From: Mycobacteriales bacterium
GTDB lineage: Bacteria; Actinomycetota; Actinomycetes; DATLTS01
Reading direction: 5' to 3'
Assembly (NCBI GenBank): GCA_035533475.1
Contig: DATLTS010000025.1
Span: 62,001 to 126,000, forward strand
Length of the DNA stretch: 64,000 nt
Part shown: in pieces, positions 1 through 64,000 of the stretch
Layout: each line of letters starts with the position of its first letter
Numbering within the stretch: the stretch's first letter is position 1
The notes under the pieces: generated by a model
Told to the model about the DNA's origin: nothing
The model's input: the letters and a program-made list of their open reading frames with translations, nothing else
Databases searched by the model: none
Position numbers and translations under genes: made by a program

Positions 1-1141
1 CCTCGCCGACGACGGTCGACACCAGGTGCATCACATGCGAGTACCGCTCGACGCTCATGAAGTCGACGACGTCGACACTGCCCGGACGACAGACCCGCCC
101 CAGGTCGTTGCGGCCGAGGTCCACGAGCATGACGTGCTCGCTGCGTTCCTTGGGGTCGGCCAGCAGCTCGGTGGCCAGGAGGGCGTCCGCCTCGGGGGTG
201 GCGCCGCGCGGCCGGGTGCCGGCGATCGGGTGGAGCAGCGCCCGACCCGCGGTCACCTTGACCAGCGCCTCCGGTGAGGAGCCGACCACGTCGAGGTCCC
301 CGAAGCGCAACAGATACATGTAGGGACTCGGGTTCGACGCACGCAGGACCCGGTAGATGTCGAACGCGTCGGCCGCCGTGGGCGCCGCGAAACGCTGGCT
401 CAGGACCACCTGGAAGATGTCGCCCGCGAAAATGTGCTCCTTCGCGGTCCGGACGGCGTCGAGGAACTGCTGTCTCGACATGTTCGTCGAGTGCTCCGGC
501 AGGCCGCTCGGACTCAGGGCGGCCACCGTGGACGGGGACGGCTGGCGAAGATCGGCCGTCATCCGTTCCAGTCGCTCGACGGCGTCGTCGTAGCCCGCGT
601 CGGCGGATGGTGCCCCAGGCACGACGTTGGCGATGAGCATCAGCGAGCCGTCGGTGTGGTCGAGCACCGCCAGGTCCGCCGCCAGCAACAACATGATCTC
701 CGGGATCGGCAGGTCCGCTTCGGCGTGCTCCGGCAGCCGCTCGAGCCGGCGCACGACGTCGTAGCCGAGGAAGCCGACCAGCCCACCGGTGAGCGGGGGG
801 AGGCCGGGCGACCTGGGGGACCGCAACGCGGTCACGGTCCGGCGAAGCACCTCCAACGGGTCGCCGTCGAGGGGGACGCCGGCCGGGGGGGTGCCCAGCC
901 AGCATGCCCGGCCGTCCTGGACGGTGAGCGTCGCCGGCGAGCGGACCCCGATGAAGGAATAGCGGGACCAGACACCGCCGTGCTCCGCCGATTCCAGGAG
1001 GAAGGTGCCCGGGCGGCTCGCCGACAGTTTGCGATAGACCCCGACCGGGGTCTCGCCGTCGGCGAGCAGTGCGCGCGTGACGGGCACGACCGGTGCGGTG
1101 GCCCAGGCGGCCCGGAACTGCTCCCGGGTCGGGCTGATCAC
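1..1141 (-). CDS. trpE: anthranilate synthase component I, 5' part (C-terminus outside window)
   Basis: Catalyses chorismate plus glutamine (with TrpG) to anthranilate, the first step of tryptophan synthesis. About 380 N-terminal residues lie in the window and the reading frame is still open at base 1. Visible motifs are the feedback-site segment FLLESAEHG near residue 47, LHPIAGTRPRG in the chorismate-binding half and ERYSHVMHLVSTVVGE at the window edge, all typical of TrpE. The GTG start (VISPTREQF) was chosen because it lies 9 bp after the hisI stop, which suggests co-transcription with the histidine genes. Family assignment is secure; the exact start is an inference. Confidence 0.93.
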   Translation of the reverse strand, partial: MISPTREQFRAAWATAPVVPVTRALLADGETPVGVYRKLSASRPGTFLLESAEHGGVWSRYSFIGVRSPATLTVQDGRACWLGTPPAGVPLDGDPLEVLRRTVTALRSPRSPGLPPLTGGLVGFLGYDVVRRLERLPEHAEADLPIPEIMLLLAADLAVLDHTDGSLMLIANVVPGAPSADAGYDDAVERLERMTADLRQPSPSTVAALSPSGLPEHSTNMSRQQFLDAVRTAKEHIFAGDIFQVVLSQRFAAPTAADAFDIYRVLRASNPSPYMYLLRFGDLDVVGSSPEALVKVTAGRALLHPIAGTRPRGATPEADALLATELLADPKERSEHVMLVDLGRNDLGRVCRPGSVDVVDFMSVERYSHVMHLVSTVVGE

Positions 1142-1149
1142 GCCTGATG

Positions 1150-1539
1150 TCACGGGGCGCCGACGGTGGCTTCGAGCACCTGCCGGTCGAAGCACGTCCG
1201 GTCCCCGGTGTGACAGGCGGCGCCGACCTGATCCACCCGGACCAGCACGGTGTCGGCATCGCAGTCGAGCGCCACGGCCTTTACCCACTGCTGGTGCCCG
1301 GAGGTCTCCCCCTTGACCCAGTACGCTCGGCGACTACGAGACCAGTAGGTCGCTCGACCGGTCGTGAGGGTGCGGTGCAGGGCTTCGTCATCCATCCAAC
1401 CGACCATGAGCACTTCGCCGGTGTCGTACTGCTGGGCGACCGCGGGAAAGAGGCCATCACGGTCCCGCTTGAGCCGAACGGCGATCTCCGGATCGAGGTT
1501 CGACGGGCGGGCGGGGGGAACCGAAGATTCAACGGACAC
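1150..1539 (-). CDS. hisI: phosphoribosyl-AMP cyclohydrolase
   Basis: Opens the adenine ring of phosphoribosyl-AMP, the third step of histidine synthesis (cytoplasmic, zinc dependent). The 129-residue protein has the family landmarks [14 protein letters not shown] (about 41-54), YWSRSRR (about 65-71), GETSGHQQ (about 77-84), the metal-site Asp cluster DCDAD (about 92-96) and [10 protein letters not shown] near the C-terminus. There is no HisE domain, so it is monofunctional, as is usual in actinobacteria. The frame is open further upstream, but the residues there are Arg/Pro-rich and unlike the family. The GTG start at 1539 gives the normal length. It is separated from hisF by an oppositely oriented gene and probably has its own promoter in the 89-bp divergent gap. 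Confidence 0.95.
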
Positions 1540-1628
1540 CGCACCATTGTGTCCCGGGAGCGCCACCACCCGAGCCGGGGAGGGGACAACTGACGCCGAC
1601 CCGAGGGCGGTCCGAACCGCGAACGCGG

Positions 1629-3257
1629 GTGAGCCGGGGGCAGGCGCTGATCGCGCTGTGCGTCGCCGCGGCCGTCGTCGAGGCGTTGCTCGTCGTCCTG
1701 CTCGGGCCCGCGGCGGCGATCGCCCTGGCCCCCCAGGTGAGTGGACTTGCACCGATCGGCGTGTTCCACGACCTGCGCTGGCTGCTCGTGTTCACCGACT
1801 CGTGGACGACGTTCGGATTCGAGCTGGGGGCCCTGCTCGTCGTGCGCACGGTGTTCACCGCGGCCTGCGTCCGGCTGGCCTGGCCGGCCGGGCGGGCGGC
1901 TCCCTCCTGGCGCTCCCTGCTGCTCCGATCGCTGTCGATCACGTTGGTCACCGGTGTGCTGCTCTTCCCGTTCGCCAGCCTGCTGTTCGGGATGGCCGTC
2001 GTCTCGGTGTCGTGGTTCTTCCTCGGCGCGTTCCCGGCGGTGATCGCGATCTGTCTCGTGACGGCGCATGGGAGTGCCACCTCGTGGTGGCGCCGGGCTC
2101 CGGCGCTGGCCGCAGTCGGATGGGCCGGAGCGAGCCTGCTCGTCATGACCGTGACCGGAGGTCTCGCGGTCGCGGCCAGCTCGCCGGCGGCGGTCCTGTG
2201 GGTCGCAGCCGGTGGAGCATTCAACGGGTTCGCGTGGCTCCGCCTCGTGCCCGCCGTGGTCACCGGCCGGCGCCGGGTGCGATTCGCCCCGGTGGCCCCG
2301 GTCGCCCTGGCGGCATCCCTCGCCCTGGTCGTCGGCGTGGTCACGGTGATGGTGCACAACGGGCACAGCCGACGCGGCCGGCCGGGTGGCACCCTCGGGC
2401 CCGCGGTATCCAGCCGGGCCCCCGGGCGGCTGGTCCTCGTCATGGCCGGCTTCGCGACGAAGTGGGACGGCAAGGCCCGGTTCGACCTCGGGCCGGGCTT
2501 CGAGGTCCGGCGGTTCTCATACCGCGGGCTCGGCCCGGACCAGCGGCCGTTGCCCTACACCTCGGGCGACACCCAGCGCACGCTGCCCCAGCTCGTCCGG
2601 CTGCTGTCCGCACAGGTCGACGCCCTCGCCGGCCACTCCGGCCAGAAAGTCAGCATCGTCGCCGAAAGCGAGGGGGCCCTCGCCGCCAAGGCCTACCTAG
2701 CCAGCGACCCGGGCGCCCCGGTGCGCGCGCTCGTCCTGCTCAGCCCGCTCATCGACCCGGCCCGGGTCTACTTCCCGCCACCGAACACGCCCGGTTGGGG
2801 GCTGGTCGGCGGCGCCGGCGCCAGGGCGCTGCTGAAGGGCCTCGACGTGACGACACCGCTGAACCTCACCGCCGACGGGCCACTCATCCGCTCGATCGAG
2901 GACCAGGGGCCACTCGTCCGCGGTTTGGTCTCCTGCCAGATCCCCGGGGTCCGCCAGCTGGCGCTCATCCCGCTCGCCGACGCCGTCGGGGCCCCGTACG
3001 GACCGGACCTCGCCATCCCGTCCGCCGTGGTCGTCGCCTTCCACGGCACCCTGTTCGCCGAGCCGGCGGTGGCCAAGCTCACCGCCGCCTTCCTCCGGGA
3101 CGGCACCGTGCCGGGCTTCCGCTGGAGGTCGGAAGTCGAGCAGGTGATCCGAGCGGCCGCCTCGCCGTGGCAGGTCCCGACCCTGCCGCTGAGCCTCAAC
3201 CCTTCCTGGCAGCAGCCGGCACCCGCCTGTAGCCAGCTCGGATCCGCCCTGGGCTGA
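1629..3257 (+). CDS. membrane protein with C-terminal alpha/beta-hydrolase-like domain
   Basis: Function unknown. The 542-residue protein starts at GTG. Its N-terminal half (about 1-250) has six or more hydrophobic segments, followed by a basic linker and a soluble half beginning near residue 270 ([15 protein letters not shown]). In the soluble half the segment [18 protein letters not shown] (about 345) looks like a serine-hydrolase nucleophile elbow, with Ala in place of the first Gly of GxSxG. A later [11 protein letters not shown] (about 475) could carry the His. So it may be a membrane-anchored esterase or lipase-like enzyme, but the catalytic Asp was not identified. It lies on the plus strand inside the minus-strand his locus, divergent from hisI and convergent with hisF (10-bp gap), and it looks like a later insertion into the operon. 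Confidence 0.75.
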
Positions 3258-3267
3258 CGCCACGAGC

Positions 3268-4029
3268 TCAGCGGCGAACCGGCAGCCCCGCAGCCGCGAG
3301 TGCGCTCTTGACCTGCGCGATCCGCAGAACACCGAAGTGGAACACGCTCGCGGCAAGCACCGCGTCGGCGCCGGCCCGGACCGCAGCCGGGAAGTCCTCG
3401 GCGGTGCCCGCGCCACCGCTGGCGATGAGCGGCACGTGCACGACACCCCGGACCGCGGAGATCAACTCGAGGTCGAAACCGGCCCGGGTGCCGTCGGCGT
3501 CCATCGAGTTGAGCAAGATCTCGCCGGCCCCCAGCGCCGCGCCCTGCGCGGCCCAGGCGACCGCGTCGAGGCCCGTTCCGCGGCGCCCGCCGTGCGTCGT
3601 CACCTCGAACCCGCTCGCCGTCGGGCCCCGGCGGGCGTCGACGGAAAGCACGACGCATTGCGCTCCGAAGCGTTCGGCCAACTCGGAGAGGAGGGCCGCC
3701 CGCTCGACCGCCGCCGTGTTGACCCCGACCTTGTCCGCGCCGGCCCGCAGCAACCGATCGGCGTCGGCCACGCTGCGCACGCCCCCACCGACGGTGAGGG
3801 GGATGAATACGGCTTCCGCAGTGCGGGCCACGGCGTTAAAGATGGGATCGCGCCCGACGCTGGAGGCGGTGATGTCGAGAAACACCAGTTCGTCGGCGCC
3901 CTCGCGGTTGTAGACCCGGGCCATCTCCACCGGGTCCCCCGCGTCGACGAGGTCCACGAAGTTCACGCCCTTGACGACCCGGCCGCCATCGACGTCGAGG
4001 CATGGGATCACCCGGACGGCGAGGCTCAC
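3268..4029 (-). CDS. hisF: imidazole glycerol phosphate synthase, cyclase subunit
   Basis: With HisH it converts PRFAR and glutamine-derived ammonia to imidazole glycerol phosphate and AICAR. The protein is 253 residues, normal for the family, and folds as a (beta/alpha)8 barrel. It starts [21 protein letters not shown], where the Asp of CLDVD is the first catalytic acid. The second acid is in LSVDARRG near residue 131. Phosphate-binding loops are seen in LTVGGGVRS and IASGGAG. The GTG start overlaps the hisA stop by 4 bp (GTGA), which implies translational coupling. It ends 10 bp from the convergent hydrolase gene. Confidence 0.97.
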
Positions 4030-4742
4030 GACGCGACCGCCGCGAGCGCCTGCGCAAGTGTGAACGCGCCCGCGTAGAGCGCCTTGCCGACGATCACCCC
4101 TTCGATCCCGCGGATCGATCGAACCGCCCGCAGGTCGTCGAGGCTCGCGATCCCGCCGCTGGCGACGATCGGCCGGTCGGTCGCGGCGCAGACGCTGCGC
4201 AGCAATTCGAGGTTCGGGCCGGTCAGCGTCCCGTCCCGGCGGACGTCGGTGACGACGTAGCGGGCGCAACCGTCGCGGTCGAGCCGCTCGAGGACCTCGA
4301 AGAGCTCCCCGCCCGGGCGCGTCCACCCGCGGCCGGAAAGCGTCGTCCCGCGCACATCCAATCCGACGGCGACCCGATCCCCCACTCGGGCGATCGCCGC
4401 CCGTAGCCAATCCGGGTCCTCGAGAGCCGCCGTGCCGACGTTGACCCGAGCCGCGCCGGTGGCCAGGGCCGAAGCCAGCGAGGCGTCGTCGCGGATACCG
4501 CCGGACAGCTCGACCGCCACCTCGACCTGCGCCACGATGTCCGCGAGCAGGGTGGCGTTCGATCCCCGACCGAACGCCGCGTCCAGGTCGACCAGGTGAA
4601 TCCATCGAGCGCCGTCGCGCTGCCACGCCAGAGCGGCCTCGAGCGGATCCCCGTACTCGGTCGCACTGCCGGCGGCGCCCTGGACGAGCCGCACGGCCCG
4701 GCCGCCGGCGACGTCGACGGCCGGCAACAGCTCGAAGCTCAC
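4026..4742 (-). CDS. hisA: phosphoribosyl isomerase A (HisA, possibly bifunctional HisA/TrpF)
   Basis: Isomerises ProFAR to PRFAR in histidine synthesis. Actinobacterial orthologues (PriA) often also carry the TrpF reaction of tryptophan synthesis, and the nearby trpE makes that attractive here, but dual activity is inferred. The 238-residue barrel begins [22 protein letters not shown], with the first catalytic Asp in PAVD, and has the second in [14 protein letters not shown]. Other landmarks are [13 protein letters not shown] and [13 protein letters not shown]. The GTG start overlaps hisH by 4 bp, and the stop overlaps hisF by 4 bp. Confidence 0.95.
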
Positions 4743-5350
4743 GACAGACTGCCCACCCAATTGGCTAGCACGCCGGCCCCGGCGTCGGCCGACTTCTCGG
4801 GATGGAACTGGGTTCCGGTGACCGGCCCGGCTTCGACCGCGGCGACGAAACGCTCGCCGTGGGTGGACCAGGTCACCTGCGCGCCGAGGGCCTCCAGGGC
4901 CGCGAAGGAGTGGACGAAGTAGAAGCGTTCGGATTCGACGCCTGCGAACAGGGCTGAGCCCACCGGTGGTTCGACGGTGTTCCAGCCCATGTGCGGAAGG
5001 ATCGGGGCGAGCAGCTGGCGCACCGTACCGTCGAACACCCCGAGGCCGGGGCGGCGCGCCCCGTGCTCCACCCCCAGCCCGAACAGGATCTGGAGCCCGA
5101 CGCAAATCCCGAATACCGGCCGGCCCGCGTCCAGCCGGGACCGGATCGCCCGGTCGCTTCCGGTCCGCTCGATCCCGTCCATGCATGCCGCGAACGCGCC
5201 GACACCGGGGACGACGAGACCGTCGGCGGCGGCGACCGCGTCCTGATCCGCCGTCACCGTGACGTCCGCGCCGACCCGGTCGAGCGCCCGCTCGGCGGAA
5301 CGCAGGTTGCCCGAGCCGTAGTCGAGCACGACCACCGTCGGTCGGCTCAC
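4739..5350 (-). CDS. hisH: imidazole glycerol phosphate synthase, glutaminase subunit
   Basis: Class-I glutamine amidotransferase that feeds ammonia to HisF. The 203-residue protein shows [18 protein letters not shown] at the N-terminus, the nucleophile Cys in [11 protein letters not shown] and the His-Glu pair in [11 protein letters not shown]. The frame is open upstream to 5389, but the GTG at 5350 gives the family-typical start ([15 protein letters not shown]). It lies 10 bp downstream of the hisB stop and overlaps hisA by 4 bp. Confidence 0.96.
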
Positions 5351-5360
5351 GACGGCCTGG

Positions 5361-8316
<2,956 letters not shown>

Positions 8317-8396
8317 GGACCCTCCCCTGTTCTGCGCCGGCGAGCCACCAGCCTAAGCGAGGCAGCTCATCCGGGGCCGACTGGTTGGATGGCACC

Positions 8397-8927
8397 GTGC
8401 AGCTCCGTCTCGAAGTCGCCGCCGGCGCGGTCACCGTGGCCGTCCTCGTGCTGCTCGGTGCCCCGCTCGGGCTGTTCTGGGCGGCGATCTCCCCCAAGGT
8501 CCTCGACGGGTTCGGGGAGAACAACGCCTTCTTCGCGGCCGACGGCTACTTCCTGCTCGCCAGCCTCCTGGTCGGCATCTCGTGCGGCGTCGTCGCCTAC
8601 TCGTTCACCCGCTATCGCGGGCCCGGGGTCGCCGCCGGTCTCGCCGGCGGGGGCATCCTCGCCGCGCTGATCGCCGATCGGGTGGGAGCCCGGGTCCGGC
8701 TGAGCACCCTCGAAGACGCTCGGCCGGTCTCGACCAGCATCAAGATCGTCGGGTACGGGCTGCACCACTACGTCGGGGTGACCGCCGAGCCGGTCTACGT
8801 CGGGTGGGCGTTCGCGGCGGTTCTCACCTACGGAATCCTCGTCGGGTTCTGGTCCGGGGCCGGGCCGCTGCCTGGCGCGACCGTCAGCGCAACGTGGCCC
8901 GCCGGAACGCCCAGGTCGCCGCGGTGA
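8397..8927 (+). CDS. small integral membrane protein, unknown function
   Basis: About 176 residues with four hydrophobic helices: AVTVAVLVLLGAPLGLFWAAI, YFLLASLLVGISCGVVAYSF, AAGLAGGGILAALIA and VGWAFAAVLTYGILVGF. The layout (a first helix, a loop rich in acidic residues, then helices) resembles the DUF2567 type of actinobacterial membrane protein, but this is a weak impression. The start could be GTG 8397 or an in-frame TTG at 8385. GTG is preferred because GGATGG lies just upstream. Its 3' end overlaps the convergent ABC permease gene by 44 bp. Confidence 0.72.
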   Translation: MQLRLEVAAGAVTVAVLVLLGAPLGLFWAAISPKVLDGFGENNAFFAADGYFLLASLLVGISCGVVAYSFTRYRGPGVAAGLAGGGILAALIADRVGARVRLSTLEDARPVSTSIKIVGYGLHHYVGVTAEPVYVGWAFAAVLTYGILVGFWSGAGPLPGATVSATWPAGTPRSPR

Positions 8928-9693
8928 GAGCCACCACCGCGACCGCAGCGCAGCCGGCGAGGTGCCCGCCGATGCCCACCCAATCCGGACTGCGCAGAAA
9001 GGACCCGGCGAGCGCGTCCACGGCGTACGTCGACGGGACGGCCGCCCGGACCGCCTGCAGTGCTCCGGGCAGCCGGTGCGCCGGGTAGATGCCCAGGAAG
9101 AGCACGATCGTCATGCCGAGCTGACCGGCCAGGGTCGCCAGTTCGGGACGGGGCAACACCAGGCCCAGGAAGGCACCCAAACCGGCCAGGGCGGCCCCGG
9201 CGAACACCACCGCAGGGAACACGAACCACAGATGACCAAGCGGCAGACCGTAGAGCAGCGCACCGGCAACCGCGGTCACGGCCGCCCCTGGCACCGTGAA
9301 GGTGGCATAGCTGGCCGCCGTGCCGAGCACGACGGCGGCTGGCGGGACGGGCAGGGCGGCGTAGTAGTCGAAGCCGCGGCCGGCCCGCAGTGCGCCGAAG
9401 CGCTGAGCGAGCAGGTTGAGGGCAACGAAAGCGACCACCAGGACCGTGGCCCCGGCGACGATGCCCTGCCTCGTCAACTCATTCGACCGGTCGACGAAGC
9501 CGCGGACCAGCACCAGGATGCCCAAGGACTGAAGGGTCGCCACGAACAGCAGCGGTGCGCGGGCGGCCCGCGCCCGGGACAGCTGCCCGGCATAGACCGC
9601 CGCGGTTCCCGCGATCAGCCCCGGGCCGCCGGCCCGGGGCGGGCTACCCGTCCGGGGCGCCGTGGCCAGCCCCGCGACGCGGGTGCTACTCAC
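8884..9693 (-). CDS. ABC-2 type transporter permease
   Basis: A 269-residue membrane protein with about six helices, for example LLFVATLQSLGILVLV, GIVAGATVLVVAFVALNLLA, ALAGLGAFLGLVL, LGMTIVLFLGIYPA and the C-terminal AAVAVVALTAATWAF. The loop ...PSTYAVDALAGSFL near the C-terminus is typical of ABC-2 drug, lipid or polysaccharide exporters. The GTG start overlaps the ATPase stop by 4 bp, so the two form one exporter operon. The substrate cannot be deduced. Confidence 0.88.
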   Translation of the reverse strand: MSSTRVAGLATAPRTGSPPRAGGPGLIAGTAAVYAGQLSRARAARAPLLFVATLQSLGILVLVRGFVDRSNELTRQGIVAGATVLVVAFVALNLLAQRFGALRAGRGFDYYAALPVPPAAVVLGTAASYATFTVPGAAVTAVAGALLYGLPLGHLWFVFPAVVFAGAALAGLGAFLGLVLPRPELATLAGQLGMTIVLFLGIYPAHRLPGALQAVRAAVPSTYAVDALAGSFLRSPDWVGIGGHLAGCAAVAVVALTAATWAFRRATLR

Positions 9694-10649
9694 ACCCGCT
9701 CCAGGTCGTCGTCACGACCGCCGAGCGACAGGTAGACGTCCTCGAGGCTCGGCGTCGCCAGAGTGAAATCGTCGAGTGCCTCGAAGGCCGGCCCGGCAAG
9801 CAGAGCGGCCAGCGCCGCGCCCGCCTCCGACTGCGCCAACCGGGTGCTCCATCGCCGGCCGGCGATCACCGCCCCGGCCGCGAGTTGCAGCACGGTGGCG
9901 TCCTCCCTCGGGGGGTCATGCCGCCAGATCAGGTCGAGCCGAACCTCGCTGCTCAGCGCGGCCTTGAGCCGACCCGGCGAATCGCAAGCGATCACCCGGC
10001 CCCGGTCCAAGACGGCGACGCGATCGAGAACCGTCTCGGCCTCCAGCACGTTGTGCGTGACCAGCACGACCGTCGTGCCCGACTCGGCCCGCCGACGTTC
10101 CAGCGCGAGCCAGACGGCGCGGCGGCCGGTGGGGTCGAGGCCGGTCGTCGGCTCGTCGAGCACGAGGACGGGCCGGCGCGCCGCGAGGGCCGTGGCGACC
10201 CCGGCGAGTCGGCGCTGCCCGCCGGAGAGCCGGCGCAGGGTCCGACCGGCGAGATCCGTGAGCCCGAGCTCGTCGAGCAGTTCTGCGGTCTCGGTGAGCG
10301 CAGCCCGCCGGGACAGGCCGCGCAACCGGCCGGTGGTCTCGACCGCACGCCCGACGGTGAGCTCGTCGAGGGCGAGCTCGTCCTGCGCGAGGTAAGCGGC
10401 CCAGCCGCTCGCGAGTTGCGGCCGGCCGGCGATGTCCGTTCCGAACAGCTTGATCGACCCGGTGTCCGGCGGGGCGAGGCCCATGAGCATCCGAACCAGC
10501 GTCGTCTTGCCCGCACCGTTGGGGCCCAGAAGCCCGAAAACCTCACCCGGCCCGATGTCGAGATCCACCCGGTCCACGGCCAGGACCGCGTCGCGACCAC
10601 GGGCCCGGTAACTGCGGGTCACCCCGCGGACCTCATAGCTCGCGTCCAT
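9690..10649 (-). CDS. ABC transporter ATP-binding protein
   Basis: The 319-residue ATPase energises the adjacent ABC-2 permease. It has Walker A GPNGAGKTT (about residue 44), the signature LSGGQRRLAG (about 145), Walker B VLVLDEPTTGLDP (about 165) and the switch His in VLVTHNVLEAETV. About 100 residues follow the core domain, as in DrrA/CcmA-like exporters. The start is ATG. The gene probably begins its own two-gene transcription unit; the 110-bp gap upstream contains an 6-bp inverted repeat (CAGGGT/ACCCTG at 10685-10699) of uncertain meaning. Confidence 0.92.
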   Translation of the reverse strand: MDASYEVRGVTRSYRARGRDAVLAVDRVDLDIGPGEVFGLLGPNGAGKTTLVRMLMGLAPPDTGSIKLFGTDIAGRPQLASGWAAYLAQDELALDELTVGRAVETTGRLRGLSRRAALTETAELLDELGLTDLAGRTLRRLSGGQRRLAGVATALAARRPVLVLDEPTTGLDPTGRRAVWLALERRRAESGTTVVLVTHNVLEAETVLDRVAVLDRGRVIACDSPGRLKAALSSEVRLDLIWRHDPPREDATVLQLAAGAVIAGRRWSTRLAQSEAGAALAALLAGPAFEALDDFTLATPSLEDVYLSLGGRDDDLERV

Positions 10650-10759
10650 GCATCCCTTCGCCCCGGCCGGGGGCCGGCCGGACTCAGGGTACGACCCTGC
10701 GCTCGGGGCGAATCGGTTGCCGGCGGCGCCCCGCCCGGTCGACCGGTTGCGTCAGATCG

Positions 10760-11488
10760 TCATCTCTCGCGCCGACCGCCGATCCCGTGCTCGGCGATCG
10801 GGCCGACGGTGACGTGCCGCATCGACATTTCCTCGGCCAGCGGGCGCAGCGCCCCGAGCGCGGACCGCCACGCGCCAGGCGCCGAGTGAAAATCGGAGTC
10901 GTGCAGCACCGCCGTGCCGCCGGACAGGATTCCTCGACCGAGCTCGTCCAGCACCGACTGCGGGGTAGCCGAGCGCGTCCAATCCCGACCCCAGGCGGTC
11001 CAGAGCACAGGGCGCAGACCGAGCCTGCGAGCTGCGACGAGAGCCGGCCCGGACAGCACGCCGTACGGCGGCCGGAACCAGACCGGGGGGTGCCCGAACC
11101 GATCCCCCACCGTGTCCCGCGCCCGACGCAGATCGTCGGCGGCGGCCCGGGGGGTGCGGGCGATGAGGTAGCGGTGCTCGTCGCCGTGCACCCCGATCTC
11201 ATGACCGGCCGCGGCGATCTCGTCCAGCAAACGAGGAGAGCGCCGGACCTGCTCGCCGAGCACGAAGAACGTTGCCTTCCAACCGAGCTCATCGAGCTCT
11301 GCGAGAAACAACGGGGTCGCTATGGGGTCCGGGCCGTCGTCGAAGGTCAGCGCCAGATGTCCGGGCCGTCCGATTCCGGCGAGCCGCGGCCAGACGGCGA
11401 GCCGCACCGGCGCCAGCCAGGTGACGGCCGGCCCGACCTGGCCGATCGCCACCGAGCCCGCCAGAACAGCGAGTCGACGCGCGGACAC
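10760..11488 (-). CDS. polysaccharide deacetylase family protein
   Basis: Carbohydrate-esterase-4 (NodB-like) fold, 242 residues. Metal and catalytic motifs are LALTFDDGPD (about 48), the His motif EIGVHGDEHRYL (about 97) and FRPPYGVLSG (about 130). The last motif region includes TAVLHDSDFH. An N-terminal hydrophobic stretch (RRLAVLAGSVAIGQVGPAVTWL) could be a signal or anchor, which would place the enzyme outside the membrane acting on cell-wall or exopolysaccharide sugars. The frame is open much further upstream into dnaE. GTG 11488 is chosen because GGAGGT sits 4 bp before it. It follows dnaE by 20 bp. Confidence 0.9.
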   Translation of the reverse strand: MSARRLAVLAGSVAIGQVGPAVTWLAPVRLAVWPRLAGIGRPGHLALTFDDGPDPIATPLFLAELDELGWKATFFVLGEQVRRSPRLLDEIAAAGHEIGVHGDEHRYLIARTPRAAADDLRRARDTVGDRFGHPPVWFRPPYGVLSGPALVAARRLGLRPVLWTAWGRDWTRSATPQSVLDELGRGILSGGTAVLHDSDFHSAPGAWRSALGALRPLAEEMSMRHVTVGPIAEHGIGGRRER

Positions 11489-11508
11489 GGGCACCTCCGC
11501 GAGGGACG

Positions 11509-14500
11509 CTACCCGCCGAGCGCAGCCGGGCCGAGGAGCGCCTTCAGATCTCCAAACAGGGCCGACGTCGGGCTCACCCGCAGCCGGTCGTCGAGCCGGA
11601 GGACGGTGGCCTTCTCTCCGGCCTGAAGCTGGAGCCTGACCTCCGTCGTGCCCGGGTGGGTGGCGAGCACCTCCTTGAGCCGATCGACGAGCGGAGGAGT
11701 GCAGCGCGTGGCCGGCAGGGTGATCACGACCGGACCGCGCGGAGCCTGGGTCAGGTCGGGGACGCTGACGTCCATCGCGATGAGTTTCGGCACGTCCTCC
11801 CGACGATCGACCCGACCCCGAACGAGCAGGACGGTGTCCTCGGCCAGCTGGTGACCCAGCTGCTGGTAGCACGCCGGGAAGAACATGACCTCGATCGCGC
11901 CCTCGAGATCCTCGAGGGTCGCCAACGCCCAGGGGGCACCAGCCTTCGTGACCTTGCGCTGCAAGGCCGAGATGATCCCGCCGACGGTGACGATCTGCCC
12001 GTCGGTCGCCCCCTCCGCGCTCAGCGAAGCCACCGAGCAGTCGACGGCCTCGGCGAGCAGATGCTCGACACCCAGCAGCGGATGGTCGGACACATACAGG
12101 CCGAGCATCTCCCGTTCATAGGCGAGCAGGACCGGCTTGTCCCACTCGCCGAGGGGGATGGCGATGTCCGGGGCCAGCCCACCGGCCGGCCCCTCCGCCG
12201 GGTCCGTACCGAACAGGTCGTACTGGCCGATTGCCTCCGCCCGCTTCGTTTCCAGACACGCGTCCAGCGCGTCGGCATGGATCTGGAGCAACCCACGTCG
12301 CGTGTGCCCGAGGCTGTCGAAGGCTCCGGCCTTGATCAATGACTCGACGACCTTCTTATTGCAGGCGATGGGCTCGACCTTGCGAAGGAAGTCGGCGAAG
12401 TCGGCGAAACGGCCCTTCCCTCTGCGGGTTCCGATGAGCGAGCCGACGACGTTCTGGCCGACGTTGCGGATCGCGGAGAGGCCGAAGCGGATGTCGCCGC
12501 CTCGAGGGGTGAAGTCCGCGTCGGACTCGTTGACGTCCGGGGGAAGCACCTTGATGCCCATCCGACGGCACTCGTGCAGGTAGACCGCGCTCCGGTCCTT
12601 GTCGTCCTCGACGCTGGTGAGCAGGGCCGCCATGAACTCAGCCGGGTAGCGCGCCTTGAGATAGGCCGTCCAGTAGGAGAGGAGCCCGTAGCCGGCGGAA
12701 TGCGCCTTGTTGAAGGCATAGTCGGCGAACGGGACGAGCACCTCCCACAGCTTCGCGATCGCCCCGTCACTGAAACCGTTCGCGTGCATCCCGGCCGCGA
12801 ACGGCTGGTACTCCTTGTCGAGGATCGACTTCTTCTTCTTGCTCATGGCCCGCCGGAGCAGGTCGGCCTGGCCGAGGCTGTATCCGGCCACCTTCTGTGC
12901 CGCCGCCATGACCTGCTCCTGGTACACGATGACCCCGTACGTTTCGCCGAGCACATCCGCCAGGGGCTGCGCCAGCTCCGGGTGGATCGGCGCCTGGGGT
13001 CGACGGCCGTGCTTGCGCTCCACGTAGTCGATGTGCGCGCCCACGCCCATCGGGCCTGGCCGGTACAAGGCGATGAGCGCGGAGATGTCGTCGAAGTTGG
13101 ATGGCTGCATCGAGCGCATCAGCGACCGCATCGGGCCGCCCTCCAACTGGAACACGCCGATCGACTCACCTCGGCAGAGCAGGCCGTACGCCTCCGGGTT
13201 GTCGAGCGGCAGCTCCTCGAGCAAGATCTGCTCGCCACGGTTCGCCTCGATGAAGCGCAGGCAGTCGTCGAGCACGGTGAGGGTGCTCAGCCCGAGGAAG
13301 TCCATCTTGAGCAGCCCGAGCTTCTCGCACGTCCCCATGTCGAACTGGGTGATCACCGCGCCGTCCGCTTCGCGACGCCAGACCGGGACGTGGTCGGTGA
13401 GCGGGTCTCGGCAGATCACGACACCCGCGGCGTGCACGCCCGCCTGCCGTTTCAGGCCCTCGAGTCCGCGGGCCGTGTCGAGGATCTTGCGCGCGTCCGG
13501 CTCGGACTCGAATGCCGTCCGCAGCGCCGCGGCCTCTTTGAAGCGCTCAGCCCGCTCGGTGAAGCAGTCGGCCAACGACATCTCCCGGCCCATGACCGGC
13601 GACGGCAACAGTTTCGACAGCCGGTCGCCGGCGGCGTAGGGAAAGCCGAGGACCCGGGCGGAGTCGCGAATCGCCTGGCGACCCTTGATCGTGCCGAAGG
13701 TGACGATCTGCGCGACCCGGTCTTCGCCGTAGGTTTCGGTCGCGTAGCGGATCATGTCCCCACGGCGCCGGTCGTCGAAGTCCATGTCGATGTCCGGCAT
13801 GGAGACCCGCTCGGGATTTAGGAACCGTTCGAAGATCAGTCCGTGCCGCATCGGGTCTAGCTCGGTGATGCCGAGGCACCACGCAACCATGCAGCCGGCC
13901 GCGGACCCGCGCCCGGGGCCGACCCGGATACCGTTCACCCGGGCATAGCGGACGAGGTCGGCGACGATGAGGAAATAGGCCGGGAAGCCCATCTCGAGGA
14001 TGACACCGGTCTCGAAGGCAACCTGGCGGCGCTGCTCGTCGCTCGGGCGTCCGTTGGTCCGCCGGTCGAGGCCGCGGGCCACTTCGGCTCGGAACCAGGA
14101 CTCTTCGGTTTCGCCGTCGGGCAACGGGAACCGAGGAAGCAGACGACCCCCGTCGGGCAGGGTGACGTCGGCCCGCTCGGCGATCCGCAACGTGTTCTCA
14201 CAGGCCTCCGGCAGCTCGGCCCACAGTGACCGCATCTCCGCTGGCGACTTGAGGTAGAAGCTGTCCGCCTCGAACCGGAAGCGCGCCGGGTCGGCAAGGG
14301 TTGCGCCGGTCTGCACGCAGAGCAGCACCTCATGGGCGACCGAGTCGGCCTGCCGGGTGTAGTGCAGGTCGTTGGTCGCCACCAGTGGCAGCCCGAGCTC
14401 GCCGGCCAGCTCGATCAGTTGACGCTGGGTCTGCCGCTCGATTGCGAGGCCGTGGTCCATCAGTTCGACGAAGAAGTTCCCGGCACCGAAGATGTCCGCG

Positions 14501-15012
14501 TAGTCCGCTAGCGCCTGCCTGGCCGCCACCGGATTGCCTTGCTGAAACAGCCGGTTCACCTCGCTGCTCGGGCAACCGGATGTCGCGACGAGACCCTCCC
14601 GGTAACTGGCGAGGAGCTCGCGGTCCATCCGCGGCTTGTAGTAGTGCCCCTCGAGGCTCGCCAGGCTGGCCAGCTTGACCAGGTTGCGCCAACCCTGGTC
14701 GGTGACGGCGAGGATGGTCATGTGCGTGTACTTGTCGCCGCGGGTGTCGAAGGCGCCGCCGCGTCCGGTCGCGGAACGGTCGAAACGACTTCCAGGAGCG
14801 AGGTACGCCTCGATCCCCAGAATCGGTTTCACCCCGGCGGCGCGAGCCGCCGAGTAGAAGTCGTAGGCCCCGTAGAGGTTTCCGTGGTCGGTCATCGCGA
14901 GCGCCGGCATCCCGGCTTCCGCGGCGGCGGCGCACAACTCCTTGACGCGGGCCGCCCCATCCAGCATCGAGTACTCGGTATGCACGTGCAGATGCACGAA
15001 CGAGTCACTCAT
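11509..15012 (-). CDS. dnaE1: DNA polymerase III alpha subunit (replicative)
   Basis: Main replicative DNA polymerase, 1167 residues. The N-terminal PHP domain starts FVHLHVHTEYSMLDGAARV and keeps the metal residues (HLHVH, TDHGNLYG), so proofreading may reside in cis, as known for mycobacterial DnaE1. The catalytic aspartates are in MPDIDMDFDDRRR (about residue 425). The finger segment LLRRAMSKKKKS and the helix-hairpin-helix and OB-fold regions follow, including VGGIISALQRKVTKAG. The ATG at 15012 gives the canonical start (MSDSFVHLHVH). This is distinct from the second, error-prone DnaE in the window. Confidence 0.97.
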   Translation of the reverse strand: MSDSFVHLHVHTEYSMLDGAARVKELCAAAAEAGMPALAMTDHGNLYGAYDFYSAARAAGVKPILGIEAYLAPGSRFDRSATGRGGAFDTRGDKYTHMTILAVTDQGWRNLVKLASLASLEGHYYKPRMDRELLASYREGLVATSGCPSSEVNRLFQQGNPVAARQALADYADIFGAGNFFVELMDHGLAIERQTQRQLIELAGELGLPLVATNDLHYTRQADSVAHEVLLCVQTGATLADPARFRFEADSFYLKSPAEMRSLWAELPEACENTLRIAERADVTLPDGGRLLPRFPLPDGETEESWFRAEVARGLDRRTNGRPSDEQRRQVAFETGVILEMGFPAYFLIVADLVRYARVNGIRVGPGRGSAAGCMVAWCLGITELDPMRHGLIFERFLNPERVSMPDIDMDFDDRRRGDMIRYATETYGEDRVAQIVTFGTIKGRQAIRDSARVLGFPYAAGDRLSKLLPSPVMGREMSLADCFTERAERFKEAAALRTAFESEPDARKILDTARGLEGLKRQAGVHAAGVVICRDPLTDHVPVWRREADGAVITQFDMGTCEKLGLLKMDFLGLSTLTVLDDCLRFIEANRGEQILLEELPLDNPEAYGLLCRGESIGVFQLEGGPMRSLMRSMQPSNFDDISALIALYRPGPMGVGAHIDYVERKHGRRPQAPIHPELAQPLADVLGETYGVIVYQEQVMAAAQKVAGYSLGQADLLRRAMSKKKKSILDKEYQPFAAGMHANGFSDGAIAKLWEVLVPFADYAFNKAHSAGYGLLSYWTAYLKARYPAEFMAALLTSVEDDKDRSAVYLHECRRMGIKVLPPDVNESDADFTPRGGDIRFGLSAIRNVGQNVVGSLIGTRRGKGRFADFADFLRKVEPIACNKKVVESLIKAGAFDSLGHTRRGLLQIHADALDACLETKRAEAIGQYDLFGTDPAEGPAGGLAPDIAIPLGEWDKPVLLAYEREMLGLYVSDHPLLGVEHLLAEAVDCSVASLSAEGATDGQIVTVGGIISALQRKVTKAGAPWALATLEDLEGAIEVMFFPACYQQLGHQLAEDTVLLVRGRVDRREDVPKLIAMDVSVPDLTQAPRGPVVITLPATRCTPPLVDRLKEVLATHPGTTEVRLQLQAGEKATVLRLDDRLRVSPTSALFGDLKALLGPAALGG

Positions 15013-15147
15013 GCGGGCGGGGGCTCCTCGAAGCGTCGGCGGGCGGGCTCGGCCGGATGTGGAGGCCGTCCGCACGTTCTAACACGCGCCGGGGACAGTC
15101 TCCGGCGTGTCGCCGAGTCCGCGGTGACCCGGCGTGTCGCCGGCGAC

Positions 15148-15957
15148 CTACGGCACGGTGCGCACGTCCGGGGTCACCCCGTCCGCCGGGAAGGCCCCGT
15201 TGATCTCCGGCAGGATCGGCTGGAAGCCGATGTCGGCGAAGGTGGCGGACGGGGGGGCTGGATCGACGACCCGCACGCCGGCCCCACCGGCCAGCTCCGC
15301 AAGCCGCCCCACCGGCCCGAACGCCGCAAGGGCATAGATGCAGGTGCAGGCGGGGCCGATCCCGTGGGCCTCCGCGAGCAGTGCCCGCACGCTGAGCCGC
15401 AGCGCCGCACGGGACGGTTCCGTGCTCCCCGGCGCGTTGATCTCCGCCGCCGTGTAGCGCGCCAGGGCAGCGGCCCGGGCCGAGATCCCCTCGAGATCGA
15501 TCGGCAACTCGCTCAGCGAGTTCACCTGGATCGGATGCACCTCGGTGGGCAGGCCGGGCACATGCACCCGGACGTAGATCAGCTGGACCCGCAATCCGCG
15601 AGTCTGAGCGAGCAGCCATGAGGGCGACTCGTAGCTGCTGAGATCGATCAGAGCGTACGTCGAGGCGGCCGGAGCGCTGGCCAACAGCGCGCGGAGCCGA
15701 CCCGAGGCGGCCTGCGCGTAGTTCCCCACGGACTCTCCGGTGACCGGTCCCACGAAGGCGTTCACCAGTTCGGTCCTCGGCACGGCCGGGGGAGACGCGC
15801 GACTCGCCGTGACCGCCCCGAAAGCCGCCAGCACCGCGATCGCCGAGCCGCCCACGAGCCATCGACGGCTGGGCCAGCGAACGCCGAGCACCCGCCGCAA
15901 CCGGAACGCGACCCAGGGGACGACCCGCTCGTCGAGCGCCGCCAGACGCCCGGTCAC
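15148..15957 (-). CDS. hypothetical protein with one N-terminal membrane segment
   Basis: A 269-residue protein that I do not recognise. It has a cytosolic basic start, a single hydrophobic anchor ([19 protein letters not shown], about 34-52) and then an extracytoplasmic domain of about 210 residues. That domain contains [37 protein letters not shown], a CTC pair in [16 protein letters not shown], and VRVVDPAPP. The GTG start overlaps the rluD-like gene by 4 bp, so it is translated with the lspA-rluD operon. It precedes dnaE1, with a 135-bp gap that could hold the dnaE1 promoter. The context gives no clear job. Confidence 0.75.
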
Positions 15958-16874
15958 GACTCAGCCCGGACCTTCGCCAGCGCCGCCGCGAGATCGGTCG
16001 GCCAGGGGCTGGTGAACTCGAGCGGGCGTCGGTCCCGCGGGTGCGCGAAACGGAGCCGCGAGGCGTGCAGCCACTGCCGGGTGAGGCCGAGTCGAGCGGC
16101 CAGCTTGGGATCCGCCCCGTACGTGGCATCCCCCACGCACGGATGGCGCACCGCGGCCAGATGCACCCGGATCTGGTGGGTCCGTCCCGTCTCGAGCCGA
16201 ACGTCGAGCAGCGATGCCGCCCGGAACGCCTCCACCGTCTCGTAGTGGGTGACGCTTGGCCTGCCACCCGCAACGACGGCGAACTTGTAATCATGGTTGG
16301 GGTGCCGATCGATCGGGGCATCGATCGTCCCGGACAACGGATCCGGGTGACCCTGGACGAGGGCGCCGTAACGCTTGTCGACGGTCCGCTCGCGAAACGC
16401 CGTTTTCAGCTCGCGGTAGGCGAGCTCGCTCTTCGCCACCACCATGAGGCCCGTCGTGCCCACATCGAGCCGGTGCACGACGCCCTGCCGCTCGGCCGGG
16501 CCCGACGTCGCCAATAGGTACCCGGCGGCGGCCAGGCCCGAGGTGACGGCCGGACCCGTCCAGCCCGGACTGGCGTGCGCAGCCACGCCCACCGGCTTGT
16601 CCACGACAACCAGGTCCGCGTCGTCATAGACCACCACGAGCCCGGCCACCGGCTCCGCTGCCCGCGGCGCCACGGCGTCGGGAAGATCGATCTCGAGCCA
16701 GGACCCGCCCAGCACCGGGTCCGACTTCGCCCGCGCCGCCCCGTCGACCCACACGTCCCCGGCCGCCACGAGGCCGGCGGCGGTCGTTCTCGACAGGCCG
16801 AACATCCGGGCGAGGGCCGCGTCGAGCCGAACCCCGTCGAGCCCGTCGGGAACCGGCAGGCTGCGCCGGCTCAC
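15954..16874 (-). CDS. rluD: RluD-type 23S rRNA pseudouridine synthase
   Basis: A 306-residue RluA-family enzyme that converts uridines in rRNA to pseudouridine. An S4-like RNA-binding domain occupies about residues 1-75 ([31 protein letters not shown]). The catalytic domain has [13 protein letters not shown], the active-site motif [16 protein letters not shown] (catalytic Asp about 137) and [14 protein letters not shown]. It lies directly after lspA with a 4-bp overlap, the same pairing as in mycobacteria and many Gram-positives. Assignment to RluD rather than another RluA subfamily member is inferred from context. Confidence 0.92.
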
Positions 16875-17476
16875 CGCTCGGGCCCCCCCGGTTGCGCCCG
16901 TCTGGAGGGGACGGTCCGGGTGCCGTCGAGGCCGACGCCGCGCATGGCCAGCAGCACGGCGAGCGCGCCGCCGACCACGATTGCGCTATCCGCGAGATTG
17001 AAGACCGGCCAGTGCGGCAACTGGATCCAGTCGACGACGTGTCCTCGAAGCGGACCGGGAGCCCGGAACAGCCGATCGCCCAGATTGCCCGTAGCCCCAC
17101 CGAGGAGCAACCCCAGGACCACCGCCCAGGGAACCGACCGGAGCCGCCGGGCGGTGCGCAGAATGGCAACGATCACCGCGACGGCGATCACCGAGAAAAG
17201 CAGGGTGGCGCCAGTCCCGATGCTGAACGCCGCGCCGGCGTTTCTCGTCTCGGTGAGCGTGAGGAATCCATCGAGCAACCGGATCGGAGGCCTGTTGGAC
17301 AGGGCGGCGACCACCAGGGACTTGCTCACGACATCGGCGGCGAGCACGCTCGCAGCGACGGCCGAAAGCAGCCACACCCGTCGGTGCCGCCCCCGACCGG
17401 CGCCGTCAGCTGACTGGTCTCCGTCGACGACGGGACCGGTCAGCGGCGTTCCTCGCGTTGCTTGCATGTCACGCAT
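16871..17476 (-). CDS. lspA: lipoprotein signal peptidase (signal peptidase II)
   Basis: Membrane aspartyl protease that removes signal peptides from lipoproteins after lipidation. It has up to 201 residues with four membrane helices. The conserved segments are [19 protein letters not shown] (first catalytic Asp) and [13 protein letters not shown] (second catalytic Asp). The start is uncertain: ATG 17476 overlaps the upstream TraR/DksA gene by 37 bp, ATG 17467 by 28 bp, and no strong Shine-Dalgarno favours either. The first 30 residues are polar and unlike the family, as in other actinobacterial LspA proteins. Confidence 0.93.
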
Positions 17477-18114
17477 AGCGTCGCACGGGGAAACGCCTGC
17501 AGGCGCGCCTTGCCGATCGGGTTACCACAGTTCTCGCACACACCGTAGGTGCCATTGTCGAGCATCTGCAACGCCCGCTCGACCTGCGCGAGCAGGTCCC
17601 TACTGTTGTTGGCGAGCGAGAGTTCATGCTCCCGCTCGAAGGTCTTCGTGCCAGCGTCGGCCTGATCGTCACCCGCCCCTTCGCCGGTGTCGCGCTGCAG
17701 GGTGGCCCAGGACGACTCCGCGTCGGAGATCTCCCCGCGCAGCACCGCCGCCTGCTGGTCGAGCTCAGCGCGGATCTGGGAGAGCTCCTTCGCAGTCCAG
17801 GCCTTCTCGGTCGGCAGGACGGCGGGGGCTACGCCCGCCCGGGCGTTCGAGGGTTTGGCGCTCGGCCGTGGGGGCGGCGCCTTCTTGACCGGGGCTACCT
17901 TCTTGACCGGGGCTACCTTCTTGACCGGGGCCGCCTTCTTGACCGGGGCCGCCTTCTTCGCGGGGGCTACCTTCTTGACCGGGGCTACCTTCTTCGCGGG
18001 GGCCGCCTTCTTGACCGGGGCCGCCTTCTTCGCCGGCGCCCGAGCGGCCGTTTGCTCGCGCCGCGGAGCGACCAGCTGACGGATCCGCCCGCTGATACCC
18101 CGTTGTGCGGCCAT
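17440..18114 (-). CDS. TraR/DksA-type zinc-finger protein with Lys/Ala/Pro repeat arm
   Basis: A 224-residue protein in three parts. Residues 1-22 form a short basic start. Residues about 23-80 are a low-complexity arm of alternating AKKAAPVKK-type units. The rest is a DksA/TraR domain with a coiled-coil (WTAKELSQIRAELDQQAAVLRGEISDAE...) and a C-terminal four-Cys zinc finger, [26 protein letters not shown]. DksA-type proteins bind RNA polymerase through its secondary channel; whether this one does is unknown. The arm resembles histone-H1-like tails and probably binds nucleic acid or rRNA. ATG 18114 was chosen since residues upstream are unlike the family. It precedes lspA and overlaps it. Confidence 0.88.
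   Translation of the reverse strand: MAAQRGISGRIRQLVAPRREQTAARAPAKKAAPVKKAAPAKKVAPVKKVAPAKKAAPVKKAAPVKKVAPVKKVAPVKKAPPPRPSAKPSNARAGVAPAVLPTEKAWTAKELSQIRAELDQQAAVLRGEISDAESSWATLQRDTGEGAGDDQADAGTKTFEREHELSLANNSRDLLAQVERALQMLDNGTYGVCENCGNPIGKARLQAFPRATLCVTCKQREERR
17881..18034 (-). repeat. 18-bp tandem repeat encoding the Lys/Ala/Pro arm
   Basis: About eight and a half copies of an 18-bp unit (forward strand consensus CTTCTTGACCGGGGCTAC, with variants CTTCTTCGCGGGGGCC) lie inside the TraR/DksA-type gene. Each unit encodes six residues of the KKxAPV type. Copy number is likely to vary between strains through slippage. Confidence 0.9.
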
Positions 18115-18240
18115 CGTCCTCGCTCCTCTGCGACCGGACCAGCTCGCGATCTTGAGGGTCGCAGGATAGGACTCCAATCCGGCTGCGGCAACGCGGCTCG
18201 CCGCTCGATCCCGCACCTTTGGCCTCGGGCCCGCTAGGCT

Positions 18241-21660
<3,420 letters not shown>

Positions 21661-21776
21661 CCCGGGCAGGAACCACCCGTTTGGCGGAGTCAAGTTCGGC
21701 ATTCGCCGGTGCCGATGCTTCCGGTGGCGGCAGTTGGCTGCTCCGAGCGGAGCAGTGGAAGCCACGGGAGGACCAC

Positions 21777-22241
21777 GTGACCCTGTCTTTGCTCAGCAAG
21801 CCACCGGCCAACCTCAAGCTGGCCGCCAACGTCGTGGCCATCCCCGCGCTGGCCAGCCAGATCCGGCCGGCTCTGGTCCTACCGGAGCGGCAGACCCGGG
21901 CGCTGCTCGATGCGGCAGCTCGCGAAGACGTCGGCGTCGGCGGGGTGTTCGCGGCCGGGCCGGCCGGGATCCAGGTCTGGAGCGGCCCATTCAACGGCAT
22001 CGGCGGCACCAAAGGCGCGGCAATGCACCTCGGCTCCGTCGACTGGAGCTATGACACGCCGGTCCGGCACTACGCCACGATCTACCGCTGCATGGTGACC
22101 CAGGAGGGGATCGACCGGGGGGAAACGACCGCGTCGATCCTCGGCCGAGTGCTCGCGCTCACCGGTCTATCGGTCGAAGGCGACCGACTCCAGCTGGCTG
22201 TGCCCCCGCCCCGGGACCCGTTCCGTCGGCCCAGCGACTGA
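21777..22241 (+). CDS. hypothetical protein
   Basis: A 154-residue soluble-looking protein that I do not recognise. It begins VTLSLLSKPPANLKLAANVVAIPALASQIRP and contains GAAMHLGSVDWSYDTP and RHYATIYRCMVTQEGIDRGETTASILGRVLALTG; it ends in a Pro/Arg-rich tail. The GTG start is well supported by GGGAGGACCAC just upstream. It follows ileS by 116 bp on the same strand and ends 6 bp before the convergent membrane-protein gene. No catalytic motif or membrane segment is evident. Confidence 0.7.
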   Translation: MTLSLLSKPPANLKLAANVVAIPALASQIRPALVLPERQTRALLDAAAREDVGVGGVFAAGPAGIQVWSGPFNGIGGTKGAAMHLGSVDWSYDTPVRHYATIYRCMVTQEGIDRGETTASILGRVLALTGLSVEGDRLQLAVPPPRDPFRRPSD

Positions 22242-22247
22242 CCCCGA

Positions 22248-23090
22248 CTACGCCTGGCAGACCCCGCACGGCTCGTAACCCTGGCGTCGGGCGACCGCCT
22301 TCGTGAGTTCGACCGCGTCGACCGCACCCCGTACGTACCGGCAGTCGGCCTGGTGGAACTTGCCGCGGTCCGGGATCACCACCACCGTCGCCACCCGGCG
22401 GGCGGGCGCCGCCGCGGGCGCCTTCTTGGCCGGTGCCCGGGCCGGTGCCGTTGCTGGTGGCTTTGCCGGTGCTTTTGCGGGTGCCTTCGCGGGTGCCTTC
22501 GACACGGACTTCGCAGGTGCCTTCGCGGGTGCCTTCGACACGGACTTCGCAGGTGCCTTGACCCGAGCTTTCCCGGGAACCCGGCCCCTCGACGGGACCG
22601 CCGGTGCGACGGCAACCGGTTCGTCGACCTCGTCGTCGGAGTCCGGACGACAGATCCCACACGACTGGTAGCCCTCGGCGCGCGCTGCCTCGACGGTAGT
22701 CGACTCGCTCGGTCGGCCGGAAAGGAATCGGCAGCCCGCCGCGTGGTACCGGGGCCGGCCCGGGATTACGAACACCTCGCCCTCGCTCGGCACCGCCGGG
22801 ATTACCCGGGTGATCTCCTCGACCGGCGTGAAGGTACTCACCGTGGCGGGCTGCACCGGGGTCACCGGGGCAGTGGCGAGGCCGCCTGCCCGGCGCTGGC
22901 GGACACCGAAGAACAGGCCGCCTACCCGGCGCTGGCGGACACCGAGGAACAGGAACAGGAACGACACCAGGCTGACCCCGATCGAGGCGTAGATCAGCGC
23001 CAGCCCGCCGCTGAGGATGAGCCCCAAGACAAGAAGCACCAGCGCGACCAGGCAGAGCGCGCCGCTGATGACGATCAATTCGACTCCCAA
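22248..23090 (-). CDS. membrane protein with two Cys-rich HxxxC-CxxC modules and an Ala/Lys/Pro linker
   Basis: A 280-residue protein of unknown role. Two N-terminal helices (about 4-55) are followed by a tandem duplication (VRQRRVGGL then VRQRRAGGL). The rest carries two copies of a small module: VFVIPGRPRYHAAGCRFLSG...AEGYQSCGIC (about 103-145) and VVVIPDRGKFHQADCRYVRG...RQGYEPCGVC (about 240-279). These match the His/Cys module seen at the ends of some secreted nucleases and lipoproteins, where one His and three Cys probably bind a metal. Between the modules lies a linker of KAPAKAPAKSVSK repeats. It is downstream of wag31 and could be a wall-associated protein, but that is inference. Confidence 0.8.
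   Translation of the reverse strand: MGVELIVISGALCLVALVLLVLGLILSGGLALIYASIGVSLVSFLFLFLGVRQRRVGGLFFGVRQRRAGGLATAPVTPVQPATVSTFTPVEEITRVIPAVPSEGEVFVIPGRPRYHAAGCRFLSGRPSESTTVEAARAEGYQSCGICRPDSDDEVDEPVAVAPAVPSRGRVPGKARVKAPAKSVSKAPAKAPAKSVSKAPAKAPAKAPAKPPATAPARAPAKKAPAAAPARRVATVVVIPDRGKFHQADCRYVRGAVDAVELTKAVARRQGYEPCGVCQA
22480..22551 (-). repeat. 36-bp direct tandem duplication in linker
   Basis: Two identical adjacent 36-bp copies (22480-22515 and 22516-22551). They code for the KAPAKAPAKSVS part of the linker between the two Cys modules of the surrounding membrane protein. Confidence 0.9.
22879..22950 (-). repeat. 36-bp direct tandem duplication after membrane helices
   Basis: Two adjacent 36-bp copies (22879-22914 and 22915-22950) differing at two positions. 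They encode the FFGVRQRR(V/A)GGL duplication just after the second membrane helix of the Cys-module protein. Confidence 0.88.
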
Positions 23091-23159
23091 GGGGGGCGGA
23101 CGGACACCGCGGGCATCCTATTCAGACCACCGGACGGACAGCCGGGCGTGCGGCGGACG

Positions 23160-23963
23160 TCAGCGCAGCGGCGGGTCCTCGTGGCGCTCATCGATGTCCG
23201 TCGTGTCCGTGGTGGACGGCCCGGCTTCCCGCGGCGGCCCGGCCTGCGGCGGGGCAGTGAACGGGCCCCGCGCGGGCGGGAGCGGAGCCGGCGTCGGTGG
23301 CGCGGCGGCCGGGGCTGGCGGGGCGGTCGTCGGTAACGTGGCCGGTGGGGCGGCCGGTGGCTGCGCACCGAACGGCCCGGGCGGTCCCCCGGCCGGCGGC
23401 GACGGCTCGACCACCCGAGTCTCCAGGTCGCGGAGCTGGGACTCGAGATAGGCACGCAGCCGGGTGCGGTACTCGCGCTCGAAGTTGCGCAGCCCCTCGA
23501 CCTGGGCAGCGAGCTCCGCGCGCTGGCGGGACAGCCCAGCCAGCTCAGCGGCCGACCGGTCCCGGGCCTCCCGCTCCACAGTCGCGGCCCCAGCGCGCGC
23601 CTGGCCAATGATCTGCTCGGCCTCCGCCCGCGCCTGCGCGACCGCCTCGTCGGCGGTGCGCTGGGCCAGCAGCAGGGTGCGCAGGGCGGCCTCCTGCCCC
23701 GTTTGGTCGGCGGTGGCGGCGGGGGGCGGCGTAACCACCGGCGGGGGCGGGGGCGCCGGAGGGGGCGGCCCGGCGGCCGGAGGGCCGGCGGGCTGGGGAC
23801 CGGCCGCGAGTCTGGCCCGCAGATCGGAGTTCTCGGTGGTGAGGCGCCGCAACTCGGCTTCGACCTCGTCGAGGAACGCGTCGACTTCGTCCTCGTCGTA
23901 ACCCTTGGCGAACCGGGTCTCGGAGAAGCGCTTGTTCTGAACGTCCTCAGCCGTCAACGGCAT
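23160..23963 (-). CDS. wag31: DivIVA/Wag31-family polar growth protein
   Basis: Polar scaffold that directs cell-wall growth at the poles in actinobacteria. The 267-residue protein has the DivIVA membrane-binding start LTAEDVQNKRFSETRFAKGYDEDEVDAFLDEVEAEL (1-40), a Pro/Gly-rich linker (about 55-85) and a long Ala/Glu/Arg coiled coil (about 90-175). It ends in an extended Pro/Ala tail (about 185-267) that is longer than in Mycobacterium Wag31. It is the last canonical gene of the dcw region, after sepF and yggT, which is its usual actinobacterial position. Confidence 0.95.
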   Translation of the reverse strand: MPLTAEDVQNKRFSETRFAKGYDEDEVDAFLDEVEAELRRLTTENSDLRARLAAGPQPAGPPAAGPPPPAPPPPPVVTPPPAATADQTGQEAALRTLLLAQRTADEAVAQARAEAEQIIGQARAGAATVEREARDRSAAELAGLSRQRAELAAQVEGLRNFEREYRTRLRAYLESQLRDLETRVVEPSPPAGGPPGPFGAQPPAAPPATLPTTAPPAPAAAPPTPAPLPPARGPFTAPPQAGPPREAGPSTTDTTDIDERHEDPPLR

Positions 23964-24000
23964 GGCTCACACCTCGGTTCGAACGAAGGAACGCTCGGCC

Positions 24001-24285
24001 TCACAATGGCCCGCCGAGCACCTGGATGACGATAACGATCACGGCAAACACGACAAGGAAAGCGAGGTCCAGGGCGATCGAACCGATCCGCAGCGGCGGG
24101 AGCACCCGGCGCAACGCGCGCAAGGGAGGGTCCGTCGCCGAGTAGACGAGCTCGAGCCCGGCGGCGGTCGCCCCGTGCGGGCGCCAGTCCCGGGCCAGAG
24201 TCTGGGTCCAGTCCGCGACGAATCGGGCGATGAGGAGCAGCAGGAAAAGGTAGAGCACGCCGAGGACGACGTCGATGGCGATCAC
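24001..24285 (-). CDS. yggT: YggT family membrane protein
   Basis: A 94-residue protein with two membrane helices, VLGVLYLFLLLLIARFVADW and ALDLAFLVVFAVIVIVIQVLG. Between them is the family motif SATDPPLRALRRVLPPLRIGSIALD. The start is GTG. Located between sepF and wag31 as in most actinobacteria; homologues have been linked to envelope and osmotic functions, but the molecular role is unsettled. Confidence 0.93.
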   Translation of the reverse strand: MIAIDVVLGVLYLFLLLLIARFVADWTQTLARDWRPHGATAAGLELVYSATDPPLRALRRVLPPLRIGSIALDLAFLVVFAVIVIVIQVLGGPL

Positions 24286-24318
24286 AGCTGGACCTCCACG
24301 ACCCGGACCGCCGGGCCG

Positions 24319-24810
24319 TCAACTCTGATTGAAGAAACCGCCTTCGGCGATCCGGGCCTTGTCCTCGGCGGTCACCTCGACGTTTGCCGGGCTGAGCAGA
24401 AACACCTTGTTGGTGATCCGCTCGATGCTTCCCCGGAGCCCGAAGATGAGCCCGGCAGCGAAGTCGACGAGCCGCTTGGCGTCACCGTCGTCCATCTCGG
24501 TCAGGTTCATGATCACAGGGGTGCCCTCACGGTAGTGCTCCCCGATCGTGCGGGCCTCGTTGTAGGTGCGTGGGTGCAGGGTCGTGATCCGGTACAGCTC
24601 CCGCGGATCGGCCGCCCCGGGTGGGCTGTACCGGGTAGTCGTCGCGGGCTCCTCGAGCCGACGAACGCCGGAACGCGCCGTCTCGTCCGCCCGCGGGCGG
24701 CGCGGGGCCACCGGCGCCTCCTGGTAATCGTCGGCGTCGGCGTACTCGTCCGGGTCCTCGTCCTCGACGAGTCCCAGATACACCGCCATCTTGCGCATCG
24801 CGCCGGCCAT
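24319..24810 (-). CDS. sepF: SepF, cell-division membrane anchor for FtsZ
   Basis: A 163-residue protein that binds FtsZ and membrane and aligns the Z-ring; it is essential in actinobacteria lacking FtsA. It has the amphipathic membrane-binding N-terminus [17 protein letters not shown], an acidic linker (about 15-70), and the C-terminal core [53 protein letters not shown]. The ATG start has GGAGG upstream. It lies 57 bp after yggS. Confidence 0.97.
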
Positions 24811-24867
24811 TGCCGCCCTCCTGCTTCGCCGCGGTCGGTGCGGCGACCGCTTTCCTCGTAGCGGAGG

Positions 24868-25563
24868 CTACCCGACCTTCGGCGTGCGAACGCCGAGCAA
24901 CGCCGTGCCGATCCGCAGATGTGTCGCGCCCGCGGCAACCGCCGACTCGAGGTCGCTGCTCATCCCCGCCGAGATCATCCGCGCCGCCGGATGATCCACG
25001 CGCACCCGGGCGGCGAGTTCCGCAAGCCGGGCGAAGGCGGCCGCCGGGTCGGCGCCGAGCGGAGCCACCGCCATCACGCCGCCCAGCTCGAGACCGTCCG
25101 CGGCGGCGACCGCGTCGGCGAGCGCCGAAACCCCATCCGGCGAGATCCCACCCCGACCCGGGGTGTCGTCGAGGGCCACCTGGACCAGCCCGGTGACGTT
25201 CCGGCCGCATGCGCGGGCGCCCGCCGCCAGGAACCCGACCAACGACTCCCGGTCGATCGAGTGGACGACGTCGCTGTAGCCCGCGACGGATCGGCACTTG
25301 TTGGTCTGGAGCCGGCCGACGAAGTGCCAGCGCAGGCCGAGCCCCCCGAGCTCGGCCCACTTCGCGCGAGCTTCCCGGTCGCGGTTCTCCCCGACGTCAC
25401 CGACGCCGAGTTCAGCCAGCAGCCGCAGGTCGCTCGACGGGAACCCCTTGGTCACCGCCACCAGCGTGACCTCCGCGCCCGGGCGACCGGCCGCCGCGCA
25501 CGCCGCATCGATCCGCGCCCGCAGGGCCGCGAGCCGGGCGGCGAGCTCGGGCCGCCGGGTCAA
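24868..25563 (-). CDS. YggS/PLPBP-family pyridoxal phosphate homeostasis protein
   Basis: A 231-residue single-domain PLP-binding protein of alanine-racemase fold, with no known catalytic activity. The PLP lysine is in VTLVAVTKGFP (about 38). Other family segments are GENRDREARAKWAEL (usually GENYVQE), WHFVGRLQTNK, VQVALDDTPGRGGI and SAGMSSDLESAVAAGATHLRIGTALLG. TTG 25563 is chosen as start, because it overlaps the pgeF stop by 4 bp (TTGA) and gives the family-typical length. Rare TTG coupling makes the start less certain. Confidence 0.93.
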   Translation of the reverse strand: MTRRPELAARLAALRARIDAACAAAGRPGAEVTLVAVTKGFPSSDLRLLAELGVGDVGENRDREARAKWAELGGLGLRWHFVGRLQTNKCRSVAGYSDVVHSIDRESLVGFLAAGARACGRNVTGLVQVALDDTPGRGGISPDGVSALADAVAAADGLELGGVMAVAPLGADPAAAFARLAELAARVRVDHPAARMISAGMSSDLESAVAAGATHLRIGTALLGVRTPKVG

Positions 25564-26267
25564 GGCGCCAGCCGGACGAGTCCGGCGAACCGGCCGGTGA
25601 CACCGTCCCGACGGTAGGAATACAGCTCCGCACATTCGACCGTGCAGCGCCGGTCGTGCCGCACCGTGTCGACGCCGGCACCCACCAGCTGGGCGTGCAG
25701 CCCGGCCCGCAGGTCGACGGCCGGCCGGCCCTGCCGGGTGCGGGCCGCCGCGGCCGGCACCAGCAGTGCCACCACGGCGGCGAGATCCGCCGACACTTCG
25801 TAGCAGCAGCCTCCGATCGCCGGCCCGATCAGCGCCTCGATCCGATCCGGCGTCGCACCGCGGCCGACCATGGCCGCGACCGCGGCCGGCACCACGCCCG
25901 CCACCAGCCCGCGCCGACCCGCGTGGACGGCGGCGACGGTTCCGGCCGTCCGGTCGGCCAGCAGGACCGGGGCACAGTCGGCGACGAGGACGGTCAGCCA
26001 CAGCCCGGGCGTGGCGGTGACCAACGCGTCGACCCCGGGAACCGGCCCGGCCACCGGACGGTCGAGGACCGCGACGTCGGCACCGTGGCGCTGGCCCATC
26101 CAGGCGAACGTCGAGATCGGGCTGGCCTGGCGCACCGCCAGCCGCCGACGATTCTCCGCGACCGCGGCCGGTCCGTCGCCGACGCCGTCACCGAGGTTGA
26201 GTTCGGCGTAGGGCTCGACGCTGACGCCGCCGCGGCGGTCGGTGAACTCGAGCTGGACCTCGCCCAA
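25560..26267 (-). CDS. pgeF: PgeF/YlmD-family peptidoglycan editing (multicopper-like) protein
   Basis: A 235-residue DUF152-type protein; in E. coli the homologue removes mis-incorporated amino acids from UDP-MurNAc precursors. Metal-site segments are MGQRHGADV (His), LTVLVADCAPVLL (Cys) and VAAVHAGRRGLV (His). It also has IGPAIGGCCYEVSADL. TTG at 26267 is the most likely start, only 5 bp after the ftsZ stop. Position after ftsZ and before yggS and sepF is the normal actinobacterial order. Confidence 0.92.
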   Translation of the reverse strand: MGEVQLEFTDRRGGVSVEPYAELNLGDGVGDGPAAVAENRRRLAVRQASPISTFAWMGQRHGADVAVLDRPVAGPVPGVDALVTATPGLWLTVLVADCAPVLLADRTAGTVAAVHAGRRGLVAGVVPAAVAAMVGRGATPDRIEALIGPAIGGCCYEVSADLAAVVALLVPAAAARTRQGRPAVDLRAGLHAQLVGAGVDTVRHDRRCTVECAELYSYRRDGVTGRFAGLVRLAP

Positions 26268-26272
26268 GCGGA

Positions 26273-27457
26273 CTATTTCAGGAAGTCCGGGACGTCGAGG
26301 TCGTCGCTGTCGTCGAAGACGATCGTCCGGCGGGGGGCCGACCGGGTTCCGCCGGCCGGGCGGGCGGCGGCCGGCTGGGGCGTGGCGGCCGGCGGGGGTG
26401 CCGCGGGGCGGCCGACCGGCGGCTCCACCCGGGTGAGGTCGAGCTCCTGATCGAGCTCGGGCGGCGGCGGCGGGGCGATCCGGCGGATCGGCTCCCGGCG
26501 CTGCTGGGTGGTCCCGGCATCGAAACCGGCCGCGATCACCGTGACCCGGACCTCGTCGCCGAGCGCGTCGTCGATGACCGCGCCGAAGATGATGTTCGCG
26601 TCCGGGTGCGCCGAGTCGGCGATCAGCTGCGCGGCCTCGTTGATCTCGAACAAGCCGAGGTCCGAGCCTCCGGAGATGTTCATCAGCACACCGTGGGCAC
26701 CGTCGACGCTGGCCTCGAGCAACGGGCTGGCGATCGCCATCTCGGCGGCCGACGCAGCCCGGTCGTCGCCCCGGGCCGAGCCGATCCCCATCAGCGCGGA
26801 CCCGGCGCCGGACATGACCGACTTGACGTCGGCGAAGTCGAGGTTGATCAGGCCTGGGGTGGTGATCAGATCGGTGATCCCCTGCACGCCGGAGAGCAGG
26901 ACCTGGTCGGCGGACCGGAAGGCCTCGAGCACGCTGACCTGCCGGTCGCTGATCGAGAGCAGCCGTTCGTTCGGGATGACGATGAGCGTGTCGACCTCGT
27001 CCCGCAGGTCGGTTATGCCGCGCTCGGCCTGGCTGGCCCGGCGCTTGCCCTCGAACTGGAATGGCCGGGTGACGACGCCGATGGTCAGGGCGCCGATGGA
27101 CTTGGCGATGTTGGCCACGACCGGGGCGCCCCCGGTACCGGTCCCGCCGCCCTCCCCCGCGGTGACGAAGACCATGTCGGCGCCCTTGAGGACCTCCTCG
27201 ATCTCCTCTCGGTGGTCCTCGGAGGCCTGCCGGCCCACCTCGGGGTCGGACCCGGCGCCGAGCCCGCGGGTGAGCTCCCGGCCGATGTCGAGCTTGACGT
27301 CGGCGTCACTCATCAGCAATGCCTGGGCGTCGGTGTTGATCGCGATGAACTCGACCCCCTTGAGGCCGACCTCGATCATGCGATTGACGGCGTTGACGCC
27401 ACCGCCCCCGATGCCGACGACCTTGATCACGGCCAGATAGTTCTGCGGTGCTGCCAC
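26273..27457 (-). CDS. ftsZ: cell division GTPase FtsZ
   Basis: Tubulin homologue forming the Z-ring, 394 residues. The GTPase domain has [15 protein letters not shown], the tubulin signature [18 protein letters not shown], the T7-loop region [19 protein letters not shown] and a Pro-rich linker. The conserved C-terminal peptide DLDVPDFLK is present and would bind SepF and FtsW. GTG 27457 ([18 protein letters not shown]) was selected, with GAGAGGT about 9 bp upstream. The 314-bp region upstream is non-coding and its usual neighbour ftsQ is absent. Confidence 0.98.
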
Positions 27458-27771
27458 GGATGCAGACCTCTCGGATGCCTCGGGCCGGTGCCGGGCGCGC
27501 GCCACCGGCCGAACGGTGCGGGGGACTTCTCGCCGGGGCCGGTGGCGCGGGGAAGGCGCCACCGACTTCGGCGAGAGGGTGTCGGACCGGCCGATTTCGA
27601 CCCTTCCGACCCTCACCCTCAGGTAGATACTTATAGTTATGTCAACGTGAGGGCTGGGGCGGACCATAGGGGGATCTGGCCAGCCGGGTCAAGGCCGTCC
27701 CGGGTGAATTCCCTGCGTGTCGGCAGAATTCGGACGCTTAGTCTCCAGCTGTCGCAGGGTCGAGCTGAGCT
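27458..27771 (-). promoter_or_regulatory. ftsZ upstream region with conserved AT-rich element; no gene
   Basis: This 314-bp gap holds no credible gene. On the minus strand an AT-rich island begins with TTGACATAACTATAAGTATC (27645 down to 27626) and continues into CTGAGGGTGAGGGT. It stands out sharply from the surrounding GC-rich DNA and resembles the element commonly found just before ftsZ in actinobacteria. It contains a perfect -35 hexamer (TTGACA at 27645-27640), but no -10 at normal spacing was found, so calling it a promoter is inference. FtsQ would normally be encoded here; neither the room nor the sequence for it exists. Confidence 0.65.
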
Positions 27772-28740
27772 TCAGGGGCCGGCGAGGCCCCCGAAATCCC
27801 CGACCGCCCGCACCTCGGGGCGCAACTCGGGCCCCCCGGCCTCGCGGACCGCCCGCTGAACCCGGACCAGCAGGCCCAGCACGTCGGCGGCCCGGGTTCC
27901 GGGATCGACGACGATGAAGTTCGCGTGCCTGTCGGAGATCTGGGCGCCCCCGACCCGCAGCCCCTTGAGCCCGGCCGCCTCGATGAGGCGCCCGGCCGAG
28001 TCCCCCGGCGGATTGGTGAAGGTCGAGCCGCACGAACGCGCCCGCAATGGCTGTGTGTGGCGGCGCCAGGCTCGGTGATCGGCCAGCCGCTGCCCGATGG
28101 CCACCGGGTCGTCCGGCCGGAGCCGGAACTCGGCGGCGGTGACGACGGTCCGGGGCGGCAGCGCCGACCGTCGGTACCCGAGGCCCAGCTCGGCGGCAGC
28201 GACCCGGCGCGGGTGGGGCTGCTCGGGGCTGGCCAGGTCGGCCCCGGCGAGCACGTCGGCGACCTCACCGGAGTGCGCACCGGCGTTCATCCGAACCGAT
28301 CCGCCGACGCTCGCGGGAATCGCGGCGGCGAACTCGAGGCCGGTCAGCCCCGACCGGGCGGTCCAGGCGGCCAGTTGCGGCATCGCCACCCCCGCGCCGA
28401 CCTCGATCCGGTCGCCCTCGCGGTGGCGGCGGGTGAAGCCGCGGCCGAGCCGCAACGCCAATCCTGGGAACCCGGCGTCGGCGACCAGCAGGTTCGACCC
28501 CTTGCCGAGGACGAGCATCGGGACCGCCGACTCCGGGCTGGGGGCGAGCAGCTCCAGGATCCGGGTCAGCGCGGCCTGGTCGACCGGCTCGACGAACACG
28601 GCGGCCGCCCCGCCGACCCCGAACGTGGTGAGCGGCCCGAGCGGGCGGGCGGTCTGCACCGCCAGCCCGGCGGCGGTGAGGCGGGCGGCCAGGTCTGCGA
28701 CCGCCGCCGGGTCGGCCGGCGGCGACCAGACGAAGCTCAC
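27772..28740 (-). CDS. murB: UDP-N-acetylenolpyruvoylglucosamine reductase
   Basis: Reduces UDP-GlcNAc-enolpyruvate to UDP-MurNAc with NADPH and FAD. The 322-residue protein has the FAD-binding segments LTTFGVGGAAAVFVEP, LVLGKGSNLLVAD and GLEFAAAIPASVGGSVRMNAGAHSGEV. The catalytic region includes SCGSTFTNPPGDSAGRLIEAAGLKGLRVGGAQISDRHANFIVV, with the Ser proton donor in SCGSTF. The GTG start overlaps the murC stop by 4 bp. It follows murC, where ftsQ often sits. Confidence 0.97.
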   Translation of the reverse strand: MSFVWSPPADPAAVADLAARLTAAGLAVQTARPLGPLTTFGVGGAAAVFVEPVDQAALTRILELLAPSPESAVPMLVLGKGSNLLVADAGFPGLALRLGRGFTRRHREGDRIEVGAGVAMPQLAAWTARSGLTGLEFAAAIPASVGGSVRMNAGAHSGEVADVLAGADLASPEQPHPRRVAAAELGLGYRRSALPPRTVVTAAEFRLRPDDPVAIGQRLADHRAWRRHTQPLRARSCGSTFTNPPGDSAGRLIEAAGLKGLRVGGAQISDRHANFIVVDPGTRAADVLGLLVRVQRAVREAGGPELRPEVRAVGDFGGLAGP

Positions 28741-30140
28741 GGCGCGGGACGCAGCACGTCGAGGATCTCCGGGCCGATCATGGTGACGTCCCCGGCACCG
28801 AGGGTGAGAACGAGATCGCCGGGCCGGACCAGCCCGGCGACCCGGCCCGGCACCGCCGACCAGGACGGCTCGTAGTGAACCGCATCGGCGGCGAGCGGGA
28901 CGGCGCCGGCGACCAGCGCCCCGGTCACCCCGGGGATCGGGTCCTCACCGGCCGCGTAGACCTCCATAACGACAACGACGTCGGCGAGCGCCAGGGCGGC
29001 CCCCAGCGCGGTCGCGAACCCGGCGGTCCGGGTATAGCGGTGCGGCTGGAAGACGGCGACGACTCGACCGTCCCCCCCGACGACCTGGCGGGCCGCGGTC
29101 AGCACCGCCCGGATCTTCGTCGGATGGTGGGCGTAGTCGTCGACGACCCGGATCCCACCAACCCATCCCTTCGTCTCGAACCTGCGCCGGGCGCCGGTGA
29201 ACCCGGCCAGCCCGGCGGCCAGCTCGGCGAACGGCGCGCCGAGCTCGAGCCCGGCGGTCAGCGCCGCGACGGCGTTGCTCGCGTTGTGCCGACCCGGGAC
29301 GACGAGCTGCACGGTCCCGAGCCGGCGCCCGATGGCGATGACCTCGAACCTGGCTCGCTCGCCCTCCAGGCGCAACCCGTCGACCCGCACCGCGGCGTCA
29401 TCCGCCCAGCCGTAGCTCACCACCCGACGGCCGGCGGCCGTCGCCGCGGCAGCGACCCGCCGCGCCCCGACGTCGTCGGCGCAGGTCACGACGAAGCCGT
29501 CCGTCGAGACCCGGGCAACGAACTCGGCGAACGCCTCTTCGACCGCGGCCGCCGTGCCGTAGTGGTCGAGGTGGTCGGCCTCGACGTTGGTGACGACGGC
29601 GGCGAACGGGGAGAGCAGGAGGAACGAGCCGTCACTCTCGTCGGCTTCGGCCACGAACAGGTCACCACCGCCGTGGTGGGCGTTGGAGCCTGGTTCGTTG
29701 AGGTCTCCGCCGATGGCGAACGAGGGATCGAGCCCGCAATGTTGCAACCCGACGGTCAGCATCGACGTTGTCGTCGTCTTCCCCGCGGTGCCGGCGATCG
29801 CGATCCCCCGCCGGCCGGCCATCACCGCGGCCAGCGCCGCGGCCCGGGGCAGCACCAGCAGCTCGCGGCGGCGAGCCTCGATCAGCTCCGGGTTGTCCGC
29901 CCGGATCGCACTCGAGACGACGACCGTGTCCGCCGTGTCGACCCAGTCCGGGTCGTGCCCGACGTGGACCTGTGCCCCGAGCGCCCGCAGCGCGGCCAAC
30001 CCGCGGGAATCCTTGGCGTCGCTGCCGGAAACCTGGGCGCCACGGGCCAGCAGGATCCGGGCGATGCCGCTCATCCCGGCGCCGCCGATCCCGATGAAGT
30101 GCACCCGACCGAGCGGCGCCGGACCGGACGGCGCGCTCAC
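28737..30140 (-). CDS. murC: UDP-N-acetylmuramate--L-alanine ligase
   Basis: Adds L-alanine to UDP-MurNAc using ATP. The 467-residue Mur ligase has [22 protein letters not shown] at the N-terminus, the P-loop [39 protein letters not shown], and [15 protein letters not shown] with [16 protein letters not shown] 30140 was taken as start, with a 4-bp overlap with murG. The open frame upstream is the shadow of murG. Confidence 0.97.
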
Positions 30141-31231
30141 TGGTGCGTCCCGGCGCTGAGCACGAGATCCGCCAGCGCCTCGTCGCCGTCGCGGCGACCG
30201 AACCGGGCCGCCGCCGAGCTCATGCCGGCCAGCCGTCCCGGGTCGGTCAGCAGCGGCAGCAGGGTCTCGGTGATCCACGTGGCGTCCAGCCGGGCGTCGT
30301 CGACGAGCAGGCCACCCCCGGCGGCCACCACGGGTTCGGCGTTGCGGCGCTGCTCGCCGTTTCCGATCGGAAGCGGAACGTACGCGGCGGGCAGACCCAC
30401 CGCCGCCAGCTCGGCGCAGGTCATGGCGCCGCCCCGGCACAGCGCGAGGTCGGCTGCGGCGTAGGCGAGCTCCATCCGGTCGAGGTAGGGCAACACGACG
30501 TAGCGCGGGATGGGCGGCCGGCCGGCGATCGCCGCCTCCGTCGAGGCCGCGTGCGCCGCGCCGGTGAGGTGCAGCACCTGGACCCCGGCCCCGGCGAGCC
30601 CCGCGGCGGCCCCCACCACGGCTTCGTTGACCCGTCTGGCGCCCTGCGAGCCGCCGAACACGAGCAGCACCGGGGCGCCCAGCGCGAGACCCAGGGTCAG
30701 CCGGGCGGCGTCGCGACCGGTCGAACGGTCGAGGGTCGCGATCGGCCGGCGCAGCGGCATGCCGACGAAGGTGGCGTGCGGAAGCCGGGCCCCCGCCGCC
30801 GCGGTCGCGACGTGCCGGGTCAGCCGGGCTCCGACCCGGTTGGCCAACCCGGGGCGGACGTTCGCCTCGTGCACGACGATCGGGACCCGCCGCCGCCGTG
30901 CGGCCAGGTAGGCGGGCAGCGCGGCGTAACCCCCGAAGCCGACCACCACGTCGGCTCGCGGGCGGTCGAGCACCCGCCCGGCCGCGCGGACGGCTCGGAC
31001 CAGTCGCGCCGGCACCGTCGCCAGGGCGGGGGTGAGCCGGCGGGGCAGCGGGACCGGCGGGATGAGCTCCAGCGGGTATCCGCGGGCCGGCACCAGCCGG
31101 CTCTCCAATCCACGCTCGGTGCCGATCACGACGATCGAGACGTCAGGGCGCCGTCGGCGCAACGCGTCCGCGGTCGCCAGCGCGGGCTCGATGTGTCCGG
31201 CCGTGCCACCGCCGGCGATGACCACCCGCAT
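30137..31231 (-). CDS. murG: UDP-GlcNAc:lipid-I N-acetylglucosaminyltransferase
   Basis: Makes lipid II from lipid I at the inner face of the membrane. The 364-residue GT-B enzyme has the Gly-rich loop [49 protein letters not shown], the second Gly-rich loop [18 protein letters not shown], and the UDP-GlcNAc site [41 protein letters not shown] 31231 gives the family-typical start and lies 29 bp after the ftsW stop. Confidence 0.97.
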
Positions 31232-31260
31232 CGCCGGGACGCCACCGGGCGACCCGGGGC

Positions 31261-32451
31261 TCACCGGCCGCGGCGGCGGGCGGCGAGCAGGGCCACGGCG
31301 TCCGGCTCGCGGCGGGCGAACGAGGCGAGCATGCCGACCGCGAACATGGTGGGCACGAGCGAGGATCCGCCGAAGCTCACCATCGGCAGGGGGATGCCGG
31401 TGACCGGGAGCAGCCCGGTGACGAAGCCGATGTTCACCAGGGCCTGGGAGACCAGCCAGGCGGTGATCCCGGCGGCGGCCAGCCGGGTGAACGGGTCGGT
31501 GTTGCGCAACGCGATCCGCAGCCCGGCGTAGCCGAGCATCGCGAACAGGGCGAGGACCGAGCAGGCGCCGATCAGGCCGAGCTCCTCGCCGATGACCGCG
31601 TAGATGTAGTCGGTGTACTGGTTGGGCAGGTAGAACCATTTCTCCCGGCTGGCGCCCAGCCCGAGGCCCCACCATCCGCCCGAGGACAACGCGTAGAGAC
31701 CCTGCACCGCCTGATAGCCGCTGCCCTGCGGGTCGCGGAACGGGTCGGTGAAACTGGTCAGCCGGGCCAGCCGGTATGGCGCCGCGGCGGCGAGCACGCC
31801 GAGCCCGCCGCCGAGCGCCAACCCGGTGCCGCCGAACAGCGCGAGCGGAGCTCCGGCCACCCAGAGCAGGGCACAGGTGACGGTGACGAGAACGATCGTC
31901 GTCCCCATGTCCGGTTCGACCATGACCAGCCCGGCGAGGAGCAGCGTGATGGGCAGCAACGGGACCAGCAGGTGCCGCCACTGGCCGAGCAACCTGTCCT
32001 TGCGGGCCAGCAGGTCCGCCCCCCACAGCAGCAGCGCGAGCTTCGTGGGTTCGCTCGGCTGGAGCTGGAAGCCGCCGGGCAGCGTGATCCAGCGCCGGGC
32101 CCCGTTCACGCTGGCCCCCACCCCGGGGACGAGGACCGCGACGAGCAGCACGACGGACAGGGCGAGCATCGGGTATCCGAGCCATCGGTAGGCCTTGACC
32201 GGCAGCCGCATCGCGACCAGCAGGGCCGGGATCCCGATCACGACCCAGAGCGCCTGCTTCTTCACGACCGCGAACGACGAACCGGACGTCGCGAACGAGG
32301 TGACGCTCGATGCGGACAGGACCATGACGAGCCCGAGGATCACGAGCAGGGCACAGCTACCTAGCACCAGGTGATAGTCGGCAAGCGGGCGGTCCAGCCA
32401 GGCGAGGGTCCGGGTCCGGCGGCCGGGCCCGGCGACGGCAGCGGCGCTCAC
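31261..32451 (-). CDS. ftsW: septal peptidoglycan glycosyltransferase / lipid II polymerase FtsW
   Basis: SEDS-family polymerase of septal peptidoglycan. The 396-residue protein has about ten membrane helices. Conserved SEDS segments are [37 protein letters not shown] (the essential Asp region), [39 protein letters not shown] and [16 protein letters not shown]. It starts at GTG and overlaps the murD stop by 4 bp. FtsI, its transpeptidase partner, is upstream in the same cluster. Confidence 0.96.
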
Positions 32452-33830
32452 CGGCGACGAGCCGCCAGTGCGACCACGGCAGCCACGAACGCCTCGCCCC
32501 GCTCGGCGTAGTCGCGGAACATGTCCATGCTCGCGGCGGCCGGCGCCAACAGCACCGTGGTACCCGGAGTGGCCAACCGGGCAGCCGATGTCACGGCCTC
32601 GTCCATGGCCCCAGTGTCGGTCCTCGCGACCTCGACGACCGGCACCTGCGGCGCGTGTCGCGTGAGTGCCTCGAGCACCGCGCCGCGGTCGACGCCGACG
32701 ACGACGGCACCCGCCAGCCGGTCGGCGGCGGCTCGCACGGCCGGCGTCAGGTCCGCCCCCTTGAGCAGCCCACCGACGATCCAGACCACGCGGGTATGGG
32801 CGGTGATACTCGCCGTCGCGGCATGCGGGTTGGTCGCCTTCGAGTCGTCGACGTAGGCGACCCCGTCGACGGTCGCGACAACGTCACCGCGATGCGGCTC
32901 GAGGCGCAGCCCGGCCAGCCCCCGGGCGACGGCGTCCGCCTCGACACCCCGGCTGCGCGCCAGGCCGGCCGCGGCCAGGGCGTTCGCCAGATGATGCGGG
33001 CCGGACGGCCGGACGTCCTCGACCCGGGCGAGCAGCGCAGCTTCGGCGAACGCCCGGTCGACGAGATACCCATCTTCAACGCCAAGCTCCCCCTCCCGCG
33101 GACGACCGAGCGTCACCGCCACCGTCCGCCCGGCCACGTCGGCCAAACGCGCAGCCACCTCCGGGTCGTCCCGGTTGCCCAGCGCGAGCCCCCCTGCCCA
33201 GATCTTGAGCTTGTCCGCGGTGTACGCGGCGAAGCTGCCGTGCCAATCGAGGTGGTCCTGGGCGAGGTTGAGCAGGGCCCCGGCCGCGCAGGCCAACGAC
33301 ACCGACCAGTGCAGCTGGAAGCTCGACAGCTCGGCGACGACGACCTCGGGCGCCGGCTCGGTGAGCACCGCGTCCACGAGCGGGGTTCCGACGTTGCCGG
33401 CGGCGACCACCCGCCGCCCGGCGGCGCCCAGCATCGCGGCGGCCATCCGGGTAGTGGTCGTCTTGCCGTTGGTTCCGGTGATGGCGAGCCAGGGCGCCGC
33501 CCCCGGCGGGCGCAACCGCCAGGCCAGCTCGACCTCACCGATCACCTCGACGCCGGACCGGAGGGCGGCGGTGAGCAACGGCTGATCCGGGCGCCAGCCG
33601 GGTGACGTGACGACGAGGTCGACCCGGTCCGGCAGCACCGTCGCATCGCCGAGTCGGACCCGCACACCGGCCGCGGACAGCTCCGCCGCCGTGGCCCGCT
33701 GCTCGGCACCGTCGCGGGCGTCCACCGCGATGACGTCCGCGCCGAGCCGGGCCAAGGCGAGCGCCGCGGCCCGTCCGGAGACGCCGACCCCGCCGACGGC
33801 GACCAGCCGCCCCGCCGGGTCGAATCTCAC
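32448..33830 (-). CDS. murD: UDP-N-acetylmuramoylalanine--D-glutamate ligase
   Basis: Adds D-glutamate to UDP-MurNAc-L-Ala. The 460-residue Mur ligase has [18 protein letters not shown] (N-terminal Rossmann), the P-loop [64 protein letters not shown] and [22 protein letters not shown]. It overlaps ftsW downstream and mraY upstream by 4 bp each. Confidence 0.97.
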
Positions 33831-34903
33831 CGCAACGGGCCGCGGGAAAGGAACTCGGCGTAGAAGACGCCCAGCCCGAAGGCGACGGCGAGGCCGGCGA
33901 TGATCCAGAACCGGACGATGACCGTGTTCTCGTTCCAGCCGCCGAGCTCGAAATGGTGGTGCACCGGGGCCATGTTGAACACCCGCCGCCGGAAGCCGCG
34001 GAATGCCACCACCTGGATGATCACGGACAGCGTCTCCACGACGAACAGGCCGCCGAGGATGACGAGCAGCAACTCAGTGCGGGTGGTCATCGCCAGGCCG
34101 GCCAGCGTCCCGCCGAGCGCAAGCGACCCGGTGTCCCCCATGAACACGCGGGCCGGCGACGCGTTCCACCACAGGAAGCCGAAGCACGCCCCCATCGCCG
34201 CGGACGCGACCGTCGCCAGGTCGAGCGGGTCCCGCACGTGGTAACAGCCGGGGCCCGGCGCGCTCCCGCAGCCGTTCTTGAACTCCCAGAACGAGATGAC
34301 CACGTAGGCCGCGAACACCATGACCGCCGCTCCCGACGCCAGCCCGTCGAGCCCGTCGGTGAGGTTCACGCCGTTCGATGTCGCCGAGACCATGAGGTAC
34401 GCCCAGATGACGAACCCGACGGTGCCGAGTACCAGCCCCGGGTAGTCGCGGACGAAGGACAGGTGGCTCGACACCGGGGTCAGGTGAACCAGTCCCCCAC
34501 CGGGAAAATGCAGCGCGAGCACGCCGAAGACGACGGCGACGACGGCCTGACCGACGAGCTTCGTCGTCTTGTTGAGCCCGAGGCTGCGCTGCTTGCGAAT
34601 CTTGATGTAGTCGTCGAGAAAGCCGACCAGCCCGAGGCCGGTCATGAGGAACAGGACGAGCACCGCCGACGCGGTCGGTCCACTGAGCAGGACGAGATGG
34701 GCGACGGTGTAACCGGAGATCGTGGCGGCGATGATGACCGTGCCGCCCATCGTGGGGGTGCCGCGCTTCGTGTGGTGGCTGGTCGGGCCGTCCTCGCGGA
34801 TCAGCTGGCCGTAGCCGCGCGAGCGGAAGAGCCGAATCGCCAGCGGCGTACCCACCAGCGAGACGATGAGCGAACCCATGGCCGCGACCAGGATGTCCCT
34901 CAC
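33827..34903 (-). CDS. mraY: phospho-N-acetylmuramoyl-pentapeptide transferase
   Basis: Integral membrane enzyme (10 helices, 358 residues) that makes lipid I from UDP-MurNAc-pentapeptide and undecaprenyl phosphate. Signature segments are [43 protein letters not shown] (catalytic Asp pair), [35 protein letters not shown] and [20 protein letters not shown]. The GTG at 34903 ([10 protein letters not shown]) overlaps the murF stop by 4 bp. Confidence 0.98.
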
Positions 34904-36288
34904 GACAGGTTCTCCAGCGCGGCGGCGACCCGTTCCAACCCGACCCGCCGGGAGGCCTTGACCAGGACGACGTCGCCGGGACCCAGCTCGGCCGCGAGCA
35001 GGGTGGCCGCCTCGTCGGCGTCGGCCACCCGGATGCTCCGGCCACCGGCGGCGCGCGCCGCGGTGTCGATTCCGGCGGCTCCGTCCCCCACCGCGACGAT
35101 CCGGTCTACGCCGAGCGCCACGGCCAGCCGGCCGACGTCCGCATGGGCCTGCGCGCCGTACGGGCCGAGTTCGAGCATCTCGCCGAGCACCGCCCATCCG
35201 CGTCGCTGCCCGGCGCCCTGGCCACGCAAATGCGTCAGCGTCGTCAACGCCGCTCGAACCGAGTCGGGGTTGGCGTTGTAGGCATCGTTGAGCAGAAGAA
35301 TCCGTCGTGGCAACTCACGGAGCTCCATCCGCCAACGGCTGACCGGACGGGCGTCGGACAGCGCGGCGGCGATCGCGAGGAGCGGAAGGCCGAGGACGCC
35401 GGCCGCGGCTGCCGCGGCGAGCGCGTTGGGCACCTGGTGAGCGCCGACGTAGCCGAGTCGCACGGGGACCGGCGACCCGTCGCCGGAGCGCAACCCGAAG
35501 CCCGGTCGGCCGCACTCGTCGAGGGTCACCTTCCCCGCCCGCACCAGGGCGCCGGCGCCCAGCCCGAAGGTGACGACGCGCCCGGGGGCGCGGGCGGCCA
35601 TCGCGGACACCAGCGGGTCGTCGGCGTTGAGAACGGCGGTCCCGTCTGCGGCGAGGCCCTCGACAAGCTCCGCCTTCGCGGTCGCGATCGCGTCCCGGCT
35701 GCCGAACTCGCCGACGTGGGCATCACCGACGTTGAGGACCACGGCCACATCCGGGCGGGCGATCCCGGTGAGGTAGCTGATGTGGCCCCGGCCGCGAGCG
35801 CTGTACTCCAGCACGAGGTAGCGGGTGTCCCCGTCCGCCGCGCACGCCGTGAGCGGCAGCCCGATCTCGTTGTTGAACGAGTCGCTGGCGGCCACCGTCG
35901 GACCGTCGGCGGCGAGGACCGCGGCCAGCAGATCCTTGGTGGTCGTCTTCCCACTCGAGCCGGTCACGCCGACGACGTGCAGCCCGGGCAACCGGCGCAG
36001 AACCTCCGCGGCCAGCCGACCGAGCCCCTCGACGACGTCGTCGACGACGACGGCCGGCCGGCCGAGCGGGGCAGCCGCGAGCACGGCGACGGCACCCGCG
36101 GCGAGCGCCGCCGGGGCGAAGTCGTGTCCGTCCACGCGGTCCCCGCGGACCGCCACGAACAGCGTGCCTGGTCCGGCCCGGCGGGAGTCGACGACCGGTG
36201 CCGCGGTGACCGCCGACGCGGGGTCCGCGCCGCCGTCGAGCCGACCGCCGACGGCATGCGCGACCTCGGCGAGGGTGAGCCGGATCAC
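34900..36288 (-). CDS. murF: UDP-N-acetylmuramoyl-tripeptide--D-alanyl-D-alanine ligase
   Basis: Adds D-Ala-D-Ala to complete the UDP-MurNAc-pentapeptide. The 462-residue enzyme has [26 protein letters not shown], the P-loop [66 protein letters not shown] and [19 protein letters not shown] start; overlaps with murE and mraY of 4 bp. Confidence 0.97.
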
Positions 36289-37862
36289 CCGGCACGCCCC
36301 GCGGTGGGGCAGCGGCTCGCCAGCGCGGCCCGCAGAACCGCCCGGTCGTCGAAGCCGTCGGTCCGGTCAGCGAACTCCTGACCGGTCTCATGGCCCTTGC
36401 CCGCGACGACCACCGCGTCGCCGGGCCCGGCGGCCGCCACCGCGAATCCGATCGCGGCCCGGCGGTCCGGTTCGACATGCACCCGGCCGCGATCCGCCGC
36501 GCCGACCAGCATGGCGTCGATGATCGCGCCCGGGTCCTCCGAGCGGGGGTTGTCGGAGGTGAACACCGCGAGGTCGGCCCCGGCGACGGCGGCGGCCCCC
36601 ATCAACGGGCGTTTCCCCCGGTCCCGGTCACCGCCGCAACCGAGGACGACGACGATCCGACCGTCGATGACATCCCGGACCGCGGCGAGCAGCCGGGCCA
36701 CCGCCACGGGGGTATGCGCGTAGTCGACGAGGGCCAGGAACGCCTGGCCCTCGTCGATCCGCTCCATCCGGCCGGGAACGCCTGACATCGCGGCTATCCC
36801 GGCCCGGGCGCGTTCGATCGGGACCCCGACCGTGGCCAGGGCGGCGAGGGCCAGGGTGGCGTTGGTGACGTTGAAGCCGCCGGCCAACCAAGTGCGGACC
36901 CGAAGGTCGACGCCGGGTCCGGGTGCCGGGCCGGGGCCGGTGAGCCGGAAGCTGCTCCCGGTCCGGGCGAGCTCGACTTCGGTGGCCTGCCAGTCGGCGT
37001 CGCCGCGGCCGTCAGCGGACACCGTGGCCACCCGCAGTTCGCCTTCGGCTCGCAGGGATCCCGCGAGGCGCGCGCCGGCCGGATCGTCGACGCCGACGAC
37101 CGCGGCGCTGGTGAATCCGGGCGTGAACAGCCGGGCCTTCGCCGCGAAGTAGTCGTCCATCGACCGGTGGAAGTCCAGGTGGTCCTGCGACAGATTGGTG
37201 AACACCGCCGCCGCGAACCGGGTGCCGTCGACCCGGCGCAGCGCCAGCGCGTGGCTCGACACTTCCATGACCGCGGCGTCGACCCGCTGCCCGCGCATGA
37301 CCGCGAAAGTGGCCTGGAGGTCGGTGGCTTCGGGGGTCGTCCGCACGCTGGGGGTCACCTCGTCGGCGATCCGGGTCTCGACGGTCCCGATCAGACCGGT
37401 CCGGTGTCCGGCGGCGCGCAGCCCCGCCTCGACGAGGTGGGCGGTCGTGGTCTTGCCGTTGGTCCCGGTGACCCCGATCAGGAGCAGGTCGTCGGCCGGC
37501 GCCCCGTAGGCCCAGCGCGCGACCGGTCCGAGCTGGGCGCGCGGGTCGGCGACGACGAGCACCGGGAGGCCGGTCGCGAGCGCGTCCGGTTCGCCGGCCG
37601 GGTCGGTGAGAACCGCAACCGCACCGGCCGCGGCCGCCGCCGCCGCGAAGGCCGCACCGTGCAGGCGAGCTCCGGGGAGTGCGGCGTACAGGTCGCCGGG
37701 GCGGACCCGCCGGGAATCGTGGGTGGCGCCACCGACCGTGACGTCGTCGAGGGCAGCGCCGGTGACCCGGGCGCCCCCGAGCAGCGGAAGGATCTCGCCG
37801 AGCGGGTGACGACCGACCGCCGACGGTCGGGGCGGCGGGGCTCCGGACTCCTCGGGGCGCAC
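36285..37862 (-). CDS. murE: UDP-MurNAc-tripeptide synthetase, meso-diaminopimelate type
   Basis: Adds meso-diaminopimelate to UDP-MurNAc-L-Ala-D-Glu. The 525-residue Mur ligase has THDSRRVRPGDLYAAL, the P-loop [61 protein letters not shown] and VLGCGGDRDRGKRP. The specificity motif TSDNPRSEDP (DNPR) points to meso-DAP rather than lysine, matching an actinobacterial A1-gamma type wall. The GTG start (VRPEESG) is 48 bp after ftsI; an N-terminal Pro-rich stretch of about 15 residues is extra. Confidence 0.97.
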   Translation of the reverse strand: MRPEESGAPPPRPSAVGRHPLGEILPLLGGARVTGAALDDVTVGGATHDSRRVRPGDLYAALPGARLHGAAFAAAAAAAGAVAVLTDPAGEPDALATGLPVLVVADPRAQLGPVARWAYGAPADDLLLIGVTGTNGKTTTAHLVEAGLRAAGHRTGLIGTVETRIADEVTPSVRTTPEATDLQATFAVMRGQRVDAAVMEVSSHALALRRVDGTRFAAAVFTNLSQDHLDFHRSMDDYFAAKARLFTPGFTSAAVVGVDDPAGARLAGSLRAEGELRVATVSADGRGDADWQATEVELARTGSSFRLTGPGPAPGPGVDLRVRTWLAGGFNVTNATLALAALATVGVPIERARAGIAAMSGVPGRMERIDEGQAFLALVDYAHTPVAVARLLAAVRDVIDGRIVVVLGCGGDRDRGKRPLMGAAAVAGADLAVFTSDNPRSEDPGAIIDAMLVGAADRGRVHVEPDRRAAIGFAVAAAGPGDAVVVAGKGHETGQEFADRTDGFDDRAVLRAALASRCPTAGRAG

Positions 37863-37910
37863 GATGGGGTCAGATTACCGGGAGTGCGCACCGCACCGGC
37901 GCACCGTGGA

Positions 37911-39716
37911 TCACGGAAAGGTGAGCCGGACGACCGGGCGCGTGGTGCCGGTCGGCGGGATGCGCAGCGACTCGAGGGCGAAGCTCATGATGTCGTGGAA
38001 GATCGGGGCGGCCACGGTACCGCCGAAGTGGCCGTTTATCGGCTGCTGGAGGACGACCTCGACGACCAGCTGCGGATCGTTCGCCGGCGCGAATCCGACG
38101 AAGGAAGCGGTGTAACCGGAGTAGCCGCCGTGGCCGTTCGCCCGGTCCGCGGTACCGGTCTTGCCGGCCACCCGGTAGCCGGGGATCTGTGCCTCCGGCG
38201 CCGTGCCCTGCTCGGTGGTGACCGCCTCCAGCATGTCCGACATCTCGCGCGCGACGGCCGCGCTGATCACCCGGACCCGGGTGGGGGGCGGCGCCGGCAC
38301 GAACTGCCCGGTCGCGCTGACGGTGCCCTTGAGGATGGTCGGGGTCACGCGCACCCCGCCGTTCGCCACGGTCGCGTACACGGACGCGACCTGCATCGCG
38401 GTCACCGAGACGCCCTGGCCGAAGGCGACCGTCGGCAGCGTCGTCCCCGACCAGGCGTCCAGCGCCGGCAGGAGGCCCCCGCTCTCCCCGGGGAGCCCAA
38501 CGCCGGTCGGGCTGCCGTATCCGTAGGCCCGCAGGTAGCGGTAGAGCGTCGCCGGCCCGAGTTTCTGCGCCGTCTCGATGGTGCCGATGTTGCTGGACTC
38601 GGCGAGAACCCCGGTGAGGGTGAGGTGCTCCACCCCGTGCGGCTCGGCGTCGTGGAACACCTGTCCGGCCACCGTGATCGTCGGCGGCACGATCACCGGG
38701 CTGAGCGGCGTCGCGACGCCCTGCTCGAGCGCCGCCGACATCGTGATCACTTTGTTCACGCTGCCCGGCTCGTACACCTCACTGACCGCCGGGTCACCGA
38801 GGTCGGCCCCGGGCACCGCGGTCGGGGCGTTCGGATCGAACCCGGGGGCGGTGGCCAGAGCCAGGATCTGACCGGTGCGCGGATCCATGACGATGACCGA
38901 CCCGCTGGACGCACCGATCCGCTTGACCTGAGCCGCGATGGCCCGCTGGGCCTCCCACTGGATGTCCCGGTCGATGGTCAGCTCGAGCGACGTCCCCGGC
39001 TGTGCCGGGACCAGCACGTCCTCCCCGGCCGGGATGATCCGACCATCGGCGCCGGTCTCTACCAGCTGGCTACCGTCGTGCCCGCGGAGCAGGCGGTCGT
39101 CCAGGTACTCGAGTCCGGCCAGGCCGACGCCGTCGACCCCGACGAAACCGAGCACGGACGCCGCAATCGGCCCGTCCGGATAGATCCGCCGGCTCGAGTC
39201 CAGCACCCCGATGCCCGGCAGGTTCAACGCCGTGACCGCCCGGCCGGCCGCGGGTGTGACACCCCGGGCCAGGTAGACGAAGTGTCCGAGCTCGTCGAGT
39301 CGCTGGGCGAGGATGGCAGCCGAGACGCCGAGCAGCGGGGCGAGCTCGGCGGCCATCGCCGGCACCTGGATCGTCGAGCCGGCCGCGCGCACCGTGTTCG
39401 GGTCGGCGTATACGTCGCGGGCGTCGACGCTCTGGGCGAGCAGGTGCCCGGAGCGGTCGAAGATGGGGGCCCGCAGGGCGGTGAGGGTGATCTGGCGGAG
39501 CCGCTGCTCCTGAGCCAGCCGGGCGAAGTGCGGTCCCTCGATCCCCTGCACCTGGACCAACCGGGCGGCCAGCAGGCCCACCACGAGCATCAGCACGCCG
39601 GTGGCGACCCGCAACCGCCGATCCGGCAGCCGGCGGGGCGCCCGGCTGCCCGGAGCGGGACGGCGGGGCGCCGGCACGCGACGCGTCGGCACGCGACGCG
39701 TCAGCTGCCGGCTCAT
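37911..39716 (-). CDS. ftsI: septal transpeptidase, penicillin-binding protein FtsI/PbpB
   Basis: Crosslinks septal peptidoglycan outside the membrane. The 601-residue class-B PBP has a basic cytosolic N-terminus, one helix (VATGVLMLVVGLLAARLVQV, about 37-56), a dimerisation domain (RAPIFDRSGHLLAQSV), and the transpeptidase domain. Active-site motifs are SxxK as EPGSVNKV (about 318), SxN as ESSNIG and KTG as VAGKTGTADRANG. No PASTA domain is seen. It overlaps the ftsL-like gene by 4 bp. Confidence 0.97.
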   Translation of the reverse strand: MSRQLTRRVPTRRVPAPRRPAPGSRAPRRLPDRRLRVATGVLMLVVGLLAARLVQVQGIEGPHFARLAQEQRLRQITLTALRAPIFDRSGHLLAQSVDARDVYADPNTVRAAGSTIQVPAMAAELAPLLGVSAAILAQRLDELGHFVYLARGVTPAAGRAVTALNLPGIGVLDSSRRIYPDGPIAASVLGFVGVDGVGLAGLEYLDDRLLRGHDGSQLVETGADGRIIPAGEDVLVPAQPGTSLELTIDRDIQWEAQRAIAAQVKRIGASSGSVIVMDPRTGQILALATAPGFDPNAPTAVPGADLGDPAVSEVYEPGSVNKVITMSAALEQGVATPLSPVIVPPTITVAGQVFHDAEPHGVEHLTLTGVLAESSNIGTIETAQKLGPATLYRYLRAYGYGSPTGVGLPGESGGLLPALDAWSGTTLPTVAFGQGVSVTAMQVASVYATVANGGVRVTPTILKGTVSATGQFVPAPPPTRVRVISAAVAREMSDMLEAVTTEQGTAPEAQIPGYRVAGKTGTADRANGHGGYSGYTASFVGFAPANDPQLVVEVVLQQPINGHFGGTVAAPIFHDIMSFALESLRIPPTGTTRPVVRLTFP

Positions 39717-40225
39717 CGGTGGGCGCTCTTTCGCGGTGCCTTGCGCACCGCCGGTTTCGCCGCTGCCCGCGGGGCCTTGGTCACGGGCGCCGCCTTCGCC
39801 GGCGCCGACTTGATCACCGCCGGCGGGGCGGGGGCGGCGACGATCTCGCCGAGCATCTGGCCGTCCCGCAACCGGACCCAGATCGGCGCACCCCCCGGGT
39901 CCATACCGAGCCGTTGGGCCGCCGCGGCCAGCGCGTCCGGAGCGGAGGCGGTGTCGACCTGGCCGGCCAGCGCCTGCTCCGCGTCGGCGAGTTGGCCGGC
40001 GCGGAGCTGGAGGTCCTGAATCCGGAAGGCGTCCTGGGCGGAGAGGGTGTTCAGCAGGAGCAGCCCGACCAGCCCGGCGCCGAGCAGCCCGACGACGAGC
40101 AGGACGAACGCCAGCCGGCCGGGCCGCTGCCCGGCCTGCGGGGTGGGAGCCGTGGGTACCAGGCGCAGCGGCGGTCGAGGCCGGGGGACGGAGGCAAGCT
40201 TCGGGTTGCGGACGGCGGTGGTCAT
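39713..40225 (-). CDS. ftsL: FtsL-like septum formation protein with Ala/Lys/Pro tail
   Basis: A 170-residue bitopic membrane protein in the position of ftsL. After a polar start it has one helix ([25 protein letters not shown], about 36-60) and a short coiled-coil ([25 protein letters not shown]). It ends with a C-terminal tail about 40 residues long rich in Ala, Lys and Pro ([23 protein letters not shown]). FtsL joins FtsB/DivIC and FtsQ in the divisome; sequence conservation is low, so position and topology carry the call. It overlaps rsmH upstream and ftsI downstream by 4 bp each. Confidence 0.85.
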
Positions 40226-41184
40226 GCCGCTGCCCGGATCCGCTCGGCGGCCCGGAGCCGCACCGAACTCGACCTCGGGTTGGCGGCGACCTCGTCGGCG
40301 GAGGCCCGCTCGGCGCCGCGGGTGAGCAGCCGCAGCCGGGGGTGGTCCTCCTCGCGGAGCACCGGCAGGTCGGGTGGCGCGGTGACCGAGGCCCCCGCGA
40401 CGAACGTGCGCTTGACCATGCGGTCTTCCAGCGAGTGGTAGGCCAGCACGACGATCCGGCCGCCGACCCGAAGCGCGTCGACCGCCGCCGGAAGGGCCCG
40501 CTCGAGCGCCGCGAGCTCGGAGTTCACCTCGATCCGCAGCGCCTGGAAGGTCCGCTTCGCCGGGTTCCCGCCGGTCCGGCGGGCCGGCGCCGGAACCGCC
40601 TGCCGAACCAGTTCCACCAGCCGGGCCGAGGAGCGCAACGGCTCGCGTTCGCGCTCGCGAACGACCAGGCTCGCGATCCGTCGGGCGTAGCGCTCCTCGC
40701 CGTAGACCCGGAGCACCCGAGCCAGGTCGTCGGCCGAATACGTGGCCAGCACGTCCGCCGCGCTCGGGCCACGGGTCGGATCCATCCGCATGTCGAGAGC
40801 CGCGTCCCGTGCGTAGGAGAAACCCCGGTCCGCATCATCGAGCTGGAGGGAGGAGACCCCGAGGTCGAACAGCACGCCGTCGACGCGCGCAATGTCCATC
40901 CGGTCGAGGACCTCGGGTAGCTCGTCGTAAACGGCGTGGACCAGCGTCAGCCGGGCGGCGTGGGGGGCCAGCCGGCGCGAGCTCGCCTGGATCGCCGCCG
41001 GATCGCGATCCAGACCGACGAGGCGTAAACCGGGATGCCGATCGAGCAGCGCCTCGGCGTGCCCGCCGAGGCCGATCGTCGCGTCGACCAGGATCGCCGG
41101 GCGGTCGGCGACGGCCGGCTCGAGCAGCGCGACGACCCGGTCGAGCAGCACGGGAACGTGACCCGGCGACTCGTTGCTGTCCAT
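40222..41184 (-). CDS. rsmH: 16S rRNA (cytosine-1402-N4)-methyltransferase
   Basis: Methylates N4 of C1402 in the ribosomal P site. The 320-residue protein has [15 protein letters not shown], the SAM loop [44 protein letters not shown] (family signature), [16 protein letters not shown], and [21 protein letters not shown]. The ATG start lies after a 177-bp structured leader that separates it from mraZ. Confidence 0.97.
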
Positions 41185-41361
41185 CCCCTACCCTCTCCGG
41201 CGGCTGCTCTGGGACCCCGGCTCGCGCACCGGGGTGCGTCCTCCCGGCCGGCCGCGCCGCGGAGTCAGGTCCCCACCCGCATCCGAACCTGGCACCGGGG
41301 AAGGTGCGCCAGGGGCAAAGGCGGGGGGAGACCTCACCACGCGACCGCGGTCCGGCCGGCC
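41185..41361 (-). ncRNA. structured leader between mraZ and rsmH (candidate mraW RNA motif)
   Basis: The 177-bp gap has no open frame of note but strong RNA structure in the sense of rsmH. A 13-bp helix (one mismatch, one G-U) forms between GGTCTCCCCCCGC (41333-41321) and GCGGGTGGGGACC (41280-41268). Inside it a hairpin CTGG-CG-CACC / GGTG-CCAG (41312-41289) closes a TTCCCC loop. An actinobacterial structured RNA called the mraW motif is known upstream of rsmH (mraW), and this is its expected place; identity to that motif is inferred. It probably regulates the downstream cluster. Confidence 0.7.
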
Positions 41362-41793
41362 CTAGAAGATTCCGGGCAGCACCTCCTCGGACAGGTCCGC
41401 GAAGGCGTCCTCCTGAGCGGCCAGGTAGCTCGCCCAGGCGGCGGCATCCCAGACCTCGACCCGGGTGTTGGCCCCGATGACCGCGCAGTCGCGCTCGAGC
41501 CCGGCGTAGTCCCGCAGCCCGGTGGGGATCGTGATCCGCCCCTGCCGGTCCGGCACCTCGTCCGATGCGCTGGCGAAGAACACCCGGCTGTAGTCGCGGG
41601 CCCCCTTGGCGGCCAGCGGCGCTCCGCGCAGCCGTTCGGTGACCCGCTGGAACTCCTCGAGGGAGAACACGTAGAGGCAGTGCTCCTGACCCTTGGTGAT
41701 CACCAGGCCCTCGGCGAGCTCGTCGCGGAACTTGGCCGGCAGGAACAGCCGACCCTTCTCGTCGAGATGCGGAGCGTAGGTGCCGAGAAACAC
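41362..41793 (-). CDS. mraZ: MraZ, transcriptional regulator of the dcw cluster
   Basis: DNA-binding repressor made of two SpoVT/AbrB-like halves, 143 residues. It has the family start [32 protein letters not shown] and a second half [40 protein letters not shown]. Two GTG codons compete: 41799, only 2 bp after the Shine-Dalgarno GGAGG, and 41793, 8 bp after it. The second gives the canonical VFLGT start and 143 residues, so it is preferred. It heads the cluster and probably represses its own promoter through repeats just upstream. Confidence 0.96.
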
Positions 41794-41836
41794 CGGCACC
41801 GCCTCCCGTCAGCTACTCCCACATCCCCCACGGAGC

Positions 41837-41867
41837 GCCACTGTACTCCACTTCACTCCACGGTCAA
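41837..41867 (-). promoter_or_regulatory. mraZ promoter with three MraZ-type direct repeats
   Basis: On the minus strand a -35 TTGACC (41867-41862) and a -10 TACAGT (41845-41840) are separated by 16 bp. Three repeats GTGGA, GTGGA, GTGGC (41861-41857, 41851-41847, 41841-41837) recur exactly every 10 bp, two inside the spacer and one touching the -10. MraZ is known to bind TGGGN-type repeats with 5-bp spacers, so autorepression is a reasonable inference. A further GTGGG pair follows downstream before the start codon. Confidence 0.8.
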
Positions 41868-41936
41868 CGAAAAACCGCCGAAGCCGGGCCGGGTCGACCC
41901 ACGGAGATGTCGAGAGCGGTCGGAACAAGGCCTGGC

Positions 41937-42158
41937 TCAGCGGTAGACGGCGTGGACCCAGACGTCGGTGAGCCCGTCGACCAGACGGCCCCGCTCGACC
42001 GTGTCGAGCAGCCGGGACACGGTGGTGTCCACGATGGCGGCGAGCGCCTGGGCCACCACCGCCACGTCGAGGCCCGCCCGGGCCGCCTCGAGCAAGCGAG
42101 CCCGGGTGAGGTCGCCACGGGCCGCCCGGGAACCCGGCGAGGGGGACCGCTCGTCCAT
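41937..42158 (-). CDS. hypothetical small protein upstream of mraZ
   Basis: A 73-residue open frame starting at ATG (MDERSPSPGSRAARG). It is mostly helical in appearance: DLTRARLLEAARAGLDVAVVAQALAAIVDTTVSRLLDTVERGRLVDGLTDVW. It could be a tiny regulator or helical adaptor, but I recognise no family. It lies 75 bp upstream of the mraZ -35 box on the same strand and is divergent from moxR. Coding status is uncertain; no clear Shine-Dalgarno is seen. Confidence 0.45.
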   Translation of the reverse strand: MDERSPSPGSRAARGDLTRARLLEAARAGLDVAVVAQALAAIVDTTVSRLLDTVERGRLVDGLTDVWVHAVYR

Positions 42159-42271
42159 GGTGGCGAAGTGTGCCAAACCGACGAAGCCCGGAGCACTCCT
42201 CCGGGTCGGCCGACCCTGGCACACTGATCAGCGACACGGCTGCTCGACGGCCGGGTCCGGAGGAGGAACCC

Positions 42272-43279
42272 GTGCCGCGTCGCACCGACCATCCGCTGGC
42301 CGCGGTCGACCTCGACGAGGTGGCGAACGAGGCGGCGCGGATCGTGGCCGCCATCGAGACCGTGATCGAAGGCAAGACCGAGCCGGTCCGACTCGCCGTC
42401 ACCGTTCTGCTCGCCGAGGGCCACCTGCTCATCGAAGACGTCCCCGGGGTCGGAAAGACCATGCTGGCCAAGGCGTTCGCGCGGGCCATCGACTCCACGG
42501 TGCACCGGATCCAGTTCACCCCCGACCTGCTGCCCAGCGATGTCACCGGCGTCTGCGTCTACAACCAGGAGACCCGGGACTTCGAGTTCAAACCGGGCGC
42601 CATCTTCGCGAACATCGTGGTCGGGGACGAGATCAACCGTGCCTCGCCGAAGACTCAGTCCGCCCTGCTCGAGTGCATGGAGGAGCGGCAGGTCACCGTC
42701 GACAGCGTCACCTACCTGCTCGAGGCTCCGTTCATGGTCATCGCGACCCAGAACCCGGTCGACATGGAGGGCACCTACCCGCTGCCGGAAGCGCAACGCG
42801 ACCGGTTCACAGCTCGGCTGGCGATGGGCTACCCCAGCCCCGCGGCGGAACTCGCGATGCTCGACAACCACAGCGGGGACAGCCCGCTCGACGATCTCGA
42901 GCCGGTGACCGACGGGCTCTACGTGGCGAAGCTGATCGACGCGGTCCGCACCGTCCATATCTCCGACGACGTCCGCCGCTACGCGGTCGACCTGGTCACC
43001 GCGACCCGCAGCACCCCGGAGCTCCGGTTGGGCGCCTCGCCGCGAGCCACCCTGCACCTGATGCGGACCGCCCGGGCGAAGGCGGCGCTCGCCGGCCGCG
43101 ACTTCGTCCTGCCGGACGATCTCCAGGAGCTCGCGGTGCCGGTGCTCGCGCACCGGCTGCTCCCCGCGGCCGAGACCCAGGTCGCGCGCCGATCCACCAG
43201 CGATGTCGTCAACGACCTGCTGGCGCAGGTCCCGGTCCCCCGCACCGCGCCACGGCGCACCCGGGGTGCGAGCGGCTGA
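42272..43279 (+). CDS. MoxR-family AAA+ ATPase
   Basis: A 335-residue chaperone-like ATPase. Walker A is EDVPGVGKTMLAKAFA (about 60), Walker B is VVGDEINRASPKTQSALLECMEE (about 123), sensor 1 lies in MVIATQNPVDMEGTYPLPEAQRDRF, and a C-terminal lid domain follows. GTG 42272 was chosen, with GGAGGAGGAACCC upstream; the open frame reaches further back but is unconserved. It is the first gene of a moxR-DUF58-tgpA operon, an arrangement common in actinobacteria. Confidence 0.94.
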   Translation: MPRRTDHPLAAVDLDEVANEAARIVAAIETVIEGKTEPVRLAVTVLLAEGHLLIEDVPGVGKTMLAKAFARAIDSTVHRIQFTPDLLPSDVTGVCVYNQETRDFEFKPGAIFANIVVGDEINRASPKTQSALLECMEERQVTVDSVTYLLEAPFMVIATQNPVDMEGTYPLPEAQRDRFTARLAMGYPSPAAELAMLDNHSGDSPLDDLEPVTDGLYVAKLIDAVRTVHISDDVRRYAVDLVTATRSTPELRLGASPRATLHLMRTARAKAALAGRDFVLPDDLQELAVPVLAHRLLPAAETQVARRSTSDVVNDLLAQVPVPRTAPRRTRGASG

Positions 43280-44538
43280 TGCGCCGCGCGCTCGCCGGTC
43301 TGACCACGCGCGGACGCTCGTTCCTCGCCGCGGGTGCGGCCTGCGTATCCACGGGGCTGGCGTTCGGCGAGCGCGACCTTCTGCGGATCGGGATCCTGCT
43401 GATCGCCTTGCCGCTGCTGGCACTGCTGATCGTCGGGCGGGCCCGGTTCCGGCTCGGTTGCACCCGGCGCGTCGACCCGCCCAGGGCATCGGTCGGCAGC
43501 CCCACCACGGTCCTGGTCACCGTCGAGAACCTCGGCGCGGTACCCACCGGCGTCCTGCTGTTCGAGGACTCACTGCCCTACCTGCTCGGCGGGCGGCCGC
43601 GCTTCGTCGTCGATCGACTGGCACCGAGGACGTCGACCACGGTCACCTACACCGCCCGCTCCGAGCTACGCGGCCGGTACACCGTCGGGCCGCTGAGCGT
43701 GCGACTCCGCGACCCGTTCGGCCTGTGCGAGCTGACCCGCGGCTTCGCCCAGACCGACACGCTGGTCGTCACCCCCGCGGTGGTCGACCTGCCACGCGTT
43801 TCGCTCGGCGCGGACTGGGCCGGGGCGGGCGAGAGCCGGGCCCGCTCGATCGCGACCCAGGGGGAGGACGACGTCACGGTCCGGGAGTACCGGGACGGTG
43901 ACGATCTGCGCCGGGTGCACTGGCGCTCCACCGCTCGGGTCGGGGAGATCATGGTGCGCCGGGAAGAGCAGCCGTGGCGGGCCCGCGCCGCGCTGTTGCT
44001 CGACACCCGGCGCGCGGCGCACAGCGGCGAAGGTCCGGCCTCGTCGTTCGAATCCGCGATCGGCGTCGCCGCCTCCGTCGCTGTGGACCTGCTCGGCCGC
44101 GGCTACTCGCTGCGCGTGGTCACCGACACCGCGGCGCCGCTCGGCGGACCGGACGGGCCGGAGGACCTGCTCGACCAGCTCGCGGTCGTGGGGACGTCCC
44201 GGGCGCCGACCCTCGGGCCGGGCCTGGGAGCGCTCCGGCACGGCGGCGGGGAGGGCCTCGTGGTCGCCGTCGTCGGGCGATTGACCGCGGACGACGCCGA
44301 CGGGCTCGCCCGGCTCCGGTATCTCGTCAAGTCCGGTGTGGTCGTTCTGCTCGACACGCCGACCTGGGCCGGCCTGCCGGCCGCGGCGCGGGCGGCTGAA
44401 CTGGCCCGGAACGCCGACCACGAGACCCTGCTCGCCGGGGCGGGCTGGCGGGTCATCCGGCTCGGCCAGGGCGGGTCGGTCGCCGAGGCCTGGGCGCAGG
44501 TCGGGGCGATCCGGGCGGGCGTCGGGGGCTGGTCGTGA
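43279..44538 (+). CDS. DUF58 domain membrane-anchored protein
   Basis: A 419-residue protein with two N-terminal helices (about 12-55: SFLAAGAACVSTGLAF, IGILLIALPLLALLIVG), a beta-rich extracytoplasmic region and the DUF58 signature VREYRDGDDLRRVHWRSTARVGEIMVRREEQ (about 200). A von Willebrand-A-like fold follows (ALLLDTRR). The ATG overlaps the moxR stop (TGATG). Such proteins work with a MoxR ATPase and a transglutaminase; the substrate is not known. Confidence 0.9.
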   Translation: MRRALAGLTTRGRSFLAAGAACVSTGLAFGERDLLRIGILLIALPLLALLIVGRARFRLGCTRRVDPPRASVGSPTTVLVTVENLGAVPTGVLLFEDSLPYLLGGRPRFVVDRLAPRTSTTVTYTARSELRGRYTVGPLSVRLRDPFGLCELTRGFAQTDTLVVTPAVVDLPRVSLGADWAGAGESRARSIATQGEDDVTVREYRDGDDLRRVHWRSTARVGEIMVRREEQPWRARAALLLDTRRAAHSGEGPASSFESAIGVAASVAVDLLGRGYSLRVVTDTAAPLGGPDGPEDLLDQLAVVGTSRAPTLGPGLGALRHGGGEGLVVAVVGRLTADDADGLARLRYLVKSGVVVLLDTPTWAGLPAAARAAELARNADHETLLAGAGWRVIRLGQGGSVAEAWAQVGAIRAGVGGWS

Positions 44539-46898
44539 CCGGCCGCTTCCGCGTCCCGCTCGCGTGCGCCCTCGCGATCCTGCTCGCGCTCAGCGCCCTG
44601 CACCCGATCTTCACCTCCGGTGACTGGGTCATCCCGACCGTCGTCGGGGTGCTGCTCGTGCTGGCCGGTGGGGAGATCGTCCGGGTGCTGCGCTGGGCGG
44701 CGGCGCTCGGGCCGCTCCTGTCCGGCGCCCTCGTGCTCGGCTGGGTCACCTGGCGGGACGGCCGCCCCGGCGCGTGGCTCGGTTTCGTCCCCTCCCGCCG
44801 GTCCTTCGCCGAGCTGGCGGCGGCCGCCCGCTCCGGCTTCGCGGACATCCGGAACTACCAGCCCCCGGTTCCGGCGACGCACGGCATGATCCTGCTCACC
44901 GTCGTCGGGGTCGCGCTCGTGGCCCTGATCAGCTATCTGATGGCGGTCACGCTGAAACAGCCGCCGCTCGCCGGACTGCCGCTGCTCGGCCTCTACGCGG
45001 TGGCGACCGCGGTCGCCCCGCACGGCATCGGGCTGCTCGCTTTCGCCGCCGGCACGATCGGCTACCTCACGCTGCTGGCCGCCGAGGGGCGGGACCGGTT
45101 GGCCCGCTGGGGCCGGGTGGTCGGCGCCCGTCGGGCCGACGCGCCGGCCCGGCCGGCGATCGGGGGACGGATCGGGGCCGGCGCACTGGCCATTTCGGCC
45201 CTGCTCCCGCTGCTGCTTCCCGGGCTGCATCCGGCCCGACCCGGCGGAGGAGGCGGTGGCGGCGGGAACGGTCAGGGGCTGTTCGTCTCCACCTACAACC
45301 CGCTGCTCCACCTGCGCGAGGATCTGGACAGTGCCAAGCCGGTCCCGTTGCTCCGCGTCGTGAGCGAGGACCCGGCGCCGGACTACCTCCAGATGACCAC
45401 CCTCGACACCTACACCGCGGACACCTGGCTGGCCAGTCGCAACGTCACCGCCGGCCCGCAGGCGCAGGTGTCCAAAGGGCTGCCGCCGGTCGAGGGGATC
45501 ACCGTCCCCGCCCCGGAGCGCAGCGACCGGATCACCGTGCTCCGCGGCCCCGGACAGCTCGACGTGCGGTGGCTACCGGTGCCGTTCCCGGTGACCCAGG
45601 TCAGCGTCAGCGGGGACTGGCGCTACGACGCGGGGTTCGCCACGGTGTTCTCCTCGGCCGTGTCGACGACATCGGTGGGCACCTACCGGGCCAGCTGGCT
45701 GCACGAGCAACCCACCGCGGCGATGCTGCTTGCCGCCGGTCCCCCACAGCCGGGGCTGGACGATCTCGCACTCCCGCAGGGACTGCCCGGGGTGATCGCC
45801 CGGATCACCCAGGAGGTCATCGCCGGAAAGACGACGGAATTCGCCAAGGCGGTGGCCCTTCAGGCCTATTTCCAGCAGCCGATCTTCCACTACAGCACCA
45901 CCCCGGACGACAGCGACAACACCGATGCGCTCGAGCAGTTCCTCACCGTCACCCACACCGGGTTCTGCGTCCAGTACGCGGCCGCCATGGCGGTAATGGC
46001 CAGGCTGGCCGGCATCCCGTCCCGCGTTGCGGTCGGCTTCACCGCCGGCACCAGGCAGCCGGACGGCAGCTGGCTGGTCACCAGCCACGACGCGCACGCC
46101 TGGCCGGAGCTCTACTTCGCCGGCGCCGGCTGGCTCCGGTTCGAACCGACCCCGGCGGCCGCGGGGCACGCGGTGGCGCCCGCCTACACCAACCCGGCCA
46201 GCGGCGCTGCGGTCGGCCCGTCGGCCAGTCCGAAGCTGTCCCCGGCGCCGCGGCCGTCGCTGGCGCTGCCCAATCCCCGGTTCCGGTTCGACCTCGTTCC
46301 GAGCCCCGGCGGGGCCGGGGCTCGACCGCACCGGGGCCGCCGGCCGCTGGACTGGCTGCTGCTGCTGGCGGCCGTGCTGCTCGCCGCCCTGGCGGCCGCC
46401 CCGGTCGCGGGTCGCGCCCGGATCCGGCGGGGTCGACGGCACGCGGCCCCCGCCGGACAGGCCGAGGCCGCCTGGGCGGAGCTGACGGACACCGCAGCCG
46501 ACCTCGGGTTCGGCAGCCGGCCCAGCGACTCGCTGCGCCGGGCCGGCGCCCGGCTGGCCGCCGCCGCGAAGCTCGACGCCGCGGCCAGCCTCCGGCTGGC
46601 CGCCCTCGTCGACGTCGTGGAACGCTCGCGATACGCGACCACGGTGGACCCGACCAGGCTCGGCGCGCTCTCGGTGGATCTCCGGGAGACCTGCCGCTCG
46701 CTGTCCGCGGCGGTAGGCCCGCGCCGGCGGTGGCGCGCCCGGCTGCTGCCGCCGAGCGGGGTTGCGCTGGTCCGGGAGGCGTTCGGCCGGCTGGCCGGCC
46801 AGCTGGCGCGACCGATCGACGCCGCGATCGGTTCGCTCAGGCTCCGGCACCGGCTCCGGCACCGGCTCCGGCCCCGGCCCCGGCCGGCCCGGGGCTAG
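44535..46898 (+). CDS. TgpA-like membrane transglutaminase
   Basis: A 787-residue membrane enzyme. Six or so helices fill residues 1-235, followed by an extracytoplasmic transglutaminase domain with catalytic Cys in HTGFCVQYAAAMAVMARLAGIPSRVAVGF (about 478), His in TSHDAHAWPELYF (about 515) and WLRFEPTP. A further helix (LDWLLLLAAVLLAALAAAP, about 610) precedes a cytosolic C-terminal region resembling DUF4129. GTG start overlaps the DUF58 gene by 4 bp, and the 3' end overlaps the convergent DUF3040 gene by 4 bp. The C-terminus ends in an RHRLRHRLRPRPRP repeat. Confidence 0.92.
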   Translation: MTGRFRVPLACALAILLALSALHPIFTSGDWVIPTVVGVLLVLAGGEIVRVLRWAAALGPLLSGALVLGWVTWRDGRPGAWLGFVPSRRSFAELAAAARSGFADIRNYQPPVPATHGMILLTVVGVALVALISYLMAVTLKQPPLAGLPLLGLYAVATAVAPHGIGLLAFAAGTIGYLTLLAAEGRDRLARWGRVVGARRADAPARPAIGGRIGAGALAISALLPLLLPGLHPARPGGGGGGGGNGQGLFVSTYNPLLHLREDLDSAKPVPLLRVVSEDPAPDYLQMTTLDTYTADTWLASRNVTAGPQAQVSKGLPPVEGITVPAPERSDRITVLRGPGQLDVRWLPVPFPVTQVSVSGDWRYDAGFATVFSSAVSTTSVGTYRASWLHEQPTAAMLLAAGPPQPGLDDLALPQGLPGVIARITQEVIAGKTTEFAKAVALQAYFQQPIFHYSTTPDDSDNTDALEQFLTVTHTGFCVQYAAAMAVMARLAGIPSRVAVGFTAGTRQPDGSWLVTSHDAHAWPELYFAGAGWLRFEPTPAAAGHAVAPAYTNPASGAAVGPSASPKLSPAPRPSLALPNPRFRFDLVPSPGGAGARPHRGRRPLDWLLLLAAVLLAALAAAPVAGRARIRRGRRHAAPAGQAEAAWAELTDTAADLGFGSRPSDSLRRAGARLAAAAKLDAAASLRLAALVDVVERSRYATTVDPTRLGALSVDLRETCRSLSAAVGPRRRWRARLLPPSGVALVREAFGRLAGQLARPIDAAIGSLRLRHRLRHRLRPRPRPARG

Positions 46899-47263
46899 CG
46901 GCCCCGGTCCTCCCAGCGGCGTTGCCAGCGTTCCTCGAGCCGGTTCCGCAGCGACGGCCGACTGGGGCGGGCCGGGCGGGGAGCCCGGTGGCCGAGGTAT
47001 CGCTGCCACGACCAGATGCCGAGCATGATCGCGACGAGCATCACGACGAACCCGGCGACCCCGAGCGGGGTGAGCTTGGTGATGACCCCGGCGAGCAGCA
47101 GGACCAGGCCGGCGACGAGGAGCAGCGCGCAGCGGACCACCCGCCGGTGGTAGTGGCTCTTCAGATCGGTGTTGCGGTAGGAGCTGGCGAATTTCGGGTC
47201 CTCGGCGTAGAGGGCCTGCTCGATCTGCTCGAGCAGTCGCTGCTCGTGCTCCGAGAGCGGCAC
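46895..47263 (-). CDS. DUF3040 membrane protein
   Basis: A 122-residue actinobacterial protein. The N-terminal motif PLSEHEQRLLEQIEQALYAEDPKFASSYR is diagnostic of DUF3040. Two helices follow (CALLLVAGLVLLLAGVI and LGVAGFVVMLVAIMLGIWSW), then a basic tail. Function unknown; in mycobacteria a member sits near the dcw cluster. It is downstream of dinB by 113 bp and may be transcribed with it or separately. Confidence 0.93.
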   Translation of the reverse strand: MPLSEHEQRLLEQIEQALYAEDPKFASSYRNTDLKSHYHRRVVRCALLLVAGLVLLLAGVITKLTPLGVAGFVVMLVAIMLGIWSWQRYLGHRAPRPARPSRPSLRNRLEERWQRRWEDRGR

Positions 47264-47376
47264 GCGCTCCTCCTAGGGCCATGGCGGCACCGGCGCAGGG
47301 CGCCCCCTTTGAGGATACGAGTCGCAGGCCCCGGCCGAAAGGCCGAACTTCGATCGATCCCGAGCCGGCCGGGCAG

Positions 47377-48600
47377 TCACGGGTCCGGGTCGACCAGGGC
47401 CGCCGGCCGGACCGCGCCGGCACCGAAGCGCCGGGTTGCCGCGTCTACGGCCCGTTCCGCCTCCCGCCAGCCGGCCGCCCGCTCGGCGAGGGCGAGTTGC
47501 CGGAAGGCACCGGCCGCCCCGGCCAGCCCCTCGACCCGGACACCGACCAACCGGATCCGAGCCCGCTGGAGCCCGAGTCCGTCGAACAGGATCCGGGCGA
47601 TCCGGTAGATCTCCTGGGCGACGTCGGTGGGGTCGGGTAACGTCCGCGACCTGGTCAGGGTGGTGAAGTCGGCGAAACGAACCTTGATGCTCACGGTCCG
47701 ACCGACCTGGCCGGCCGCCCGGAGCCGGGCCGCGGTGCGCTCGGACAGCCGGAGCAGCTCGCGATGCAGCAGCCGCGGGTCGTCGACGTCGGACGGGAAC
47801 GTCTCCTCCGCGCCGATGCTCCTGTCCGGTTCCTCGGCGACCACGCGGCGCGGATCGCGGCCCCAGGCGAGCTCCGCCAGGTGGGTCCCGGCGGCGACAC
47901 CGAGGGCGCGTTTCAGGGTGGCGACCGGCACGTGGGCCAGGTCGCCGATGGTCCGCAAGCCGAGCCGGACGAGCGCCTCCTCGGTCTTGTCCCCCACCCC
48001 CCAAAGGGCCGACACCGGGAGCGGATGCAGGTAGTTCACGACCTGATCGCGGGGGACGACGAGCAGGCCATCCGGCTTGGCGTGCGCCGAGGCGAGCTTC
48101 GCGACGAACTTCGTCGCCGCCACCCCGACCGAGCAGGTGATGCCCTGCTCGTCGTAGACCCGGGCCCGGATCAGCTCGCCGATCCGGGCCGGTCGGCCCA
48201 GTCGGCGCTCCGCCCCGGCCACGTCCAGGAACGCCTCGTCCAGGGCGATCGGCTCGACCAGCGGGGTGAGGGTGCGGAACACCGCGAGCACCCCCGCCGA
48301 CGCCTCGGCGTAGGCCGCGTGATCCGGCTCGAGCACTACGGCCTGCGGGCACAGCCGTCGGGCCCGCAGCATCGGCATGGCGCTGTGCACGCCGTACTCG
48401 CGGGCCGGGTAGCTGGCGGAGAGCACGACCGCACGGCTACCGAGACCGCCGACGATGACCGGCTGGCCGGCCAGGTCGGGGCGCCGGCGCAGCTCCACGC
48501 TGGCGTAGAACGCGTCCATGTCCACGTGCAGGACCGGGCATCCGGTGTCGTCCCCGTCCCCGACCCGGACCGCGCCGCGGCGCAGCTGGTTACGGCTCAC
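47377..48600 (-). CDS. dinB: DNA polymerase IV (Y-family)
   Basis: Error-prone translesion polymerase, 407 residues. The catalytic residues are intact: VLHVDMDAFYASVELRRRPDL (first Asp) and PIALDEAFLDVAGAERRLG (Asp-Glu pair). The helix-hairpin-helix is in VSALWGVGDKTEEALVRLGLRTIGDLAHVP and the little-finger domain follows. It ends without a clear beta-clamp motif. GTG 48600 overlaps the methyltransferase stop by 4 bp. As a catalytically complete DinB it is not an ImuB. Confidence 0.94.
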   Translation of the reverse strand: MSRNQLRRGAVRVGDGDDTGCPVLHVDMDAFYASVELRRRPDLAGQPVIVGGLGSRAVVLSASYPAREYGVHSAMPMLRARRLCPQAVVLEPDHAAYAEASAGVLAVFRTLTPLVEPIALDEAFLDVAGAERRLGRPARIGELIRARVYDEQGITCSVGVAATKFVAKLASAHAKPDGLLVVPRDQVVNYLHPLPVSALWGVGDKTEEALVRLGLRTIGDLAHVPVATLKRALGVAAGTHLAELAWGRDPRRVVAEEPDRSIGAEETFPSDVDDPRLLHRELLRLSERTAARLRAAGQVGRTVSIKVRFADFTTLTRSRTLPDPTDVAQEIYRIARILFDGLGLQRARIRLVGVRVEGLAGAAGAFRQLALAERAAGWREAERAVDAATRRFGAGAVRPAALVDPDP

Positions 48601-49349
48601 GGCGCCGGTCGGTCGACCCGTTCGGCGACCAGGTGGAGCTGGCTGGCCAACGGCTGGAACGCCGGATCGCCGCCCACCCGCTCCTCGAGCGCGACGAGCG
48701 CCTCCGGCTCGGCATCCAGCAACCCGCTCGGAACAAGGTCGGAGAACACCTGGATGGCGTGCACCGGGCCGGGCACGAGACCGGCACCGGTGACCAGCGA
48801 GCGCAGGCCGTCGAGGTCGAAGCGGCGAGCCAGCGGGTCGGCCGGCCCGCCCCGACCGCCCGGGTCGGCGAGCATCGCCATGGCGTCGGCGAGCCGGCCG
48901 GCGAGCACCCGGGCAAGCACCGCGGCGCTCCGGGTCGCGGCGAGCACGCTGACCACGCCGCCGGGGCGCAGCACCGCGGCGACCGCGGCCATCGCCGCGG
49001 CCGGGTCGTCGACGACCTCGAGGACGCTGTGGCAGAGCACCACGTCCTGGCCGCCCGGCCCGACGAGGTCGAGCAGCCCCGCGGCATCGCCCTGCCGGGC
49101 GGTGATCCGGTCGGAGACCCCCGCCTCGGCGGCCCGCCGTTCCAGTGCGGCCAGCGAGTCCGGGCTCGGGTCCACGACGGTGACCGCGTGGCCGAGGCCG
49201 GCCAGCGGGACGGCGAAGCCCCCGGTCCCACCGCCCGCGTCGAGCACCGCGAGCTGGCCGCCGCCGGCCCGCTCGTCGAGGAGCGCCCGCAGGACCTGCC
49301 ACACGACCGCGGTCCGCACCGACGCGCGCGGGGCCAGCCGGTCCGACAT
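48597..49349 (-). CDS. class-I SAM-dependent methyltransferase
   Basis: A 250-residue Rossmann methyltransferase. The SAM loop VLDAGGGTGGFAVPLAGLGHAVTVVDPSPDSL (about 35-65) and the post-motif DVVLCHSVLEVVDDPAAAMAAVAAVLRPGGVVSVLAA (about 100-140) are clear. The C-terminal part resembles SmtA/CmoM-like enzymes and could act on tRNA or a small molecule; the substrate is not deducible. It overlaps dinB by 4 bp and starts 36 bp after the dnaE2 stop, so it is part of the mutagenesis operon. Confidence 0.9.
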   Translation of the reverse strand: MSDRLAPRASVRTAVVWQVLRALLDERAGGGQLAVLDAGGGTGGFAVPLAGLGHAVTVVDPSPDSLAALERRAAEAGVSDRITARQGDAAGLLDLVGPGGQDVVLCHSVLEVVDDPAAAMAAVAAVLRPGGVVSVLAATRSAAVLARVLAGRLADAMAMLADPGGRGGPADPLARRFDLDGLRSLVTGAGLVPGPVHAIQVFSDLVPSGLLDAEPEALVALEERVGGDPAFQPLASQLHLVAERVDRPAP

Positions 49350-49385
49350 GGCGGCCAGCCTATTGACCCGGGCGCCGGAACCGGG

Positions 49386-52300
49386 CTAGCCACCCGAACT
49401 GCCCGGGCTGGAATGCCAGAGCTTCCGCGGTGCCTCCTTCGGGCTGCCCCCGGCCGGCCGGACATCGGCGTACGGAGACAGCTCGAACCCGCTGGCATAG
49501 CTCTGCGGCGGAGCCATGACCGGCCGGGTCGAGCGGCTTGCCGCCGCGCCGCGGACCGCCGCTTCGGTGATCCGACCGGTCCGGCGCATGACGGCCCGTA
49601 CCGCGGGCCGGCCACCGGCCAGCCATGCCGCGTGCAGCTCCGGCAGCTCCCACGCCCCGGTTCCCCGCACGGACACCCCGCGCGGGCCGGTGCGGCGCAC
49701 CACCCCGCGGACGACGAGCAGCCAGGAATGGAACACCGTCGCGGCATAGCCGGCCTGGGCATCTTCGAAGAACGTGACGTCCACCGGTCCGGTCGCGTCA
49801 TCGAGGGTGAGGAAGACCACCCGGCGCCCGGACCGGATCGGCGGCGTCTGGGTCGCCACCTTGACCCCCGCCACCAGGATGTCCGCGTGGCTCCGGGCGG
49901 CCAGCAGCACCCAGGAGCGGGTGACGTCGAGGCTGGCGAGGAACGGCTCGTAGCCGGCGAGCACGTGTTGGCTGGCGTCGAGGCCGAGCACATCGAGCTC
50001 CGCGCGGACCCGTTCGGCCCGGGTCATGTCGGGGAGGCCGGAGAGGGGGGGAGTGTCGTTATAGAGGAAGAGTGGGAGCTGGGCGGCCGCGGGACTTACC
50101 TCGATCGGGGCTTGCGACTGCCGCGCCGCCCGTTCCCGCACGCTCGCGCCTTCCGGGGGCACGGAGCGAACCCGGCGTCCCCGGCGGGGGGCGCGGGTCC
50201 AGGCGTCGAGTTCCCCGATCTGGAGCAGCAGATCACGGCGGGTGATCCGATCCCGGCGGCGGACCGGCGAGGTCGCGCCGATCCCGTAGATCGAGTCGAA
50301 CCCGCCGGCTACGACGAGTCGCTCGACGATCGGTCGGGAGACCGCGGTCCGGTGCCAGAAGTCCGACAGCGATCCGTACGGTCGGCCGGCGACGAGCCGG
50401 TCGATCTCCGCCGCGGTGATGCCGCGCACGTCGGCGAGGGCGAGCCGGATGCCGTACCGGCGACCGTCCGGCAGTCCCTGCTCCGGCACCCCGCGCGGCG
50501 CTCCCCCGAGGATCGCGGGCGGCGGCTCATCGGTCTCGGCGATCCGCTCGACCTGGTAGTGGGCCGCGGACTCGTTGACGTCGAGGGACAGGATGGCGAT
50601 CCCGAACTGGCGTGCGTCGTCGAGGATGAGCCGCTTCGGATACATGCCCGGGTCGTGGGTGAGCACCCCGGCGAGAAACGCCGCGGGATGGTGCGCCTTG
50701 AGCCACGCCGACTGGTAGGTGGGCACCGCGAACGCGGCAGCGTGCGCCTTGCAGAAGCCGAACGAGGCGAACGCCGCGAGCACCTCCCACGCCTGTTCGA
50801 CGACGGCGAGGGGGTAACCACGACCGAGTGCGGTGGGGAGGAACCAGGTCTTGGCCTCCGGCTGACCTTCCGGGTCACCGAGCGCCCGGCGGACCTCGTC
50901 GGCCTGGGCGAGGCCGCAGCCGGTCATGATCGCGATCAGTTTGATGACCTGCTCGTGGAAGACGACGACGCCGCAGGTCTGCTCGAGCGCACCTCGCAGG
51001 TCGTCGTGCAGATAGTGCGGGGCCCGCCAACCCTGCCTGGCCTCGAGGAAGGGCACGACCATGTCACTTTTCACCGGCCCGGGGCGGAACAGCGAGATGT
51101 CGATGATGAGGTCCTCGAAGGTCTCCGGGGCGAACTTGCCGATCAGCTCACGTTGCCCGGGCGACTCGATCTGAAAGCAGCCGAGGGTGTGGGTGCTCTG
51201 GATGAGCGCGAACGTCGCCGGGTCGTCGCGGGGAACGTGGTCGATGTCGACGGCGTGCCCCTCCACCCGGCGGACCTCGGCGAGGGCGTGCGCGATCGCC
51301 GACTGCATCCGCACCCCGAGGACGTCGAGCTTGAGCAGCCCGAGCTGCTCGACGTCGTCCTTGTCGAACTGACTCATCGGAAAACCGAGCCAGCTCGCCT
51401 CCACCGGGGTGCGGTCGAGCAGGGTGGCGTCGGAGAGCAGGACTCCGCACGGGTGCAGCGCAACGTGGCGAGGCAGCCCGTCGAGCCGTTCGGCGAGCCG
51501 GAAGAGCGTCCCGAAACGGGGATCCGCGGTGAGGTTGCTCGCCCGCAGCTCCGGCAGGTCGCGCAGGGCGGCGCGGATCTGACCGGCCCGGATGTGCGGG
51601 AAGGCCTTGGCCGCCACGTCGATCTCGGTGGGCGGCAGCCCGAGCGCCGCTCCCACGTCCCGGATCGCGTGTCGGGCCCGATAGGTATCGAACATCGCGA
51701 CGCAGGCCACCCGATCGGCGCCGTACCGATCAAGGATGGCCTGGTAGACCGCGGTCCGCCGAGCCGACTCGACGTCGATGTCGACGTCGGGCAGCTGGGT
51801 TCGCAGCGGGGAGAGGAATCGCTCCATGACGAGGTCGTGCGCGAGGGGGTCCACGTCGGAGATCCCCAGCAGGTAGGTGACCAGGCTGCCGGCCGCGGAG
51901 CCTCGGGCGGCGCAGCGAACGCCCATCGCCTTGATCAGGTCGACGACATCGGCGACGGTGAGGAAATACGCCGGATAGCCGAGCCCGGCGATGATGCCCA
52001 GCTCGGCGTCGAGCCGGTCGCCGGCGGCCCGGGTGCGGCGCAGCCCTCGACGATCGAACCCGGCCGCGCACCGGGCCCGCAGCAGGGCGAGCGGGTCCGC
52101 GCCGACCAGCTCAGGGAAATGGACCTCCCCGATGCCGAGGGCCCGGGAGTCGAGCACGCAGCGGTCCGCGACGAGCCTGGTGCGGGTGAGCAGGGCGCGG
52201 GCGTCGGCGCTGCGCCCGCCCGCCGCGGTGGCGACCGCCTCGGCGACCTCGGCCATCTCCTTGCCGCTCTTGAGATACCCCTCGGCGGTGCGCCGGTCGA

Positions 52301-53027
52301 CGTGGCGGGGGGCGAGGACGACGAGCCGGCGGGCGGCGTCGAGCACGTCGGCGGTCGGCGCGTCCGCCCGGTCGGCGTACCGGACCGCATTGGTGAGGAC
52401 GGCGGGCAGGTCGACGGCGGTGGCGAACCTCAGCACGCGCGCGGCGCGCCCGGCATCCCCGGACCCGTCGTGGTGCACCACCTCGAGGGCGAGATCGTCC
52501 ACCGCGCCCCGCCACCGGTCGATCCGGTGCCGCGCGAGGTCGGGGCGCCCGGCGGCGAGGGCCCGCCCGACATCGGATTCCGGGCCGAGGAGCAGGTACA
52601 GGCCGGCCGCGTGTGCCGCGACGAGGTCGATGCTCGACACCGGTCGGCCACGCTCACCGCGCAGGTGCGTCGCACTGATCAGTCGGCATAACGACGCCCA
52701 GCCCCGCCCGCCCTGGGCCAGGACGGTGACCCGCGGCAGGTGCTCCTCGACGAACGCGCCGCCGCGGGCCGGGTGCCGCGGCCGACGGCCCACCCGGTGA
52801 GCTTCCGCCTCGACCGCGAGGTCCACCCCGAGGATCGGCCGGATGCCCACCTCCCGGCAGGCAGTGACGAAACGCACCATGCCGTACACCCCGTCGCGAT
52901 CGGTCAACGCGAGCGCGTCCATGCCGTGGTCGGCGGCCCGTTCCGCCAGCGGGCGCGGATGGGTGGTCCCGTAGCGCATCGAGTAGCCGGAGGCCACGTG
53001 AAGGTGAACGAAAGGATCGCTGACCAC
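49386..53027 (-). CDS. dnaE2: error-prone DNA polymerase DnaE2 (ImuC-like)
   Basis: A second C-family polymerase, 1213 residues, for damage-induced mutagenesis. Its PHP domain is degenerate: FVHLHVASGYSMRYGTTHP replaces the HxH of DnaE1, and TDRDGVYG replaces TDHxxLYG. The catalytic aspartates are in QLPDVDIDVESARR (about 415). The palm and finger segments include RCAARGSAAGSLVTYLLGISDVDPL and SQFDKDDVEQLGLLKLDVLGVRM. An OB-fold lies near the C-terminus (AGVKVATQTPPIRSGRRVVFLTLDDATG). GTG 53027 is chosen; the frame is open further upstream through the neighbouring genes but without conserved sequence. It lies 14 bp downstream of the HEPN-like gene. Confidence 0.93.
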   Translation of the reverse strand: MVSDPFVHLHVASGYSMRYGTTHPRPLAERAADHGMDALALTDRDGVYGMVRFVTACREVGIRPILGVDLAVEAEAHRVGRRPRHPARGGAFVEEHLPRVTVLAQGGRGWASLCRLISATHLRGERGRPVSSIDLVAAHAAGLYLLLGPESDVGRALAAGRPDLARHRIDRWRGAVDDLALEVVHHDGSGDAGRAARVLRFATAVDLPAVLTNAVRYADRADAPTADVLDAARRLVVLAPRHVDRRTAEGYLKSGKEMAEVAEAVATAAGGRSADARALLTRTRLVADRCVLDSRALGIGEVHFPELVGADPLALLRARCAAGFDRRGLRRTRAAGDRLDAELGIIAGLGYPAYFLTVADVVDLIKAMGVRCAARGSAAGSLVTYLLGISDVDPLAHDLVMERFLSPLRTQLPDVDIDVESARRTAVYQAILDRYGADRVACVAMFDTYRARHAIRDVGAALGLPPTEIDVAAKAFPHIRAGQIRAALRDLPELRASNLTADPRFGTLFRLAERLDGLPRHVALHPCGVLLSDATLLDRTPVEASWLGFPMSQFDKDDVEQLGLLKLDVLGVRMQSAIAHALAEVRRVEGHAVDIDHVPRDDPATFALIQSTHTLGCFQIESPGQRELIGKFAPETFEDLIIDISLFRPGPVKSDMVVPFLEARQGWRAPHYLHDDLRGALEQTCGVVVFHEQVIKLIAIMTGCGLAQADEVRRALGDPEGQPEAKTWFLPTALGRGYPLAVVEQAWEVLAAFASFGFCKAHAAAFAVPTYQSAWLKAHHPAAFLAGVLTHDPGMYPKRLILDDARQFGIAILSLDVNESAAHYQVERIAETDEPPPAILGGAPRGVPEQGLPDGRRYGIRLALADVRGITAAEIDRLVAGRPYGSLSDFWHRTAVSRPIVERLVVAGGFDSIYGIGATSPVRRRDRITRRDLLLQIGELDAWTRAPRRGRRVRSVPPEGASVRERAARQSQAPIEVSPAAAQLPLFLYNDTPPLSGLPDMTRAERVRAELDVLGLDASQHVLAGYEPFLASLDVTRSWVLLAARSHADILVAGVKVATQTPPIRSGRRVVFLTLDDATGPVDVTFFEDAQAGYAATVFHSWLLVVRGVVRRTGPRGVSVRGTGAWELPELHAAWLAGGRPAVRAVMRRTGRITEAAVRGAAASRSTRPVMAPPQSYASGFELSPYADVRPAGGSPKEAPRKLWHSSPGSSGG

Positions 53028-53041
53028 GGCCGGAGCGAGCG

Positions 53042-53458
53042 TCAGCCGGCGCGGAACAACGGCTCGGCGCCGGCCAGCCCGAGGCTCGCCTCGACGACGC
53101 CGAGGAAGGTCTCCGCGTCGCGGACGAGGTCGTCGGCCTCCCGTCCGGTGGCCGCCCCGCACAGGCCGGCCTCCGCGGCGGATCGTTTGTCCGCGCCGGC
53201 GGCGAAGAACGCGGCCCACTCCGCCAGTTCGGGGGCGACCGCGGTCAGCAGCACCCACGCGCTCGTCGGTCGGCGATGCGTCCCGGCCGGCCGGGCCCGG
53301 GCCGCGAGCACGGCCGCGGCGGCGCGCAGCGCAGCCAGATGCGCACCGGCGTAGCGCTGGGCCGGTCCCGGCTCCCGCGCTGCCTCGGCGAGCCCGGCGC
53401 GCGCCGCGGCGAGCAAGGTCCGCGCGGCGGCTCGCGGCGGGGCCTGCGGAATGGTCAC
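53042..53458 (-). CDS. SAV_6107-type HEPN domain protein
   Basis: A 138-residue, all-helical, Ala-rich protein. The C-terminal segment GREADDLVRDAETFLGVVEASLGLA and the middle segment RPTSAWVLLTAVAPELAEWAAFFA match the small HEPN-like family found beside dnaE2 in streptomycetes. The role is unknown. It sits 14 bp before dnaE2 and 12 bp after the DUF6504 gene, so it belongs to the same operon. Confidence 0.75.
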   Translation of the reverse strand: MTIPQAPPRAAARTLLAAARAGLAEAAREPGPAQRYAGAHLAALRAAAAVLAARARPAGTHRRPTSAWVLLTAVAPELAEWAAFFAAGADKRSAAEAGLCGAATGREADDLVRDAETFLGVVEASLGLAGAEPLFRAG

Positions 53459-53470
53459 GGCACTCCCCTC

Positions 53471-53746
53471 TCAGTCGTGGATGCGGGCAACGGTCCAGCC
53501 GCCCACCGACCAGTCGAAGCACAGGTCGAACACACCGGTGCCGCGGTCGGCGCCGGCCTCGACGCGCCAGAACTCCCGCTCCCGGTCGTCGATCCGCACC
53601 GCTCGCGGTTGGCGCCACCAGCGGCCGACTTCCCTCCAGTGGTCGAGAACCGCGCGGACGAGATAGCGCCGGCCTCGCCAGCGGAACTCGGTCGGCGCCA
53701 CGTCGCCTCGGCTTACCTCGACCGGCTCGGCATACCTGCGGCTCAC
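53471..53746 (-). CDS. DUF6504 family protein
   Basis: A 91-residue protein: VSRRYAEPVEVSRGDVAPTEFRWRGRRYLVRAVLDHWREVGRWW, then RQPRAVRIDDREREFWRVEAGADRGTGVFDLCFDWSVGGWTVARIHD. The WRGRRYLVRAVLDHWRE and FDLCFD segments are characteristic of DUF6504, commonly encoded beside error-prone polymerases in actinobacteria. GTG 53746 has GGAGGATCGG upstream and is preferred over an ATG at 53857 that lies inside the LexA palindrome. It is the first gene of the mutagenesis operon. Confidence 0.82.
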   Translation of the reverse strand: MSRRYAEPVEVSRGDVAPTEFRWRGRRYLVRAVLDHWREVGRWWRQPRAVRIDDREREFWRVEAGADRGTGVFDLCFDWSVGGWTVARIHD

Positions 53747-53840
53747 CCGATCCTCCGATCTGTCCCAGGTCGGGTCCGCCCCCCGCCCGCGGATCGGGGA
53801 GACTGGCCCGGAAGCGCCCGTCGTGGCGAAACCGGGAGAC

Positions 53841-53874
53841 CCACCAGACTCGAACATATGTTCGAATCTGGTGG
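53841..53874. promoter_or_regulatory. LexA (SOS) box
   Basis: TCGAACATATGTTCGA at 53850-53865 is a perfect actinobacterial and Gram-positive LexA operator (TCGAAC-N4-GTTCGA). The symmetry extends to 34 bp (53841-53874) with one mismatched pair. It is 104 bp before the DUF6504 start and 57 bp before the divergent PAP2 start. It most likely controls the DUF6504-HEPN-dnaE2-methyltransferase-dinB unit and perhaps both directions. Confidence 0.92.
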
Positions 53875-53921
53875 AACACTAACCCGGGGTGGCCGGTTCG
53901 TCAACGAATCAAGGAGCACCT

Positions 53922-54572
53922 GTGGGTATCGCGTCCGGAACCCAGCCCGCCCCTCCCGCCCACCTGAACACGACCTGGTACCTGGACCTCAACGACATCG
54001 CCCGGCACTCGTCGTGGGCCCATGGCTTCATGTCGGCCTACGCCCTCTACGGTGGCCTGCTGGCGCTCGCCCTGCTCACCGTGCTCGGCTGGTGGTTGGC
54101 CCGATCCCGGCCCGAGGCGCCGGCCACGGTCGCCGCGGTCGTGTGGGCCGGCGGTGCCGTCGTCATCGCCCTGGGCCTGAACCAGATCGTGTCCCACGCG
54201 GTGGCCGAGGCCCGGCCGTACGCGGTGCTGCCGGGCGTCGAGGTCCTGGTGGCCAAGGCCCACGACTTTTCCTTCCCCAGCGACCACGCCACGATGGCCG
54301 GCGCCTTCATCGTCGGCCTGTTCCTGTTCGACCGGCGCTACGGACTCGTCGCGTTGCTCCTCGGGCTGCTCCTCGGCTTCTCCCGGGTCTACGTCGGCGC
54401 GCACTACCCCGGTGACGTCGTCGCGGGATTCCTGTTGGGCGGCGCCGTAGCCGGGCTCGGCTACCTCGCGATCGTCCCGCCGCTCCGCGGGCTCACCAGC
54501 CGGCTCGCCACGACCCCGTTGCGACTGCTCGTCCAGTCCGCGCCGGCGCCGGCCCCGCGTCCCGAGCCGTGA
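53922..54572 (+). CDS. PAP2-family membrane phosphatase
   Basis: A 216-residue membrane phosphatase with about five helices. The three motifs are AEARPYAVLPG, FSFPSDHATMAGAF (PSDHA) and FSRVYVGAHYPGDVVAGF (catalytic His region). Homologues dephosphorylate undecaprenyl or other lipid pyrophosphates, or phosphatidate. GTG 53922 is chosen since AAGGAG is 5 bp upstream; another GTG at 53889 is possible. It is divergent from the SOS operon across the LexA palindrome and overlaps ybaK by 4 bp. Confidence 0.9.
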   Translation: MGIASGTQPAPPAHLNTTWYLDLNDIARHSSWAHGFMSAYALYGGLLALALLTVLGWWLARSRPEAPATVAAVVWAGGAVVIALGLNQIVSHAVAEARPYAVLPGVEVLVAKAHDFSFPSDHATMAGAFIVGLFLFDRRYGLVALLLGLLLGFSRVYVGAHYPGDVVAGFLLGGAVAGLGYLAIVPPLRGLTSRLATTPLRLLVQSAPAPAPRPEP

Positions 54573-55045
54573 GCGAGTCGGCCCACCCCAACACGGTGCG
54601 CGTCCAGCAGGCGCTGGCCGCGGCCGGCTCGGCGGCGCAGGTCCGCCGGCTGGCCGAATCGACCCGCACCGCGGTCGAGGCGGCCGCGGCCCTCGGCGTC
54701 GGCGTCGGGCAGATCGCCAATTCCCTCGTCTTCGCCGCCGACGGCGAACCGGTTCTCGTCCTCACCAGCGGCGCGCACCGCGCCGACGTCGGCCGGCTGG
54801 CCGAGGTGCTCGGCGCGGCGAAGATCGAGCGGGCGACCCCGGAGCTGGTCCGCACGGCCACCGGATTCCCGATCGGCGGTGTCGCGCCGGTCGGTCATCC
54901 GGCGCCGTTGCGAACCCTGGTCGACACGGCGCTCGCCGCCTATCCGGTCGTGTGGGCCGCCGGCGGGACACCGGACACCGTGTTCTCGACGACCTTCGAC
55001 GAGTTGCTGCGCCTCACCGGCGGGCGGCCGGCCGAGGTGGACTGA
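54569..55045 (+). CDS. YbaK/ProX-family aminoacyl-tRNA deacylase
   Basis: A 158-residue single-domain editing protein. Family features are the helix [45 protein letters not shown], and [22 protein letters not shown] with the conserved Gly-Gly and His loop. Members hydrolyse mischarged tRNA such as Cys- or Ala-tRNA-Pro. GTG start overlaps the PAP2 stop. The last 106 bp are overlapped on the other strand by the extended 3' end of metF. Confidence 0.9.
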
Positions 55046-56010
55046 CCGGCTTCCCGACCGGCTTCCCGACCGGCTTCCCGACCGGCTTCCCGACCGGCCA
55101 GCCCGAGCTGCCGGTAGATCTCCCGGGTGGCGGTCGACCGGTTGAGGGTGATGAAGTGCAGGCCGGGCGCACCCTCGGCCAACAACCGTTGCGACAGCAC
55201 GCTGGCAACCTCGACACCGATTGCCCGGACCGCGCCCGCGTCGTCCTCGACGGCATGCAGCCGCTCGGCGAGGTCGACTGGGAACACCGCCCCGGACAGT
55301 TGCGCGAAGCGCTCGATCTGACCGACGTTGGTCACCGGCATGATCCCGGGAAGGATCGGGATGTCACAGCCGGCCGCGGCCACCCGATCGCGCAACCGCA
55401 GGTAGTCGTCGGCGCGGAAGAACATCTGGGTGATCGCGAAGTCGGCGCCGGCCCGGCACTTCTCGATGAAGTAGCGGACGTCGCTGTCGTGGTCGGGCGA
55501 GCGCGGATGCTTCTCCGGGAAGGCGGCGACCCCGACGCAGAAATCACCCGAGGCGCGAACCAGCCGGACCAGATCGGCGGCGTACTCGAAGCCGTCCGGA
55601 TGGCGGGTCCACTCCCCCTGCGGATCGCCGGGCGGGTCGCCGCGCAGGGCCAGGACGTTGCGAACGCCGGCGCCGGCGTACTGGCCGATCACGTGCCGAA
55701 GCTCGGCAACCGAATGGTCGACCGCGGTGAGATGGCCCACCGGGGTCAGCGTGGTCTCCGCCGCGATCCGCTCGATGACCCGCACCGTCGTGTCCCGGGT
55801 CGATCCGCCGGCACCGTAGGTCACCGAGACGAACGTGGGGCGCAGCGCCTCGAGCTCCCGCAACGCCTGCCACAGCTGACGTTCCCCGTCCTCGGTCTTC
55901 GGCGGGAAGAACTCGAACGAGTACGACCGAGCGCCGCGGGCGAGCAGGTCGCGGATGGTGGGTGCCCGGGCGGCCGGCGCACGCGCGGACGGCGTCGACG
56001 GGGAGGCCAT
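54940..56010 (-). CDS. metF: methylenetetrahydrofolate reductase with C-terminal extension
   Basis: Reduces 5,10-methylene-THF to 5-methyl-THF for methionine synthesis, FAD dependent. The 356-residue protein begins with a low-complexity [15 protein letters not shown] start, then [60 protein letters not shown] and [14 protein letters not shown]. The family normally ends near [16 protein letters not shown] (about 306); here about 50 further residues follow, starting with GREA repeats and encoded antisense to the ybaK 3' end. The extension probably reflects loss of the original stop through repeat expansion. ATG start. Confidence 0.95.
55044..55091 (-). repeat. 12-bp tandem repeat at the metF 3' end
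   Basis: Four perfect copies of GACCGGCTTCCC (forward strand) start within the ybaK stop codon TGA (55043-55045). On the minus strand they encode a run of GREA units after the normal end of MetF. Confidence 0.92.
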
Positions 56011-56015
56011 ACCGG

Positions 56016-57254
56016 TCAGGGTAACCGGGCGATTTCGCCCGGGGCGCCGGCCGCGAGCGTCGGTTCCGGGCCCTCGGCCGCGGGCGAGTCGGCCGCGGGC
56101 TCCGTGCCGGATGCCCGGACCACGAGCAGGCCGCAGGCGACGCCGATCACCGCGGCGGCCACCAGGTAACCGGACCGAGGTCCGAGCACCTGCACGGCGG
56201 CGCCCCCGGCCGCGGACCCGGCCGCCCCCCCGATGAGGAACGCCGAGCTCAACCAGCCGAACGCCTCGGTCTGCCGGCCGGCCGGCGCAGCGGCGGCGAC
56301 CAGCGCGTAGAGGGCGCCGAAGGTGGGCGCGATCACCACCCCGGCGAGGAAGACCAGGGCGCCCAGGGGCACCAGCCCGGTGGCCAACGCCGGCAGCGCC
56401 GTTCCCACGCTCAGCGCCGCCGTCAGCGCGGCCAGCCGGCCGACCGGACGGATCGACCGGGCCGCTCGGGTCCCCCAGAGCAGACCGCCGGCCATCGAGC
56501 CGAGGCTCCACACGGTGAGCTCGACGCCGGCGGCGGCGGCGGCGCGATGCGCCGAGGTGAATGCGACGGTGGACAGCTCGAACACCGCGAACGCCGCGAT
56601 GACGAGCCCCGCGACGGCCAGCATGGTCGCCGGGACGGGTGGCCGGTGCCCGGTCACGGCCGCCGTCCGGCGGACCGGCGGGAGCCGGGTGGCCGGATGC
56701 GCGGTGAAGGCCAGCACGCCGACGGCCATGAAGACCCCACTGGTCACCAGCGCGACCCGCGGGCTGGACACCGCGGTCAGCAACGCGACCAGGGACGGGC
56801 CGACCGTGAACGGCAACTCCGCCATGGTGGCCTCCAGGGCGAACACCCCGGCCCGCAGGTCCGGCGGCAGGATCTGACCCCACAGCGACCGGGTGGAGGA
56901 GATGATCGGCGGCGAGGCCAGCCCCGCGCACAGGGCGCAGGCGGCCATCGCCAGCGGTTGGTCGAGCGAGGCCAGCGTCCCGATCAGCGCCGCCTGTGCC
57001 AACGCGGCCGGCCGGAGCACCCGGTAGCGACCGAACCGGTCGACGGCCCGACCCATGAGCGGGCCGGCGAGGGCGGCGCCGGCGACGAAGGCGGAGGCCA
57101 CCGCGCCGGCCCGCGTGTAGGACCCGGTGCGGGTGACGATCAGCACGATCGCCAGTGAGGTCATCCCGGACGGCAACCGGGCCACGACCGAGGTGGTCAT
57201 CAGGTAGCCGATCGGCCTGGTCCGCAGCAGCACGGCGTACCGGCGCAGGCTCAC
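56016..57254 (-). CDS. major facilitator superfamily transporter
   Basis: A 412-residue 12-helix transporter. The loop [22 protein letters not shown] after helix 2 is the MFS signature region, and the second half repeats the pattern ([20 protein letters not shown]). The substrate is unknown; drug or metabolite efflux is the common guess. GTG 57254 is selected, with GGAGG 9 bp upstream; ATG 57263 abuts the same GGAGG and is less likely. It ends 5 bp before metF. Confidence 0.88.
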
Positions 57255-57307
57255 ACCTGCCATCCTCCGGCACCTGTCCAGCGCCAATCCGCGCTTCGGG
57301 CAGGGCC

Positions 57308-58324
57308 TCAGCTCTCCCGGGCCGTGACGAACCGGGCCAGCTCGACGAGATCGTCCCGAACCGCCGCGGGCAGGGTGACCCGGTCGAGGCTGGCCAGGGC
57401 CTCGGCGAGTTGGCGCTCCGCCTCGCGAACCGCCCACTCGCGACCACCGGCCGCTTCCACGAGTTTGGCCGCGAGCACCACGTCCTCCTCGTCGCGGAGG
57501 CCACCCGGGGCGAGCAGCTCGGCCAGCCGGGTGGCATGCGGGGACTCGGCGCGCAGCGCGGCCACGATCGGGGCGCTCTTCTTGTTCGCCCGCAGGTCGG
57601 CGAGCACCGGCTTGCCGGTCACCCGCGGGCTCCCCCAGATCCCGAGCAGATCGTCGACGAGCTGGAAGGCCAGGCCGAGATGTGCGCCGAAGTCGGCGAG
57701 CGCCGCGGCGAGCGCCCCCGGACCGCCGACGGCGATCGCGCCGATCGAAGCGGCGCAGGCGAGCAGCGCCGAGGTCTTCCCGGCCGCCATCGCGAGCCAT
57801 TCGGTGACCGTGACGTCGAGTCGCCGCTCGAAGCGAACGTCCTCGATCTGGCCGCCGATGAGCTGTTGGACCGCGGCCGTCAGCGAGCGCAGTTCCCAGC
57901 GCTCCCCCGGAGCGGATGCCTCGAGCAGCAGGTCGGTGGCCAGCGCCAGCAGGGCATCGCCGGCCAGCACGGCATGCGGGATCCCGAACACCGCCCAGGC
58001 GGTCGGCCGGTGGCGCCGTTCCGCGTCGCCATCCATGAGGTCGTCGTGGAGCAGGGAGAAGTTGTGCACCAGCTCCACCGCGACCGCGGCCGGCACCGCC
58101 CGCTCGATCGGACCGTCCGCGGCAGCGGCCGAAAGCAACACCAGCGCGGGCCGGAGCAGTTTGCCGCCGCCGCCGCCCCGGTCCGCCCCGTCGGCGTCGA
58201 CCCACCCGAAGTGGTAGTCGGCCACCAGCCGCAATGGCGGAACGAGCCGGTCCACGGCGGAACGAATATGCGGCTCAACGAGGGTTCTTGCCCGGCTGAC
58301 CGCCTGCGGCGACGGGGGCGTCAC
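57308..58324 (-). CDS. polyprenyl diphosphate synthase
   Basis: Condenses isopentenyl diphosphate units on allylic diphosphates, probably giving geranylgeranyl or longer chains for menaquinone or carotenoids. The 338-residue protein has [13 protein letters not shown], the first Asp-rich motif [18 protein letters not shown] and the second, [13 protein letters not shown], plus [16 protein letters not shown]. The DDLLGIWG form is the one seen in actinobacterial IdsA-type enzymes. GTG start. It neighbours metF and an Rv2175c-like gene as in mycobacteria. Confidence 0.94.
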
Positions 58325-58369
58325 CCGTGCATCACCACATGCGGATCCTGTCCGGCCGGTATCCGCAGG

Positions 58370-59011
58370 TCAACCGCGGAGCCGGGCGGCCAGCCCGCGG
58401 GCCGCCGCCTCCGGGTCGGGCGCCTCGGTGAGGGCGCGGACGACGACGACCCGGCGAGCGCCGGCGTCGAGCACCCGATCCAGCGTCGTCGCGTCGATGC
58501 CGCCGATGGCGAACCACGGCATCCCGCCACGGAGTGCCGCGTGCCGGACCAGCCCGAGCCCGGCCGCGGGACGTCCGGGCTTGGTGGGTGTGGGCCAGGT
58601 GGGGCCGGCGCAGAAGTAGTCCAGGTCGGCGCGCGCCGCGGCCGCGTCCACCTGGCCCGGATCATGCGTGGACAAGCCGAGCAGGATCTCGTCGCCGAGC
58701 ATTTCCCGGGCGGCGGCGACCGGGAGGTCGCCCTGGCCCAGATGGAGGATGTCCGGGCGCACGACCCGGGCGATGTCCGCCCGGTCGTTCACCGCGACCA
58801 GCGCGCCGTGCCGGTGCGCGGCGTCGGCCACCACTTCGCACAGGGCGATCTCCTCGCTTGCCTCGAGCCCCTTCTCGCGGAGTTGCACCACGTCCACCCC
58901 GCCGGTGAGAACCGCGTCGAGGAAGTCGGCCAGGTCGCCCTCGCGGCGCCGCGCGCCGGTGCACAGGTACAGCCGGGCGTCGGCCAACCGGTCGCGACCC
59001 ACGCCGGTCAA
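58370..59011 (-). CDS. thiE: thiamine-phosphate synthase
   Basis: Couples HMP-PP and thiazole phosphate to thiamine phosphate. The 213-residue barrel has [91 protein letters not shown] and [29 protein letters not shown]. Starts TTG 59011 (4-bp TTGA overlap with the upstream gene) and GTG 59002 are both possible. It is on the opposite strand from thiO-thiS-thiG and not behind the TPP riboswitch. Confidence 0.94.
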
Positions 59012-59352
59012 AAGGCCAGGGCCTGCGCCCGGCGGCGCACCTCGCGCCGCCGCCCGGCGGCCAGCGCCTCGACCGGGGTTCCGGGCAGCGTCGGATCGAC
59101 CGTGAACAACCAGCGAACCGCTTCCTCGGCTCCGTAGCCGCAGTCCCGCAGCAGGCTGAGCGTGCCGGGCAGCGCGGGGAGCACGGTGCCGTCCCGGATG
59201 AACGACGCCGGCACGCGCAGCACGGCCGGGTCGCCGCACCGGAGCGCGACCAGGCGACCGTCCCGGATCCACTGCCGCACTCGAGTGATCGGCTCGCCGA
59301 CCTGTTCGGCGACGTCCGGCAGGGTGAGCCACCCGTCGACCAGATCGTCCAC
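59008..59352 (-). CDS. Rv2175c-like winged-helix DNA-binding protein
   Basis: A 114-residue protein of the Rv2175c family, a kinase (PknL) substrate with DNA binding in M. tuberculosis. It has [32 protein letters not shown] (helix-turn-helix, about 6-38), a wing region and [32 protein letters not shown] start. No kinase gene is adjacent here. It overlaps thiE by 4 bp, so the two are co-translated. Confidence 0.9.
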
Positions 59353-59364
59353 GCCGCCAGGGTG

Positions 59365-60345
59365 TCAGACCCGGGTTCCGCCCGTCACGGACTCCCGGCA
59401 CCGGTCGAGGACCGCGGCCACCGCCCGGGACTCGGCGAGGGTCACCAGCGGGGCCGGACCGCCGCGGATCGCGGCGGACACGTCTTCGACCATCAGGCGG
59501 TAGGCGTCGACAGCCGGGACGCCGATCCGCTCGGTGCCGGCCTCGCTGGACACCGAAAGCTCGGTGACGTCGTGGCGCCACGACGTGAAGGGCGCGTCGC
59601 GCAGTTCGATCCGACCCGAGTCGCCCTCGATGCGGATCCACTGCCCGGCGGCCTCGTCGAGTCCGGCCCGGACCTCGGCCACCCCGGCGTCGAACGTAAG
59701 CACGGCCTCGGTCGCGAGATCGACCCCGGTCGGGCCGAACCGGGCGCGCGCGACGACGTCGCGTACCGGTGCCCAGCCGAACGCCCAGAGCGCCGCGGAC
59801 ACCGCATAGCAACCCACGTCGTACAGGGCCCCCCCACCCCGGGCCGGGTCCAGCCGGTAGTTGCCGTCCGGAACGCCGGCGAAGCCGAAGCCGGCGCTCA
59901 CCCGGCGCACCTCGCCGAGGACGCCGTCGGCGAGCAGCCGCTGGGCCAGCCGGATCCGCGGGTGCCACCGGTACCAGGAGGCCTCGACCAGCAGCCGTCC
60001 CGCGGCGGTCGACGCGGCGGACATCCGGTCGACTTCGGCGGCGGTGAGGCCTAGCGGCTTCTCGCACAGCACGTGCTTGCCGGCCTCCAACGCCGCCACC
60101 GTCACCGGGCAGTGCGCGTCGTTGGCCAGGCAGATGTAGACGGCCTCGACCGCGGGCTCGGCGAGCAGCTCGGCGTAGCTGCGGTGCACCCGGCGCGGGC
60201 GCAGGGCTCGGGCCCGCGATTCGTCCCGGGCGGCGACGGCGAACAGCTCCGCCCCACCGGCCGCGCGCACGGCGCCCGCCAGCGCCCGGGCCGCGATCCA
60301 TCCGGCGCCCAGGAACCCCCAGCGGACCGGTTCGGGGGGGCTCAC
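59365..60345 (-). CDS. Gfo/Idh/MocA-family oxidoreductase
   Basis: A 326-residue NAD(P)-dependent sugar dehydrogenase-like enzyme. The Rossmann start is [19 protein letters not shown] (about 8), the EKP motif is [21 protein letters not shown] (about 95) and the catalytic region is [20 protein letters not shown] (about 175). GTG 60345 overlaps the stop of the next oxidoreductase gene by 4 bp, so the two form a pair. The substrate, probably a sugar or inositol derivative, is unknown. Confidence 0.9.
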
Positions 60346-61961
60346 TCGACCGGAGTCACCGGCCGGCCACCCGCCCGCGCCGACGCGGTCGCCGCCGCCA
60401 TCACCGCGACGCCCCGCCGGGACCCGGGCGCCGTCACCGACATCGGCCAACCGGTGAGCAGCCACTCGGCGAGCTCGGTGTGGAACGGCGCCGGCGCCAC
60501 GGTGGGCAGGGCGACCGTGGCCCGCGAACCGTCCGGCTCGTGCACCGCGAGGTCGGCCGGGCTCTCGGCCAGTGTCAACGGGTCTTCGTCGAGGTTGCCG
60601 AGAGCGTCCCGCCCGAGCACCCGCTCGGCCCGCCACGAGCCGACGACCGCGCCGCCGGTGCCGAGCACGTACCACTTCGGCTTGACCGCGGCGGCGAGGT
60701 GGGAGTGGACGAACTCCGCGTCCAACCCGTCCGCGAAGCGGACGCCGACCCGGGAGTGGTCCGCGTTCGTGACGTCGAGCCAGTGCCGCTTGTGCTCGGT
60801 GGCGGTGACGAAGTCGATCGGGCCGGGAAACAGGTCGAGCATCCAGTCGAGGTAGTGCGATCCCCAGTCGTAGATCGCGCCTCCGCTGACCCGGGCGTCG
60901 GAGTGCCAGTAGTTGCACGGGTGGCCGTACCCGCCGACGAACGACTCGTAATGGAACACCGCCCCGATCCGCCCGGAACGGAGCACCCGCTTGAGCGCGA
61001 GGTAGTCCCGGTCCCATCGGCGGTTCTGGTACACGGTCACGGCGCGGCCGGCGCGTTCGGCGGCGCAGATCACCGCGTCGGCGTCCGCGACGCTGATCGA
61101 GAACGGCTTCTCGACGACGACGTGCCGCCCGGACTCGAGCGCCCGGATCGCCCAGTCGGCGTGGCTGTCCGGGGGGGTCGAGACGACTACCAGGTCGACG
61201 TCGGGCCGGTCCAGCAGCTCGTCCGCCGACCCGCATACCGCCGCGTGCCCCCGGGCGGCGTCGAGGCGCGCCGGGTTGCTGTCGCAGATCACGCTGAGCT
61301 CGAGACCGGCCACGGTCCGCAGGGCCCGAACGTGCTCCGCCGCGATCGCGCCGAAACCGAGCATCCCGACCCGGATCGGCGCCCGCTCGTCGCGGCCGAG
61401 CGCTTGGCGCACCCAGCGGTGCACCAGCAGCTGGAAGCCCGGATCGGCCACGGTCGCGGCGACGGTGCCGATCGAGCAGACTCCGACCGTTGCGCGCAAG
61501 GTCAGGATCGGCGTCGCATGCAACCCGAGGTGCGCGGCGAGCAGCACGTCGACGTCGTCGAGGGTCTTGTCCACCACGAGCAGGCCCTCGGTCACCAGCA
61601 GCTCGCCGGGGAGACGCCGGCACAGCTCGGTCCCGGCCGGGCCCGGCGTGACCCGGACCTCGTGCGCCGGCGTGCGGCCGCCGAGGTGCAGCCCGGCCCG
61701 CTCGAGCAGCACGGAGGAGTCGGACAGCCCGTCCACCGTCGGACCGGCGAGGAGCACCGGATGCCCACTGGCCGCCCGGTCGGCGAGCGCCGCCTCGAGC
61801 GAGGCCCCGAGCGGGCGGTCACAGAACACCAGCGTGAGCTCCGCATCGGCCGGCCAGGCCAGGACGCGGTGCCCGGCGGCCCGGAGCCGGTCGGCGAGAC
61901 CCTCGACGGCGGCGCGCAGCTGCGGGTCGGCGAGGTCGGCGACCAGGGCGAGACGATCCAT
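60342..61961 (-). CDS. ThuA-like N-terminal domain fused to a Gfo/Idh/MocA oxidoreductase
   Basis: A 539-residue two-domain protein. Residues about 1-190 form a domain whose end, [32 protein letters not shown], resembles the end of ThuA/trehalose-utilisation domains. From about 195 a complete oxidoreductase follows: [55 protein letters not shown] and [24 protein letters not shown] 61961 is preferred; GTG 61964 is next to it. It heads a two-gene operon divergent from thiO. The ThuA assignment is inferred from weak similarity. Confidence 0.85.
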
Positions 61962-62008
61962 CACGCCAACAGTAATCGGCCCCCCGGCGAGCGTAGGCTG
62001 GGAGTCGC

Positions 62009-62097
62009 ACGGGAGCCCGGTGCCATCGGGCTGAGAGGGCGGGCTTGCGAGCCCCCGACCGTCAGACCTGATCCGGGTAATGCCGGCGCAGGGAGGG
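62009..62097 (+). ncRNA. TPP riboswitch
   Basis: Thiamine pyrophosphate-sensing element of the thiO-thiS-thiG operon. The conserved P2/P3 side CTGAGAGGG (62031-62039) and the other side, ACCTGATCCGGGTAATGCCGGCG (62066-62088), are both intact, with GGGAGCCCGG at the 5' end and GCGCAGGGAGGG at the 3' end. No U-tract terminator is seen before thiO, so it may block translation initiation; the mechanism is inferred. Confidence 0.96.
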
Positions 62098-62129
62098 TCG
62101 TCGATCGCCGCGTCGTGAGGAGTCCCCGG

Positions 62130-64000
<1,871 letters not shown>

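Follow-up and report, generated by a model that had tools for sequence, protein, structure and literature searches.

The window, a stretch of 64,000 nucleotides, carries on its minus strand a division and cell wall gene cluster whose first gene, mraZ (41362..41793), encodes two MraZ domains (PF02381, matched in two stretches, 122 bits). It is followed on the same strand by rsmH, also known as mraW (40222..41184; PF01795, 2.5e-108), an ORF of 170 aa without a Pfam match in the place of ftsL (39713..40225), and a gene for an ftsI-type transpeptidase (37911..39716; PF00905, 1.9e-74). Eight ORFs were tested in the remainder of the cluster (26273..37862, minus strand), which encodes Mur ligases, MraY-type and FtsW-type proteins, MurB and FtsZ; murG and ftsQ were not identified among these eight. 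For mraZ itself, GTG 41793 is the more likely start codon compared with GTG 41799, because it is preceded by a GGAGG whose end lies 8 bases upstream, and because the proteins of relatives start at the same F-L-G-T. Residues D11/R15 and D82/R86 are invariant in alignments of MraZ and conform to D-x-x-x-R, which we take to be the motif of the family. The MraZ of Nonomuraea endophytica, a relative, shows 79% identity to that of the window. Structure prediction for the window MraZ, together with 26 relatives, gave a low mean pLDDT of 46.4; solved MraZ structures include 1n0e, 9qlg, 9qlr and 9sx6, among others.

Divergent from the mraZ promoter region, on the plus strand, lies a gene for an AAA_3 ATPase (42170-43279; the MoxR-type label is ours). 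An ORF of 95 aa between this gene and mraZ (41937-42224, minus strand) is probably not a gene, having yielded no Pfam match and, at E 1, no tblastn match in 80 named actinobacterial loci.

Upstream of mraZ, direct reading and a promoter scan together delineate a compact element (41867-41828, minus strand) that combines a promoter with four predicted MraZ boxes, each reading GTGG and recurring with an exact 10-bp period. The -35 hexamer TTGACC (41867-41862) is immediately followed by box R1 (41861-41858, with A and G next), R2 (41851-41848), R3 (41841-41838) and R4 (41831-41828), and the -10 hexamer TACAGT (41845-41840) shares its two final bases with the first two of R3. Boxes thus occupy the 16 bases between the hexamers. 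Judging from the position of the -10, transcription would be expected to start between R3 and R4; the mraZ start codon lies 34 bases past R4. The hexamer pair scores 9 of 12 as a housekeeping-sigma promoter, with a spacing inside the 16-18 bp range, and was the sole promoter-like site in the 541 bases scanned (41760-42300), compared to a mean of 0.0 in 50 shuffles. The preliminary description had placed the boxes in the spacer and -10 of a TTGACC-N16-TACAGT promoter, which both lines of evidence bear out. It had also counted three repeats in exact 10-bp register; the period and the boxes themselves stand, but the count is four, R4 falling outside 41837-41867. An MraZ operator is expected to comprise three or more direct repeats with a GTG(G) core, spaced 10 bp apart and situated before mraZ; the locus has four exact boxes in the mraZ promoter, with an intact two-domain MraZ encoded next.

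In dinucleotide shuffles of the 410-base region, an array of four exact GTGG units with 10-bp periodicity arose in 0 of 3000 cases and one of three such units in 4 of 3000. Across the entire 3.27-Mb genome, the four-box pattern, written with GTGGNG boxes, had one exact match, the mraZ promoter array; allowing 3 mismatches yielded six weaker matches elsewhere, versus four for a reversed control pattern. The sole other triple-GTGG site in the genome, at C25:181234, was dropped as an additional MraZ target because it lies within mechanically listed ORFs.

We examined the conservation of this layout in 118 stretches upstream of mraZ, comprising the window, 37 stretches from 36 other genomes of the class and the 80 named actinobacterial loci; one locus was counted twice (L040 and L099), leaving 117 distinct loci. 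An array reaching 13 or more of the 16 GTGG letters was found in 117 of the 118 stretches (116 of the 117 distinct loci), compared to 28 of 2360 shuffles, and the sole miss among the distinct loci, L097, had only 69 upstream bases. The best four-unit array contained four exact GTGG units in 78 stretches, three in 29, two in 10 and one in 1 (78, 28, 10 and 1, respectively, once the duplicate is removed); among the 2360 shuffles, 129 reached two and none went beyond that. In total, 114 of the 118 arrays could be aligned, with L097, L109, L113 and L136 below the cut. Since this alignment was chosen by score on the boxes and the TA of the -10, those letters are favoured by construction, as applies to the T of GTGG (93, 96, 92 and 96% in the four boxes) and to the TA within TAnnnT at the -10 (97 of 114 arrays). 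Letters unused for the alignment were conserved too, namely, the sixth box position, which is G in 431 of 456 boxes, and the TTG at the -35 place, present in 87 of 114 arrays. In 9 of the 114 aligned arrays (for example, in L004, L015, L016, L024 and L037), an extra GTGG box precedes R1 by 10 bp, which places the -35 itself in a box spacer.

To escape the circularity of the box score, we anchored the stretches on TTGAY-N17-TAnnnT alone, which yielded one site in 25 of 38 stretches of the class set and in 58 of the 80 named stretches (none in 13 and 22, respectively). In these two anchored sets, GTGG was present at R1 in 20/25 and 55/58 loci, at R2 in 24/25 and 57/58, at R3 in 25/25 and 58/58 (with one letter forced by the anchor), and at R4 in 17/25 and 55/58.

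The occurrence of the array also tracks that of mraZ across genomes. We searched 296 genomes of the class for a composite of boxes and promoter, GTGGNGN4GTGGNGTANNGTGGNG, and obtained 161 matches in 160 genomes, one per genome except in G033, as against a single match, in G100, for the reversed control pattern; placement of the matches at mraZ covers the genomes whose upstream DNA was fetched. G033 has two mraZ genes on different contigs (L034 and L035), each with its own box array. mraZ was detected in 258 of the 296 genomes, and the 38 without it comprise 20 listed directly and 18 that were absent from the match list. The composite pattern was present in 160 of the 258 mraZ-bearing genomes and in none of the 38 lacking the gene (Fisher p 6e-15, uncorrected for relatedness); the exact pattern was absent from the other 98 mraZ-bearing genomes. 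Of the mraZ-less genomes, 27 belong to a single genus, g18 of family f18, and all of these are 100% complete, with 0/27 carrying the pattern. Completeness is below 90% for 8 of the 11 outside g18, where the joint absence of gene and array may therefore reflect an incomplete genome.

Family f18, in which mraZ was found in 8 of 16 genomes sampled, offers a natural knock-out. None of 121 genomes of g18 had an MraZ-sized match; 17 had weak matches (22.6-25.7 bits), which fell within open frames 441-1280 residues long. At mraZ-less loci, we read the DNA upstream of rsmH instead (L171-L178, L199-L226 and L157). Family members with mraZ retain R1, R2 and R3 in 8/8 cases each and R4 in 6/8, whereas the members without it, of which 5 of 8 could be anchored (all but L172, L175 and L178), have GTGG at R1 in 0/5, R2 in 4/5, R3 in 0/5 and R4 in 0/5. 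One of these five, from the g18 genome G017, is present in both mraZ-less samples (as L171 and L157); the other four (L173, L174, L176 and L177) form a clade separate from g18, with R1 in 0/4, R2 in 3/4, R3 in 0/4 and R4 in 0/4. Within g18, the rsmH locus was obtained from 29 of 31 genomes and anchored in 25 of these 29; R1 was GTGG in 0/25 anchored loci, often still being G-rich, R2 in 23/25, R3 in 5/25 and R4 in 5/25. Thus, the boxes are kept with mraZ and eroded without it, R1, R3 and R4 being mostly lost, and R2 is the exception. The two separate mraZ-less clades share the same change at R3, from GTGG to GTGA (20/25 loci in g18; 3/4 in the other clade), while R2 mostly stays.

TTGACC-16-TAnnnT was retained in 25 of the 29 mraZ-less g18 loci; in the g18 members L172, L222, L223 and L226, GTGGACTAAAGT is retained and the -35 stretch is changed. 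At the mraZ-less f18 locus L175, no such promoter was seen. L225 was missed by the gene-start search, and its genome, G392, has the retained pattern. As a candidate mark of a regulon in g18, the retained sequence was searched for with a pattern including the -35, which had one match in each of 23 of the 31 genomes and none in the rest. In an RsmH tree of 31 rows, a single clade of mraZ-less members was rejected (p-AU 0.00061), and we read this as at least two probable losses of mraZ in f18, a reading that comes from a single-gene tree and a group tested after a smaller tree had been seen, with regain of the gene as the alternative.

Comparison with characterized MraZ systems places the array in a known type. 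In E. coli (NC_000913.3, L162), GTGGG occurs at positions 391, 401 and 411 upstream of mraZ, which there too heads the dcw cluster, so that the exact 10-bp step is that of the window and the repeated word is nearly so; the preliminary description had likewise taken the repeat spacing to match known MraZ binding. These boxes, for which PMC8475190 and PMC7761207 cite Eraso et al. 2014, are three in number and begin 7 bases after TAAACT, taken here as the -10, whereas the four in the window extend from the -35 over the spacer and -10 to the start region. Burkholderia cenocepacia likewise has four repeats, recurring every 10 bp (7 + 3), on a fragment reported to be bound by MraZ in gel shifts, but they are situated downstream of the -10, over the start site (PMC7761207). 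For Mollicutes, PMC5282649 and PMC8475190 cite Fisunov et al. 2016 for a site made of AAAGTG[T/G]-N3 repeats, which shares the GTG core, the 10-bp step and the location in the mraZ promoter, but differs in the letters that flank the core. Among actinobacteria, the MraZ of Corynebacterium glutamicum is referred to in citations as regulating the dcw operon (Maeda et al. 2016).

Considering these observations together, we regard it as highly probable that the array is an MraZ operator which overlaps the core promoter and serves autorepression. The operator reading had already been put forward in the preliminary description, and it gains support from the arrays before mraZ across the class and from their erosion in the mraZ-less lineages. 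MraZ, the product of the first gene of the cluster, would bind the four GTGGNG boxes, which at 10-bp steps should lie on one face of the helix, so that an MraZ oligomer could contact several of them at once. With boxes spread over the spacer and the -10, from the edge of the -35 as far as the approximate start, bound MraZ would be expected to shut RNA polymerase out of the promoter, and the protein would in this way set its own level along with that of the co-transcribed division genes, on a transcript whose length, taken in the preliminary description to include the whole division cluster, is presumed. Autorepression is the simplest reading, with both MraZ binding and the sign of the regulation inferred from the DNA itself. 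Repression of mraZ to murC by MraZ has been reported in E. coli (PMC7761207), and expression of the cluster goes up on mraZ deletion in M. genitalium (PMC5282649, PMC8475190), whereas MraZ raises cluster expression in N. elongata, and on account of this divergence among species we assign the sign provisionally.

It is the sign that the first alternative reverses. MraZ might bind the same boxes and activate, placing or bending the DNA such that polymerase can use the promoter with its 16-bp spacing. The report that mraZ, mraW, ftsL and ftsI are expressed at higher levels in wild-type N. elongata than in an mraZ deletion (PMC9395523) would fit this scheme, as would the changed -35 stretch in the four g18 loci noted above. 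However, the boxes overlie the start region and the spacer as well as part of the -10. In addition, most mraZ-less members still have the -35/-10 pair, which suggests a promoter able to function without MraZ; an obligatory activator would not predict this, and a repressor accommodates it better. On balance, we consider activation unlikely.

Alternatively, the array could be a feature of the promoter or the site of another DNA-binding protein, such as MtrA, which is reported to bind the mraZ promoter in Dietzia (PMC9602371), the link to mraZ then being incidental. The persistence of R2 as GTGG in 23 of 25 anchored mraZ-less genomes is in line with such a reader, but the loss of most copies of R1, R3 and R4 along with mraZ in two separate clades, the similar 10-bp GTGGG array at E. 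coli mraZ, and the near-uniqueness of the composite pattern within genomes all argue for MraZ, making an incidental link very improbable. We give almost no credence to the idea that the G-rich array acts as a G-quadruplex, as proposed for S. aureus, where one is reported to lie downstream of the mraZ promoter (PMC11796246). The boxes carry G pairs with 8-base loops: R1-R3 have two G each, whereas the usual motif needs four G runs, each of three or more and joined by short loops, and a longer G run appears only at and after R4. The T of GTGG is conserved, albeit as a letter favoured by the alignment, and R1 in the mraZ-less genomes is often G-rich yet never GTGG.

With autorepression by MraZ as the preferred reading, the behavior of R2 calls for a separate explanation. 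Since GTGG persists at R2 in nearly all anchored mraZ-less g18 genomes, not every box appears to be held by MraZ alone. We tentatively propose, as a possibility that falls short of being probable, that in the mraZ-less lineages the R2/-10 segment either has a second, MraZ-independent reader or plays a promoter role, for example as an extended -10 or a discriminator, and that it controls the division cluster there. Taken jointly with this idea and held just as tentatively, the operator and the sigma promoter in Actinomycetes may form one composite element in which some letters serve a double duty.

The MraZ operator is known as a type of switch; what appears mildly new is the fusion of its boxes with the -35 and -10 across a class, together with the natural knock-out. 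Control of the division cluster by MraZ has so far been known from a few model bacteria, with the boxes of E. coli and Burkholderia located downstream of the -10, and the present sequence-level evidence points to a class-wide layout with boxes right on the polymerase site. In the titles and opening parts of abstracts of a library that covers few subscription papers, we found no description of a fused box and promoter layout in Actinomycetes. The natural knock-out series helps to tell the letters of the operator from those of the promoter, and it predicts that the bases important to MraZ are those of R1, R3 and R4 as well as position 6 of the boxes, others being important to the promoter. For the specialist, the layout and the natural experiment are useful rather than surprising.

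Periodic GTGG-like arrays precede mraZ outside the class as well, with variable quality and place. In 20 loci (L179-L198) picked from 73 genomes of other classes in the same phylum, 16 arrays had at least 13 of the 16 box letters and 4 had 12, a level of 12 or more that was also reached by 188 of the 2360 shuffles, which cover the class set alone. At four of these loci (L188, L191, L192 and L198), the first box comes right after a TTGCA or TTGACA stretch.
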